A program made the position numbers and the translations under genes. Positions 1 through 64,000 of a stretch of 64,000 nucleotides of DNA are shown piece by piece (the stretch's first letter is position 1; each line of letters begins with the position of its first letter). Where the stretch lies: positions 186,001-250,000 of the forward strand of contig CALSRM010000003.1 in the NCBI GenBank assembly GCA_943788755.1. Direction: 5' to 3'. The notes beneath the pieces are model-generated. The model saw nothing but the letters and a program-made list of their open reading frames with translations, was not told the origin of the DNA and did no database searches. This stretch comes from an uncultured Flavobacteriales bacterium. Lineage in GTDB: Bacteria > Bacteroidota > Bacteroidia > Flavobacteriales_D > Parvicellaceae.

Positions 1-51
1 AAATGCAACTCTGCTTTGGGCAGCCCTTTGATAAATTCAATCATAGAGTTA

Positions 52-3000
52 TTATATCATTGTTAATTTATTGATTGCCTCTTCAACAGAAGAAACGTTA
101 TCAAACCGTAAACGCAATTTACCCTTTTTCTCCGCCATACTTGCCGCTTGAGGCTTGCTTTTTATAAAATTCAGAACCTTTGTAAACTTATTAGATTGAT
201 AATACACCGAGTTCTGGTCAGTAATAAAAGTGCCTATTAGAATGTTTTTCTTTAGAACTAATTTTTCAAAACCAATGTCTTTAGCCAACCAACGCAAACG
301 AATAGCATTCATTAATTCGTGTGTTTCCGATGGAACTTCTCCAAAGCGGTCTATCAAACGTTTTTCATAACCCTTTAAGTCTTCTTCATGTTCAATATTA
401 TCCAATTCACGGTACAGGCTTAACCTTTCGGTAATTTCGTTGACATATTCACTCGGAATAATGATTTCAAAATCAGTCTCCAAATGACACTCTTTTACAA
501 ATTCTCCTTTAGCAATTTCTTCTTTAAAAAGTTCTTTAAATTCTGTCTCTTTTAATTCCTGAATGGCCTCATCTAGAATTTTTTGAAAAGCATCGATTCC
601 AATTTCACTAATAAAACCACTTTGATCAGCTCCTAATAAATCTCCTGCTCCCCTTATATCTAAATCACGCATAGCAATACTCATTCCGCTACCTAAATCC
701 GAAAACTGCTGAATAGCATTTAATCTTTTTCTTGCATCATCTGTTAAATGATGCGCTGGAGGAGTAAACATATAAGCAAATGCCTTTTTATTGGAACGAC
801 CTACCCTACCTCTTAATTGATGCAAATCACTCAACCCAAAATGATTGGCATTATTAATAATAATTGTATTTGCATTGGGAATATCAATCCCAGATTCTAC
901 AATTGTAGTTGCTATTAAAACATCATACATTCCGGCCATAAAATCCAATACAATCGCTTCCAGTTGTTTTCCTTCCATTTGCCCATGGCCGATGGCCACT
1001 CTTACATCTGGACATAAACGTTGAACCATTCCTGCAACCTCCTGAATGTTTTGTACCCGATTGTTAATGTAAAAAATTTGACCTCCTCTCTGCACCTCAT
1101 AGTTGATAGCATCCCGAACTGTTTCCTCACTAAATGATTGAACGATTGTATCTACTGGATAGCGATTTGCCGGGGGAGTTCTCATAACAGACAAGTCACG
1201 TGCATTCATCATACTAAATTGGAGCGTTCTAGGAATAGGTGTTGCCGTCAGTGTTAGCGTATCTACATTTTCCTTTAACGTTTTCAATTTGTCTTTTACC
1301 GAAACACCAAACTTTTGTTCTTCATCAATAATCAACAAGCCTAAGTCTCCGAACTTCACATCCTTACCAGCTAATCGATGCGTTCCTATTATTATATCAA
1401 CTTTTCCCTCTGCAAGTCTTTTTAACGTTTCTTTATTTTTGCTTACTGATTTAAATCGGTTAACATAGTCAACAGTGCATGGAAAGGTCTTGAGTCGTTC
1501 GCTAAAAGTTTTATAATGCTGAAATGCCAAAACGGTTGTAGGGACCAATATTGCAACTTGCTTACTGTCGCAAACCGCTTTAAAAGCAGCACGAATCGCG
1601 ATTTCGGTTTTTCCAAAACCAACATCACCACAAACCAAACGATCCATAGGAGCATCTGACTCCATATCTTGTTTTACAGAAAGAGTTGTAGAAGCCTGAT
1701 CCGGAGTGTCTTCGTACATAAAAGATGCCTCTAGTTCATGTTGAAGATACGTGTCGGGGGCAAAGGCAAAACCTTTACTAGCCTTTCTTTTGGCATACAA
1801 CTTTATCAAGTCAAACGCCATTTCTTTAATACGGACTTTCGTTTTCGCTTTTGCGGCAGCCCAAGCTGGAGCTCCTAGTTTATGCAATTTTGGTTGACTT
1901 CCTTCTTTACTTGTAAATTTCGAAATTCGATGCAAAGAATGGATGCTGACATACAAAATATCTCCACCTTTATAAATTAAGCGAATTGCTTCTTGCTCTT
2001 TTCCATTGGTGTCTATTCTCTCTAAACCCGAAAATTGACCAACACCATGATCTATATGTACTACAAAATCTCCTTTTTGAAGATTATAAACTTCTTTTAA
2101 TGTAAACGCTTGTTGTGATTTTTTGTATCCTTCTTTTAGTTTAAACTTATGGTAGCGTTCAAAAATTTGATGATCTGTATAACAAGCAATTTTTAAATCT
2201 TTATCCACAAAACCCTCTTGTAAAGCTATGTTCACTGGATGATAATTAACATCGCCTTCAATGTCTTTAAAAATATTGAACAACCGTTCCAATTGAACTC
2301 CGTTATCTGAAGCAATTATATTGGTAATTCCTTGCGCGGAATTTGAATTTAGGTTCTCAATTAATAAATCAAAGTTCTTATTAAACGGAGGCTGCGGAAG
2401 CGTATGAAACTCAATTATTGCGGTCGGCTTAAAATTAAAACGCATGCCAAATTCCACTATTGGATGTTTACCAAGGTATAACTCAAAGTCAGAAGGTGCG
2501 AGGTATAATTCTGACGGAGTAAGCTGCCTAACCGTTCCTTCCATTTTATCAAAAGTATATTTTGCTTTTTCATAACCTTTAATAATTCTATTTTTGGCAA
2601 GGTCAAAATCTTTAATCCAAACACGCGTATCCGCAGGAATGTAATTTAAAAATGATTCCCTACCCTCTTGCAATAATGAAGCGTTAACATTGGGAACAAT
2701 GTTAATTTTCTTCATCGTAGTTATAGACAATTGATCTTCTGGATTAAATATGCGAATGGATTCAATTTCATCACCAAAAAACTCAATCCGGTAAGGCATA
2801 TCATTCGAAAAGGAATATACATCTACAATTCCTCCACGCACAGCAAACTGCCCAGGCTCATAAACATGATCAACCTTATCAAAATCATGCTCAATCAACA
2901 GTTCGTTGATAAAATCGACTGAATATTCAACACCTACTTCTAATTCTAGCGTACTTTTATTCAATACTTTTCTAGATACTACATTCTCCACAATTGCTTC

Positions 3001-3399
3001 AGGATAAGTAACAACTATTGTATTCTTCCTGCGTTTTTTAATGATGGATAATACTTCTGTTCGTTGAATAACATTCGAATTATCGGTTTCTTCTATTTGG
3101 TAGGGTCGTCGATAAGATCCTGGATAAAACAAGAGACTTGTTCCTCTTTCTTTTCCTGTTATGTTTTCTAGATTATTATAAAAGTAGGCCGCTTCTTCTT
3201 TATCGTATAATATAAAAAGGTAGTTTCCGGGAAGATTATTATAGCAAGCAGAGGCTACGAGTGCGTCAGAAGAACCTGATAGTCCAGCAAGGTGTATTCT
3301 GCAATTTTCGGCGAAGGACTCTGTTAACTCCTTAATTTTTGAGGAGGAGCTATAGAGATCTTTAACATTTTCAAGACTGAATGTTTTAACTTCCTCCAC
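52..3399 (-). CDS. mfd: Transcription-repair coupling factor Mfd
   Basis: 1115 aa ORF; Walker A VCGDVGFGKTEIAIRAAFKA, DEEQKFGV box, TRG-like region RDLDIRGAGDLLGADQSG, N-terminal UvrB-like region. Confidence 0.97.
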   Translation of the reverse strand: MEEVKTFSLENVKDLYSSSSKIKELTESFAENCRIHLAGLSGSSDALVASACYNNLPGNYLFILYDKEEAAYFYNNLENITGKERGTSLLFYPGSYRRPYQIEETDNSNVIQRTEVLSIIKKRRKNTIVVTYPEAIVENVVSRKVLNKSTLELEVGVEYSVDFINELLIEHDFDKVDHVYEPGQFAVRGGIVDVYSFSNDMPYRIEFFGDEIESIRIFNPEDQLSITTMKKINIVPNVNASLLQEGRESFLNYIPADTRVWIKDFDLAKNRIIKGYEKAKYTFDKMEGTVRQLTPSELYLAPSDFELYLGKHPIVEFGMRFNFKPTAIIEFHTLPQPPFNKNFDLLIENLNSNSAQGITNIIASDNGVQLERLFNIFKDIEGDVNYHPVNIALQEGFVDKDLKIACYTDHQIFERYHKFKLKEGYKKSQQAFTLKEVYNLQKGDFVVHIDHGVGQFSGLERIDTNGKEQEAIRLIYKGGDILYVSIHSLHRISKFTSKEGSQPKLHKLGAPAWAAAKAKTKVRIKEMAFDLIKLYAKRKASKGFAFAPDTYLQHELEASFMYEDTPDQASTTLSVKQDMESDAPMDRLVCGDVGFGKTEIAIRAAFKAVCDSKQVAILVPTTVLAFQHYKTFSERLKTFPCTVDYVNRFKSVSKNKETLKRLAEGKVDIIIGTHRLAGKDVKFGDLGLLIIDEEQKFGVSVKDKLKTLKENVDTLTLTATPIPRTLQFSMMNARDLSVMRTPPANRYPVDTIVQSFSEETVRDAINYEVQRGGQIFYINNRVQNIQEVAGMVQRLCPDVRVAIGHGQMEGKQLEAIVLDFMAGMYDVLIATTIVESGIDIPNANTIIINNANHFGLSDLHQLRGRVGRSNKKAFAYMFTPPAHHLTDDARKRLNAIQQFSDLGSGMSIAMRDLDIRGAGDLLGADQSGFISEIGIDAFQKILDEAIQELKETEFKELFKEEIAKGEFVKECHLETDFEIIIPSEYVNEITERLSLYRELDNIEHEEDLKGYEKRLIDRFGEVPSETHELMNAIRLRWLAKDIGFEKLVLKKNILIGTFITDQNSVYYQSNKFTKVLNFIKSKPQAASMAEKKGKLRLRFDNVSSVEEAINKLTMI

Positions 3400-3405
3400 T
3401 TTATC

Positions 3406-4428
3406 TTATTGTGCCGATTCTTTATGCGTTTCCAAAAACGTTTCAGCCATTTCTACCATCTCTTTTGACCCTATAAAGTAAGGTACACGTTGATGTAATT
3501 CTGTAGGTTCAACTTCCATCACTCTTCCATTTCCTGTTGAAGCAGAGCCGCCGGCTTGCTCAGCTAGAAAGGCCAGAGGGCTGCATTCATACAGTAATCT
3601 TAATTTGCCATTTGGAGCAGCCGTAGTTGCAGGATACATGTAGATTCCTCCTTTGATGAGATTCCTATGAAAATCTGCTACTAATGACCCGATATACCTT
3701 CCTGTATAAGGACGATTGGTAGAAGCATCTATTTCTTGACAGTATTTTATATAACGTCTAACTCCTTGGTTGAAGTTATTATAATTGCCTTCATTTACAG
3801 AATAAATTTTACCGTTATCTGGAAATTTCATATCTGGATGCGACAAGATAAAAGTGCCGATACCAGGATCATAAGTAAATCCATGAACACCATTCCCAGT
3901 AGTAAATACAAGCATTGTAGATGACCCGTAAATTACATAACCAGCAGCAACTTGTTTATCTCCTATTTGTAAGAAGTCCTTCAGTTCTGCTTTGGCTCCT
4001 ATTTCAGATTTTCTTTCGAAAACACTAAAGATTGTTCCTATAGAAACATTGACGTCTATATTAGATGAACCATCTAGTGGATCCATTAATAAAACATATT
4101 TACCATTCTGGCATTTTTCCGATTCATATGCTATATAATCGTCATTCTCTTCAGATCCAATTCCACAAACAACACCGCGAGCTTCTATTGCTTTTATAAA
4201 TTTCTCATCTGCATAGACGTCTAGTTTTTGTTGTTGTTCACCTTGTATATTTTCACTGCCGGCTGCACCTAAAATATCCGTAGCTACTCCCGCTTTGTTA
4301 ATTTCCTGATTAACAATCTTGGAGGCCAAGCGAATTGCACTAAGTATTCTAGATAGCTCTCCACTTGAACCTGGAAAATCTTTCTGACGGTCTATAATAA
4401 ATTCTCCTAATGTTGTAAAATGGCTCAT
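3406..4428 (-). CDS. fbp: Class 1 fructose-1,6-bisphosphatase
   Basis: 340 aa; [22 protein letters not shown] metal/phosphate motif, [21 protein letters not shown]. Confidence 0.97.
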
Positions 4429-4472
4429 TTTATGATCTTACGTTAAATTTCCTCAAATATCGGAGATTTTAT

Positions 4473-4501
4473 CAAATTTATAGCGAATTTTGACTCATCA
4501 A
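4473..4501 (-). promoter_or_regulatory. Predicted promoter for fbp(-mfd): TTG-N18-TAAATTTG
   Basis: Minus-strand TAAATTTG (plus 4473-4480) with TTG (plus CAA 4499-4501) 18 nt upstream, matching Bacteroidetes -33/-7 consensus. Confidence 0.5.
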
Positions 4502-4512
4502 TTCAGAAAAAA

Positions 4513-4989
4513 ATGAAAATTACAATCCGACAAAGTGAAAAAGAAGATATGCCAAAGGTACTGGAATACATTCAAGAGCTAGCAACATATGAAAAAGCAC
4601 CGGATGAGATGGTAAACACAGTTGAAAATCTTGAAAAAGATGGTTTTGGCGATAATAAAGTATTTGATTGTCTAGTAGCTGAAGTTGACAACGTGGTTAT
4701 TGGTTTTGCACTCTACTATACAGGCTATTCAACTTGGAAAGGAAGAACACTATATTTGGAAGACTTTTTAGTTAGTGAGAATTATCGAGGAAAAGGAATA
4801 GGGAAATTATTGTTTAACCAGGTCATCTTAGAAGCAAAAAAAAGAGGAGTTAAAAGAATGGACTGGCAGGTAATTGACTGGAATGATCCTGCGATAAATT
4901 TTTACAAAAAATACAATGCTAAGTTAGACAGAGAATGGTTTAACGGAAGGTTTTTTGAAGAAGACATTCGAAACTTTACTATAAATTAG
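4513..4989 (+). CDS. GNAT family N-acetyltransferase
   Basis: 158 aa; LEDFLVSENYRGKGIGKLLFNQV acetyl-CoA binding motif. Confidence 0.92.
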   Translation: MKITIRQSEKEDMPKVLEYIQELATYEKAPDEMVNTVENLEKDGFGDNKVFDCLVAEVDNVVIGFALYYTGYSTWKGRTLYLEDFLVSENYRGKGIGKLLFNQVILEAKKRGVKRMDWQVIDWNDPAINFYKKYNAKLDREWFNGRFFEEDIRNFTIN

Positions 4990-4993
4990 AAAA

Positions 4994-6259
4994 ATGAAGG
5001 TTTTTAAATTTGGAGGAGCATCGGTTAAAGATGCAGAAGCAGTTAGAAATGTAGCAGACATCATAAACCTATATACAGAAAACTTGGTTATTGTGGTTTC
5101 GGCGATGGGAAAAACAACCAATGCTATGGAAAAAATAGCGGAAGCTTATTTTTCTAATGATAAAATTAATACAGAAAAACTAATATCGAACGTTATAAAT
5201 TTTCACAACAGTATTATTCGAGACCTTAAATTACCCAAATTAGAATCGATTGAAAAAATATTCCATGAATTAAAGCAAAAAATTGCTCAAACACCAACAG
5301 TAAACTATGATTATGAATACGATCAAATTGTTTCTTTTGGGGAGGTAATATCAACCGCTATTATTGCTGAATACCTCAAATCAATTAATAAAAAATGTAT
5401 GTGGTTTGATGCACGAAAAATTATTCAAACCGGCAACAAACACCGTGAAGCAAAAGTAAACTGGGAGCGCACAAAGGAAAATGTGTTTGCCAATATTGAT
5501 GCATACTTCAATGTTAGAGGGAATCAAAAAATTGCAATTACGCAAGGATTCATAGGCCACAATGAAAAAGGTAAAACAACAACGTTAGGCAGGGAAGGTT
5601 CTGATTTTTCAGCCTCTATTTTAGCTTGGTGCCTGAATGCTGAAGAAGTTATTATTTGGAAAGATGTTCCAGGCGTTTTGAATGCAGATCCTAAATATTT
5701 TGATGCTTGTAAAAAACTAAATAAAATTTCATTTAGAGAGGCCATTGAGTTAAGTTACTTTGGCGCTTCGGTTATACATCCGAAGACAATTAAACCTCTG
5801 CAAAACTTGGGTATACCGCTGTTTGTAAAGTCCTTCCTAAATCCAAAAGATGCAGGAACAGAAATTCAAAGTTCATTAGAAAATGACACATTAATTCCTT
5901 CGTTTATCTTTAAACAAAATCAAATTTTGCTTTCAATTTCTCCTAAAGATTTCTCTTTTATTGCTGAGGATAATTTGAGTGAAATTTTTGAACACTTTTC
6001 AAAAAATGGGGTCAAAATAAATTTAATGCAAAACTCTGCCATTAGTTTTTCGGTTTGTGCAGACAATCATACAGGTAGAATAAATAAAATTCTTAAAGCG
6101 CTTTCTGACAGCTATTCTATAAAGTATAATGAAGGACTTGAACTACTCACAATAAGGCATTATGATGACAAAACTATTCAACAATTAAGAGCAGATAAGG
6201 AGGTTTTAGTGGAACAAAAAAGTAGACACACTGCAAGGTTTGTTATGAAAATCCATTAG
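4994..6259 (+). CDS. Aspartate kinase (monofunctional, with C-terminal ACT-like region)
   Basis: 421 aa; MKVFKFGGASVKDAEAVRNVA N-terminus, TTLGREGSDFSASILAWCL motif. Confidence 0.93.
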   Translation: MKVFKFGGASVKDAEAVRNVADIINLYTENLVIVVSAMGKTTNAMEKIAEAYFSNDKINTEKLISNVINFHNSIIRDLKLPKLESIEKIFHELKQKIAQTPTVNYDYEYDQIVSFGEVISTAIIAEYLKSINKKCMWFDARKIIQTGNKHREAKVNWERTKENVFANIDAYFNVRGNQKIAITQGFIGHNEKGKTTTLGREGSDFSASILAWCLNAEEVIIWKDVPGVLNADPKYFDACKKLNKISFREAIELSYFGASVIHPKTIKPLQNLGIPLFVKSFLNPKDAGTEIQSSLENDTLIPSFIFKQNQILLSISPKDFSFIAEDNLSEIFEHFSKNGVKINLMQNSAISFSVCADNHTGRINKILKALSDSYSIKYNEGLELLTIRHYDDKTIQQLRADKEVLVEQKSRHTARFVMKIH

Positions 6260-6265
6260 ATTATA

Positions 6266-6273
6266 TACCTTTG
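6266..6273 (+). promoter_or_regulatory. Putative -7 element TACCTTTG upstream of lipoprotein gene
   Basis: Matches TAnnTTTG; no well-spaced -33 TTG. Confidence 0.3.
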
Positions 6274-6305
6274 TCGCGATGATAAACTAGAAACACCCGT
6301 AACCC

Positions 6306-6956
6306 ATGAAGAATTTATTATACCTATTAACAATTCCAACACTATTTTTTATCAGTTCGTGTGGAGATGAAACAGAACCGGTAGAAACAGAAAAAATAGA
6401 CCAACCTATAGTAGAACATTCTATTGCTACTGAAGGAGAGACTCAATTTGATCCAAAAAAGTATAGAGAGTTTGACATGGCCGCATTTGAATTAAACGCA
6501 GTCATTATGATTCCTAAAACATATCACAAAGAAAATGACGAAGATGGAACTCCTGTTGATAGGTTTGACAAACCTGATATCATTCACAATGACGGTGAAG
6601 CAAAATGGGAAATTAGAATGCCAGGTCATAAAGACAGGTATTGGCATATGGAGATAGATGATTGGGGAGAAAAAGTTCAAACAATCGAAATGCTTAAAAA
6701 GGAACATAAAGACCAAACAAACATCTTTGATTTTATCTATTTTGAAGAGGGCGACGGATATGTTCGTTATTCAAAAGTACTGAAAAGCGACAATACTACG
6801 ATAAGTGAAGCTGATGCTAAGAGTATGCCTAATCATCATTTCTACTGCATTAAAAATATTGGCGGAAGTTATATCGTTTTTCAAAGCTATAGGATGGATG
6901 ACTTTAGAGAGTTAAGTGTAAAGGAAATGCTTGTTGCTGCTAGAGAAACAAAATAA
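6306..6956 (+). CDS. Hypothetical lipoprotein
   Basis: 216 aa; signal peptide with lipobox-like FFISSCGDE. Confidence 0.75.
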   Translation: MKNLLYLLTIPTLFFISSCGDETEPVETEKIDQPIVEHSIATEGETQFDPKKYREFDMAAFELNAVIMIPKTYHKENDEDGTPVDRFDKPDIIHNDGEAKWEIRMPGHKDRYWHMEIDDWGEKVQTIEMLKKEHKDQTNIFDFIYFEEGDGYVRYSKVLKSDNTTISEADAKSMPNHHFYCIKNIGGSYIVFQSYRMDDFRELSVKEMLVAARETK

Positions 6957-6974
6957 ATGCGCATTATTTATTAG

Positions 6975-7004
6975 GAAAAAAGGGAGCTCTAGCTCCCTTT
7001 TTTT
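6975..7004 (+). terminator. Rho-independent terminator
   Basis: GGGAGCTctAGCTCCC inverted repeat followed by a T-run, 20 nt after the stop codon. Confidence 0.85.
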
Positions 7005-7200
7005 GTTTATATGCCGCGTTCTGACATAGGGTGCATTACCAATCGTAAGTTACTCATACTTTTAACCGTAAATATAATAATACAAACCTGATAATAATCC
7101 GAGAGGGAGGAACTAAGCTCATTGATGAATCAATTCATTAATCTTTATAACCATAATAAACCTCATTTTAGTCTAAAGATAAAAACCTCTAATTTTTGCA

Positions 7201-7236
7201 TAAAAAACCCGATGAAGAAATCCTCATCGGGTTAAA
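7201..7236 (-). terminator. Rho-independent terminator of the downstream minus-strand transporter gene
   Basis: AACCCGATGA...TCATCGGGTT stem with T-run on the minus strand. Confidence 0.8.
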
Positions 7237-7287
7237 TTAATATTAAAACTGTCAAGCTTATTAGGAAGAGGTACAATTATAGTTCTT

Positions 7288-9075
7288 TTAGAAACCTGAA
7301 GCAGCATCACCACTTTGCAATTTATTTTTCGCAGATTTTATCTCTTCTTCAGTAGCTTCCTTCATATATACTCCAGAAAAATCAAAATATTCCATAGCGT
7401 TATAATAGAAATTTCGAACTTCAGAATGGTACAGAGTATAATTTTCCTGGTACCATAGGATAATAACTGGAGACTCTTCCATCATAATTCCTTCTGCTTT
7501 TGAAAAATACTCCTCCCTATCTGCCTTATTTACTGTTTGAGTGCCTTTAACATACAATGAATCAAACACCTCATTTTTGTAGCGCATTGTATTTAGGTTT
7601 GAAGGTTCATTCATTGTAGCAGGTACATTTTCCCCATAAAAAACAGATAAAAATGATTCTGGCGATGGATAGTCAGCAACCCATGCCGATCTAAACATTT
7701 CCGACTTTCCATATTTAGAGTGCTCCACTTTATCAGCAAATGACACTTGCTCAACCTCAACATGAATACCAAGAATATCAAAAAACTGATATTGTAATTC
7801 TGTTGCAACCAACTTATGTATATTACCTCCTAAGTTAATCTCTAACCTTACAGGAGGGAAACCTTCTCCGTTGGGATAACCTGCTTCTTTTAACAATTGA
7901 CGAGCTAACTCTGGTTTGTAACTGTATCCATTAATTGCATTAAAATTATAATCCCCAAATGACTTAATCATTGGAGTAATTCCTTTATCACCAATTGTTC
8001 CTTGTCCATTTAATATATTATTAATTAGCCTTTCTCTATTAACTGCATAATTCAGTGCTTGTCTAACTTTAAGGTTATCAAATGGCGGAATTTGTGCGTT
8101 AAACTCGTAATATTGAGTAATCATTTCTGGCTCTCGTATCAAAATTGTTTGCGGAGGCTTATTTTTAAAGTTAGCGATGTTATCAGCTACTACTTCTGCA
8201 ATTTTTGAAGTTGGAAGACCATATAAGAATGAAATATCCTTGGTTCTAAACATTTCCAGCTCACTCATTTTAGTTGGGACATACCTAAATATAATGCTAT
8301 CCAAATAGGGTAATTGATTACCATCTTCATCTTTTGCATAATAGTTTTCATTATATGACAAATACAAATCACTATCAGAAGCTGGTTTAACATATTTAAA
8401 AGCTCCTGCACCAACTGTCATTTTATTGCCATACTTATCAAACGCTTCATGAGCAATTACTGCTGAATTTGGTAATGCTAGAAGATAAATAAAAGACGAT
8501 TGAGGTTTGACAATAGTAATTTTTAATGTCTTATCATCAATGGCCTGTATTCCACTAATCTCACTTGCTTTACCTTCCAGGTAGTCCGAGGCACCTACAA
8601 TCCTATCCTTAAAGAGATGCGTATTTTGACTTGTTTCATTAGTCGTCAATAATTCAAAAGAGTATTTAAAATCTAAAGCTGTAACCTTTCTTCCTTTGCC
8701 GCCAGGGAAACACGCGTCATTATGAAAATAAACATTGTCTTTTAATGTAAATGTATATACCGTTTGACTTTCATCCACTGACCAATTATCAGCAATCGAA
8801 TTTAAAACAGATAAATCTTTTGTACTTAATTTCACCAAACCATCATGAATTTGCGAAACCATTTTTGAAGAAATTGCATCTTCAACATCTGCAGGGAATA
8901 ATGTAACAAACCGCTCGTTCTGAGCAATTTTCAACACACCTCCATAAATATATTTTGAGTCTTTTTTACTTGCTCTTTGGCCACTTGAATCACTTCCATC
9001 AGTCACTTCAATTTCAGAGGAGCCACAGGAAACTAATAACGCTAATGCAATAATTGATACGAATATTTTACTCAT
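7288..9075 (-). CDS. ABC transporter (peptide/nickel-type) substrate-binding lipoprotein, SBP_bac_5-like
   Basis: 595 aa; lipobox ALLVSCGSS; DppA/OppA-like features (YTFTLKDNVYFHNDACFPGGKGRKVTALDFKYSFE, VRQALNYAVNRERLI). Confidence 0.9.
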   Translation of the reverse strand: MSKIFVSIIALALLVSCGSSEIEVTDGSDSSGQRASKKDSKYIYGGVLKIAQNERFVTLFPADVEDAISSKMVSQIHDGLVKLSTKDLSVLNSIADNWSVDESQTVYTFTLKDNVYFHNDACFPGGKGRKVTALDFKYSFELLTTNETSQNTHLFKDRIVGASDYLEGKASEISGIQAIDDKTLKITIVKPQSSFIYLLALPNSAVIAHEAFDKYGNKMTVGAGAFKYVKPASDSDLYLSYNENYYAKDEDGNQLPYLDSIIFRYVPTKMSELEMFRTKDISFLYGLPTSKIAEVVADNIANFKNKPPQTILIREPEMITQYYEFNAQIPPFDNLKVRQALNYAVNRERLINNILNGQGTIGDKGITPMIKSFGDYNFNAINGYSYKPELARQLLKEAGYPNGEGFPPVRLEINLGGNIHKLVATELQYQFFDILGIHVEVEQVSFADKVEHSKYGKSEMFRSAWVADYPSPESFLSVFYGENVPATMNEPSNLNTMRYKNEVFDSLYVKGTQTVNKADREEYFSKAEGIMMEESPVIILWYQENYTLYHSEVRNFYYNAMEYFDFSGVYMKEATEEEIKSAKNKLQSGDAASGF

Positions 9076-9315
9076 AATGATTCTTTAAACTAATACGATT
9101 ATCTATGATTACAAGAATACGCACTTATATCGATAATACAAACTAGAAAGACATCTAAACGTCATTTTTTAGTATTAAAACACTTTTTTTAACTCCTTGT
9201 AGTATTTTTGTATGGATAAAAAGCTGTAAAAAAGAGTCAAATTACTTTGAAATTAGCAAAATAGCTTTTATTATTGCGTTCTCAACACGGGAACTATTTA
9301 TAGTAATTTGTAATT

Positions 9316-10119
9316 ATGGTAATAAATAAAATATTAACAGCTGGTCTTGTTTTGTTAACGATGGTGTTAACTGCTCAAAATAATGCAAGTATAATTCATG
9401 AGGGACATTACCAAGGTAAAAACCTGTATGTTCAAAATCCATTCGCTGATGCAGGGATTGGTTTCTGTGTAATTAAAGTTACTGTTAATGGTGATGTTAC
9501 TACTGATCAAATTAACTCTAGTGCATTTGAAATAGATTTTACTAACCTAAATTTACAAATTGGAGATCCTGTAACTATAAAGATTGCACATAAATTAAAT
9601 TGCTCTCCAAAAGTTCTTAACCCAGAGGTTTTGAGACCTAGAAGTACATTTGAAACAGTGAGTATTAATGCTGGTGATGATAAAATACTTAAATGGAAGA
9701 CAACTGGAGAACAAGGTAAACTTACTTATCTAATTGAACAATACAGATGGAATAAGTGGATTAAAATAGGTGAATTTGATGGTGAGGGTACTCCTTCAGA
9801 AAATTCTTATGAATTTAAAGTAAGTCCTCATTCAGGAGAAAACAAATTTAGAGTTAAACAAATTGATTACACAGGAAGACCTAGGATATCTCAAAGCACG
9901 AAGTACAGTGACCCAAGCATCCCAGAAGCTGCCATAATTTGTCCTAAGTGTAAAGATTTAGAGTTTTCTCATGAAACTTTATTTGAAATTTTTGACACAT
10001 ATGGAAATCTTGTTAAAAAAGGATTTGGCAAAGTAATTAAAGTTGACAACTTAAAGAAAGGGCTTTACTACGTAAACTATGATAGTAAAACTGGAGAAGT
10101 TTGGAACAAGAAAAAATAA
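9316..10119 (+). CDS. Hypothetical secreted protein with T9SS-like C-terminal domain
   Basis: 267 aa; signal peptide; C-terminal FEIFDTYGNLVKKGFGKVIKVDNLKKGLYYVNYDSKTGEVWNKKK. Confidence 0.65.
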   Translation: MVINKILTAGLVLLTMVLTAQNNASIIHEGHYQGKNLYVQNPFADAGIGFCVIKVTVNGDVTTDQINSSAFEIDFTNLNLQIGDPVTIKIAHKLNCSPKVLNPEVLRPRSTFETVSINAGDDKILKWKTTGEQGKLTYLIEQYRWNKWIKIGEFDGEGTPSENSYEFKVSPHSGENKFRVKQIDYTGRPRISQSTKYSDPSIPEAAIICPKCKDLEFSHETLFEIFDTYGNLVKKGFGKVIKVDNLKKGLYYVNYDSKTGEVWNKKK

Positions 10120-10134
10120 TTAAAAGCACTTTAC

Positions 10135-10170
10135 AAAAAAACCCTTTCCAACGGAAGGGTTTTTTTTTGC
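10135..10170 (+). terminator. Rho-independent terminator
   Basis: AACCCTTtccaacggAAGGGTT with flanking A- and T-runs. Confidence 0.85.
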
Positions 10171-10182
10171 TTATATTTCACT

Positions 10183-10587
10183 ATGAAAAAGATTGAACAC
10201 ATTGGTATTGCCGTAAAAGATTTAAAGGCAGCTAACAACCTCTATTCTAAACTTCTAAATACTTCTCCTTATAAGATGGAAGAAGTCGTGTCTGAAAATG
10301 TTAACACCTCTTTTTTTCAAGTTGGAGAATCCAAAATTGAATTAGTGGAAGGAACTAGTCCAGACAGCCCAATCTCAAAATTCATCGAAAAAAGAGGAGA
10401 AGGAGTCCACCACATCGCTTTTGAAGTAAGTGATATTGAGAAGGAAATTGCTCGACTAACAAAAGAAGGTTTTCAAATGATTCACGAAAAACCCAAAGAT
10501 GGGGCAGATAACAAATTAATTGCTTTTTTGCACCCTAAGTCAAGTAACGGAGTACTTATCGAGCTTTGCCAAGAAAAAGTGCAGTGA
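10183..10587 (+). CDS. mce: Methylmalonyl-CoA epimerase (VOC family)
   Basis: 134 aa; MKKIEHIGIAVKDL..., GEGVHHIAFEVSDIE, GVLIELCQ. Confidence 0.93.
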   Translation: MKKIEHIGIAVKDLKAANNLYSKLLNTSPYKMEEVVSENVNTSFFQVGESKIELVEGTSPDSPISKFIEKRGEGVHHIAFEVSDIEKEIARLTKEGFQMIHEKPKDGADNKLIAFLHPKSSNGVLIELCQEKVQ

Positions 10588-11188
10588 TGTCCTCCCCAGG
10601 TATTAAATAGTAGGCGTTTATCTTTAATTTCCTAGCGCCTTCGACATGTTGTATGGAATCATCTATAAACAAAGTTTCAGAAGCTTCTAATCCGTTTTTT
10701 TCTAAAACGTATTGGAAGCAATCTGCATTCGGTTTTCTCAGTCCTATGTCCGAGGAGTAATACTGATGCTCGAAAATCGAATCAAATATATTCTCTCCAT
10801 AAGAAGCTTCGATAATTTTTCGAAAACATTTTATATGTATTTCATTAGTATTGCTCAATAAAAACAGCCTATATTTCTTTTTTAGTTCTTTCAAAAGATT
10901 AATTCTTTGGGCGGGCAGGTCCAATAGCATTGCATTCCAGGCTTTATCAATAGCACTCAATTGTAAAGAAGGGACAATTTCTTTCATGTATTCTCTAAAC
11001 TCATCAGGCGTAAGTTCTCCTGTTTCTAATTTATCAAACACCTGACCTTGTTTAGCTTGTGAATAGATATCGTCAAAATTGTTTATGCCAATTTTCTTAA
11101 AAGCATTAGCAGTTTGATCGTAGTCAATATTTAATATTACACCTCCTAAGTCAAAAATGATATTTTTTACACCGTTTAATTCGAGCAT
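10556..11188 (-). CDS. HAD family hydrolase (HAD-IA)
   Basis: 210 aa; KNIIFDLGGVILNIDYD, LFLLSNTNEIH, ETLFIDDSIQHVEGA. Confidence 0.93.
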   Translation of the reverse strand: MLELNGVKNIIFDLGGVILNIDYDQTANAFKKIGINNFDDIYSQAKQGQVFDKLETGELTPDEFREYMKEIVPSLQLSAIDKAWNAMLLDLPAQRINLLKELKKKYRLFLLSNTNEIHIKCFRKIIEASYGENIFDSIFEHQYYSSDIGLRKPNADCFQYVLEKNGLEASETLFIDDSIQHVEGARKLKINAYYLIPGEDITALFLGKAR

Positions 11189-11294
11189 TTTATTAAAATT
11201 AATAGGTTATTCCGATGCAAATATGTAAAATTGCAGCCGCAAAACAATGAAATATTTGTTTTCGTCTTTTAAATTTTCTTCGGATTATTTAAAA

Positions 11295-11368
11295 GGGCCC
11301 ATAGCTCAGCTGGTTAGAGCACCTGACTCATAATCAGGGGGTCCTAGGTTCGAGCCCTAGTGGGCCCA
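11295..11368 (+). tRNA. tRNA with CAU anticodon (elongator Met or Ile2; identity not resolved)
   Basis: 74 nt cloverleaf: GGGCCCA acceptor pairs TGGGCCC; anticodon stem CCTGA-CTCATAA-TCAGG; T-loop GGTTCGAGCCC; no encoded CCA. Confidence 0.92.
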
Positions 11369-11379
11369 CAAGTAATAGA

Positions 11380-11417
11380 AAGGCTTTCAGACTTATATGG
11401 TTTGGAAGCCTTTTTTC
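11380..11417 (+). terminator. Putative terminator after tRNA
   Basis: AAAGGCTT...AAGCCTTTTTT inverted repeat with T-run. Confidence 0.6.
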
Positions 11418-11644
11418 GCTTGCACGTATCTCACTCATTATTGAGGACAAAGCTTCATAATACAAATCCCAATAACCTGCTCAACCAGTGTTGAATATCT
11501 TCAAATAGATTTTTAATGAAGTAACGTATATTTTCTTCAAATTTAAATATCATTGAAGAAGGCAACTATAAACTCTCTTTTGGACATAAAAAAAGGTCCA
11601 GTTTTCACTGAGCCTTTTAAAAAAAAATTATGGTTAATTGTTAA

Positions 11645-12334
11645 TTATCCTATACGGAAATTAACTGGAAGCGTAAACCAAACACTTACTTTTTTTCCTC
11701 GTTGCTCTCCAGCAGTCCACTTAGGCATACTCTTAACGGCTCTAATAGCTTCTCTGTCCAAAGTTTTATGAACACCACGTACAACTTTCACTTCTCCAAT
11801 TGTTCCATCTTTTTTCACTACAAACTTTACATAAACTTTTCCTTGAATACCAGCTTCTCTGGCCATTTCCGGATACTTCACTTCTTTTCCCAAGTAGTTG
11901 TACATCTCTGCAGCTCCTCCTGGAAATTCTGGTTGTTGTTCAACAAACTCAAAAATTTCTTCAACCTCGATAACTTCCTCTTCCTCAACAACATCAATTA
12001 TTTCAACAACCTCAGATTCTTGATCTTGCATTGTTACTATCGTTTCTTCACGCTCATCATCTTCTTCCAATATTTCAACTTCTTCCGGTGGTGCCGGTGG
12101 TGGCGGTGGCGGTGGCGGTGGTGGCGGTGGTGGTGGCGCATCGTTCATATCAATCACCTCTTCATCCTCTAATTCAGCTAACCCTGAATCCAAGGAGCTA
12201 TTAGGCGGAACAATGTTCGTATATTCCATCATAGACAACATTACTCCCATTACAATAACTCCTCCTATTAAAACCAGTCCAGTTCTGATAATAGTGCTAT
12301 CAATATTTGCGTAACTTGTTTTCTTTGCTTCCAT
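11645..12334 (-). CDS. TonB family energy transducer
   Basis: 229 aa; N-terminal TM, long polyproline segment, C-terminal TonB domain (YPEMAREAGIQGKVYVKFVVKKDGTIGEVKVVRGVH). Confidence 0.93.
   Translation of the reverse strand: MEAKKTSYANIDSTIIRTGLVLIGGVIVMGVMLSMMEYTNIVPPNSSLDSGLAELEDEEVIDMNDAPPPPPPPPPPPPPPAPPEEVEILEEDDEREETIVTMQDQESEVVEIIDVVEEEEVIEVEEIFEFVEQQPEFPGGAAEMYNYLGKEVKYPEMAREAGIQGKVYVKFVVKKDGTIGEVKVVRGVHKTLDREAIRAVKSMPKWTAGEQRGKKVSVWFTLPVNFRIG
12086..12139. repeat. GGTGGC-type triplet microsatellite encoding the polyproline tract
   Basis: Direct reading: ccggtggtgccggtggtggcggtggcggtggcggtggtggcggtggtggtggc. Confidence 0.9.
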
Positions 12335-12494
12335 TTTTTTGAGTTTTATACATTAACTCTTATTAAAAATATATCCAAAATTAAATTGAATATATAACGC
12401 TAAAATAAGAAGAATTATTCTAAAATTGACATCTAATACAAACCATTAACTAAATAGTTCAATCCTTTGCATCATTAATTTAATTATGATGAAC

Positions 12495-12887
12495 CTACTT
12501 AGTTTTTTCTATCCTTTTATTTAATTGGGTAATTAGTATTATAGCACCAACAGAAGCTCCAATTCCATTAGCCAAAACATCAAAAATATCACCAACCCTC
12601 CCTGCAACAAAAACTGACTGAATAAATTCAATCCCAACACCTAAAAAAAGACAATAAAGAAAGGCAATTACAAAAATTCTATTTCTTGAATATGAAGAGT
12701 GAAAATAGTTCACTAAGCCGCTACCAACCAATATAATAAGCACTAAATACAAAGTGGAGTGTATTACCTTATCTGCTCCTTTAAAGCTTAAAAAAGAGGA
12801 GCTAGGTAAATTATCTCCAGGCATTAAACATACCAAGAGTATTAATAGAGTCCAGGCAATACCAAACTTATTCTTATTTAAAAACAT
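12495..12887 (-). CDS. VanZ-like family membrane protein
   Basis: 130 aa; DKVIHSTLYLVLIILVG and FLGVGIEFIQSVFVAGRVGDIFDVLANGIGASVG. Confidence 0.88.
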   Translation of the reverse strand: MFLNKNKFGIAWTLLILLVCLMPGDNLPSSSFLSFKGADKVIHSTLYLVLIILVGSGLVNYFHSSYSRNRIFVIAFLYCLFLGVGIEFIQSVFVAGRVGDIFDVLANGIGASVGAIILITQLNKRIEKTK

Positions 12888-12895
12888 TAAAAGAT

Positions 12896-13273
12896 TTACC
12901 CAATCAATTCCTGGTACTGATCAGCATTCAGCAAACCTTCAACTTGTGTTGCGTCACTCATTTCTACTTTAACCAACCACCCATCTCCATAAGGATCACT
13001 ATTTACTGTTTCAGGATCTTGTTCTAAAGCCTCATTAAATGAAGTAATCTCACCAGATACAGGCATAAACAAATCCGAAACTGTTTTAACTGCTTCGATT
13101 GATCCAAAAACTTCTTCTTGTTCTAGTTCCTCGCCTTCCGTTTCTACTTCAACGTATACAATGTCACCTAATTCTCCCTGAGCAAAAGCGGTAATACCTA
13201 CTGTTGCAACGTTACCTTCAACCTTCAACCATTCATGGTCTTTTGTATATTTTAAATCTGATGGAATGTTCAT
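12896..13273 (-). CDS. gcvH: Glycine cleavage system H protein
   Basis: 125 aa; [34 protein letters not shown], lipoyl site [16 protein letters not shown]. Confidence 0.97.
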
Positions 13274-13373
13274 GTCTATTATTTGTTAATTATTTAATAC
13301 GAACTTATGAAATACTTTTGAGCTTCACACTTTATTCTTTCGTTTTTTACTCTTATAATAGTGATCTCAGTCT

Positions 13374-16300
13374 CTATTGAAGCATAAATCGAAGCGCTAC
13401 ACCAGCATTTGTATTTGCTGTCGGAAATGATGTAGAAATAAAGGGAGTGTTCATTACTCTATCATAGTACAATCTGACTGTAAGACTTTTACCTAATTTG
13501 TAATTTCCAGAGAATTTAATTGATGTCATTTTTTGCCCGGCTGTAGCCTGATTTTGGTTTTCTATAATTTTTCTAGTTATGGTTTTATTATCTCTAATAG
13601 AAACATCTAACCGTAAAACCAAATCACTAGGCTTTACCTTTTTCCCATTAAATTTAATCGGCAACTGAAGTTTTTTCCATGTATAGCCAGACCCAATAAC
13701 CAATTCAGTCCCCTTGATTTCAGTTATTTGATTATTTGCTAAACTTAATGAAATATTTCTATCTTTCTTGATCTCTAACTTTGCCATTACACTATTTTTA
13801 AGCCTCATATCCACTCCCAATAATGGCGCAAATTGTTCCATTATAGACATCGTTAATATTTGCTTTTCTGCGATAAAATTACCAGCAATATCAACCTGCG
13901 TTGCGTTTCCATCAGCATCAAATGTACCATCCAAGTTTGTTGTATATCCAGATAAGTTAAAGCTTGACCTATATGCATGGCTAAATGATAATGTTTTAAC
14001 ATATTTCTTCACCCATTTAATTTTAGATAGTCCATCATATGTTATTCTCCAATTTGGCAATGGAATTTGCTTAAATGGGTTTATGGTTTTTTTGTTGATA
14101 TTTTTACCGGTATATGCCGCTAAAAACGACCCAATTATTACTTCTTGTTGAGATGAACCATACCCTCCAGCATATCCATTTTCGTTCAGCTCATTTGCCG
14201 AGTTAGGATTGTTTTCACCTAAAACAGCAGACACTTCTTGTCTGAAATTCCTTAAGTTATCAAACGTAGCATTCTGCAATGCGTCTCCAGTATCAGATTG
14301 AAGATCTCTATTAAATGCTGTTCTCCAAGTTATTATTGAAGTACTGAAAGATCCTGTAAATTGTTCATTTCTCAGATCAAATTCATCCGTGAAATCATCC
14401 CAACCTAAATTAGAATTCGTGTTTTCAGCTAAATTTCTATCTGCGGTTAAATCAATTCTTAATCCTAAAATCGGCTTCAGAGTTGCTTTAATATTTAACT
14501 TCTCAGTATGGTTTGAAGCAAACTGCGTATTAATAATATCAAAATTTGCAGTATCTACAAGCCAATTATTTAAATAAGCGTCTCTAGCAAAATTATTGGT
14601 AGTGGTATCACCAAAAATATCTCTCATTTGATACCCTCCGGCAATAAAATCCAAGGAAGGTCCAAAGAAATTATTATCCATTCCCATTACATTGGTAGAA
14701 TTATTATACCCGGGAAGTAATATTCCATCATTTGTACTATAATTCACACTAACATTCTTTAAAGACATTATCAGCAGAGCGGTATGACCAAAGACATTCA
14801 GTTTGTCTTTTTCCTTCTTTTTCTCCTTGATAAACTTTTTAAGCTCGGCAATTTTTTCTTCATCTTTTACGGCTCTTCTTTTTAGTCGTTTCAATTCACT
14901 TTCTAATTCTAACAAAGACATATCTTTTGGTGTTTTTGTCTTTCTTATTTTGTCTTTTTCCTCTTTTCCCTTCCCTGCGGTTTTATTTGTCTTGCCAGCT
15001 CTATTAATCCGATTGTTATTTCCTTTACTTATTTTACTAAACTTCTTGTTTACCTCTTTGAAATAAGGCACTTTATTATAAAGTGTAGTCATATTTAACT
15101 TTCCGTTCCAAGTGACAACTCTCGAATTCTGAATAATATTACCAACTTTTCGAGTTTGAGTATCGCCATTTTCATCAATTATTTCAAAGTTGTCTAATGC
15201 AAGAGGAGATCTGGTCCAATCGTAATTTCCGCTATAGCGAGTTGTTAATGTTATCCAATCCGTTAGCGGAAATTTATTGAAAGGCCACTTAAATGTGACA
15301 TTAGCTATGTGTCCATAGCTCATTGTTTCCCCAAAACTTTTTATACTGTTCAACATTTGTGTTTTGGAGGAATCAGCGTCATAACCAAATGCACCTTCAT
15401 CTACCTTTCCAAATGGTTCATTAATAAAAGCTCTATTTTTTGCAGTAAAATCAAATTTTAAACTTTTTGTTATGTCATATTTCAAATTATAATCTCGATC
15501 CCAATTAAACATTTTATTGTATTGAGGAATAGTTAATCCCCCAAAGTTATTCCGCACCTCATATTCACTGTATGTTCTATTCATTCTTGTTCTAAATCCA
15601 AGTTGTTTTGGAGCCAAGTAAAGGTTAAAGTCTTTTATTGGTCTTAACCACTTTGATTTACGAAATGCTTTTATTTTTTTAAATGGCTCCCATGGTTTAG
15701 GGTTATTATTGAATCCATAATTCAATGAGCCTAGATGATTTAACGTTCGATCATATTGCGTATTTATATCCCTATGCGAAATTTGGCTATAAGAATAAGT
15801 AAGTGATATATTTGATATATCGTAAAAGTGGGCTTTTTTGGTCTTACCATTTTTTCCTTGCCCTCTTTCTTTTCTAACGTTAGTGAAGTTAATCGATTTT
15901 CTTTCTGTAATATCTCTTCCAGCATCCAATCTTTCTTTCCATTCCTCTTTTGATTCTACCTCATTTTGAACCAGTAATAAATCCCCCAAAAGTGGATCGT
16001 ATTGAGGTTTAATAATACTATTCGAATAGCCTAAATACATGGGGACCTTAATCCCAGATTTATCTCCAAAAAACTTACCTAATTGAACAGTAGTAGAAGC
16101 ATCTACTCCGTAAACATATTCCTGCGCTCTTTCACTTACTCTCTTTTCAATAGATCCAAAACCAGGCGTAGCATAATTTCCAGACAGTGACATATCTGCA
16201 AAATCAGCCATATTTGCACTTATCCTGCCTATCGTGGCCCACCCTCCACGCTCATTAAAGTCTGTAAGCCTTAGTTCATTTACCCAAATTTCTGCACACT

Positions 16301-19300
16301 TTTCTTCACCATCATCTGGTTGCCATTGGTTGTATTTATCGTCTTTTTTCGGGTTCCGTACACCGATCATTATTGTTTTTAAATTTTGCAAATTCGGATT
16401 TCCTATTACTGAGATATTCCTTGTGTTATCTACATTATCAGTTTCTGTGTATTTCTCTAGTAAAGAAAATCCGGGAATATTATTTCTTCTTGTTTTAACC
16501 TGTTTTAAACTATCCAGTTCAATAATAATATTATTAGCTACTGGCCAAACGTCAGCTGCCGCATTTTGATACCATTCACTCATTTTTACAGGCATTTCAT
16601 ATTCGTAGTAATTACTAACAAAGTCAGTCCCTAATCGAACAAAAACGGTTACCTCATCGTCTCCAACAAATGCATCGTTATTTGATTCTCCATGCACATA
16701 CATTTCAATTTTCTTATAATTCCGAACATCAAAGCTTACATTTCGATACGCCGCTCTGGCATCGCCATCCTGAAGTCCACATACATCCAACACTAATGAT
16801 TGTTCATTTTGCTGTGCTAGGTTCGCTGTTTGATAGTTTGTTTCTCTAATTATGTCTTCTGGAAGCACATAATTAATTGGATCTCTATTTCCGTTATCTT
16901 CAATATTTACTGCTCCAATATTAAACGTAGTATTTGACTCTTCCCCCTGCAAATACTCTCCTTCATTTAACAATGAGTTCAAATAAGTTCTCCATTCTCC
17001 ACGAATTAACTCTAGGCGGGCAAATCTCAAGACAACCTCCTGATTCCAGCCTTTCATAAACATTCTAATGAAACGTATGGATCTAAAATCTTGTATCCCA
17101 TTTACCTTAGAAGTAAACTCTCTTATTGGAATTCTAAATTGATACCAATATACTTGCTTTTGACTTTTTTCATCTTTTGCTAAAATCCTATCAGTAATAT
17201 AATTTGTGCCAATATTCATGTTTTGAGGCCGCATATTTACCCTATATTGAAAATAACTTTCCGTTTCATTTAAATTATTGTCTTGATTAATATCCTCAAC
17301 ATTTGGTAAAGTAGAAGCAGATGTTGGATAACCATCACCATTTAATGCGGCAGACATTTCAGATGTTGGTGAATTCCCATCTGCCCCATTATATTCTTTG
17401 TACCGCTCTAATATGTCGATCTGATTAGCATTATAACTATCATCTCTAAAATAATTATAATCATCAGATGAAGGGTCGGCACTTAACTTGGCATAAGCTG
17501 TTGGATTTAGTATTGCGGAGGAAGAAGATAAAAAAGCACTGAAAAATTCTCTTTCGTCTTCATTTTTTAATCCATCAAATCCAACATCTTGATTTGGTCT
17601 TGTTTCTACATCATTGTCAAATGCATTTACAATGACCTGTGAAGTTGGAATCCAACCCCAAGCAGTTTGGGTTAAAATTTCCGGGTCATAAACGCCATCT
17701 GTGGGTAAGCCATTTTCATAAGACTTTCTGCCATCTCTAAGTATATCTTCAGAAATATTACCTAAATTAAAATACAGTTCACCACCTGTTGAATTTTGTG
17801 AATCTTCATTCGTTGCTGGTTCTCCAAAACTATTGCTTGCTGCTGTGCTAAACGGATCCATTACCCAAAACTGGATATATTCAATATTAGCAGCCTCAAA
17901 GTCGTTGGTTGTAAGCGTCCTCATTACCCCTGCCCATCTACTGCCTGGATCTTTTAGTTCACCATTAGTTTCCACCCCTGCAGATAAAGCACTTCCACTA
18001 GGAGCATCATAATTATATGGCCCTCTATCTTGCGGATAATACGCTAAATCTAATACCGGAATGTTATTTAACTGCCCTGTGCTTAACTGTTTATTAGGGA
18101 AAACCTCACTCACCAAAACTTGCCGCATTAGATTGTTTTTCTGCATTGGATCTCCTTTAATATGGTCAGGTGTCAAATTATTGTCGTTATGGAACAATGG
18201 GTCAATGACATACCAAGACAATTTTGCTCTATTTTTTCCGTAAATCAAATCATCATAAGAACTAGCTTCAGGAAATAATGTCGGTTGACCTTGTGGAACC
18301 GATGCTAGCACCCAAGTATTAAACGAACGTATATCAATTGCAGACTGACTACCTTCAAAATCATCAATATATGAAGTCCCTTCTTTTCCAATAGCTCTAT
18401 TATGGCCTGGAATAATTGTAGCAATTTCTCCTGTAAAATTTACGATAGACTTTTCCTTCGTATTAATAAAAGGAATGTTATCAACTAATTTTGTCAAATA
18501 CGGAACTTCTTTTCTAAAGCCTCCGTCTAATCCTAACATAGTATTCGAAATGGGCTCGTCTCCAATATTTACTTTTTGAGTCAAAGGCTTTTCAGTTAAA
18601 CGCATCATTGTTGCTCCTATGTTCGCATTTTTACTAATACGGTAATCCAAGTGAGTTCCAATTAAAGATTTTGTTTGGATACTGAAAAGGGAGTTACTTT
18701 CAAGCGATATTTTAATGGGTGTTCCTGAACTTAAAATACCATCATTCAATATTTTCACACGTCCCAAGTTATAGTCCACAGTATAATCCACGCCTTCAGA
18801 CAATTGAGCTCCGCCAGCAACTACTTTAACGGATCCTTGCGGTATATTAAGAGCATTGAGAGAAATTTCAGAACTTACTGACGATTGATAAGTCCCTTTT
18901 ATTTTAAACCTATTTAACTCCGGAATCTGTTGCGCAGCTGTTTTTGTACTATCGTATAATTGGCTGAAAACGATTGTTTTTCTTACAGACTGAGACACCC
19001 CTTTGTCTATAAGCGCGTCATCTAGTGTCTTTCCAAAAGGTTCCTTAGTGGTAAAATAGAGCCTTCCGTTTCGCGGGTTAATTGTTCCCCCATTTATTAT
19101 TTTCCCATTGGCGACAGTTATTGGAATAAAATCAAATACACCATCAGCATATTTTGCTTGTTGTTGATTTATCCTATCCATTTCTAATAGCTGAAGCAGT
19201 AATTTATCATCTACACCAGGTTTTGGAATATAGTTTACATCAACACTTGTACTTGGATTATTATACCAAACATCTAGCCTAAAATTAATAGGGTCAATTT

Positions 19301-20789
19301 GATATGCACCAAGTGAATAAACATTCTTCATCATCAAATCCCACAATTTCTTGGTTGGGTTCCTAACAGTTGATTTCAATAATTTTAAAAATAACGCATC
19401 TTGTCCTGTTACTCCATCTGTTGAAAATTCACCAACTTGATAAGTCTCCCCTTTATAAGTATATTGATAAGACACAGCTAATACCTCATCATTGTTCAAG
19501 GATTGATTTAACGAAACGTATCCTAATAAAGCATTGTAAGAATATTCATTTGACGATAACAATCTGGCATTTTCTAACTTTTCATAATCAACACTTTGCT
19601 GCAAAGTTCCAGCAGGCGTGGAAGCTAATAAATTTGAAGCATTTACATAGTTTCGGATTCCTTGACTAGAAGTCAAATATGAATACATCGCATTATTATC
19701 ATTATCAGGGTTGGAAGCCCCATTTATATTCCAACCTGCATTTTGCATATTATCTCCTTCACTCTCACCTAAATCAGCGAACGCTATAATGTTTCTAGTT
19801 TCAGAAAAATCATTTGTACGATTTGTTATCCAAACTTCCATTCTTTGAATTTGAACACCCAAAGTTATATTTGGCAAATTTGCCATTGCATTGTCATAAT
19901 TATCTCTAAAAAAGTAATTTAAAAAGTAGTGACGATTTTCCTCATAGTTGTCTGCGAAAATTTCAAAATCACTTACTTGGGCACCTCCGGCAACTTCAAT
20001 TTCCTTTTTCTGCCCTCTTTGTTGCGACAATACAGTGGTTGCTGTTAACCTTCCGAACTTCAGTTCAGATTTGATTCCAAATAAACTTTGACTTCCTGAA
20101 ATTAATGAGCTATTAAGCGGCATACTTACGTTACCCGCCTCTAACTTTTGGATAATTTCATCTTCCTCTCCCGAGTAATTAAGTTTCAGTTCATTTTCAA
20201 AATCAAAAGTTGCTTCTGTGTTATAATTGAATCCAATTTTCATTAAATCTCCAATTTTAGCAGTCAAATTCATCTGAATTTTTTGATCGAAATCAAACGT
20301 CGTTATCTTTCTTTGCTTTTCTGGTAATACAGGATTATCGGTACGTGATGAGTTAATCCCAAAACTCAATTCCGCCGATCCTTGTGGTCTAATTTCAACA
20401 AAATCACTTCCGAATATACTTTTCTTTTTTCTGTCTCCAAATTCACTTAATTCACCATCTTCATCCTTTGTCTCTCTTCCCATGTCCGATTGTTCATTAA
20501 ATTTATCTTGCCAGTATTGTTCCATCGATTGCTCATTTTGGTATTGCAAATACTCCTCAAGCGTCATGGAAGAAGGATTTCTGTAGCTCAAAGAATCTCC
20601 CAAAGTTGAATAAAAAACATACATCCCAGAAACCGGATCATACTCTACGTGCTGTTCAATATTAAGAGGAGCACTAAAGTCAATCAATCCAGATTGTTGC
20701 TCGCTTGAGCTAATCCCATCTTGAATGGGGTAAATTAAGTTTACTTCGGGGGAATCTAATAACGCAACGTACTCTTTAATTGGGTTCAT
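13374..20789 (-). CDS. sprA: T9SS outer-membrane translocon protein SprA
   Basis: 2471 aa giant beta-barrel ORF; SprA-like context next to gcvH and ruvA; AIGKEGTSYIDDFEGSQSAIDIRS. Confidence 0.95.
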   Translation of the reverse strand: MNPIKEYVALLDSPEVNLIYPIQDGISSSEQQSGLIDFSAPLNIEQHVEYDPVSGMYVFYSTLGDSLSYRNPSSMTLEEYLQYQNEQSMEQYWQDKFNEQSDMGRETKDEDGELSEFGDRKKKSIFGSDFVEIRPQGSAELSFGINSSRTDNPVLPEKQRKITTFDFDQKIQMNLTAKIGDLMKIGFNYNTEATFDFENELKLNYSGEEDEIIQKLEAGNVSMPLNSSLISGSQSLFGIKSELKFGRLTATTVLSQQRGQKKEIEVAGGAQVSDFEIFADNYEENRHYFLNYFFRDNYDNAMANLPNITLGVQIQRMEVWITNRTNDFSETRNIIAFADLGESEGDNMQNAGWNINGASNPDNDNNAMYSYLTSSQGIRNYVNASNLLASTPAGTLQQSVDYEKLENARLLSSNEYSYNALLGYVSLNQSLNNDEVLAVSYQYTYKGETYQVGEFSTDGVTGQDALFLKLLKSTVRNPTKKLWDLMMKNVYSLGAYQIDPINFRLDVWYNNPSTSVDVNYIPKPGVDDKLLLQLLEMDRINQQQAKYADGVFDFIPITVANGKIINGGTINPRNGRLYFTTKEPFGKTLDDALIDKGVSQSVRKTIVFSQLYDSTKTAAQQIPELNRFKIKGTYQSSVSSEISLNALNIPQGSVKVVAGGAQLSEGVDYTVDYNLGRVKILNDGILSSGTPIKISLESNSLFSIQTKSLIGTHLDYRISKNANIGATMMRLTEKPLTQKVNIGDEPISNTMLGLDGGFRKEVPYLTKLVDNIPFINTKEKSIVNFTGEIATIIPGHNRAIGKEGTSYIDDFEGSQSAIDIRSFNTWVLASVPQGQPTLFPEASSYDDLIYGKNRAKLSWYVIDPLFHNDNNLTPDHIKGDPMQKNNLMRQVLVSEVFPNKQLSTGQLNNIPVLDLAYYPQDRGPYNYDAPSGSALSAGVETNGELKDPGSRWAGVMRTLTTNDFEAANIEYIQFWVMDPFSTAASNSFGEPATNEDSQNSTGGELYFNLGNISEDILRDGRKSYENGLPTDGVYDPEILTQTAWGWIPTSQVIVNAFDNDVETRPNQDVGFDGLKNEDEREFFSAFLSSSSAILNPTAYAKLSADPSSDDYNYFRDDSYNANQIDILERYKEYNGADGNSPTSEMSAALNGDGYPTSASTLPNVEDINQDNNLNETESYFQYRVNMRPQNMNIGTNYITDRILAKDEKSQKQVYWYQFRIPIREFTSKVNGIQDFRSIRFIRMFMKGWNQEVVLRFARLELIRGEWRTYLNSLLNEGEYLQGEESNTTFNIGAVNIEDNGNRDPINYVLPEDIIRETNYQTANLAQQNEQSLVLDVCGLQDGDARAAYRNVSFDVRNYKKIEMYVHGESNNDAFVGDDEVTVFVRLGTDFVSNYYEYEMPVKMSEWYQNAAADVWPVANNIIIELDSLKQVKTRRNNIPGFSLLEKYTETDNVDNTRNISVIGNPNLQNLKTIMIGVRNPKKDDKYNQWQPDDGEEKCAEIWVNELRLTDFNERGGWATIGRISANMADFADMSLSGNYATPGFGSIEKRVSERAQEYVYGVDASTTVQLGKFFGDKSGIKVPMYLGYSNSIIKPQYDPLLGDLLLVQNEVESKEEWKERLDAGRDITERKSINFTNVRKERGQGKNGKTKKAHFYDISNISLTYSYSQISHRDINTQYDRTLNHLGSLNYGFNNNPKPWEPFKKIKAFRKSKWLRPIKDFNLYLAPKQLGFRTRMNRTYSEYEVRNNFGGLTIPQYNKMFNWDRDYNLKYDITKSLKFDFTAKNRAFINEPFGKVDEGAFGYDADSSKTQMLNSIKSFGETMSYGHIANVTFKWPFNKFPLTDWITLTTRYSGNYDWTRSPLALDNFEIIDENGDTQTRKVGNIIQNSRVVTWNGKLNMTTLYNKVPYFKEVNKKFSKISKGNNNRINRAGKTNKTAGKGKEEKDKIRKTKTPKDMSLLELESELKRLKRRAVKDEEKIAELKKFIKEKKKEKDKLNVFGHTALLIMSLKNVSVNYSTNDGILLPGYNNSTNVMGMDNNFFGPSLDFIAGGYQMRDIFGDTTTNNFARDAYLNNWLVDTANFDIINTQFASNHTEKLNIKATLKPILGLRIDLTADRNLAENTNSNLGWDDFTDEFDLRNEQFTGSFSTSIITWRTAFNRDLQSDTGDALQNATFDNLRNFRQEVSAVLGENNPNSANELNENGYAGGYGSSQQEVIIGSFLAAYTGKNINKKTINPFKQIPLPNWRITYDGLSKIKWVKKYVKTLSFSHAYRSSFNLSGYTTNLDGTFDADGNATQVDIAGNFIAEKQILTMSIMEQFAPLLGVDMRLKNSVMAKLEIKKDRNISLSLANNQITEIKGTELVIGSGYTWKKLQLPIKFNGKKVKPSDLVLRLDVSIRDNKTITRKIIENQNQATAGQKMTSIKFSGNYKLGKSLTVRLYYDRVMNTPFISTSFPTANTNAGVALRFMLQ

Positions 20790-20888
20790 AGCAAAGACAC
20801 TCTGATTAAACAGAATTAATGCTATTGCAGAAATAACAAAATATTTTATTTGCTTTTTCAGGATGGTTTTCTAAATAATTTCGGGAAT

Positions 20889-21473
20889 CTACAAACTCTT
20901 TAGCGTAATCTTAATCAACTGCTCAACAGATATTTCTGATCCAGATTTATCTATGGTTTTGTCAATAACAGTCTCTGCTTTTCTTTTGTCTATTCCTAAA
21001 ACAATCAGTGCAGATAACGCTTCGTTTCTAAGAGTATTGCCTAACGTAGAAGAAAAATCAGAGACTTCCTCAGAAGGAGCTACCTTGTCTTTTAAATCAA
21101 TAATAACTCTTTGCGCTGTTTTCGCTCCAATACCCTTTACTTTTTTTAGCAAATTGACATCGCCTGAAACAATTGCATGTGCAGCTTCATCCGGTGATAG
21201 CGAGGACAATATCATTCTAGCAGTACTTGGTCCCACCCCAGAAACACTAATAAGTTGACGATATATTGTTCTTTCACTTTGCGTACTAAACCCAAATAGG
21301 GTATGCGCATCTTCTTTTATTGAAAGGTGGGTAAACAATCTTAGCTTTCCTTTTTCAGGTATATCAGAAAAAGTTGTTAATGAAATGTGTAAAAAATAAC
21401 CTATTCCATTTACATCTAAAATAACGTAAGCAGGGTTTTTCTCTTCTAATATTCCTTCAATGTGTGTAATCAT
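20889..21473 (-). CDS. ruvA: Holliday junction branch migration protein RuvA
   Basis: 194 aa; MITHIEGILEEKNPAYVILDVNGIGY, HhH motifs SVSGVGPSTARMILS and KVKGIGAKTAQRVIIDLKDK. Confidence 0.97.
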   Translation of the reverse strand: MITHIEGILEEKNPAYVILDVNGIGYFLHISLTTFSDIPEKGKLRLFTHLSIKEDAHTLFGFSTQSERTIYRQLISVSGVGPSTARMILSSLSPDEAAHAIVSGDVNLLKKVKGIGAKTAQRVIIDLKDKVAPSEEVSDFSSTLGNTLRNEALSALIVLGIDKRKAETVIDKTIDKSGSEISVEQLIKITLKSL

Positions 21474-23773
21474 TATTTTCTTGTTTGAACATCTACAACT
21501 GCAACAGTAATCATATTCAATATTTCACGGACAGAAGAGCCAATTTGCAAGACATGAACAGGCTTTTTCATGCCCAGCAATATAGGACCAATAACCTCTG
21601 CCTCCGTTAATTCCTGAACTAATTTATAGGCTATGTTTCCAGCTGCTAAATTAGGGAAAATTAAGGTGTTTGTTTTTTTATTTGCCAAAGAAGAAAAAGG
21701 GAAAAATTCTTTCATCAAATCATTGTTTAATGCAAAGTTCGCTTGAACTTCTCCATCTACCGACAAATTAGGATGCTCTTCATGCAGCGTGTTTACCGCT
21801 TCTCGTATTTTAATCGCATCATCACCCTCGCTAGAACCAAAATTTGAATAGCCCAGCATTGCTATTCGAGGCTGTATTTTGAACCTTTTAACAATCTTTG
21901 CAACTAACAATGTGATATCGATTAATTCTTCTGCCGTTGGATTTAAATTAACGGTTGTATCTGCAAAGAAAAGTGGGCCTTCTTTTGTAATCAAAACATA
22001 CATTCCGGCAATCTTATTGACACCTTCATCAATACCTATTACTTGTAAAGAAGGCCGAATTGTATCACGATAGTTTCGAGTCAGTCCAGAAATCATTGCA
22101 TCTGCCTCTCCCGCTTCTACCATGGCAGCGCCAAAATAATTTCTTTCACGCATCATCTTTTTACACTCGTAAAGTGTAAGGCCTCTGCGGTTTCTCTTTT
22201 CAAATAGGTCTGCAGCAAATTTATCCCTGCGATCAGATTCACTTTCATCCCTAGGGTCAATAATCGAACATTCTCCAAATTCCAACCCATTCTCTTCAAT
22301 TAATGTTTCGATCTTCTTTCTCTTCCCTAATAATATCGGGAAAGCAATTCCTTCTTCACAAGCTATTTGAGCTGCTTTTAGTATTTTATAATGGTCTGCT
22401 TCAGCAAAGACCACTCGTTTCGGATTTTTTTGTGCTTTTTCTGTAATGTCTTTAATTAACTTATTATCATTCCCTAATCGCTTAATCAATTCTTGTTCGT
22501 AAGCATCCCAATCTTCTATTGGCTCCAGAGCAACTCCAGATTCCATGGCAGCTTTTGCCACAGCTGGTGCCACCCAATAAATTAATCGAGGATCCAACGG
22601 TTTCGGGATAATTTGATCTGGTCCAAAAGAAATATTCCTTTCTTCATAAGCTTCATTCACTTCTTCTGGCACAGTTTCTTTTGCCAATTTTGCAATTGCT
22701 TTGACAGCAGCAAGTTTCATTTCTTCGTTGATGCAGGTTGCACGCACATCCATCGCTCCTCTAAAAATATAGGGAAATCCAAGGACATTATTGACTTGAT
22801 TAGGATGATCAGATCTACCTGTTGCCATAATAATATCCTTTCTAATGCTCATTGCATCATCATAAGATATCTCGGGGATTGGATTAGCTAGAGCAAATAC
22901 AATTGGGTTATTTGCCATGGACTTCACCATGTTTTTAGAAACAATATCTCCTTTGGAAAGTCCAACAAAAACATCTGCGCCCTTCATTCCTTCTGCTAAA
23001 GTCTTGACCTTTGTTTTTACAGCAAAAAACTGCTTTTGCTCATCTAAATTCTTTCTGTCACTCGTAATCGGGCCTTTAGAGTCAAACATGATTAAGTTCT
23101 CCTTCTTTAAACCTAAAGACACATACAATTTGCAACAGGAAATAGCTGCAGCTCCTGCTCCATTAACAATAAGCTTGACTTTCTTAATGTCCTTATTTGC
23201 AATCTCCAATGCGTTAATTAATGCCGCTGCAGAAATAATTGCGGTACCATGCTGGTCATCATGCATTACAGGGATGTCAAGCTCTTCCTTTAACCTTCTT
23301 TCAATTTCGAATGCCTCAGGGGCTTTAATATCTTCTAAATTTATCCCTCCAAAAGTTGGCGCAATAGCTTTAACGGTATTTACAAATGCATCCACATTAG
23401 TGGCATCAACCTCGATATCAAACACATCTAAATCCGCAAATATTTTAAATAGCAGCCCTTTTCCCTCCATAACTGGCTTGGAAGCGTCTGGGCCAATATC
23501 CCCCAACCCTAAAACAGCTGTTCCGTTTGAAATAACAGCTACCAAGTTTCCCTTTGCAGTATATTTGTAAGCATTATTTTTGTCATTTGCAATCTCCAAG
23601 CAAGGTTCCGCTACACCCGGAGAATATGCCAATGCCAAATCCCTTTGGGTACTGTACGGTTTAGTAGGGACCACCTCAATTTTCCCTTTTCGTCCATTAC
23701 TATGGTAATCTAGAGCTTCTTTTCTTTTTATCTTCATCCTACCTCCTGATTTTAGAGCAGATAAAGATAGCAA
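21473..23773 (-). CDS. maeB: NADP-dependent malic enzyme with C-terminal phosphotransacetylase-like domain; likely start at MKIKRKEAL (about 23737) behind an AGGAGGTAGG motif
   Basis: 766 aa; malic enzyme motifs (VMHDDQHGTAIISAAALINAL) and PTA_PTB-like C-terminus. Confidence 0.95.
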   Translation of the reverse strand: MLSLSALKSGGRMKIKRKEALDYHSNGRKGKIEVVPTKPYSTQRDLALAYSPGVAEPCLEIANDKNNAYKYTAKGNLVAVISNGTAVLGLGDIGPDASKPVMEGKGLLFKIFADLDVFDIEVDATNVDAFVNTVKAIAPTFGGINLEDIKAPEAFEIERRLKEELDIPVMHDDQHGTAIISAAALINALEIANKDIKKVKLIVNGAGAAAISCCKLYVSLGLKKENLIMFDSKGPITSDRKNLDEQKQFFAVKTKVKTLAEGMKGADVFVGLSKGDIVSKNMVKSMANNPIVFALANPIPEISYDDAMSIRKDIIMATGRSDHPNQVNNVLGFPYIFRGAMDVRATCINEEMKLAAVKAIAKLAKETVPEEVNEAYEERNISFGPDQIIPKPLDPRLIYWVAPAVAKAAMESGVALEPIEDWDAYEQELIKRLGNDNKLIKDITEKAQKNPKRVVFAEADHYKILKAAQIACEEGIAFPILLGKRKKIETLIEENGLEFGECSIIDPRDESESDRRDKFAADLFEKRNRRGLTLYECKKMMRERNYFGAAMVEAGEADAMISGLTRNYRDTIRPSLQVIGIDEGVNKIAGMYVLITKEGPLFFADTTVNLNPTAEELIDITLLVAKIVKRFKIQPRIAMLGYSNFGSSEGDDAIKIREAVNTLHEEHPNLSVDGEVQANFALNNDLMKEFFPFSSLANKKTNTLIFPNLAAGNIAYKLVQELTEAEVIGPILLGMKKPVHVLQIGSSVREILNMITVAVVDVQTRK

Positions 23774-23874
23774 TATCCATGAAATTCACACTGAAAATAG
23801 GGAGATTATCCAATTATTAAACTTATATCATTTCTTCTAATAAATTTCCCTAACTTTAGTTTACAGTTTTATCT

Positions 23875-24567
23875 ATGAAAAAGTTAGTTGTATTTACTGG
23901 AGCTGGAATAAGTCAAGAAAGCGGTATCAAAACCTTTAGGGATTCTGGAGGGCTATGGGAAGAATACAAAATCTCTGATGTTTGTTCGCCTGAAGCTTGG
24001 GAAAAAGACCCTGAGTTGGTTTTAGAATTTTACAACAAAAGGCGAAAACAAGCTCTTGAAGCAGAGCCAAATAGAGCACATGAAATAATTGCTGAACTTG
24101 AAAAATATTTTGATGTACAAATAATAACGCAGAATATTGATGACCTACATGAAAGGGCAGGCTCTACAAACGTGCTTCATCTCCATGGAGAAATCACCAA
24201 AGCCCGAAGCGTGGGAACAGAGAAAATACATACAATTGGAAATAACCCTATTTTCTTAAATGATCTTTGTAACAGTGGCCATCAATTGCGGCCACATATT
24301 GTTTGGTTTGGAGAAGATGTCCCCAACATGTTAATTGCTGAGGAAATAGTCAAAACAGCAGATATTTTCTTAATAATAGGTTCCTCCCTAAATGTATATC
24401 CCGCAGCGGGCCTAGTATACCAAACGTCTGAAGATTGCCCGAAATATTTAGTTGACCCTTCACTAGATGTTGATACTAAATCAATAAATAACTTAACTGT
24501 AATAAATGAAAAAGCCACAATAGGTCTAGCTATTGTGGCTTCAATTCTTAAAGAAAAATATTTATAG
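23875..24567 (+). CDS. cobB: SIR2 family NAD-dependent protein deacylase (CobB-like)
   Basis: 230 aa; VVFTGAGISQESGIKTFRDSGGLWEEY, TQNIDDLHERAG, LHLHGE, IIGSSLNVYPAAGL. Confidence 0.95.
   Translation: MKKLVVFTGAGISQESGIKTFRDSGGLWEEYKISDVCSPEAWEKDPELVLEFYNKRRKQALEAEPNRAHEIIAELEKYFDVQIITQNIDDLHERAGSTNVLHLHGEITKARSVGTEKIHTIGNNPIFLNDLCNSGHQLRPHIVWFGEDVPNMLIAEEIVKTADIFLIIGSSLNVYPAAGLVYQTSEDCPKYLVDPSLDVDTKSINNLTVINEKATIGLAIVASILKEKYL
24512..24545 (-). terminator. Intrinsic terminator for the minus-strand T9SS gene, inside the 3' end of the cobB coding sequence
   Basis: Perfect 12 bp stem AAGCCACAATAG/CTATTGTGGCTT, 6 nt loop, T5 run on the minus strand. Confidence 0.7.
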
Positions 24568-25329
24568 CTATTCCTTAATAAATTTGGATGTTTTTATCAG
24601 TGATTCATTTTTCATGATGGAAACGAAATACATACCATTTTCGAATTCTGAAACATTTAAATTATTGTTCGGGCCAACTTGAGAAATTGAACTTACTTTT
24701 TTTCCGAGCATATCAAAAACATGAATTGACATTCCATTAAAATTTTCAACACCACTTAAAGATAATGCAATATTATCATTTGCTGGGTTTGGAGAAATTG
24801 AAACCTCTGCATTAAATTCTTGCTCTTTGACACTAACGGCGCAAGTAGTACCTACATTCGTATGATCATATCTTACCATTAAATCTGCAACAACAGCATT
24901 GCCATTATCAATATCTATCCATTCATATTTAAACATTGAACAACAGTCTCAGGTTTTGAGGCTTGTAATGAAGAGAACAAACGGAAGCTGTGTCTCCAGG
25001 CGCTATCGTCTGCGAAAATGCACTAATTTGAGTTGGGTTCGCTCCAGCGGTTGAGTATGGCGGACAAACGGACCAACATGTTGCACTGGTAGTATTAGAG
25101 ACAAACATCCATCTCTGTGGTTCTCATTTTTAACTCCATTGAAACAGTTGACGTATTAATCACATGAAGATCTAACGCAAATTCAAAAATCGAAGCTAAA
25201 TCAGTTAATGTCACAATACTGCTTCGCTATGTCTGGTCCAACATTAGCTGCATCTTCAATTTTAAGTGAATTTTGAGCAATAGACGAAATCGCTAAAATT
25301 GAAAGCAAGCTTGTAATTATCTTTTTCAT
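24568..25329 (-). CDS. T9SS type A sorting domain-containing secreted protein (frameshifted in this sequence)
   Basis: Signal peptide MKKIITSLLSILAISSIAQ at 25329; later segments in shifted frames; C-terminal ISPNPANDNIALSLSG...FENGMYFVSIMKNESLIKTSKFIKE. Confidence 0.7.
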
Positions 25330-25519
25330 AATATTCTCGATGTTTCTGTTTGATACAAATATATCTAATAATTGCTTATGAATAACACAAATATAAACAA
25401 TTCTACTTTTTTAGGACTCCAATAGTGAGCAATCACAAGATTTGGAGAGAATGCTCAATTTTTCTTACTTTTACACTTCACAAATCAAAGAAACTAATTT
25501 AAACAAATAAATTATCACG

Positions 25520-27087
25520 ATGAAAAAAACTCTACTTACTTTATTAGTGTTAGCAGGAATCAGTTCGGCAAATACGGCAAATGCTCAATTGGCCGATGGG
25601 AGCATTGCTCCTAGACTGGACCGCTCACTGATATTGATGGAAACACCCATACTTTATATGATTATCTAGATGATGGCTACACTGTTGGTACTTGACTGTA
25701 TCTGCTACCTGGTGTGGCCCTTGTTGGTCTTACCATCAGGCAGGGGAATTAGAAGATTTGTGCGTAAATCACGGACCAGCTGGCAATGCCAGGTGTTAGT
25801 GCATGCAACTACTGATGATGTTGATGGTATTTGTGGTTTGAAGCTGATGCTTCAACAACTGCTAGCCGACTTAGCAGGAACTGGCACCAATACACAAGGT
25901 GATTGGACAGTAGGAACAATGTTTCCTATTATTGATGACGCCTCAATCAGCTGTCCAATTATGCAATTGGCTACTTATCCAACTATTTATACGATTTGCC
26001 CGAACCGACATATTAACAGAATCAGGTCCAACTAAGTGCAGATGCACATCATGCTGGTGCTAGGTGATTGTCCATCATTAAACCGTGGAACTGACATCAC
26101 CGCTCTATTACGTCACAATGGAGATGAATGCCCTCTTGCGGTGCTGCAATTGATGTTCCGGTTATTGTTGAAATTCAAAACTTCAGGTGCTACAGCTCAT
26201 TAACTGCATGCTTCCGTTGAAGTATACGACGGTAGCAACTATCGTTGGATCCGGATCTTACTACTGGAAACCTAGATGCTTGGGGATTTGCAACAAGTTA
26301 ATGTTGGTAATGTTTCTGTTTCAGGAGCTACTACTTTAGATATTATAGTTACCACGGATGGTGACGCTGATGCTGCAAACAATGCAATTCAAAAAACGAT
26401 TAACTTGGCAGAATTAAGCAGTTTAGATCTGCATATTGATATATTTACAGATGTTTATCCAGGTGAAACATCTTGGAAAATAGTTAATGAATCTGGAACT
26501 ACAGTGGCCTCGGGAGGACCTTACCAAGAAGGAACAGATGACCAATGGGGTGGAGGTGGACCAGATGCACTAACTACAAAGAGTCATACGGTTAATTTAC
26601 CATCTGCTACCGAATGTTACTCATTTGTTTTAGAAGATAGCTTTGGTGATGGATTGCAATATGGAACTCCTCCCTCAGGTTCGTTTGGCTATACTATCTC
26701 TGACATCCAAGGATCTATGCTTGTAGACATGACAGTAGCTGGTGCTTGGGATTTTGGTAATAGCACTACTCGAGATGCCGCATTAAGAACGGATGGTTCA
26801 AGCACAACTACGGCTATTAAAGAAAATGCAATAGATAATCTGGGTGTTTATCCAAACCCATTCACTACAATTGCTACTGTTAATTTCAATAATAATACGG
26901 GAATTGATGCAATTATAGAAGTAGTTAATATGGTTGGTCAAGTTGTATACACTGAAAACGTAGGTAGATGCATCAGGACTGCAAAATGTAACTATCGACG
27001 GTACTTCTTTTACTGCTGGTATTTACATGATAAATGTTAAAGCTGGTCGCAGTATTAACTTCAGAAAGAGTTGTTCTAACCAAATAA
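25520..27087 (+). CDS. Secreted thioredoxin-like (redoxin) protein with T9SS C-terminal sorting domain, frameshifted
   Basis: MKKTLLTLLVLAGISSANTANAQ; shifted-frame segments GNTHTLYDYLDDGYTV, TVSATWCGPCWSYHQAGELE; C-terminal NLGVYPNPFTTIATVNF...TSERVVLTK. Confidence 0.72.
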
Positions 27088-27106
27088 GAATCAATCTTAA
27101 TTCACA

Positions 27107-27141
27107 TCAAAAGGCGCTTCTGTTTACGAAGCGCCTTTTTA
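27107..27141 (+). terminator. Rho-independent terminator
   Basis: AAAAGGCGCTTC tgttta CGAAGCGCCTTTTT hairpin after the T9SS redoxin gene. Confidence 0.85.
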
Positions 27142-27338
27142 CTTTCCAATATTATCATCTACAAAACAATAGTTAACAGCACGTTAAGCTATTTAGAGGT
27201 GATTTAACTTCCCAACAATGAAGAAAACATATACTTTATATATTTCTCTTGTATAACAAATTGGATTCTTACCTTTACAAAAAGCAGGAATTTGGTTTGA
27301 TTTTTGGTTTCGACCAATAAACAATTAAAATATTTACT

Positions 27339-27836
27339 ATGAAAAAATTATTTATACTTTCATTTGCATTAATTGCAACAGGAATAATTACGGCTCAAAA
27401 TGGCAAAAGCATACCTTCCATGAAGCTTAAAACATTAGAAGGTAAAACGGTTGATATATCGCAAATAAAAAATAATGGAAAACCGATTGTAATTAGTTTT
27501 TGGGCCACCTGGTGCAAACCATGTAAAGCTGAGCTGAATACAATCGCAGAAGATTATGAAGATTGGGTTGATGAAACTGGAGTCGAATTAATAGCAGTAT
27601 CGATAGATGACGCCAGAAGCTCAGGAAGAGTAGAGCCTTATGTTAATAGTCAAGGCTGGGAATATACAGTTCTTTTAGATCCAAACGGAGATTTGAAAAG
27701 AGCGATGAATGTAAACAACGTCCCACACACTTTTTTGGTTGATGGAAGCACTGGAAAAGTCGTATGGAATCACAACAATTACTCTCCAGGAGATGAAGAA
27801 GAACTTTTGGAACAAATAGAGCGTATCTCAAAATAA
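27339..27836 (+). CDS. TlpA-like periplasmic thioredoxin
   Basis: 165 aa intact ORF; signal peptide; WATWCKPCKAELNTI active site; VPHTFLVDGSTGKVVW. Confidence 0.93.
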   Translation: MKKLFILSFALIATGIITAQNGKSIPSMKLKTLEGKTVDISQIKNNGKPIVISFWATWCKPCKAELNTIAEDYEDWVDETGVELIAVSIDDARSSGRVEPYVNSQGWEYTVLLDPNGDLKRAMNVNNVPHTFLVDGSTGKVVWNHNNYSPGDEEELLEQIERISK

Positions 27837-27873
27837 CCACAGACAACAAAATATACGCCATAAAATAAATATC

Positions 27874-29562
27874 TTGAAAAAGAATCTTATCACCATAGCA
27901 GCTATTGTCCTAGGCATGGGACAATTTGTTTATTCACAAGAAGACGCGGAGATTGACCTAGGTAGTATTAGCGGGAACACTCAAGTAATCGCACAATATT
28001 ACAATGAAGACACATTAATAAATGCTGCTTTACCCGATCATATAATGGGATTAAACTCATTTACTAATGTTAATTATTCTAGAGGAAAATTCAATGCCGG
28101 TATTCGATATGAAACTTATCTTAACCCATTAGAAGGGTATCCATCCGGTTTTTCCGGAACTGGAATTGGATACAGATATGCTAATTGGAAAAATGAAAGT
28201 CTTAATATTACTATCGGAAACTTCTTTGAGCAATTTGGAAGTGGGACTATTCTTAGAGCTTATGAAGAACCCAATTTAGGATTAAACAATGCGCTTGATG
28301 GTATAAAGATAAAATATGAACCCTATCAAGGAATCAATTTAACTGGCCTAATTGGAAAACAAAGGGAAGCCTTTAACGACGGATTAATAAATGGAAATGG
28401 AATTGTTCGTGGTTTCGATGGAGAAATTGATTTAAACACATTATTTGACAGCACGTTTGCCGACTCAAAGTTCAGAATATCCATAGGGGGTAGTTTTGTA
28501 AGTAAATACAATAACGACAATACAACACCTGATTTCATCCTTCCCTAAAAATGTGGGAGCATATGGAGGTAGAATTGCTATGCGATATGGTAAAATCCGA
28601 TTTTCGGGAGAATACATATTGAAAGAAAATGATCCGTACCCAAACCCAACAGATGAAAGATTCAACTACATATACAATAATGGAGAGGGTATTCTTTTAA
28701 ACTTGGGCTACTCTACTAAAGGTCTAGGTATTGATTTGAGCGCCAAACACAACGACAACATGCTTTGGAGAAGCACAAATGTAAGTGTAGCACCAACTTC
28801 GCTCTTGATTGGTTTTTTACCAACTATGTCCAAACAACACACCTATAACCTAGCCTCTACAATGTATCCCTATGCTGTAAATTTTCTAGGAGAAGTAGCA
28901 TTCCAAGCAGATATTATTTACAAAATCCCAAAGAAAACAGCAATTGGTGGTAAATATGGAACTTCTATTAATATAAACTTTGCTACCGCTTATGCTCCAA
29001 ATAGAACTTACTTAAATGATATGGACAGTTCACGAAAGTCATATACTTCAAGCACCTTTTGATGCTAGTGATAGTGCTTTTGTAAAAGACTTCAATATTG
29101 AGATAAAAAGAAAATTTAACAAGAAATTTAAAGCGGCTTTAACCTACTTTAACTTTGTATTTGACGATCGTGCAATTTTGGTGGCCCAAAAGCATGAGCT
29201 TATTTATGCAGATATTTTTGTGGCAGAAGCCACCTACAAAATAAACAAACACCATAGTATAAGAATTGAAGCCCAGCATTTGCGCACGGGTCAGGATAGA
29301 GGGAATTGGGCCTATGGATTGATAGAGTACTCTATAAGCCCAAGTTGGTTTTTTGCCATAATGGATCAATATAATTACGGAAATTCGATTGAAGTCGAAA
29401 GATTGCATTATCCTCTTGCAACAGCAGGGTACCTCAATGGTCCCACATAGGTTTTCTATTCAATATGGTAAACAACGAGCTGGAGTATTTTGTGTAGGTG
29501 GAGTATGCCGGTCTGTGCCTGCGTCAAATGGTGTTACTTTTACCTTAACAACAAGTTTTTAA
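27874..29562 (+). CDS. DUF6029-like outer membrane/beta-barrel protein, frameshifted (at least 3 frames)
   Basis: ORFs 27874-28548, 28553-29062 and 29016-29450 plus a C-terminal segment to TAA at 29560-29562 read as one protein. Confidence 0.7.
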
Positions 29563-29565
29563 ATT

Positions 29566-30491
29566 ATGAAACAAATAAATTTAATAGTAGGGCTTAATTC
29601 TAGTTGTCTCATCAAGCTTTTATTCTTGTGATAAAATTGAAAATCCAATACCTGAAACGGTTGGAGGATCTAGACTGGAGTCTATCACCTTTTGAAGATT
29701 CTGCAAGCTACACTTGGCCTACTTGGACTGCCAATTTAAATCAGCAAAAAATGTTTTAATTGAAGACTTCACTGGCCATACTTGCGTGGGATGTCCTGCC
29801 GCGGCAGCGGAGGCAACTAATATTGAATCTGCCAATCCAGGAAGGGTAATCGTTGCCTCGATTCATGCCAGCACTACCAATGGATATCAATTCCTGAACC
29901 TGCACCATCTGTATTTTCTGCAGACTATAGGACTGATGCTGGAAACGAATATGCAACTACTTTTGGATGCGACTTAAATCCATTAGGTATGACAAATAGA
30001 AAACTTGGAGTCTACCCATCCAACAAATCCAACCTTTCTACCAACCACATACCTCTTGGGGAACTAGCACAACGACTTTATTAGGTGAAGATTTGGATGT
30101 AAATATTCAAGTCCAGTATAATTATTTTGAAAACGAAAATGGGCTTTTTGTGCATACAGAATCTGACTTCATCAATACAAAGACAGGAAATTATAACCTT
30201 GTAGTTTATCTGGTTCGAGATACAGTAATTTCGCCTCAAAAGTTTCCTGCAGGCCAAGAAGAGGATGAGTATCATCACCACAACGTTCTTTCTGCTAATA
30301 TAAACGGAACTTGGGGAGAGGAGATTGTTAGCGGATCAGTTGCGAGTGGAGAGAAGTTCTACAATGACTATGCTTTCGAGGTTCCGCAAAATGATGCAAC
30401 CTATGATATTGATAATTTATCATTGATTACTTATGTTTTTAACAGAGAAACTTATGAGGTTCTTCAATCTGTAATTACTCATCTGCAATGA
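29566..30491 (+). CDS. Omp28-related secreted/outer membrane protein with CxxC thioredoxin-like motif, frameshifted
   Basis: ATG at 29566; NVLIEDFTGHTCVGCPAAAAEATNIESANPGRVIVASIHAS; C-terminal ORF 30093-30491. Confidence 0.75.
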
Positions 30492-31347
30492 GAAAGTTAA
30501 TAACATTAGTTCTGCTGTTTCAGAGCTCATTAAGCTCTTTTTCGACATGTATATATTGACACCCTTTTCATCAATAGAGACACCGTTAATCAAGCTCAAA
30601 CCTAATACATTATTGTTCTTTTAACGATACAGAAGCTTTTGAACTGACGAACAGTCCTCTTGAAGTAAATGAAAATGACACGCTTCAAGTTACAATAATA
30701 AACACCGATAGCTTAACACATACTTTTACTGTCAGCGCAATATTAGAAACAGGAAATAACATAGCTCCCTTTGACACAGCAACTTTTCAGCTTGAATTTA
30801 ACTAGCAAAGGAACTTATCGCTATTACTCCGATGTATGCTTATGGAAAATATCTAGGAGCTTCCTGGAAATATTTTAGTTGGATATAGCTAATTATATTC
30901 ACTTTTTCTGGAATTTATTTGAAGCAAAAGAAACATTGATGGATTCCATTGCAAATGGATTAATCGCTACTTTACCCAACTATTTTCAAACCAGAAGTTT
31001 TCACCATTAATAATCTTTATTTTCCAAACACAGTTACTGACCCAATAGGTGCTAGTCAACTGGAAACGTAAATGATTCAATCATTATTTCTGTTGTTAAT
31101 TCTGGCCAAATGGTTAGCCCTTTCCATTTTCATGGTTACCATGTTAAAATCATTGATGTTAAAATTCACCAAACCATGTTGGGTTGGGAAAAAGATACAT
31201 TTCCAGTATTTCCTGGAGAGGCTATGACCTTGTTGCTCGTTCCCGATCAACCAGGAATGTTTCCTGTTCACAATCATAACCTTGTTACTGTTGATCACAG
31301 GTGGTTATCCTGGAGGTATGATAACACGTCTAAATATTATGCCATGA
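30488..31347 (+). CDS. Cupredoxin / multicopper-oxidase-like secreted protein A, frameshifted
   Basis: ATGA overlap with previous gene; NDTEAFELTNSPLEVNENDTLQVTIINTDSLTHTFTV; SPFHFHGYHVKII...GMFPVHNHNLVTV; ends TGGYPGGMITRLNIMP*. Confidence 0.65.
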
Positions 31348-32534
31348 AACAATTAATATTAGCGTTACTATATGTTGCACCATTACTTGGCTTATTCTCA
31401 AATCAAACATACCAAGTTAATTTCCAAAATGGATGGCACATTTCTGAGTGAGGACGGAATTTATACTCCTTATTGGGGTTTTGGAGAATTTAACCCAACT
31501 CTGCCTAGTCAAAGAATCACACTACCTGCACCCTTGCTTATTTACGATTTAAATGACAGTGTTCATTTAAAGTTGCACAATCTATCTCCGGAAATGCACA
31601 CGATTCATTTACACGGACTTGATGTAAGCCAAGATAAATGATGGCGTTCCATCGAACATCGTTTGGCGTATGTGGGTTAATGATAGCGCCACATACAAGT
31701 TTAGGGCTAAGCATCCTGGGACTTATTTATACCATTGTCATGTGCAAACTTCTCTTCATGCGGCTATGGGAATGTACTGGAATGTTCGTAGTCCGAAATT
31801 CACCCGGATACTAATTTACTTATATAGCAATGGTCCTTCTTTTAATAAAGAATACTTCTATCTTTCCTCTGACATGTATTTATACTGGAATTTCAATGTA
31901 ACTTCTCCAGGAGCCATTTCACATGTACGAAGCCGATTATTTTATGGTAAACGGAAAAGCAGGATCACAATTATTCGATGACACAGCGCAAATCATTAAT
32001 ATGAGTCGCTGGTGACACAGCTCTTATTGCATATAGGGAATGTTGGCTATAATTCTGTTGAGTACATTTTTCCACCGGAAGCAAATGCAGTAATGCACAT
32101 GTCGGACGGTAGAGTTCTTCCTAATCCTATTCGACAGTGACACTCTTGTCCTGTATCCCGGGGAACGCTACTCTGTCCTTTTATCTCCAACCCAGTTTAT
32201 TCAGGGACATATTACTGTGAACTCTGCAAACCTCTACAATACAGAAACAATCGTTGGAACTAATTACATTGGGATTAATATAGATTCTTTGGGACAAGGA
32301 ATGGAAGGATAATAAATTAGCATACTTAAATTTATACCCAAATCCTACCTCTACTCATCTTCAAATCCAATCAAAGGAAACTTTAGATATTATCTCTATA
32401 ACTTAGAAGGGAAATTATTTGAGACCTTTAACATTCAACCGGGCATTAATAACCTTGATGTCAGTCACGTTCCTAAGGGGATTTATATTGTTGGTGCAAA
32501 CGGGTTTTTACCAACGAAATTTATTATTGAATAA
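31344..32534 (+). CDS. Multicopper-oxidase-like protein B with T9SS C-terminal domain, frameshifted
   Basis: ATGA overlap with protein A; MKQLILALLYVAPLLGLFS signal; MHTIHLHGLDV; HPGTYLYHCHVQTSLHAAMGMYW; C-terminal LYPNPTSTHLQIQS...GIYIVGANGFLPTKFIIE. Confidence 0.68.
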
Positions 32535-32537
32535 TCA

Positions 32538-33312
32538 TTAAGATAACCCCCTCATAATACCCTTAGTAGATCCCCTTATAAAGTCTAATATAGCGTCTTT
32601 TTCTTCTGAAGAAGGTAATTCGATATCTGCAACTTTTAAAGCCGTTGTAATGTTACTATTTTGAACATACTACCACTCGATAAATATCTTCTACGTTCAT
32701 GATTTGCTGATCACTAAACCCTCTTCTTCTTAAGCCAACAGAGTTAACTCCTACATAAGAAAGTGGCTCTCTAGCTGCCTTAACATAAGGTGGAACATTT
32801 TTGCGAACCAAAGAACCTCCCGCAATAAATGCATGCTCACCAATATGCACGAATTGCTGAGTTCCAACCATACCTTCAATTATCACCCAATCATCAATAG
32901 TAATGTGACCTGCTAATTGCGTGCTATTTGCTATAATTACGTTATTGCCAATTAAACAATCATGGGCAACATGTACATACGCCATCAACAAACAATTATT
33001 TCCTATTACTGTTTTATTTCTATCTGTGGTGCCTTTATGAATAGTAACGCATTCTCTGATGGTAGTATTATCGCCAATATGCGTCGTTGTATACTCTCCT
33101 TTATATTTAAGGTCTTGAGAATCAGCAGATATAACTGCTCCAGGAAAAATTTTGCAATTCTTACCTATTCTAGCTCCATTCATGATAACAACATTAGGAC
33201 CTATCCAAGTACCTTCTCCTATCTCTACATCACCATAAATCGATGCAAATGGCTCTACAACAACACCGTTCCCAATTTTAGCATCAGGATGTATATATGC
33301 TAACTCACTCAT
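32538..33312 (-). CDS. lpxA: UDP-N-acetylglucosamine acyltransferase LpxA, with an apparent 1-nt frameshift near the C-terminus
   Basis: Hexapeptide repeats; DLKYKGEYTTTHIGDNTTIRECVTIHKGT; continuation in the other frame YVQNSNITTALKVADIELPSSEEKDAILDFIRGSTKGIMRGLS*. Confidence 0.92.
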
Positions 33313-34709
33313 TCCTCTCTATCTTTAACAACCGAAGCAAGCATTTCTGCTTCCATACAGGCCTGACCATTTACATAGGCTACCCCTGCCATATTAACAA
33401 GACCTCTTCTGATTGGAGAAACTAATTTTAATTCAAAAACCACAGTATCTCCTGGCACTACTTTTCTTTTAAACTTTACTTTATCAATCTTCATAAAATA
33501 AGTAGAATATAAATGAGGATCTTCTACCTTACTTAATGAAAATATTCCTCCAACTTGAGCCATTGCCTCAATTTGCAATACTCCTGGCATAATTGGATTA
33601 CCCGGGAAATGACCTGTAAACTGAGGCTCATTCATTGTAATGTTTTTGACTCCAACTATTGAATCTTCGGTAATCTCCATTATTTTATCTACCATCAAAA
33701 AGGGATATCGGTGCGGAAGCATTCTTTCAATATCATTGATATCGTACAAGGGCTCTTTTGTTAAGTCAAATCTCTTGCCCTCTTTTGCTTGCTCCTTCAT
33801 TATTTGCTTGATTATCTTAGCATATGAAGTATTTCCCGAATGACCAGGTCTAGCAGCTAAAATATGTCCTTTGATTGGTTTTCCAACTAAAGCTAAATCA
33901 CCAATTACGTCTAATAATTTATGCCGAGCAGGTTCATTAATGAATTTTAAATCAATGTTATTAAGGGTATTCCCTTGAATCTTAATGTCAAGATGTTCCT
34001 TATCTAACAATTTTGCTAAAGCATCAATCTCGTCTTGTGGAACATTATCTCTTTCAACTAGAATAATTGCATTATCAATATCACCCCCTTTAATTAAACC
34101 TGCTTTTGCAAGCATTTCAAGCTCTCTTAAGAAGACAAAAGTTCTACATGTAGCAATATTTTCTTTAAATTCAGAAATATTATACATCGAAGCATGCTGA
34201 GTACCGAGCACCGGCGAATTATAATCTACCATCACTGTCAGTCGAAAATCCTCGTAAGGTATCCCAAGCATCTCAATACCTTTCTCCAGATCCTCGAAAG
34301 GCCTATTTTCTTGAAATTCAAAATAATCTCTATCGGCTTGCTGTTCTTTTAGGCCTACTTTTTCAATCGCTTCTACAAAAGGCAAAGCACTTCCATCCAT
34401 AATCGGAATTTCAGAACCATCTAGTTTAATCAATGCATTATCAACCTGCATACCATAAAGAGCAGCCAATAGGTGCTCTGTAGTATTAACTTTAACACCT
34501 TTTTTTTCTAACGTCGTCCCTCTTTCTGTAGAAACAACTAAATCTGCGTCAGCCGGAATAATTGGTTCACCTTCAATATCCGTTCTTTGAAACTTATATC
34601 CATGGTTCTCAGCTGCTGGCTCTATGATTACTTTTACCTTTTCTCCAGTATGCAGCCCTACTCCCTGTAACTCTATCGTAGCGTTTAACGTGTGTTGTTT
34701 TTTATTCAT
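33309..34709 (-). CDS. lpxC/fabZ: Bifunctional LpxC deacetylase / FabZ dehydratase
   Basis: 466 aa; N-terminal LpxC (QGVGLHTGEKVKVII, NTTEHLLAALYG), C-terminal FabZ (IERMLPHRYPFLMVDKI, GHFPGNPIMPGVLQIEAMAQ). Confidence 0.96.
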   Translation of the reverse strand: MNKKQHTLNATIELQGVGLHTGEKVKVIIEPAAENHGYKFQRTDIEGEPIIPADADLVVSTERGTTLEKKGVKVNTTEHLLAALYGMQVDNALIKLDGSEIPIMDGSALPFVEAIEKVGLKEQQADRDYFEFQENRPFEDLEKGIEMLGIPYEDFRLTVMVDYNSPVLGTQHASMYNISEFKENIATCRTFVFLRELEMLAKAGLIKGGDIDNAIILVERDNVPQDEIDALAKLLDKEHLDIKIQGNTLNNIDLKFINEPARHKLLDVIGDLALVGKPIKGHILAARPGHSGNTSYAKIIKQIMKEQAKEGKRFDLTKEPLYDINDIERMLPHRYPFLMVDKIMEITEDSIVGVKNITMNEPQFTGHFPGNPIMPGVLQIEAMAQVGGIFSLSKVEDPHLYSTYFMKIDKVKFKRKVVPGDTVVFELKLVSPIRRGLVNMAGVAYVNGQACMEAEMLASVVKDREE

Positions 34710-34724
34710 AAGCTTCAGGAATCT

Positions 34725-35776
34725 CTATTTATTAGGGGATTTAAATTCTTCTAATATGGTTTGCATCTCTATTATTTGTCCTCTCAATTTGGGTAAGCCC
34801 TCTAAACAAAACATAGCTTCGTTGATAATCTCCTATTGAAAAAGCAGGAGATCCTTGAACGATTTCGTTTTCTTTTGAAATATCTCTTCCTACACCTGAT
34901 TGTGCAGCAATTTTAACACCATCTGCCAATTTTAAGTGACCAACAATACCAACTTGGCCACCTACCATCATATTCTTGCCCCAATTTTGTCGAGCCAGCA
35001 ATTCCTGTTTGAGCAGCAATTACCGTATTCTCTCCAATATCTACATTATGTGCAATCTGGATTAAATTGTCCAATTTTACTCCTTTTCGAATAAAAGTAG
35101 AGCCCATTGTCGCTCTATCAATAGTGGTATTTGCTCCTACTTCGACATAATCTTCTAGTATTACATTTCCAATTTGTGGCACTTTCTGATAATTATTAGC
35201 TGCATTGGGAGCAAACCCGAATCCATCAGAACCAATTATCGCACCTGAATGAATAGTGCAAGACTTACCTAATTTACAGTTAACATAAACTTTAACCCCT
35301 GAAAAAATTGTTGAATCATCTCCAATAGTAACGTTATCTCCGATATATACATGCGGATAAATTTTTACATTTTTACCAATAGTAACATTGGTTCCAATGT
35401 ATGCAAAAGCTCCTACATAACAGTTCTCTCCAAGCGAAGAGGAATCTGAAATAAAAGAAGGTTGCTCAATTCCTTGTTTGTTTTGCGTTGCCTGATCATA
35501 AACAGCAAGTAACTTTGTTAAGCACTTATACGCATCATCTACTTTGACTAAAGTTAATGTCGCGGGAAGATCTTTCTCAGGAACAAAAGTCTTATTTACA
35601 AGTGCTATAGTCGATTTTGTTGTATATATAAACTGTTCGTATTTGGAATTGGCTAGAAAAGTTATCGTTCCAGGCTTACCTTCTTCAATTTTTGCCATAT
35701 CACTAACTGTGGCTTCCGGGTTTCCTTCAATTTCCCCATCTAATAGTCCGGCAATTTGTTGTGCAGTAAATTCCAT
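34725..35776 (-). CDS. lpxD: UDP-3-O-acylglucosamine N-acyltransferase LpxD, with two apparent frameshifts
   Basis: ORFs 34913-35776 and 34741-35019 plus a final segment [24 protein letters not shown]; hexapeptide repeats; [14 protein letters not shown]. Confidence 0.9.
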
Positions 35777-35837
35777 TGGTTCAAATTTAATAAGATTTTA
35801 AAACAGAAACCTCAATAGCCAAAATATTTTTGAGAAC

Positions 35838-37097
35838 TTATCCACTAATAGATGGATAGCATAAAAAATACTTTTTTATAGTCATTGACAATGCTTGAAT
35901 ATTTAAGTTGTCTGACGCCTCAGTTATATCCTTTACGGAACCATCTTTGAATAAAATATTTATGCTATCCTTTTCCGGATTGTAAGCATTGTTCTCTATA
36001 TTGTTATTGAACACAAAATACTTGGCTTCTTCTTCACTGATAGCATAATGTTTTGAAGCAAGATGAATATGTTTCTCTATTTGTTCTTTACTAAATTCTT
36101 CTTTTTGAATTTCCACCTTTAACAACTGTCGATTCACCAACATATTACACAACTCTGCCAACACTTTATCGGCATGATTGCTCCAAACTTTTATAGCTCC
36201 CAACACATCGTAATCATCCAGTTCTGTAAAAGATTCTAGAATTTTTTTGGATTGAAAATCTTCTTTACTTATGTCATTATACAGGAATAATTTAAAGGCA
36301 GGACTGCAAAATAAGTCCGAGCCATTTTTAGCTAAATACTTCGCTCGTTTCAAAATCTTCACCAATAAAAATTCAGCACTAATTACCGTTTTATGCAAGT
36401 AGACTTGCCAATACATTAATCGACGCGCGACAATAAACTTTTCAATGGAGTAAATTCCTTTTTCATGAATTACGAGCTCGTCATCAACGACGTCCAACAT
36501 TTTAATAATCCGCTGATTACTTACCACCCCCTCAGAAACACCTGAATAAAAACTATCTCTTTTAAGATAATCCAATCGATCCATGTCTAATTGACTAGAC
36601 ACCAATTGATGTAAAAACCTCTTTGGATACTTATTCTTAAATATTTGAATAGCCACATCTAATTTACCATTAAACTGTTTGTTTAATTCTGCCATGAACA
36701 ACACCGAGACATCTTCATGTGTTAAACCCTGAACAATAGAATGTTCCAGTGCATGAGAAAATGGACCGTGCCCAATATCATGTAAAAGTATTGCTAGAGT
36801 TACTCCAATAGCTTCATCTTCTGTAATTTCATTGCCATTTGCACGGAGCGTGTCAATTGCCTGGCTCATCAGGTGAGTGCAGCCCACAGCATGATGAAAT
36901 CGAGTATGCAGAGCACCGGGATACACAACATCTGTCAGTCCCAATTGTTTAACCCTTCTTAAGCGCTGAAAATGTGGATGATTTATTACATCTAAGATAA
37001 TATCATATGGTATTGAAATAAAACCATACACTGGATCGTTAAATATTTTCTTCTTATTGGTTGATTTCACTAATCTTATTTTTACATTGTAAAACAA
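35838..37097 (-). CDS. HD domain phosphohydrolase; alternative GTG start at 37070 (VKSTNKKKIFNDPVYGFI)
   Basis: 419 aa; HTRFHHAVGCTHLM, LLHDIGHGPFSHALEH. Confidence 0.92.
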   Translation of the reverse strand: MFYNVKIRLVKSTNKKKIFNDPVYGFISIPYDIILDVINHPHFQRLRRVKQLGLTDVVYPGALHTRFHHAVGCTHLMSQAIDTLRANGNEITEDEAIGVTLAILLHDIGHGPFSHALEHSIVQGLTHEDVSVLFMAELNKQFNGKLDVAIQIFKNKYPKRFLHQLVSSQLDMDRLDYLKRDSFYSGVSEGVVSNQRIIKMLDVVDDELVIHEKGIYSIEKFIVARRLMYWQVYLHKTVISAEFLLVKILKRAKYLAKNGSDLFCSPAFKLFLYNDISKEDFQSKKILESFTELDDYDVLGAIKVWSNHADKVLAELCNMLVNRQLLKVEIQKEEFSKEQIEKHIHLASKHYAISEEEAKYFVFNNNIENNAYNPEKDSINILFKDGSVKDITEASDNLNIQALSMTIKKYFLCYPSISG

Positions 37098-37115
37098 ATT
37101 TAAACAAAATATACC

Positions 37116-38708
37116 ATGGCTAAAATACTTTGGGCAGACGACGAGATAGATTTATTAAAACCCCATGTTATGTTTCTAGAAGGAAAAGGACATGAAGTCA
37201 AAACAGCTAATAGCGGAAATGAGGCAATCGACGAAATTACAGCTTCCAATTTTGATATTGTGTTTTTAGATGAAAACATGCCAGGACTCACTGGATTAGA
37301 AACTCTAGAAAACATAAAAAAAGACCATCCCAACTTACCTATTGTTATGATTACCAAAAGTGAAGAGGAGTCTATCATGGACGAAGCTATAGGAGGTCGA
37401 ATAGCTGATTACTTAATTAAGCCTGTTAACCCCAACCAAATACTATTATCCTTAAAAAAGAACTTAGAAGGGAAACGACTCGTTAGTGAAAAAACCACTT
37501 CTGGATACCAACAAGAATTCAGACAAATTGCAATGGATTTGCAAGACCGAATGGATTTTAAAGAGTGGAACAATATGTATAAACGCATTACACGGTGGGA
37601 GCTAAAACTTGAAAAAAGTAACGATGAAGGAATGAAAGAAATTCTTTCCATGCAAAAGAAAGAGGCGAATGATTTATTCTCTCGTTTTATTGAGGACAAT
37701 TATTTGGAATGGTTGAATGGAACAGAAGAAGCTCCTGCAATGAGTCATACCTTATTACAAAAGAAAGTTTTTCCACACTTAAATAAAAAAACATTTTTAA
37801 TGGTCATTGATAATTTGCGCTATGACCAATGGAAGGTTTTACAGCCAGTGCTTTCTGAATACTTTACCATTGAGGAAGAAGATAATTACTATGGTATTCT
37901 GCCAACCGCTACTCAATATGCAAGAAATGCACTTTTTGCTGGATTAATGCCATCAGAAATTGCGAGAAAATATCCGAAAAAATGGAAAAACGACGATGAC
38001 GAAGGAGGAAAGAATTTATTTGAAAAAGATTTTCTAGAAGGAAATTTAATTAGAAATGGAATTACTGGAAAATTCTCCTACAACAAGATAACAAACCTTA
38101 ACGCTGGAAAAAAATTAGTAGATAGTTTTTCAAATTTATTACAGAACGATTTTAATGCCATCGTTTATAATTTTGTAGATATGCTGTCTCACGCAAGAAC
38201 AGATATGGAGGTAATTAGAGAGTTAGCTAGCGATGAAGCAGCATACAGATCATTAACGCTAAGTTGGTTTGAACACTCTTCTTTACTGGATATCTTTAAA
38301 CTTATCGCAGACAATGGCTGTGATGTTATTATTACTACAGACCACGGAACAGTAAGAGTAGATGAGCCTAGCAAGGTTGTTGGCGACAGAAACACAAACA
38401 CCAACTTAAGGTACAAACAAGGCAAAAACTTAAGCTATGTAAAAAGAGATGTCTTTGAAATTAAAAGACCTGAAGAGGCTTTTTTACCAAAGTTAAATGT
38501 GAGTAGCACTTACATCTTCGCTAAAGACACTAAGTTTTTTGTTTATCCGAATAATTATAATCATTACATGAATTATTACAAAGACACATTCCAACATGGA
38601 GGGATTAGCTTGGAAGAGGTCATTATTCCAATAATAAAAATGAGCTCAAAAACAACTAAGAAAAAGGAGGAACCTAAGAATAATAAGTACGATCGATACA
38701 AAAGGTAA
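37116..38708 (+). CDS. porX: T9SS response regulator PorX (REC + PglZ domain)
   Basis: 530 aa; ILWADDEIDLLKPHVMFLEGKGHEV, DIVFLDENMPGLTGLE, PglZ region VIDNLRYDQWKVLQP...TTDHGTVRV. Confidence 0.93.
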   Translation: MAKILWADDEIDLLKPHVMFLEGKGHEVKTANSGNEAIDEITASNFDIVFLDENMPGLTGLETLENIKKDHPNLPIVMITKSEEESIMDEAIGGRIADYLIKPVNPNQILLSLKKNLEGKRLVSEKTTSGYQQEFRQIAMDLQDRMDFKEWNNMYKRITRWELKLEKSNDEGMKEILSMQKKEANDLFSRFIEDNYLEWLNGTEEAPAMSHTLLQKKVFPHLNKKTFLMVIDNLRYDQWKVLQPVLSEYFTIEEEDNYYGILPTATQYARNALFAGLMPSEIARKYPKKWKNDDDEGGKNLFEKDFLEGNLIRNGITGKFSYNKITNLNAGKKLVDSFSNLLQNDFNAIVYNFVDMLSHARTDMEVIRELASDEAAYRSLTLSWFEHSSLLDIFKLIADNGCDVIITTDHGTVRVDEPSKVVGDRNTNTNLRYKQGKNLSYVKRDVFEIKRPEEAFLPKLNVSSTYIFAKDTKFFVYPNNYNHYMNYYKDTFQHGGISLEEVIIPIIKMSSKTTKKKEEPKNNKYDRYKR

Positions 38709-39296
38709 TTAATCTTCGTACACTGATAATGCCTCTATAAATTCAATAATCGATTCTTTTTCTTCGTCAGGGCAATGGCTGCAATATTTATGCGCTAAAT
38801 TAATAACACTATTAATTGTAATATCTTCCGGCAAAACACGGGAATTAAATTCTATAGACAGTATTCTCAACCAAAGTTCAGAATTATCAAAGGCAGTAGT
38901 ATTTAATTGGTCAAGTAATTCATTTGGATTATGCAGAAAATAAGAAAACCCATTAACCCCTAAATAGCCAAGTTCTGCACTATCCAATTCTAGCAATAAA
39001 GTATTCAACGCTTCAAAATATTTTATCCGCCATGTAGAATCTTGCGTTTGTAAACTGTCAGAAATGGCTCTTATATAGGTGTAATTTATACTATCTCCTT
39101 TTCCCTGTAAGATTAAATGAGTTGCTTTTCGAGCATTCATTTCACCTTCCATATCGGCAACATATTCTGCTCCATCTAATGCAGAAATAAGCATCTCAGG
39201 TTCATCTACAGATGATTTACAAGAAGAAAAAAAGAAAAAAAGAATTAATCCAGAATATTTTATCATGGAGCAAAGGTAAACATTACCCTTAATCAT
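38709..39296 (-). CDS. Hypothetical lipoprotein; likely start at ATG 39266 (MIKYSGLILFFFFSSCKSS)
   Basis: 195 aa ORF; lipobox SSC after internal Met. Confidence 0.7.
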   Translation of the reverse strand: MIKGNVYLCSMIKYSGLILFFFFSSCKSSVDEPEMLISALDGAEYVADMEGEMNARKATHLILQGKGDSINYTYIRAISDSLQTQDSTWRIKYFEALNTLLLELDSAELGYLGVNGFSYFLHNPNELLDQLNTTAFDNSELWLRILSIEFNSRVLPEDITINSVINLAHKYCSHCPDEEKESIIEFIEALSVYED

Positions 39297-39398
39297 TTAA
39301 AATTATTAAGCAGACACACATAGAGATGAATATAACAAAAGGAACAAAAAAACCGTATTAACAGATGCTAATTACTTCTTAGAGATTATCTTTGGGTA

Positions 39399-40418
39399 AT
39401 GAAATTTTCAAAGACTTACATTCGCTTTAATTGGTTAACACTTGTTTTTATTTATCTAGTTGTTATTGCTGGTAGTTTTGTAAGAATAACCGGCTCCGGA
39501 ATGGGATGTCCAGATTGGCCAAAGTGCTTTGGTCAATGGATTCCGCCTTCTTCTGAATCGGAATTACCAGAGAATTACAAAGATCTTTATTCAGAAAAAA
39601 GAGCAACTAAAATTGAAAGGTTTGCACAATTCCTCAGAAATATGGGCCTTGAGGAAACTTCTGAACAACTTAAAAGCGACCCCAATTTGAGAGTTGAACA
39701 AGATTTTAACAGCAAAAAAACATGGATAGAATACGTTAATAGGCTGTTTGGTTTTTTTGCAGGAAATGCTATGCTGGTCAGCTTTATTTGGTTGATTTGG
39801 AAGTATCGAAAAAGAAAATTGATTTTCCTCGCAGGCATCAACCTAATTCTAATGAGTGCTCAAGCTTGGTTTGGCTCTATCGTTGTAGCTTCTAATCTAG
39901 TACCTTGGACGATTACAATTCATATGTTATTGGCTTTAATAATTATAGCATTACAAATATATTTTATTCGAGAGATTAGTCCATCTCAAATCAAGATGTT
40001 GCCCCAATCTAAATTGGATTTTTATCTTATTTGGATTTGTTTTGGAGTGACTTTTTTTCAAATGTTTTTGGGCACACAAGTGAGAGAGGCTATTGACTTA
40101 TTAACAACTGCTGGTATAAGCCGAGAAAGCTGGACAGAAGAACTTGGATTAATATTTTATATCCATCGAAGTTTTTCATGGTTAGTACTCGTTTTTTTGT
40201 TTGTTATTGCATGGAAGAATGAAAATAGGAATAAGTATCTATCTATTCGTTATGTATTCTGTTTCTTGATATTAGAGCTAGTCTCAGGGGTTTTATTGGC
40301 GCACTTCGACACGCCTGGATTAGTGCAAACAAGTCACTTAATCTTCGCTGCTATTATTTTCGGAATACTTACAATGCTTGTTTTTAGAAGTAAAATATTA
40401 AGTGTCAAACCCATTTAA
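39399..40418 (+). CDS. ctaA: Heme A synthase (COX15/CtaA family)
   Basis: 339 aa; VVIAGSFVRITGSGMGCPDWPKCFGQWIPP; multiple TM segments; FLGTQVREAID; HRSFSWLVLVF. Confidence 0.93.
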   Translation: MKFSKTYIRFNWLTLVFIYLVVIAGSFVRITGSGMGCPDWPKCFGQWIPPSSESELPENYKDLYSEKRATKIERFAQFLRNMGLEETSEQLKSDPNLRVEQDFNSKKTWIEYVNRLFGFFAGNAMLVSFIWLIWKYRKRKLIFLAGINLILMSAQAWFGSIVVASNLVPWTITIHMLLALIIIALQIYFIREISPSQIKMLPQSKLDFYLIWICFGVTFFQMFLGTQVREAIDLLTTAGISRESWTEELGLIFYIHRSFSWLVLVFLFVIAWKNENRNKYLSIRYVFCFLILELVSGVLLAHFDTPGLVQTSHLIFAAIIFGILTMLVFRSKILSVKPI

Positions 40419-40677
40419 TTTAAATGTCAATAAAGCTAAACCTATCTAAAACATCCTAGTTAGTTAATCCTTTGTTTTAGGTCAAGCAATCAAACAATAG
40501 TTACTTAATGTAAAAGTTTATTTTGTGAAAATTTGTTAAACATTTAATAGACTGCAATATTGTTTCTCTTTTAACCGTATTTATATTAAACAAATTTTTA
40601 GTCTATAATGTTAACAACTTTATTGGTGAATTAGGTTATTTTGTCTATATTTATAGCTCACTCATCGAAAAACCTCA

Positions 40678-40866
40678 TTGAATATGCTAGAACTAAGTAA
40701 GAAGGTATTGGAAAAAGTAAGTTTTGATAGATCCTTATTTCACAAGGAATTGGTTAAAGCTATAAGTTGGTTGAAGAAAGATGAAGTTCCTTCATTAAAA
40801 GCATGGTGCCTCGCTTCCTTTGCCATTTACAATGATGTAATTCTAGAGGTGTTTGATGCAATATAA
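40678..40866 (+). CDS. Small conserved-looking hypothetical protein (62 aa)
   Basis: MNMLELSKKVLEKVSFDRSLFHKELVKAISWLKKDEVPSLKAWCLASFAIYNDVILEVFDAI; stands alone in its own intergenic slot. Confidence 0.6.
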   Translation: MNMLELSKKVLEKVSFDRSLFHKELVKAISWLKKDEVPSLKAWCLASFAIYNDVILEVFDAI

Positions 40867-40869
40867 CAA

Positions 40870-42816
40870 TTAGTTGCGAAGTAACTTTTCCGTCAACCCA
40901 TACAAATTAGGATTTCCTTTTCGAATTTTAACGGAAAAGTCATCAATTTTAAAATTAATTTTATCTTTATTCCAGAAATATACTTTCAGTAAATTTGGTA
41001 TAGATAGGTCTACCTTTCTTATGTCGATTGATAAATGCATTGTTTGCCATTCTCTTTCTTGCAAATTAAATTTAGCTGGGACAGCTCCTTTCCAGCTATG
41101 AGTTGAATCATTTTGCTCAATGGTTCCAACCAGGACCGTTTCCTTTACTTCTTGTGGAAAATATACCTTTACAGATAAATCTATAATATCATTTGGGGTT
41201 AAATCGAACTTGTTCAGTAATATTTTATGCTCTGTAACATATTCCGATAAAGAGTCAATTAACAAAAAGTGACTATCTGAAAAAGCGTCTTCCATAACTT
41301 TGTCTTGGTTATAATTCCAATTGGAATTGATAGTTTCAAAGTCCAGAATATTACTATAGCAATATTCATCTTCTGTTAATTTTTCTTTAGAAAAAACTTC
41401 TAGTTTGCTCGCGTAATAATTTTTTTGGTGCACTAGTGCAGGGTAAAACTCTTTAATCATGGAATGAATTTCTTCAGGAGCATAAGCCACACCTCCATAG
41501 ATAAAATAATCTGTTTTAGCACCTTTAAGGTATTCAACAACCTTCGATAAATCTTTATAATTAACTTCTTTTCCTCTTTCTAAAAAGTTGAAATAATTAA
41601 AATTAAAATCCAACTTATCAACGTAATACTCATTTATTCGAGCATGATTAACTAACAGCACTGTGCAATTTTCTTTACCCAATTCATCCACCTTTTGTTG
41701 CGTATCAACCAAAAACTGCATGAACCTGTTTTGATAGAAAAGTTTGTAATGTGCTCGTTCAAAAATCAATGAATAAGAGTTTAGGACACTTATCAATATA
41801 ATAACTGGGAATAGGATTTTGATCGGTAATTTAGGAACGAAGGAAAATAGGATAAAAAAGAAAAATGGGAAAGAAAAAATTAACACTGAATATTGCAAGA
41901 CAGCATCATGATAGAGCGAGTAATAGTATCCTATCAAAAAGGGGAGCACAAACCAAATTACAGAAAGCACAAAATATTTACTTATTTTTCTCTCCTTATT
42001 TAGGTAAATACCTCCGGTAATCATGACTATCACAAGTAAATAGATAATGGGAGAAAAATGAAACAAATGTTTAATGAATTCAATCAAAAAATCAGGCTCT
42101 GGTTTTCCCAGCCAAGATCCTACTCCTCCAATATGTAATTGATAAAAGAAAATAGAAAGATGGGGTAAATACAATATAAAAATTGCTACACCGCTTAATA
42201 CATATTTTATTAAATACTTTTTGGGAATAAAGAACACCCCTGACACCCCAACAACAGCAGCAAACAACAGACTAAAATGATGGTTATACGCACACAGTGC
42301 TGCTGAAGCAATAAAGCCAATATAATTCTTCCAAAAATTATTTTCTGGAGCTTTAATGATCTTACTCCAATATACTACCATCAATAGGCACAAAAACATT
42401 CCACTGATATATGGCCTAGCAATTTGACTGTACATTATCGGGAATTGCATAGTTGCCATAAATGCTGCAGAAATTAACCCGACCGAGGAATTGAACCAAG
42501 ATTTACCAATGTTGTAGATTAAGTAAATGGAGCCAATTCCCATTAAAATAAAGGGGAATTTTACGGCTATTTCAGAGAAGCCGAACAACTGAACCCAATA
42601 GTACATAAAAACATGAACTCCAGCTGGGTGAGCATCTATTTTAACCCCTTTAGCAATTAATTCGCTGAATGAATCAAAATGTAATCGGTCGAGTGCGCTG
42701 AATTCATCGTGTGTAAAAGGTAATTCGGAAAAATTCCAAAAACGTAGTATTATGCCTAAAACTAATATTCCAAAAAGAATATATTGGTGTAGAGTTATTG
42801 ATTTTAGTTTAGTCAT
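40870..42816 (-). CDS. Multi-TM glycosyltransferase (GT39/PMT-like)
   Basis: 648 aa; N-terminal [19 protein letters not shown] motif, many TM helices, soluble C-terminal domain. Confidence 0.75.
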
Positions 42817-43741
42817 TTAAAAAATTAATATTCCTTTTTAATCCTTCAAATTTAGTTCTTTTAACAGCTGATTTTCGAAAAAATTCTTTAAAAGTATCTT
42901 CCTGCAAATCTTCCCAGTCACCTTTGGTCATTGACAGTAAATCAGGATGTGGGTTAAATGCAGGCTCATTGTGTTGTATCGAGAAGCTGTTCCAAGGACA
43001 AACTTGTTGGCAAATGTCACATCCAAACATCCAGTTATCCATTTTACCTTTAACTTCTTGCGGTATTGCTTCTTTAAGCTCTATAGTGAAATAAGAGATA
43101 CACTTACTTCCGTCAACAATATAGGGCTGGATTATTGCCCCTGTTGGACAAGCATCAATACATTTTGTGCACGTCCCACAGTAATCCTGAATTGGGGAAT
43201 CATATTTTAAATCTAAATCAAGAATAATTTCAGCAATGAAAAAATAAGAGCCTTGGTTTTTATTGATAAGATTAGCGTTTTTTCCAATCCAACCTAAACC
43301 GGCTTTTTGTGCCCAAGCTTTTTCTAACACGGGGGCAGAGTCAGTAAATACTCTTGCATTCACTTTTCCAATCTTCTCTTCAATGAAATAAAGAAGCGAC
43401 TTGAGTTTGTGCTTTACCACGAAATGATAATCCTCTCCATAAGCGTAAGTAGAAATTTTAGGAGCTGTTGGATCGCTTTGTGTTTGATCTGAATGGTAGT
43501 TGTATAATAAAGAAATGACCGATTTTGAATCTTCCACTAACAATCTAGGATCTAATCGTTTATCAAAATTATTCTCCATGTAAGACATCTCTCCATGTTG
43601 TTTGGCTTTTAGCCATTTCTCTAACCGAGGCGCCTCCTCTTCTAAAAAATCAGCTTTGGAAAATCCAACAAACGAAAAGCCCAATCGATGCGCTTCTTCT
43701 TTAATTAATTGTGTATTCTTTGATTTAGGCATGGAACTCAA
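42809..43741 (-). CDS. queG: Epoxyqueuosine reductase QueG
   Basis: 310 aa; [16 protein letters not shown] and [11 protein letters not shown] 4Fe-4S motifs. Confidence 0.95.
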
Positions 43742-43747
43742 AATTAG

Positions 43748-44053
43748 TTACTTCTTAAAGATAACTAATTTTAAAAACAAGATTACAACGAAAAGGCCGA
43801 CCCAAAACCACCATTGACCAAATACAACAGGGATTTCTTCCGCTTGTTCTTCAAGGGATTTATCTGAGTTCTGATTTCGTTCTTTACCTATTTGCTTTTT
43901 ATTCGAGCGTTCTTCAGGAGTAATATCAATTTTCGAAGCTGCCCTTTCCTCTTGTAAAACAACAGTAACATCTTCGTTTATGGTATCAATATTTGACGCA
44001 AAATTTAGATTTACAACACTTACAAACATTACAAATACAAATAGCTTCTTCAT
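43748..44053 (-). CDS. Small hypothetical protein with N-terminal signal and C-terminal TM helix
   Basis: 101 aa; VFGQWWFWVGLFVVILFLKLVIFKK. Confidence 0.6.
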   Translation of the reverse strand: MKKLFVFVMFVSVVNLNFASNIDTINEDVTVVLQEERAASKIDITPEERSNKKQIGKERNQNSDKSLEEQAEEIPVVFGQWWFWVGLFVVILFLKLVIFKK

Positions 44054-44063
44054 CGTAAATTAC

Positions 44064-45110
44064 TTAAAACAAACCACCTTGTGTTGCACCTCTTTCTTTT
44101 CCCAAATGCTTATATGCCAGCTCAGTAACCATTCTTCCACGTGGTGTTCTTGCAATATATCCTTCTTGAATTAAAAAGGGTTCATAAACTTCCTCTATCG
44201 TACCTGCTTGTTCTCCAACTGCAGTTGCAATCGTTGTTAACCCAACGGGACCGCCCCCAAATTTATCAATCATTACCGATAATATTCGGTTATCCATTTC
44301 ATCCAAACCATGTTTATCGACATGAAGTGCTTCTAAAGCAGTAGCAGTAATAGTAGTATTTATTGTTCCATCACCTTTAATTTGCGCAAAATCCCTAACT
44401 CTTCTTAAAAGGGCGTTTGCTATTCTCGGGGTTCCTCTACTTCTTCCAGAAATTTCAAAAGCGGCTTCATAATCAATTGGAATATCTAGAATTCCAGAAG
44501 AACGTTCTACGATGTCCGTTAGGATTTTAGTCTCGTAATATTGCAAACGACTACTAATACCAAAACGTGCTCTTAAAGGTGCTGTAAGCATTCCTGAACG
44601 TGTTGTTGCTCCAATTAAAGTAAACGGACTTAATTCTATCTGTACCGTTCTTGCATTCGGCCCAGAATCGATAAGAATATCAATTTTATAATCTTCCATT
44701 GCTGAGTATAAATACTCCTCAATTACTGGGCTAAGTCGATGAATTTCATCAATAAACAAAACATCACCTTCCTCTAAATTCGTCAATAAACCCGCTAAAT
44801 CACCTGGTTTATCCAAAACTGGACCAGAAGTCACTTTAAAACCAACATTCATTTCGTTGGCTATAATATTTGCCAATGTTGTTTTACCAAGACCAGGAGG
44901 CCCATGTAACAAGACGTGGTCTAAAGGTTCGTTTCTTAAAATAGCGGCTTTTACAAACACTTGTAAATTATCTGTTACATGCCTTTGTCCCGCAAAATCA
45001 TCAAATAATTTAGGGCGCAACACCTGTTCGACTTCCTTATCAGAATCATCTGCACCATCTTCGTGTATATCGTATTCTTCTATCACTCGGAAACAAAGAT
45101 AACAAAGCAA
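44064..45110 (-). CDS. ruvB: Holliday junction DNA helicase RuvB
   Basis: 348 aa; [54 protein letters not shown]. Confidence 0.97.
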
Positions 45111-45111
45111 A

Positions 45112-45720
45112 TTATTTTTTTAAGATCTGATCTTTATAAATATCCCCAAAGTAAATTTTAAATCTTAAAATATACTCTGGGGCTGTAAATGACTCTTTTA
45201 TTTGTTGGTTCGATTTTATTGCTAACCTAAATCCAACACCACCCCCTATACCGAAGTATTTTAAAAATTTGTATTCAATAGTCATGGCGGGTTCATAAAT
45301 GATTATCCATGAGCTAGCTGTTGTGATAGAGAGGTCTACATCATCATATTGCGCTTTACCTAAACCAATTTGCACCGGAATTTCTGCACTCCAATATTTA
45401 GATTTATAGAAGTTATACTCAAAGAATGCAACGACATAGCCAAACTTTAAATCTATTTTATTTGAATTAGGAAAATTGCGTTCAATAAGTCTCTTTGGCA
45501 TCCAATTATAACCAATGCCAATATTAGTTGTCTTGTTAAATGAGAGCCCAAATTTAATACCGTGTATTTTTGCATACTGGTTTGAAATAAAAGAGTTTCG
45601 GGTATCAAACTTTAATAAAACCTTTGGCTTATAATCAAAGCTAGTTCGAATAGAGTCAAAAAGCTGTGCACGCGCTTGACTTGAAAAAATAAAAAGTAAT
45701 GCTATAAAAAAAGTCCGCAC
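45112..45720 (-). CDS. Outer membrane protein (beta-barrel-like) with GTG start
   Basis: 202 aa; signal peptide (V/M)[18 protein letters not shown]; alternating beta-strand C-terminus; in-frame TAG directly before the GTG. Confidence 0.7.
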
Positions 45721-45741
45721 CTAACAAAGGTACGGACTTCA
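45706..45741 (-). terminator. Intrinsic terminator downstream of coxA
   Basis: Minus strand AAGTCCGTACC tttgtta GGTGCGGACTTTTTTT: 11-bp stem (one G-T pair) plus T-run. Confidence 0.8.
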
Positions 45742-45764
45742 ATATATTAATTCAATATAAAACA

Positions 45765-47534
45765 CTAATGTTCTTCTTCACCTGGTTCTAGCGGCACATT
45801 TTGCATAACAAAATCTTCTGCTTGTCCTGGTTTATTATAATCATAAGGCCATCTGTGCACGACAGGTAAATCTCCAGGCCAATTACCGTGCATATGCTCA
45901 ACTGGCGATGTCCACTCCAGAGTATTTGCTCTCCATGGATTTTGAGAAGCTTTTGGACCTCTTAAAGCACTATAAAGAAAGTTCCAGAAGAAAAATAACT
46001 GAGAAAGTACTCCTACAGTTGCAAAAATACTAATTACAACATTTAGGTCTATCATGTGATCAAACATTGGGAATTCTGAATTTGTATAATAGCGCCTTGG
46101 CATTCCGCCTTCCCCTAAAAAGTGCATAGGAATAAATACTCCATATCCACAAGTAATGGTAATCCAGAAGTGAATAAAACCTAATTTTTTATTCATCATC
46201 CTTCCATACATTTTAGGGAACCAATGATAAACTCCAGCGAACATTGCCAAAATAGCAGACATCCCCATTACAATATGGAAGTGACCAACTACAAAGTAAG
46301 TATCATGTTGACTAATATCCAATGCTGCATCGGCTAATATTATCCCCGTAACACCACCACTAATAAAAGTAGATACCATTCCAATTGAGAATAACATCGC
46401 CGGTGTAAACACAAGATTACCTTTCCATAAAGTAGTTAAGTAATTAAATACTTTTACAGCTGATGGAATGGCAATAAGTAAAGTAGTAAAAACAAATACT
46501 CCACCTAAGAATGGATTCATTCCTGTAAGGAACATATGGTGACCCCAAACAATAAACGAAAGAAATCCAATCGCCAAAATCGAACCAATCATTGCTCTAT
46601 ATCCAAATATTGGTTTTCTAGAGTTTGTAGCAATTACTTCTGATGATATCCCTAATGCAGGCAGTAATATTATATATACCTCAGGATGTCCTAAAAACCA
46701 GAATAAGTGTTCAAATAATACTGGAGAACCTCCTGTTTGATCAAGTGCTCCATTAGATGTTGTAATGTCACTCAAAAAGAAACTTGTCCCCATGTGTCTA
46801 TCCATAATAAGTAATACAGCTGAAGACAAAAGAACAGGGAAAGACAATAACCCTAGAATAGCTGTTACGAAGAATGTCCAAATCGATAACGGTAATCTGG
46901 TCATTCTCATTCCTTTCGTACGCAGATTAATAATAGTAACGATATAATTAATACCTCCTAATAATGCAGACGCAATAAATATTGATATCGACAACAACCA
47001 CAACGTCATACCCAATCCTGATCCTGGTTGCGTTTCTTCAAGCACACTTAATGGTGGATATATTGTCCATCCTGCCATTGCTGGTCCAGATTCAATAAAA
47101 AGAGAAGCTAACATTATCGAACTCGATAAAAAAAACAGCCAATACGATATCATGTTTAATAGTCCTGATGCCATGTCTCTTGCTCCAATTTGAAGTGGAA
47201 TAAGTAAATTTGAAAAAGTACCTGATAAACCACCAGTAAGAACCATAAATACCATGATAGTTCCGTGCAATGTAACAAGACCTAGGTACATATTACTATC
47301 CAAAACACCGTCAGGGGCCCAGCCTGAACCTAATAAAGTTTCCATAATGCCAAACTTTTCGTCTGGCCATCCCAATTGCAATCTAAATAATGCCGAAAGT
47401 GCAATACCAACAATTCCCATAACTATGGCCGTTAATAGGTATTGTTTAGCAATCATTTTATGATCTTGACTAAACACGTACTTAGTAAAGAAACTTTCTT
47501 TATGATGATGTGCTGCGTGACCGTGATCTGACAT
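45765..47534 (-). CDS. coxA: Cytochrome c oxidase subunit I
   Basis: 589 aa; heme-copper motifs (WFLGHPEVYIILLPALG, VWGHHMF, HDTYFVVGHFHIVM). Confidence 0.97.
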   Translation of the reverse strand: MSDHGHAAHHHKESFFTKYVFSQDHKMIAKQYLLTAIVMGIVGIALSALFRLQLGWPDEKFGIMETLLGSGWAPDGVLDSNMYLGLVTLHGTIMVFMVLTGGLSGTFSNLLIPLQIGARDMASGLLNMISYWLFFLSSSIMLASLFIESGPAMAGWTIYPPLSVLEETQPGSGLGMTLWLLSISIFIASALLGGINYIVTIINLRTKGMRMTRLPLSIWTFFVTAILGLLSFPVLLSSAVLLIMDRHMGTSFFLSDITTSNGALDQTGGSPVLFEHLFWFLGHPEVYIILLPALGISSEVIATNSRKPIFGYRAMIGSILAIGFLSFIVWGHHMFLTGMNPFLGGVFVFTTLLIAIPSAVKVFNYLTTLWKGNLVFTPAMLFSIGMVSTFISGGVTGIILADAALDISQHDTYFVVGHFHIVMGMSAILAMFAGVYHWFPKMYGRMMNKKLGFIHFWITITCGYGVFIPMHFLGEGGMPRRYYTNSEFPMFDHMIDLNVVISIFATVGVLSQLFFFWNFLYSALRGPKASQNPWRANTLEWTSPVEHMHGNWPGDLPVVHRWPYDYNKPGQAEDFVMQNVPLEPGEEEH

Positions 47535-47566
47535 ACTCTTCTCTTTTTTTTCTAATTTCTAATTTC

Positions 47567-48895
47567 TTACTCTTCAATTTCTTGAGCTAACTCTTCAGTA
47601 GCTGCTGCTCCAATTGTATACGAAACCGCTCCACCATCAAACCTTTTTTGAGATTCAATCCAATTTTTATATTCTGCTTCGGTTTCAACAACAACCTTCA
47701 TTTGCATATTCGAGTGACTTGCACCACAAATTTTGTTACACATCAATATATAATCAAAATCAACAACCTCTTCTTCCTCTCCAATTCTTCTTTTACGCTC
47801 ATTATGAATGGTATTGATATTCTTATAATGGTCAATAACAAACTCATCTAAACGCATATCTTTAGTTGTAATCGTAGGTTTTAAGGTAAATGAAGTAGTC
47901 ATTCCAGGCACACAATTCATTTGTGCCCTAAAATGCGGAAACCAAGCACAATGAAGTACATCTTGGGATCTAAAATAAAAAGTGTAGGTTTTATCCACTA
48001 TCAAATGCATTTCCCCTTTAACAACAACATCATTAGCTGCCATTGCATCGTCAGCATCAGCATTTCTTTCTATTTCTAAACCAGATTTAATTCTGTACTT
48101 CTGACGCTTCAACCTTTCTATTTTTTCAGACATTTCCGCAACTTTACCATCTGGCAATAAGTATTCCGTAGTCTTTTGGTTGTCGATATATTTTTCAATA
48201 CTATTAGCCAACAAAACAGAATCCAATCTATCAATTTCTGTATCTATCGTTTCGAAAGATTCAGCGATTCCTTCAGTTGTAATAACTCCTAATGGATTAG
48301 TTCCTGTCACTAATTTAAAGTTTGCTTTTCCTAGTTTGTTATCCTCTCCTGAATATCGAGCAGTCCAATCAAACTGTTTTGCATATAACTCAATAACAGT
48401 CCCTTCATCTTCTGGGTTCATAATGAAATTCCAAGTTCTTAACCCATAAATGATAACTCCCGCAAGAACAATGGCAGGAACTGTAGTCCAAATCATTTCT
48501 AATTTATTGTTGTGTACCAAATAAACGGGCTTTCTTTTAGGGTCTCTTCTGTAGAGAAATGGAAAAATAAACAACATCCCATTCATTATAAAAAACACAG
48601 GAAGTATAATCCACCAATTAAAAACTAACAAATCATCAATCATAACCCCGTGTTCTGTTGCAGCCTCACCAAGACCTCCGTTACCATATTCCAGCATTAA
48701 ATAAATCGTTCCGCCAAAAAGCGCGAACATAAACACAAGAAACAGAACAGCTTGTGAAAGGTTTTCTCCAGGGGTAATATTTTCCTGACTTTTATCTCCT
48801 GTAACTTTAGATGTCATTTCATACACCTTCACAAGCTGTATAAGAGCTAAAACTCCTAAAACAACTACTATAAATATTAAAAACTTATTTTCCAT
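47567..48895 (-). CDS. coxB: Cytochrome c oxidase subunit II
   Basis: 442 aa; two TM segments, CuA site CNKICGASHSNMQMKVVV. Confidence 0.95.
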   Translation of the reverse strand: MENKFLIFIVVVLGVLALIQLVKVYEMTSKVTGDKSQENITPGENLSQAVLFLVFMFALFGGTIYLMLEYGNGGLGEAATEHGVMIDDLLVFNWWIILPVFFIMNGMLFIFPFLYRRDPKRKPVYLVHNNKLEMIWTTVPAIVLAGVIIYGLRTWNFIMNPEDEGTVIELYAKQFDWTARYSGEDNKLGKANFKLVTGTNPLGVITTEGIAESFETIDTEIDRLDSVLLANSIEKYIDNQKTTEYLLPDGKVAEMSEKIERLKRQKYRIKSGLEIERNADADDAMAANDVVVKGEMHLIVDKTYTFYFRSQDVLHCAWFPHFRAQMNCVPGMTTSFTLKPTITTKDMRLDEFVIDHYKNINTIHNERKRRIGEEEEVVDFDYILMCNKICGASHSNMQMKVVVETEAEYKNWIESQKRFDGGAVSYTIGAAATEELAQEIEE

Positions 48896-48922
48896 TTTAT
48901 AAATTTATCTTATCCTATAATT

Positions 48923-50479
48923 TTATCCGTGATGATGTTTACTCTCCTCCAAAAATGGGTGATTATTTTGAACCAGGGATGATTTTCCAAGAGATCTTAG
49001 CACCAAAAAGATAAACGTTCCCAAGAATGTCATAAACATACCTATTTCTAATAATCCAAAGTTCCATTCTTCGTATAATGTGCCTGGCATAACCATACAA
49101 AACACATCAAACCAGTGCCCAATAAATATTACTAATCCAATAAATATTAAGTACGGCCAAGATTTTTTCGTGTCTGCTGACATTAAGAAAATCATTGGAA
49201 GAACAAAGTTGACAACAAACATTGCAAAGAATATAAATTTGTAACTTTCAATACGGGTAACAAAATAGATTACTTCCTCTGGAATATTGGAATACCAAAT
49301 AAGCATAAATTGAGAGAACCATAAGTAACTCCATAAAAAGCTTAATGCAAACATCCATTTTCCTACATCGTGTATATGAGCGCTATTTACAAACTCTAAG
49401 TTTCCTTTGTGCTTCAGATACAATGTTACCATCATAATCATAATCATTGCACTTAACCAAATTCCTGAGAATGAGTACCATCCAAATAATGTGCTAAACC
49501 AATGCGTATCAATTGACATTATAATATCCCAAGACATTGTAGATGAAAATACTGCAAAGAATACTAAGAACAACGCTCCTCTTCTATACATTAAAAAATG
49601 TGAGGCTGTAGCTTTTTCAACATCTTCGCTATCTTGTTTTCTTGAAGTTTTTCTAAACCAATTCATGAAATATGCAAATACTCCGAAATAGCATATAATT
49701 CTGATCCAAAAGAACGGCTTATTCAAATATGCAACTTTGCCCCAAATCAAATCATCGTGGGCAACTACATCACTATCCATCCATGGATAGATATGATTTA
49801 ACCCTAATGTGGCGCCAATAAAAACAATTGCTAAAACAATCATGCCTAATGGTAATGCAGACATAATTGCCTCCATGATTCTTAATAAAACAACTCCCCA
49901 ACCAGACTCAGTAGCATAATGCAATGAAAGGTAGAAAAGTGCTCCTAAAGCAATTCCAAAAAAGAAGAATCCATTTACCAATAAATTAGACCAAAATCTT
50001 CTAAAATGAGAATCAGACATTGCAATATCTCCATTACTAAACATATGTGCTAAGGTTTCTGATGGGGCTGCATCATGACCGTGACCTACGGAATGAGCTA
50101 CATGCTCTCCTTCAACTTCCAGATGTTTAATATGAATATGCCATTCGAAAGTTGGCGCTTGATGAGCATGTGCTTCTTCACTATGGGCATCACCGTGTTC
50201 TTCAGCAGCATTGTGTCCATGAACTTCATGTTCTTCCCCTTCATCTCCAAAATCAAGTTCGTAACCTAAAGCAGCCATTGCTTCTTCAGCCTCTTTTTTT
50301 ACGTCAGCTTCTTTTTCAACTTGGTCACCCCAGTATTCAACGTATACTTCGTGATCACTTAATACCGTGGGAAACATGTATTCTTTTTGAAAGAAGAATC
50401 CCACGATTAACAGCAGTAATCCTACCCCCATTAGTCCAATTGTTACTTTTTTTGCTTTATTAGAAATTTGAAATTCCAT
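48923..50479 (-). CDS. actF: Alternative complex III (quinol:cytochrome c oxidoreductase) subunit F
   Basis: 518 aa multi-TM; operon position; His-rich N-terminal loop. Confidence 0.88.
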   Translation of the reverse strand: MEFQISNKAKKVTIGLMGVGLLLLIVGFFFQKEYMFPTVLSDHEVYVEYWGDQVEKEADVKKEAEEAMAALGYELDFGDEGEEHEVHGHNAAEEHGDAHSEEAHAHQAPTFEWHIHIKHLEVEGEHVAHSVGHGHDAAPSETLAHMFSNGDIAMSDSHFRRFWSNLLVNGFFFFGIALGALFYLSLHYATESGWGVVLLRIMEAIMSALPLGMIVLAIVFIGATLGLNHIYPWMDSDVVAHDDLIWGKVAYLNKPFFWIRIICYFGVFAYFMNWFRKTSRKQDSEDVEKATASHFLMYRRGALFLVFFAVFSSTMSWDIIMSIDTHWFSTLFGWYSFSGIWLSAMIMIMMVTLYLKHKGNLEFVNSAHIHDVGKWMFALSFLWSYLWFSQFMLIWYSNIPEEVIYFVTRIESYKFIFFAMFVVNFVLPMIFLMSADTKKSWPYLIFIGLVIFIGHWFDVFCMVMPGTLYEEWNFGLLEIGMFMTFLGTFIFLVLRSLGKSSLVQNNHPFLEESKHHHG

Positions 50480-50520
50480 TTTTACTATTTATTTCTATTA
50501 ATAGTTAATTCTTAATGTGC

Positions 50521-51228
50521 TTATCCTGCGTTACCTAAGACTGCAGCTGCAACAACAGGTGCACCCGTTGTATCTGCCTTAACATTTCCAGTTAATCCGT
50601 TTAAATTAAAATCCCCATGCTGTAACGTTCTAACATACATAGCGACTTTCCATCTTTCTTCTTTATTCAATTGAGATGCATGTGCTCCCATTGCGCCTTT
50701 ACCAAAAGTAATAACATGGAAAATCCCACCAAGACTTCTTTCTTTGTAAGCTCCATCATACGGGCTAGGTGGGTTATAATCCCCTACTACTACTACTCCG
50801 CCATCTCCTTGGCCAGTTTTACCATGGCAATGCATACACATTATTTCAAATAACCGTTTCCCTTCCTTGACATTTCCTTCGATATCAGCTAAAAATGGAC
50901 TTGGTAATTTCCAGTTAGCAGAAGCTGAATCTAAGTCTGCTTTTCCGTATATGAAAGGCATCATTAACGCTGCCTTATTTTTCTTTTTGTAATAAGGGAT
51001 TGATCCTTCTGCAGGAATTCTAGCAGATTGCGTATTTTTCAACCTTTCAGCTGTTGTGTCTTTTTCTTCATCAGTCACCATTCCGTAATCCACATAAGCT
51101 TCAATTGCTTGTGATCGATACATGTCTGGCATATACTCATATCCTGGACTATCTGGATGCTTACTGCAAGATGACAATGTGATTCCACCTATTAGTATTA
51201 CTGCTATATATTTTAATGTAAGCTTCAT
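50521..51228 (-). CDS. actE: Alternative complex III subunit E, monoheme cytochrome c lipoprotein
   Basis: 235 aa; lipobox TLSSCSKH; MCMHCHGKTGQGDGG heme site; GAMGAHASQL. Confidence 0.9.
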   Translation of the reverse strand: MKLTLKYIAVILIGGITLSSCSKHPDSPGYEYMPDMYRSQAIEAYVDYGMVTDEEKDTTAERLKNTQSARIPAEGSIPYYKKKNKAALMMPFIYGKADLDSASANWKLPSPFLADIEGNVKEGKRLFEIMCMHCHGKTGQGDGGVVVVGDYNPPSPYDGAYKERSLGGIFHVITFGKGAMGAHASQLNKEERWKVAMYVRTLQHGDFNLNGLTGNVKADTTGAPVVAAAVLGNAG

Positions 51229-51249
51229 TCTAACGTTTTAATTCGTTAA

Positions 51250-51789
51250 TTACTTAATCGTTTTTTCATCAATTTCAACAATTCCTGTTTCCTTAATCAT
51301 ATCGTTTAACTGGTCCAAAGAAAAATTACTGTTTTCTGCTAACCTTACCTCTACCACAAATCTATCGTCGGTAGTTCTAGGATCAGGATTTCTGGCGGGC
51401 ATTCCAGGTAATGTTTTATTTCTTAAAAAATATGTCAATGCCATTCCATGAGCAGCACATAAAACTGTAAATTCAAACAAAATAGGGACAAAAGAAGGAA
51501 TATTTTCTAAATAGCTAAAATTAGGTTTACCCCCTATGTTTATTCCATGCCAATCAGAAACCATGAAATATCGAGTAGCAATTATTGCTAATAGAAGTCC
51601 CGTTATTCCATACATAAAAGCAGCAATTCCTAAACGTGTATGTTTAATACCAATTATTGGGTCAATTCCATGAATAGGGAATGGCGAAAATACGTCAGCA
51701 ACATGAACTCCATTGTCCACTAATGATTGACATGCCTCTTTCGTAACATCATCATCATCGTACATTGCATATATAACTTTATCTGTCAT
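51250..51789 (-). CDS. actD: Alternative complex III subunit D (DUF3341)
   Basis: 179 aa; VFSPFPIHGIDPIIGIKHTRLG, two TM helices. Confidence 0.9.
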   Translation of the reverse strand: MTDKVIYAMYDDDDVTKEACQSLVDNGVHVADVFSPFPIHGIDPIIGIKHTRLGIAAFMYGITGLLLAIIATRYFMVSDWHGINIGGKPNFSYLENIPSFVPILFEFTVLCAAHGMALTYFLRNKTLPGMPARNPDPRTTDDRFVVEVRLAENSNFSLDQLNDMIKETGIVEIDEKTIK

Positions 51790-51812
51790 ACTGTAATTTT
51801 TAATTTCTTTCG

Positions 51813-53225
51813 TTAATGCTTTTCTATATGAGAATCATAATAACCCTCACCATGTCCAAACCCTTTCTTATAATTCTCTCCTGAAGATTTCAAAATTGTT
51901 TTCAACTCTGCTATTGGCAATACTGGAAAGTATCTTGCAAAAAGCAAATACAAAACAAAGAAAATCCCTAGAGTTCCAACATAAACACCTATATCTACCC
52001 AAGTTGGGTGAAAATATGACCATGCAGATGGAACATAATCTCTATGTATTGAAGTAACAATAATTACAAACCTTTCGAACCACATCCCAACATTTACAAC
52101 AGCTGCTAAAATGAATGTAAAAGTTAAATTTGTTCTTAACTTTTTAGACCACATTAATTGTGGAGAAACCACATTACATGTCATCATCGCTGCGTAAGAC
52201 CACCAATACGGTCCAGTTGCTCTGTTCAAGAATGCATACGCTTCATATTCAACACCAGAATACCAAGATATAAATAACTCTGTGATGTATGCTACTCCGA
52301 CGATAGAACCTGTTGTAAGAATTACAATATTCATGTACTCTATATGCTTAGTATGCAAGTAAGCTTCTAATTTGAAAGCCTTTCGTAATACAAGCATTAA
52401 TGTTTGCACCATGGCAAAACCAGAGAATACTGCCCCGGAAACAAAATACGGAGGAAAAATTGTGGTATGCCAACCTGGTATGACTGATGTAGCAAAATCA
52501 AAAGATACGATCGAGTGGACTGAGAATACAAGAGGTGTAGCCAGTCCAGCTAAAACCAAGGATACTATTTCAAAACGATTCCATGCTTTCGCATTTCCAG
52601 TCCAACCAAAACTTAATATTCCATAAGCTCTTTTGGCGAGCGGTTTTGTAACTCTATCTCTAATTGTAGCAAAATCAGGAATTAATCCAATATACCAAAA
52701 TACCATTCCTACTGAGAAATAGGTGGAAATCGCAAATACATCCCAGAACAACGGTGAGTTGACATTTACCCACATTGATCCAAATTGATTTGGTAAAGGG
52801 AACACCCAATATCCAACCCATAAACGACCCATGTGAATTAATGGGAATAATCCTGCCATCATAACGGCAAATATTGTCATTGCTTCAGATGCACGGTTAA
52901 TTGCCATTCTCCATTTTTGACGAAAGAGTAAAAGCACAGCAGAAATAAGTGTTCCTGCGTGACCAATTCCTACCCACCATACAAAGTTGGTAATATCCCA
53001 AGCCCATTCTACTGTTTTATTCAACCCCCAAACACCGATACCTGTACCCAACAAGTAAACGATACAACCTACCCCCCAAAGGGCGAAGATTCCGAAAATT
53101 GAAATTAGAATGTACCATCCTCTAGGAGCTTTACTTTCAATAGGACGAATAACATCATCCGTAATATCTTTGTAATTTTTATCTCCTAAAATTAAGGGAA
53201 TTCTGATGTCTGACTCTTTATGCAT
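51813..53225 (-). CDS. actC: Alternative complex III subunit C (NrfD-like)
   Basis: 470 aa polytopic; WWVGIGHAGTLISAVLLLFRQKWR. Confidence 0.92.
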   Translation of the reverse strand: MHKESDIRIPLILGDKNYKDITDDVIRPIESKAPRGWYILISIFGIFALWGVGCIVYLLGTGIGVWGLNKTVEWAWDITNFVWWVGIGHAGTLISAVLLLFRQKWRMAINRASEAMTIFAVMMAGLFPLIHMGRLWVGYWVFPLPNQFGSMWVNVNSPLFWDVFAISTYFSVGMVFWYIGLIPDFATIRDRVTKPLAKRAYGILSFGWTGNAKAWNRFEIVSLVLAGLATPLVFSVHSIVSFDFATSVIPGWHTTIFPPYFVSGAVFSGFAMVQTLMLVLRKAFKLEAYLHTKHIEYMNIVILTTGSIVGVAYITELFISWYSGVEYEAYAFLNRATGPYWWSYAAMMTCNVVSPQLMWSKKLRTNLTFTFILAAVVNVGMWFERFVIIVTSIHRDYVPSAWSYFHPTWVDIGVYVGTLGIFFVLYLLFARYFPVLPIAELKTILKSSGENYKKGFGHGEGYYDSHIEKH

Positions 53226-53262
53226 CTATTTACGTTTTTATTCCAATTAATTTATTAATGTT

Positions 53263-56200
53263 CTAACTATGTTCTTCAGTTGCTGCTTCAGCATGAGCTG
53301 CTTCCGCTGCTTCTTCTGTATTTCTAACTTTCACTTGGTACCAAACATTTGGTTTAACACCAATCTCTTCTAATGCTTGGTAAGCCCTATCTCCCGAAGT
53401 TTTAGATCTTACCAATGACTCTTCGTCATTCCAATCTCCAAAAACAATTGCTCCATTTGGACAAGCATCAGCACACGCTGTTACAACATCCCCATCAACT
53501 ACAGCTCTAGATTCCTTTTTTGCATTTAATTTACCTTCTTGTATTCGTTGCACACAGAAGCTACATTTTTCCATAACACCTCTTGAACGAACGGTAACAT
53601 CTGGATTTAACACCATTCTTGCCATCTCATCTTGAGAATTATTGACATGCTTAAACTTTCTATAATCTCTGTAGTTAAACCAGTTGAATCGTCTTACTTT
53701 ATATGGACAATTATTTCCACAGTATCTTGTCCCAATACAACGGTTATAAGCCATCATATTTAGCCCTTCATTACTGTGAGTTGTTGCAGCAACAGGACAA
53801 ACTGTTTCACAAGGAGCATGATTACAATGCTGACACATCATTGGCATAAATACTACTGACGGATTATCTTCAGGAACTTCTAGATTAGCATAAGACCAAT
53901 CGTTTCCTTCTTCTCTTTTATTCTTTTCCCATCTTGACCTTGCATCATCGTCAATAGAAGAAAAGTACCTATCCATCCTTAACCAATGCAGATCTCTCGC
54001 TCTTCTAATTTCATCTTTACCAACTACGGGAACATTATTTTCTGAGTGACACGCAACAATACAAACCCCGCAGCCATTACAAGCTGTTAAATCTACAGAC
54101 ATCCCCCATCTGTGACCAACAAACTCAACTGGATGCTCTTCCCATAAAGAAATATCAGTAGCTTTTACATGATCTCCGTGACCTTTAGTGTGAACATGAA
54201 GCTCATGAGGAGGATTGTAATCCTCTTTATGTCCATTAATAATGGATTCTAGATTCGTTTCTCTTAAAATTGAAGTTCTCCCCATAATTGTATGGTGAGT
54301 TTGTGTGCACGCTAAGAAATACTTTTCGTTCGCATCTGCTACCTCAGCATCTGCAAAATATTTAATCGAATCGTTTTCAAAAGAAGTGAACTTATATGCG
54401 TTTCCTCCGATTGGCTTTTTATTACCATCAGCATCTAAATCGTAATCTCCTGTTTGGTCTAATTTTATTTGAAATGCAGCTGAACCAATCGCTTCTTGAT
54501 TTTCTGCCCTTCCATATCCTAGTGCGACACCAACTGTTCCTCTAGCTTGACCAGGTAACGGATAAACGGGTAATTTAAGAACTTGTTCTCCAACTGCAAC
54601 ATTTACCATGTTTACAGGAGTTTCTTGTTCTATATATAAACCATCCCACTTCCCTTTTTCAGAACCGGTGATATTAAATAAATCATAACAATCTGCTGGA
54701 GCCATTGTTACGTAGTTATCCCAACATACTTTAGTAATAGCATCTGGCAATTCTTGCAACCATGGGTTTGCACTATATTGACCCTCTCCAATTTCAACTT
54801 TTTGGTAAGCAACTACTTCCCAAGCTGCATCCGAACTCTTTAATGAAGAAGTTACTTCAGATGCAGTATCTGTAAATGAAACAGGAGTAGATGGCATTGG
54901 GGCAGCAGCTGTCGAACTTCCATTGTGAACTGACCAATTCCAATATTCAGTAAATGTTAAATATTCTGATTGCATCGGGAAACCATATGCTCTCCAAGTA
55001 TCTTGAATATAATTGTAATACGTTTTGCTTTCTTTATCCCCTCTTTCAGCATTCCCTGACCACACTAATAATGATTCTTGCGTTTGACGAGAATCAAACA
55101 AAGGTCTAATTACAGGCTGTTGAATAGCATATTGACCAACTTGAGGCTTATAATCATTCCAAGACTCTAAGTAATTATGATCCGGGCATATATACGTACA
55201 TTTTGAAGCCGTTTCATCAGCAAATTCTGAGAATGAAACCGAAAGCATATTCTCATTTGCTAAAGCTTCTCCAAATTCAGTACCGTTTGGCAATGTATAA
55301 ACTGGATTCGCTCCATATATTAATAATGCACCAACATCACCTGCGATTACATCATTTACTAATTCTTCAACTAGTGCGTCGTCAGCTTGTTTAAGATATA
55401 TTTCGTTATCTAAATCAATTGTCTTTCCGTAATTATTTAAAGTATTGTTAATTGCATTTACAATTACTTGAATTCCTTTATCATTTGCTCCTGCAACCAC
55501 AAGAGACTCTCCTTTATGCTCTTTTAATTTGTCCGCAGCGTTTGCTGCATAAGCATCAATTTCATCAGAAACTGCAATTCCTAAGTCTTTACCACCTATG
55601 TGCTTCAAAATTGCTGCTGCAACCGCACTTTGTTCAGATGGCTTAATTGGACAACGCGAATCTGCATTTGCGCCTGTCAAACTCATTACTGATTCAAAAT
55701 GGAAATGTTTAGACATCCATTGATCTCCATCAGCTCTTTTTTCTGGATTTCTAGTTTCTGCGTAATCAACATTGTATTTTGTATGCATTAACCAGTTTGC
55801 CATAAAATCAGCATCGATACTTACAACAGCTTTTGCTCTTGAAAAATCGTATGCTGGAATAACTGCTTTTCCGAAAGATTCTTGATTTGCTTTGCGCATA
55901 GCAGAATAAGAAACTGCATCGTACTGAATATGTTTTACATCTGCATAATTCGCAGACACAGACTCAACATCCTGCCCTGTAACGTCAGAAATAATAGGCG
56001 TTACAATAGAATCTACAGAATCAGAAACTACAGGAGCTCCCATTTCGGAAACTGCACCACCCAACGAACCAATAAAGTCGTTTATTACGAGGTTAGTAGA
56101 AGGACTTATAATTGTATTTGAAAGAATTCTTACCTTGCCTCCTCTATCAGCTACCGCTTTCAACTTAGCTTTTATATCAGCATCAGCATCCGTCCAAGAC

Positions 56201-56691
56201 ACAGAAGAACCAGCACTTACTGGACCTCTTAATCTATCGTTGTTGTATAAGTTTAAAACAGATGATCCAATTCTAGGAGTAATACCACCTCTTGTTAAAC
56301 CAAAATCTTTATTTCCTTTTACCCAAATTGGTCGACCTTCACGTGCTTTAACCAATACATTTCCATAATCATTACCATCATAAAAAGTACTTGCATACCA
56401 ATTAGCAACGCCAGGAGTGATCTCCTCTGGCTTATTCACATAAGGAATAGATTTGATAACAGGCGTTTCACATGAAGCTAGGGTAGCTGCGGCTACTCCA
56501 AATCCTAAAAACTTTAAAAAGTCTCTTCTTCCGGTTTGAAAATCTCCAATTGCTTCACTACCAATAAATTCATCAACAGATAAATCTTCACGAAATTCTT
56601 TATTGCTATTTTGCACAAACTCCGGTGATTGATCTTTCTCATCAAGCCCTTTCCAGTATGTTTTCTTCATGCTCATGTTTTTGTGATTCAA
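53263..56691 (-). CDS. actB: Alternative complex III subunit B (TAT-exported molybdopterin-oxidoreductase-like + Fe-S domain)
   Basis: 1142 aa; TAT motif TGRRDFLKFLGFGVAAATLASC; CNGCGVCIVACHSENNVP, CQHCNHAPCETVCPVAAT, CSFCVQRI. Confidence 0.94.
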   Translation of the reverse strand: MNHKNMSMKKTYWKGLDEKDQSPEFVQNSNKEFREDLSVDEFIGSEAIGDFQTGRRDFLKFLGFGVAAATLASCETPVIKSIPYVNKPEEITPGVANWYASTFYDGNDYGNVLVKAREGRPIWVKGNKDFGLTRGGITPRIGSSVLNLYNNDRLRGPVSAGSSVSWTDADADIKAKLKAVADRGGKVRILSNTIISPSTNLVINDFIGSLGGAVSEMGAPVVSDSVDSIVTPIISDVTGQDVESVSANYADVKHIQYDAVSYSAMRKANQESFGKAVIPAYDFSRAKAVVSIDADFMANWLMHTKYNVDYAETRNPEKRADGDQWMSKHFHFESVMSLTGANADSRCPIKPSEQSAVAAAILKHIGGKDLGIAVSDEIDAYAANAADKLKEHKGESLVVAGANDKGIQVIVNAINNTLNNYGKTIDLDNEIYLKQADDALVEELVNDVIAGDVGALLIYGANPVYTLPNGTEFGEALANENMLSVSFSEFADETASKCTYICPDHNYLESWNDYKPQVGQYAIQQPVIRPLFDSRQTQESLLVWSGNAERGDKESKTYYNYIQDTWRAYGFPMQSEYLTFTEYWNWSVHNGSSTAAAPMPSTPVSFTDTASEVTSSLKSSDAAWEVVAYQKVEIGEGQYSANPWLQELPDAITKVCWDNYVTMAPADCYDLFNITGSEKGKWDGLYIEQETPVNMVNVAVGEQVLKLPVYPLPGQARGTVGVALGYGRAENQEAIGSAAFQIKLDQTGDYDLDADGNKKPIGGNAYKFTSFENDSIKYFADAEVADANEKYFLACTQTHHTIMGRTSILRETNLESIINGHKEDYNPPHELHVHTKGHGDHVKATDISLWEEHPVEFVGHRWGMSVDLTACNGCGVCIVACHSENNVPVVGKDEIRRARDLHWLRMDRYFSSIDDDARSRWEKNKREEGNDWSYANLEVPEDNPSVVFMPMMCQHCNHAPCETVCPVAATTHSNEGLNMMAYNRCIGTRYCGNNCPYKVRRFNWFNYRDYRKFKHVNNSQDEMARMVLNPDVTVRSRGVMEKCSFCVQRIQEGKLNAKKESRAVVDGDVVTACADACPNGAIVFGDWNDEESLVRSKTSGDRAYQALEEIGVKPNVWYQVKVRNTEEAAEAAHAEAATEEHS

Positions 56692-56703
56692 TTCAAATTA
56701 TTC

Positions 56704-58041
56704 TTAGTAGTGACATTTAGCACATTCCCATCCACCTAACTCTCGAACTGTAACCTTGTCATCTTCTGATATTTTCCTTAAGAAATCAGGACGAGACCCA
56801 AGTCTATTGTGTAACTCCTTATAATATTCTGATTTAGTTAGGTCGACCGATTTTTCATTATGACACTCTAAGCACCAACCCATTGTAAGCAAAGGTTTTG
56901 TTAAAGGAATAATACCGTCGGTACCTGCCAATTGATTAATCTCTTCTGTCGTAGAAACCCTTCCTAAACCATAGGTAGGAACATTACCATGACACTGCTT
57001 ACAATCAATATTGCCTGTATTCGTACTAACATGTTGCGCGTGGCTAAAGAAAACATGATCAGGTAAGTTGTGTGCCTTATTCCATACAATCGGAGCAGTT
57101 TGCCCAGTATATTTTTTTGTTTCGGAATCATACCCTGCTGCTTCATGAATTTTAGCTATTTCGGCAGTGCTACCCGCTCTGTAGTCGCTTTCAACAATAT
57201 TTTCGTGACAATTCATGCATACATTTACAGAAGGAATCCCTGCATGTTTAGATTTCTCAGCTGAGCTATGACAATACTTACAGTCAATTCCCATTTCTCC
57301 TGCATGCAGCTTGTGAGAATAATTAATTGGCTGAGACGGCTTATAATCTGCGTAAACACCAACTTCAAAACCTCTCTTCATTAAATCAGCGCCACCGGTA
57401 ACGGCAGCAACTAAGAACATGATTGTAGTTAATTTCCAGTTTCTAAGTATCCATTCTCCCAGTTTTGTTTTTACTGATTTATTTACATCAATTTCAACTC
57501 CTTCTTTTTCCGCAACCACATATGACAATTGTTTTCTAACACCTCTTGCCGCAAAAACAACTACACCCAGTACAACTATAAGAACAATAATCCATATCAG
57601 AGAAGTATCTTCCACTACTTCATCCTGCTCTGCAGCAGAAACACCTGCTTTTTTCACAACAGGCGTAACACTGTCAGTATAATCTAAAATTGCATCAATC
57701 TCTTCATTGGTCAAATGACCTTGAGCGGTCATAGCTGTCGGACTGTATTCAGATATCTGAACAGCATAAGGGGAAGTACCGCTATTGGCTAGGCCTACCG
57801 GATCTTTAACCCATTTATAAATATTATCCGCTTCGCCTGCTTCAGCCCATCTAGCCTTTGCTCCCTGAAGCATCGGTCCAGTTGAATTTTTCAGTGCTTT
57901 ATGGCAAGAAGCGCAGTTTGCTTTAAATAATGCTTTACCATCTTGACCCTTTGCCGGCATTGAAACCAACAAGATTAAAACAGTAAAAAAAGTGACTAAT
58001 CCTAGCCTGTTTGTCCAATGAAATTTCATTTTGTTTTCCAT
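56704..58041 (-). CDS. actA: Alternative complex III subunit A (multiheme cytochrome c)
   Basis: 445 aa; six CxxCH motifs (CASCH, CKYCH, CMNCH, CKQCH, CLECH, CAKCH). Confidence 0.92.
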   Translation of the reverse strand: MENKMKFHWTNRLGLVTFFTVLILLVSMPAKGQDGKALFKANCASCHKALKNSTGPMLQGAKARWAEAGEADNIYKWVKDPVGLANSGTSPYAVQISEYSPTAMTAQGHLTNEEIDAILDYTDSVTPVVKKAGVSAAEQDEVVEDTSLIWIIVLIVVLGVVVFAARGVRKQLSYVVAEKEGVEIDVNKSVKTKLGEWILRNWKLTTIMFLVAAVTGGADLMKRGFEVGVYADYKPSQPINYSHKLHAGEMGIDCKYCHSSAEKSKHAGIPSVNVCMNCHENIVESDYRAGSTAEIAKIHEAAGYDSETKKYTGQTAPIVWNKAHNLPDHVFFSHAQHVSTNTGNIDCKQCHGNVPTYGLGRVSTTEEINQLAGTDGIIPLTKPLLTMGWCLECHNEKSVDLTKSEYYKELHNRLGSRPDFLRKISEDDKVTVRELGGWECAKCHY

Positions 58042-58075
58042 TTAAATTAGCTTTTTTAAGCTTTTTTAACACATA

Positions 58076-58083
58076 CAAAAGTA
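58076..58083 (-). promoter_or_regulatory. Putative -7 element TACTTTTG for the act-cox operon
   Basis: Minus-strand TAnnTTTG match 35 nt upstream of the actA ATG; no clear -33. Confidence 0.4.
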
Positions 58084-58328
58084 ACACATGGAGTTTTTTT
58101 ACCTAAGCTTTTGTCACGAAAGTGTCAAGCAGGTTCTTAATTTATAACCATTCTAAATAAGGAAGGATGTTCGATAAAGAAAGTTACAGAGATACAATAA
58201 ACTTCTATCTAATTTAGGAACATGCAGTTATTGGAGCTAAAATGGTTAACTATGGCATAATTTTTACATCATTACATAAGGAATGTCTACTTAATTGGTT
58301 TAATTTTGTAGCAAACAAATTCATCATT

Positions 58329-58838
58329 ATGAACATTTTCAAAGCCAAAATAGTTTGTTTACTTATCGGTTTAAGCTCTTCAGTTATTTTTGCGCAAGAC
58401 ACTGACTGGAGAACCTATAAAAAATCCTCAAAAAGTTTGGATACGCAACAACTCGATACGATAAAAAGAGAACTCAACTACAATGGAAAACTGGGTAGTG
58501 TTGTCATATCTCAAGATCCAAATATTGATTCCTTAACCAACAAAATAGGCAAGAAACCCTTTATAAATGGATATACAGTTCAAATTGAAGTAAGTCAACA
58601 AAAATCTATTATCCGCGATTCAAGATACTTGTTTATTCGAAACAATCCAGGTATCTCACTAGATGAAGAATATGACCAACCCAATACATATTTGTTTGCA
58701 GGAAGGTTCTATGATAAAAACAGTGCGTATAAGTTTAAAAATAAAATTAGAGGTAGTTTTCCAGATGCACTCGTCATCAAAAAGAAGCTAGGTTTGCCGT
58801 CTTTAAAGCCAATAGAGAAAACCAAAGATAACAAGTAA
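58329..58838 (+). CDS. Secreted SPOR-like domain protein (ORF opens at 58242; signal peptide starts at 58329)
   Basis: MNIFKAKIVCLLIGLSSSVIFAQ; C-terminal YTVQIEVSQQKS...YLFAGRFYDKNSAYKFKNKIRGSFPDALVI; TAATTTTG -7-like box at 58301-58308. Confidence 0.7.
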   Translation: MNIFKAKIVCLLIGLSSSVIFAQDTDWRTYKKSSKSLDTQQLDTIKRELNYNGKLGSVVISQDPNIDSLTNKIGKKPFINGYTVQIEVSQQKSIIRDSRYLFIRNNPGISLDEEYDQPNTYLFAGRFYDKNSAYKFKNKIRGSFPDALVIKKKLGLPSLKPIEKTKDNK

Positions 58839-58840
58839 TA

Positions 58841-61477
58841 CTATTTTTTCTTTAATGATCTAGCAACCTCAACTTCCTCGTAAGATTCAATCTGATCACC
58901 TACTGCAATATCATTAAACTTATCTACGTTCAATCCACATTCGTACCCTTTAGCAACTTCTTTTGCGTCATCCTTAAATCGTTTTAGCTGACCTAATTCT
59001 CCGGAATAAATCACAACACCGTCTCTTATAACTCTAATCTTATTATTTCTAACAATCTTCCCTTCAGTTACATAACAACCAGCAATCGTACCAACTTTAG
59101 TAATTTTAAATGTCTCTCTAATTTCAGCATATCCAAGAATTTCTTCTTTCACCTCAGGAGAAAGCATCCCTTCCATCGCTTCTCTAACTTCATCAATTGC
59201 CTTATAAATTACAGAGTATAAGCGAATATCAATTTCTTCTTGCTCCGCAAGCTTACGAGCACTCATCGAAGGTCTCACTTGGAACCCAACAATAATCGCA
59301 TCCGAAGCAGATGCTAATAAAACGTCTGATTCAGAAATCTGACCAACCGCTTTATGAATAATATTTACTTGTATCGATTCCTCAGAAAGTTTTTGCAACG
59401 AATCCGATAACGCTTCAATTGATCCATCAACATCACCTTTAACAATAATGTTTAATTCTTGGAAATCTCCCAAAGCAAGTCTTCTTCCTATCTCATCAAG
59501 GGTAATATGCTTGGTTGTTCTTAACCCTTGCTCTCTTTGTAATTGTTGACGTTTAGTAGATATCTGCTTTGCTTCTTTTTCATCCGCAAAAATGTTAAAT
59601 CTATCCCCTGCCGCTGAAGCACCGTTCATTCCCAGCATAGACACGGGCTTTGAAGGGCCTGCTTCTGCTACTTCCACACCGTGCTCATCATGCATTATCT
59701 TAATTCTTCCATACTGCGTACCAGCTAATATAACATCTCCTACTTTTAATGTTCCAGACTCGACAATTAAAGTTGTTACGTAGCCCCTTCCTTTATCTAA
59801 CGTTGCTTCAATCACAGTACCAACTGCATTTTTATTTGGATTGGCTTTTAACTCAAGCATTTCTGCTTCGAGCAACACTTTTTCTAATAACTCCTCGATT
59901 CCTGTTCCTTTCTTTGCAGAAATTTCCTGGCACTGGAACTTCCCTCCCCAATCTTCAACAAGGATATTCATCGCAGAAAGTTGCTCTTTTACTCTATCAG
60001 GGTTAGCTCCATCTTTATCCACCTTATTAATAGCAAATACCATAGGAACCCCAGCAGCTTGAGCGTGATTTATCGCCTCTTTAGTCTGAGGCATTACGTC
60101 ATCATCCGCAGCAATTATGATTATTGCAACATCTGTCACTTGAGCACCACGTGCTCGCATTGCAGTAAAGGCCTCGTGACCGGGTGTATCTAAAAATGAA
60201 ATAAGTTTGTCATTATGATGAACACTGTATGCGCCAATATGTTGCGTAATTCCACCAGCCTCACCCTCAGTTACTTCAGAGTTTCTGATATAATCTAACA
60301 ATGAAGTTTTACCATGATCAACGTGCCCCATTACGGTAACAATTGGTGGTCTTGTTTCAAGCGATTCTGGAGAATCTTCTTCTTCAACAATAGATTCTGA
60401 AACCTCAGCACTAACAAATGTTACTTCAAAGCCATATTCTTCGGCTACCATAGTAAGAGTTTCCGCATCCAACCTTTGGTTTATTGATGCAAAAATTCCA
60501 ACTGACATCAATGTTCCAATAATTTCAGTTGGAGACTTATCAACCATCACAGCTAATTCAGAAACAGTTACAAATTCTGTAAGTTGCAACACGCGTGAAT
60601 CCATTTCTGCTATAAATTCCTCCTCCTCTCGCTTTGCACTTTGCGCATCTCTTTTCTCCTTACGGAATTTAGACCCCTTACTTTTACCTTTATTACTTAA
60701 ACGACTAAGAGTCTCTTGAATTTGTTTTTTAATCTCATCTGGAGAAGGCTCCGCTTTTTTGACAGTTTTACCCCTTGACTTAGTATGTTCTTGCGTTGCT
60801 TTTTTACCCGCTTTCTCAACATTTACAACCTTCTTTATACGTTTTCTCTTGCGCTTATCGTGATTAGGTTCAGGCGGAGCCTTCTTTTTCTCTGCAGGCA
60901 AATCAATTTTACCCAATACAACTGGGCCAGACAGCTTTTTTACCCCTGCTTTAATTGTTTCCACTGATTTTGGCTCCTCTGTTTCTGGAGTGTCTTTTTC
61001 CTTAGAGGTTTCTATAACCTCTTTATCTTGTTTCTCCGCCTTCTCCAAAACCTCAACTTTCGCTTCTTTTGGTTTCGGTGTTTCTTCAATTTTCTTGGCG
61101 GTTTTTTTTGGCTCCTCTAATGTAACTTTCCCAACAACCGAAGGACCCGACAATTTAGCAGGCTTAGCTTTTATAAGTACTTCGGGTTTCTTTTCTTCTG
61201 TCTTAGGAGAGGTTCCAGTATCTGGAGCTTTATTTTCCTCTTCACTATTAGCTGCAGCTATTTTCTCTTCATTCACTTTTCGGGTTTTATCCACCTTCAG
61301 CTTTTCCGATCGTGCACTGTCAAATTCCGCCAACAATATTTCAAATACACTTTCGTCTATTTTTGTATTTGGACTTCCATCAATTTCATTGCCTTGTACA
61401 GCAAGAAAATCAACTATTGTTGAAATTCCTACATTTAGCTCTCTTGCTACTTTACTTAGTCGTTTTACTCCTGCCAT
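58841..61477 (-). CDS. infB: Translation initiation factor IF-2
   Basis: 878 aa; [51 protein letters not shown]. Confidence 0.98.
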
Positions 61478-61590
61478 TTTAAGTAATCTATTACTTTTAC
61501 AAGTTTAATCATTATCTTTTACTTGTATTCAACCTCTTCAATTAGATATTTACACCTCGTTTTTAATTACTCTCAACGAAGTGCTTATCT

Positions 61591-62832
61591 CTAGTCAAAT
61601 TCTGAACTTAGAATCTTCATAATTTCATCTACTGTTTCTTCTTCTAAATCCGTTCTTTTTACCAAATCTTCTTTTGAAATATCTAGTACAGATTTTGCCG
61701 AATCGCATCCTATGCTCTTCAGTTCATTCAAAATCCAATCATCAATTTCATCTGTAAACTCATCTAAATCAACATCATCAATATCTTCTGCTCCTTCACG
61801 GTAAACATCAATTTCGTATCCTGCTAATTTCGATGCTAACTTAATATTATGTCCTCCTTTGCCAATTGCTAAAGAAACTTGGTCAGGTCTTAGATAGACG
61901 TTCGCTTGTTTTCTTTCATCCTCTTCAATCAGTTCCATTGACACTACTTTCGCTGGGCTTAAAGCTCTTTGTATAAGTAGTTGCATATTTTCTGTCCAAT
62001 TGATGACGTCAATATTTTCATTTTTCAACTCACGAACAATTCCATGAATACGAGATCCTTTCATCCCCACACAGGCTCCAACTGGGTCAATTCTATCATC
62101 ATAAGATTCAACAGCTACTTTTGCTCTTTCTCCCGGTTCACGAACTATTCTTTTAATGGTAATTAGTCCATCAAACACTTCAGGAACTTCTAATTCAAAC
62201 AACCTTTCTAAGAAAGCTGTATCGGTTCTGGATAAAATAATTATAGGCGAATTGTTCTTCAATTCTACCCTAGAAACAACGGCTCTAATTGAATCACCTT
62301 TTTTGAAATAATCCGACGGAATTTGCTCTAATTTTGGTAAAATTAATTCGTTACCATCATCATCCAAAACAAGAATTTCTCTTTTCCATATTTGATAAAC
62401 CTCTCCTGTAATAATGTCTCCTATTCTATCTTTGTAGATTTTGTAAACATTATCTTTTTCCATCTCCATTATTCGCGCGACAAGGTTTTGACGAAGCGCT
62501 AAAATATTTCTTCTTCCAAAATCTACCATTTTAATCTCTTCGGAAACTTCTTCGCCAACTTCAAAATCTGGCTCAATCTTAACGGCGCTTGCATGCGAGA
62601 TTTGTGTATTTGGATCTTCTACCTCGCCATCTAAAACGATTTCTCGGTTTAACCAAATTTCTAAATCTCCCTTATCAGGATTTATAATAACATCGACATG
62701 GTCATCTGTCCCGTATTTCTTTTTCAGTGTTGCTCTAAAAACATCTTCCACAATACGCATCATTGTTACACGATCGATATTCTTCATGTCTTTAAACTCT
62801 GAAAAAGACTCTATTAAATTTAATGCATCCAT
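61591..62832 (-). CDS. nusA: Transcription termination/antitermination factor NusA
   Basis: 413 aa; DPVGACVGMKGSRIHGIVRELKNENIDVI, RPDQVSLAIGKGGHNIKLASKLAGYEIDV. Confidence 0.98.
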   Translation of the reverse strand: MDALNLIESFSEFKDMKNIDRVTMMRIVEDVFRATLKKKYGTDDHVDVIINPDKGDLEIWLNREIVLDGEVEDPNTQISHASAVKIEPDFEVGEEVSEEIKMVDFGRRNILALRQNLVARIMEMEKDNVYKIYKDRIGDIITGEVYQIWKREILVLDDDGNELILPKLEQIPSDYFKKGDSIRAVVSRVELKNNSPIIILSRTDTAFLERLFELEVPEVFDGLITIKRIVREPGERAKVAVESYDDRIDPVGACVGMKGSRIHGIVRELKNENIDVINWTENMQLLIQRALSPAKVVSMELIEEDERKQANVYLRPDQVSLAIGKGGHNIKLASKLAGYEIDVYREGAEDIDDVDLDEFTDEIDDWILNELKSIGCDSAKSVLDISKEDLVKRTDLEEETVDEIMKILSSEFD

Positions 62833-62839
62833 TTTGTTT

Positions 62840-63313
62840 TTATTTGAATGAAATTACTACTCTTGTTTCTTTTATATCACTAAAAGGTATTTCGTTTTGT
62901 TTAACTACTACCACCTTTTTCTTTTTTCCTTCTAACCTTTCTTTCGAAGATGTTTCAACTACAATTTTGTTGTCATCAACTTCTTTTAACGTACCCGTTA
63001 TAGAACCATGCTCTTTAAAAATAACCGTTACGTCCTTTTCAATATTCTTAATATATTGTTGCTGAACTTTAAACGGTTTATCTAAGCCTGGAGACGAAAC
63101 CAAAAGCTCAAACTGTGCGTCTTCGTCTTGGTTATGCTCAATGTTTCGACTAACAGACATGCAATCAATAATTGCAACCCCACCTTCCATACAATCAATT
63201 TCTACATTTATTGCATTTGAAGATGACACGGTTGCTTCAACGATATACAGACCTTTGTCTAATTCGTCTATTCGTTCTTGTGCTAACTCTATTATTCTTT
63301 TTCGTTCAATCAT
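62840..63313 (-). CDS. rimP: Ribosome maturation factor RimP
   Basis: 157 aa; position upstream of nusA-infB; LLVSSPGLDKPFKVQQQYIKNI. Confidence 0.93.
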   Translation of the reverse strand: MIERKRIIELAQERIDELDKGLYIVEATVSSSNAINVEIDCMEGGVAIIDCMSVSRNIEHNQDEDAQFELLVSSPGLDKPFKVQQQYIKNIEKDVTVIFKEHGSITGTLKEVDDNKIVVETSSKERLEGKKKKVVVVKQNEIPFSDIKETRVVISFK

Positions 63314-63321
63314 GGTATAAA

Positions 63322-63345
63322 AAGAGGGGACTGTCGTCCCCTCTT
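63322..63345 (-). promoter_or_regulatory. Terminator-like hairpin in the rimP leader (candidate attenuator)
   Basis: Minus strand AAGAGGGGAC gaca GTCCCCTCTT then TTT; perfect 10-bp stem ending 8 nt before the rimP ATG. Confidence 0.7.
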
Positions 63346-63368
63346 AATCTTTTAGTGTTATTGAGGTG

Positions 63369-63400
63369 CAAATATAGCGCTTTTTTACTAGTATCCAAAA
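63369..63400 (-). promoter_or_regulatory. Predicted rimP-nusA-infB promoter TTTTG-N19-TATATTTG
   Basis: Minus-strand TATATTTG (63369-63376) and TTTTG (63396-63400) with 19 bp spacing. Confidence 0.65.
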
Positions 63401-63470
63401 CCTATTAACTGTTTTCATTTTTTACAACGTGAATAAATTACGTTCTGCTATTATTCATTTGTGAAATCTT

Positions 63471-64000
63471 ATGGATTACGAAGAAATACAATATCAAATC
63501 GCCTTGTTAGAATTAGAAGGTATAGGAGTTACTATTGCCAGACAATTATTAGATCATTTTGGATCAGCTAAAGAAATCTTTAGCCAACCGAATAAGATAC
63601 TACATAGTTTAAAAACAGTTGGTCCGCAGCTGATTTCTGCAAAAAGCGATAAAGCGCTATTTATGGATGCCGAGAAAGAAATTGCATATTGTGAAAGAAA
63701 TAACATTCAAGTTCTGAGTGTATCTAATGACAACTACCCTAGACGATTAAAGCAATGTTCTGATGCTCCAATAATATTGTATTATAAAGGAAATGGAGTG
63801 TTAAACAACTCGAAAGTACTATCAATCGTTGGAACAAGAGCAGCGACTTCGTACGGAAAAGAAATTTGTAATTCTATAGTCAAAGAACTTTCTACTCACA
63901 ATGCGTTAACAATAAGTGGCCTTGCATACGGCATCGATGTTCAAGCACACAACGCCTCCCTTAACAATAGCCTTCCAACTATTGGAGTCTTGGCACATGG
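63471..64000 (+). CDS. dprA: DNA processing protein DprA (Smf), truncated by window end
   Basis: MDYEEIQYQIALLELEGIGVTIARQLL...PIILYYKGNG...LSIVGTRAATSYGKEI...TISGLAYGIDVQAH. Confidence 0.93.
   Translation, partial: MDYEEIQYQIALLELEGIGVTIARQLLDHFGSAKEIFSQPNKILHSLKTVGPQLISAKSDKALFMDAEKEIAYCERNNIQVLSVSNDNYPRRLKQCSDAPIILYYKGNGVLNNSKVLSIVGTRAATSYGKEICNSIVKELSTHNALTISGLAYGIDVQAHNASLNNSLPTIGVLAH

Follow-up and report, generated by a model that had tools for sequence, protein, structure and literature searches.

The leader of rimP-nusA-infB, an essential operon of transcription and translation, carries in an uncultured Flavobacteriales bacterium a promoter, a hairpin and a U-tract in close succession, and this arrangement is conserved among relatives, shows covariation and is restricted to rimP. 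By analogy with B. subtilis and E. coli, the element probably functions as an intrinsic-terminator attenuator that is tuned by a trans-acting factor, most likely NusA. If so, Bacteroidota would share a feedback loop that is known from Firmicutes and has been suggested for Proteobacteria, with the NusA step carried over from these groups. In Bacteroidota, the noncoding stretch that precedes this housekeeping operon is strikingly conserved, and it offers a site, absent from Rfam, where NusA function in this little-studied phylum could be directly tested.

Anatomy of the rimP leader

In the window analysed here (a stretch of 64,000 nucleotides), open reading frames and Pfam domains place rimP, nusA and infB in this order on the minus strand. 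The features of the locus are as follows.

62840–63313, minus strand: rimP (ribosome maturation factor; Pfam RimP_N and DUF150_C), with its ATG at 63313
61591–62832, minus strand: nusA, the candidate regulator (Pfam NusA_N, S1 and KH domains)
58841–61477, minus strand: infB, coding for IF2 (Pfam)
63471–64000, plus strand: dprA, the divergent neighbour, which runs off the window (open reading frame and Pfam DNA_processg_A; start at 63471)
63396–63399, minus strand: TTTG, the -33 element of a Bacteroidota housekeeping promoter (TTTTG at 63400–63396)
63369–63376, minus strand: TATATTTG, the -7 element, from which transcription is expected to start near 63362
63346–63362, minus strand: short AT-rich 5' leader without antiterminator, its start point predicted from the promoter
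63336–63345, minus strand: hairpin 5' arm AAGAGGGGAC, with the conserved core GAGGGGAC and class-wide covariation
63332–63335, minus strand: hairpin loop GACA, variable (the commonest loops in relatives are GAAA and GCAA)
63322–63331, minus strand: hairpin 3' arm GTCCCCTCTT, supported by conservation and covariation
63319–63323, minus strand: run of five Ts, the first two paired within the stem; U-tract of the putative terminator

The original prediction had described a promoter, a stem of 10 bp with a GACA loop, five Ts, and a gap of 8 nt between the end of the stem and the rimP ATG, and every coordinate proved exact. It had also placed dprA divergently from rimP, and the open reading frame and the DNA_processg_A domain on the plus strand bear this out; a terminator of an upstream gene was therefore ruled out for this genome. 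The promoter has the architecture TTTG-N19-TATATTTG on the minus strand and is of the Bacteroidota type, for which PMC7366714 quotes the consensus TTTG / TAnnTTTG. In the short rimP leader nothing resembling a Shine-Dalgarno sequence is apparent. The hairpin score was reached by none of 2000 dinucleotide shuffles of the leader, and the fold of the leader RNA (-18.7 kcal/mol) has a z score of -6.0. A second copy of GAGGGGAC-N4-GTCCCCTC was not found in the 3.17-Mb genome, even with up to two mismatches allowed. With its 10 bp the stem is too short for an RNase III site, and this function was ruled out. In some genomes the antisense strand also appears terminator-like, with a weaker score than the sense strand, because the stem is palindromic and the sequence upstream is A-rich.

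Conservation and covariation

A scan of named genomes yielded 80 rimP loci, mostly from Flavobacteriales and including Fluviicola, Brumimicrobium, Crocinitomix, Lishizhenia, Taishania and many uncultured organisms. The hairpin is present in all 80, as an exact GAGGGGAC-N3-8-GTCCCCTC stem in 76 and as a close variant in four, and a hairpin with a T run lies 5' of rimP at 30 of 30 loci of the same family. In 76 distinct leaders, identity is 97–100% at the positions of the stem and about 40–60% at most flanking positions, and the loop is variable. The T run that follows CTC on the coding strand is five long in 61/80 relatives and at least three long in all 80. Behind the five Ts comes one variable base, but the following one is T in 76/76 distinct leaders, giving TTTTTNT (63323–63317 in the window) with an invariant position in the U-tract. 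Measured from the end of the 8-bp core, the distance to the start codon is 10–16 nt in 76/80 close relatives and 24–50 nt in the other four, of which one start call (L043) is doubtful; it is longer in some other families.

The promoter is kept along with the hairpin. A strict TAnnTTTG occurs within 60 nt 5' of the hairpin in 77/80 relatives, compared with 3–4% of background windows, and the remaining three have TATATTCG instead. The distance from TAnnTTTG to the stem in these 77 named loci is 20–41 nt, mostly 25–31 nt, and in 53 of them a TTG stands 19 nt upstream of TAnnTTTG. Since a promoter lies just 5' of the hairpin in 80/80, a terminator of an upstream gene was ruled out for the relatives as well. 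The predicted leader before the stem measures about 22 nt, with a mean GC content of 21% in the 80 relatives. Four nucleotides complementary to the 5' arm, as expected of an antiterminator, were found within it in 0/80, and there is no conserved leader open reading frame, an ATG frame running into the hairpin in just 18/80. A leader of ~22 nt with 21% GC, in which nothing can pair with the 5' arm and no start codon is conserved, cannot accommodate a riboswitch, an antiterminator or a leader peptide, and all three were ruled out on these grounds.

Some of the public records in this set deserve comment. CP034120.1 (locus 2457–2974) is titled Glaciecola amylolytica, which is a gammaproteobacterial name; it codes for a Fluviicola-type RimP behind a GAGGGGAC leader and a TATATTTG promoter, and the record name looks wrong. 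The metagenome-assembled genomes titled Chitinophaga pinensis and Chryseobacterium gleum look closer to Crocinitomicaceae.

A broader sample comprised the regions upstream of rimP in 52 genomes of the class, representing 43 genera if the own genome is counted. A hairpin was found in the rimP leader of 52/52 of the class-level genomes fetched. In an alignment of 64 sequences, seven of the ten pairs have compensatory changes on both sides with pairing kept. Double-change cells that keep the pairing numbered 45, as compared with 10.8 in shuffles, and paired cells amounted to 90%, a value that fell to 47–71% when one arm was slid by 1–3 columns. The compensatory changes and the drop with slid partners indicate that pairing is what is conserved, and RNAalifold independently recovered the same 8-pair core. 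The two checks that had been proposed at the outset, for conservation and for covariation in relatives, thus both gave positive results: hairpin, T run and promoter are kept and similarly spaced at all 80 named Flavobacteriales loci, and the covariation extends through the class. Variants of the stem are GAGGGAAC/GTTCCCTC, GAAGGGAACG/CGTTCCCTTC, GAGGCACGC/GCGTGCCTC and GAGGGGAT/ATCCCCTC. In two members (L125, L134) of one genus (g25) the stem has wholly switched to GAGGCACGC/GCGTGCCTC, though the outer GAG/CTC remains; the other genomes of that genus retain the GAGGGGAC stem.

In lineages of the phylum outside the class, this position is taken by other stems, such as AAGTGGGG/CCCCACTT or TCGCCCG/CGGGCGA, each followed by Ts. 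Four of these loci (L177, L181, L182, L190) have a C-rich rather than G-rich 5' arm, such as TCGCCCGTAACGGGCGATTTTTG, with Ts just before rimP, and this C-rich arm is similar to an inverse motif described upstream in Gammaproteobacteria. An automatic score for a hairpin with a T run was at least 26 at 48/52 class loci and 21/28 other phylum loci, and in 1.5–2.9% of shuffles; the loci below this score were assessed visually, a weaker basis.

Specificity to rimP and relation to known leaders

Motif places were compared with RimP places in 198 genomes spread over the phylum. The exact motif GAGGGGAC-N3-6-GTCCCCTCTTT occurs in 23 of them, at one place each and always directly before rimP. With a covariance model built from the alignment, the rimP leader ranked first or near first in many genomes of the class; the 20 genomes checked had been picked for a top hit near rimP and hence document position, not hit rate. 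In five genomes the nearest look-alikes elsewhere were GGGAA-type palindromes between genes, mostly at gene ends. On inspection of these next-best matches, a further site of this type in the genome was ruled out, and their location implies that these genomes use the same build for intrinsic terminators. The hairpin build as such is not peculiar to rimP, but the exact GAGGGGAC stem is. In the window itself, a strong palindromic intrinsic terminator at 6969–7012 (AAAAAAGGGAGCTCTAGCTCCCTTTTTTT) also matches the model of the rimP leader and probably is an ordinary bidirectional gene-end terminator.

The closest known element is the rimP-leader (RF01770), for which terminators were described in many species; rimP ranked first among attenuated genes, and NusA was proposed as the regulator (Naville and Gautheret, 2010; PMC2965389). 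Like the rimP-leader, the element described here is a terminator-type hairpin in the 5' UTR of rimP-nusA-infB, is restricted to rimP, and has a G-rich 5' arm, a C-rich 3' arm, a T run, a strongly conserved stem and no visible antiterminator. A varying distance to the start codon, from a few to about 130 nt in the rimP-leader, is a further shared trait. However, the stem differs. Whereas the rimP-leader motif is GGGc(...)gCCC, the stem here is GAGGGGAC/GTCCCCTC with 5'-arm variants GAGGGAAC, GAAGGGAACG and GAGGCACGC, so that GGG/CCC are present and the adjoining c/g are absent. The main text of the rimP-leader paper does not name Bacteroidota. In Rfam scans RF01770 gave no match at the locus even at E<=10, and among 30 relatives it never exceeded the cut-off; only scattered sub-threshold matches appeared, with none listed at the locus of the own genome. 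In a relaxed-threshold scan all matches to curated families at the locus were far below their gathering scores, and sraA, STnc290 and the others were discarded as chance matches. The element would work in the manner of the rimP-leader; it lies where that leader lies, but with a different stem, and RF01770 misses it.

Both the attenuator reading and the link to NusA put forward originally have precedents in the rimP-leader and in the nusA leader of B. subtilis. According to a review (PMC12288461, referring to Mondal et al., 2016), NusA-stimulated termination in the latter was shown experimentally, whereas in Bacteroidota such stimulation would follow by analogy. The two leaders resemble each other in that a terminator precedes an operon coding for NusA and has a U-tract of the short, interrupted class. 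In E. coli, GGGCTTTAGGCCCTTTTTTT (i.e., GGGC TTTAG GCCC TTTTTTT) lies just before rimP, and the operon is known to be influenced by NusA (PMC6511841). Unlike the element described here, the E. coli terminator in the metY-rimP region is preceded by metY and a second terminator, and its stem sequence is different. Closer relatives were covered by a 2021 transcriptome of Flavobacterium psychrophilum, which listed a transcribed, structured 5' element upstream of rimP, common to other Flavobacteriaceae and without Rfam hits (PMC9723704). This very probably is the same element, and its existence in Flavobacteriaceae is therefore already on record. It was reported just as a family-conserved candidate, the main text giving neither a mechanism nor a phylum-wide comparison. 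New here are the phylum-wide extent, the covariation, the promoter spacing, the absence of an antiterminator, and the specificity.

Proposed attenuation and alternative readings

In the proposed mechanism, RNA polymerase would start near 63362, transcribe about 20 AU-rich nucleotides and then the GAGGGGAC/GUCCCCUC hairpin with its short U-tract. A fraction of the polymerases would stop at the U-tract and release an RNA of ~45 nt, and the remainder would read through into rimP, nusA and infB. Termination at the hairpin is the most likely outcome. Because neither an alternative fold nor a conserved leader peptide is available, the read-through fraction would most likely be set by a protein on the polymerase, for which NusA is the best candidate: more NusA would cause more termination and consequently less NusA. 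That NusA is the signal in Bacteroidota is the most likely reading, carried over from B. subtilis and E. coli. In line with it, five Ts followed by a variable base resemble the interrupted U-tracts of NusA- and NusG-dependent terminators, and interrupted U-tracts are a feature of NusA-dependent terminators (PMC8060035).

Plain termination does not account for the stem sequence, which is more constrained than a terminator needs. The identity of the RimP protein falls to about 50% while the GAGGGGAC/GUCCCCUC stem is exact at 76/80 loci. The stem is thus held tighter than pairing requires, either by a protein reader or by another constraint, and this raises the question of a sequence reader. One tentative idea, which we regard as possible though unlikely, is that a protein recognises the individual bases of the near-invariant stem, probably through the S1-KH region if this protein is Bacteroidota NusA, as seems likeliest; termination at this one site would then be under sequence-specific NusA control, unlike that at the ordinary terminators of the same genome.

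The invariant stem as a hint at a specific reader would also suit the same terminator-attenuator tuned by something other than NusA, such as NusG, Rho, feedback by RimP or IF2, the arrival of ribosomes, or growth-rate effects on polymerase speed. NusG acts together with NusA at most intrinsic terminators of B. subtilis (PMC8060035), and the rimP-leader study also weighed RimP feedback as an option (PMC2965389). However, among these factors only NusA has a demonstrated loop at this leader elsewhere, according to the review cited above (PMC12288461), and the varying distance between hairpin and start codon in relatives is at odds with a fixed ribosome contact. Tuning by a factor other than NusA therefore seems rather doubtful to us.

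The position of the hairpin also invites a translational reading, which we consider improbable. With its core ending 10–16 nt before the start codon in 76/80 close relatives, an observation that counts against the attenuator, and with a short leader that lacks an apparent Shine-Dalgarno-like sequence, the stem could lie upstream of the rimP ATG within the footprint of the ribosome, or protect the 5' end of the mRNA, and would then control RimP translation or mRNA stability instead of transcription. A hairpin that merely blocks ribosomes would not need the T run that follows the stem on the coding strand in 80/80 loci, however, and the longer distances in 4/80 (including the doubtful start) and in some other families do not fit such a position.

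The short U-tract, just five Ts before a mixed stretch, also speaks against the attenuator and could mark a site where polymerase only pauses and no RNA is released, so that NusA/NusG would have time to load or coupling to occur, and hairpin pauses are stimulated by NusA and NusG (PMC12288461), but the strength of the stem and a U-tract directly after it fit release better and make pausing alone very improbable. The reported distance from the hairpin to the RNA 3' end is 7–9 nt for release and 11–12 nt for pausing (PMC8060035).
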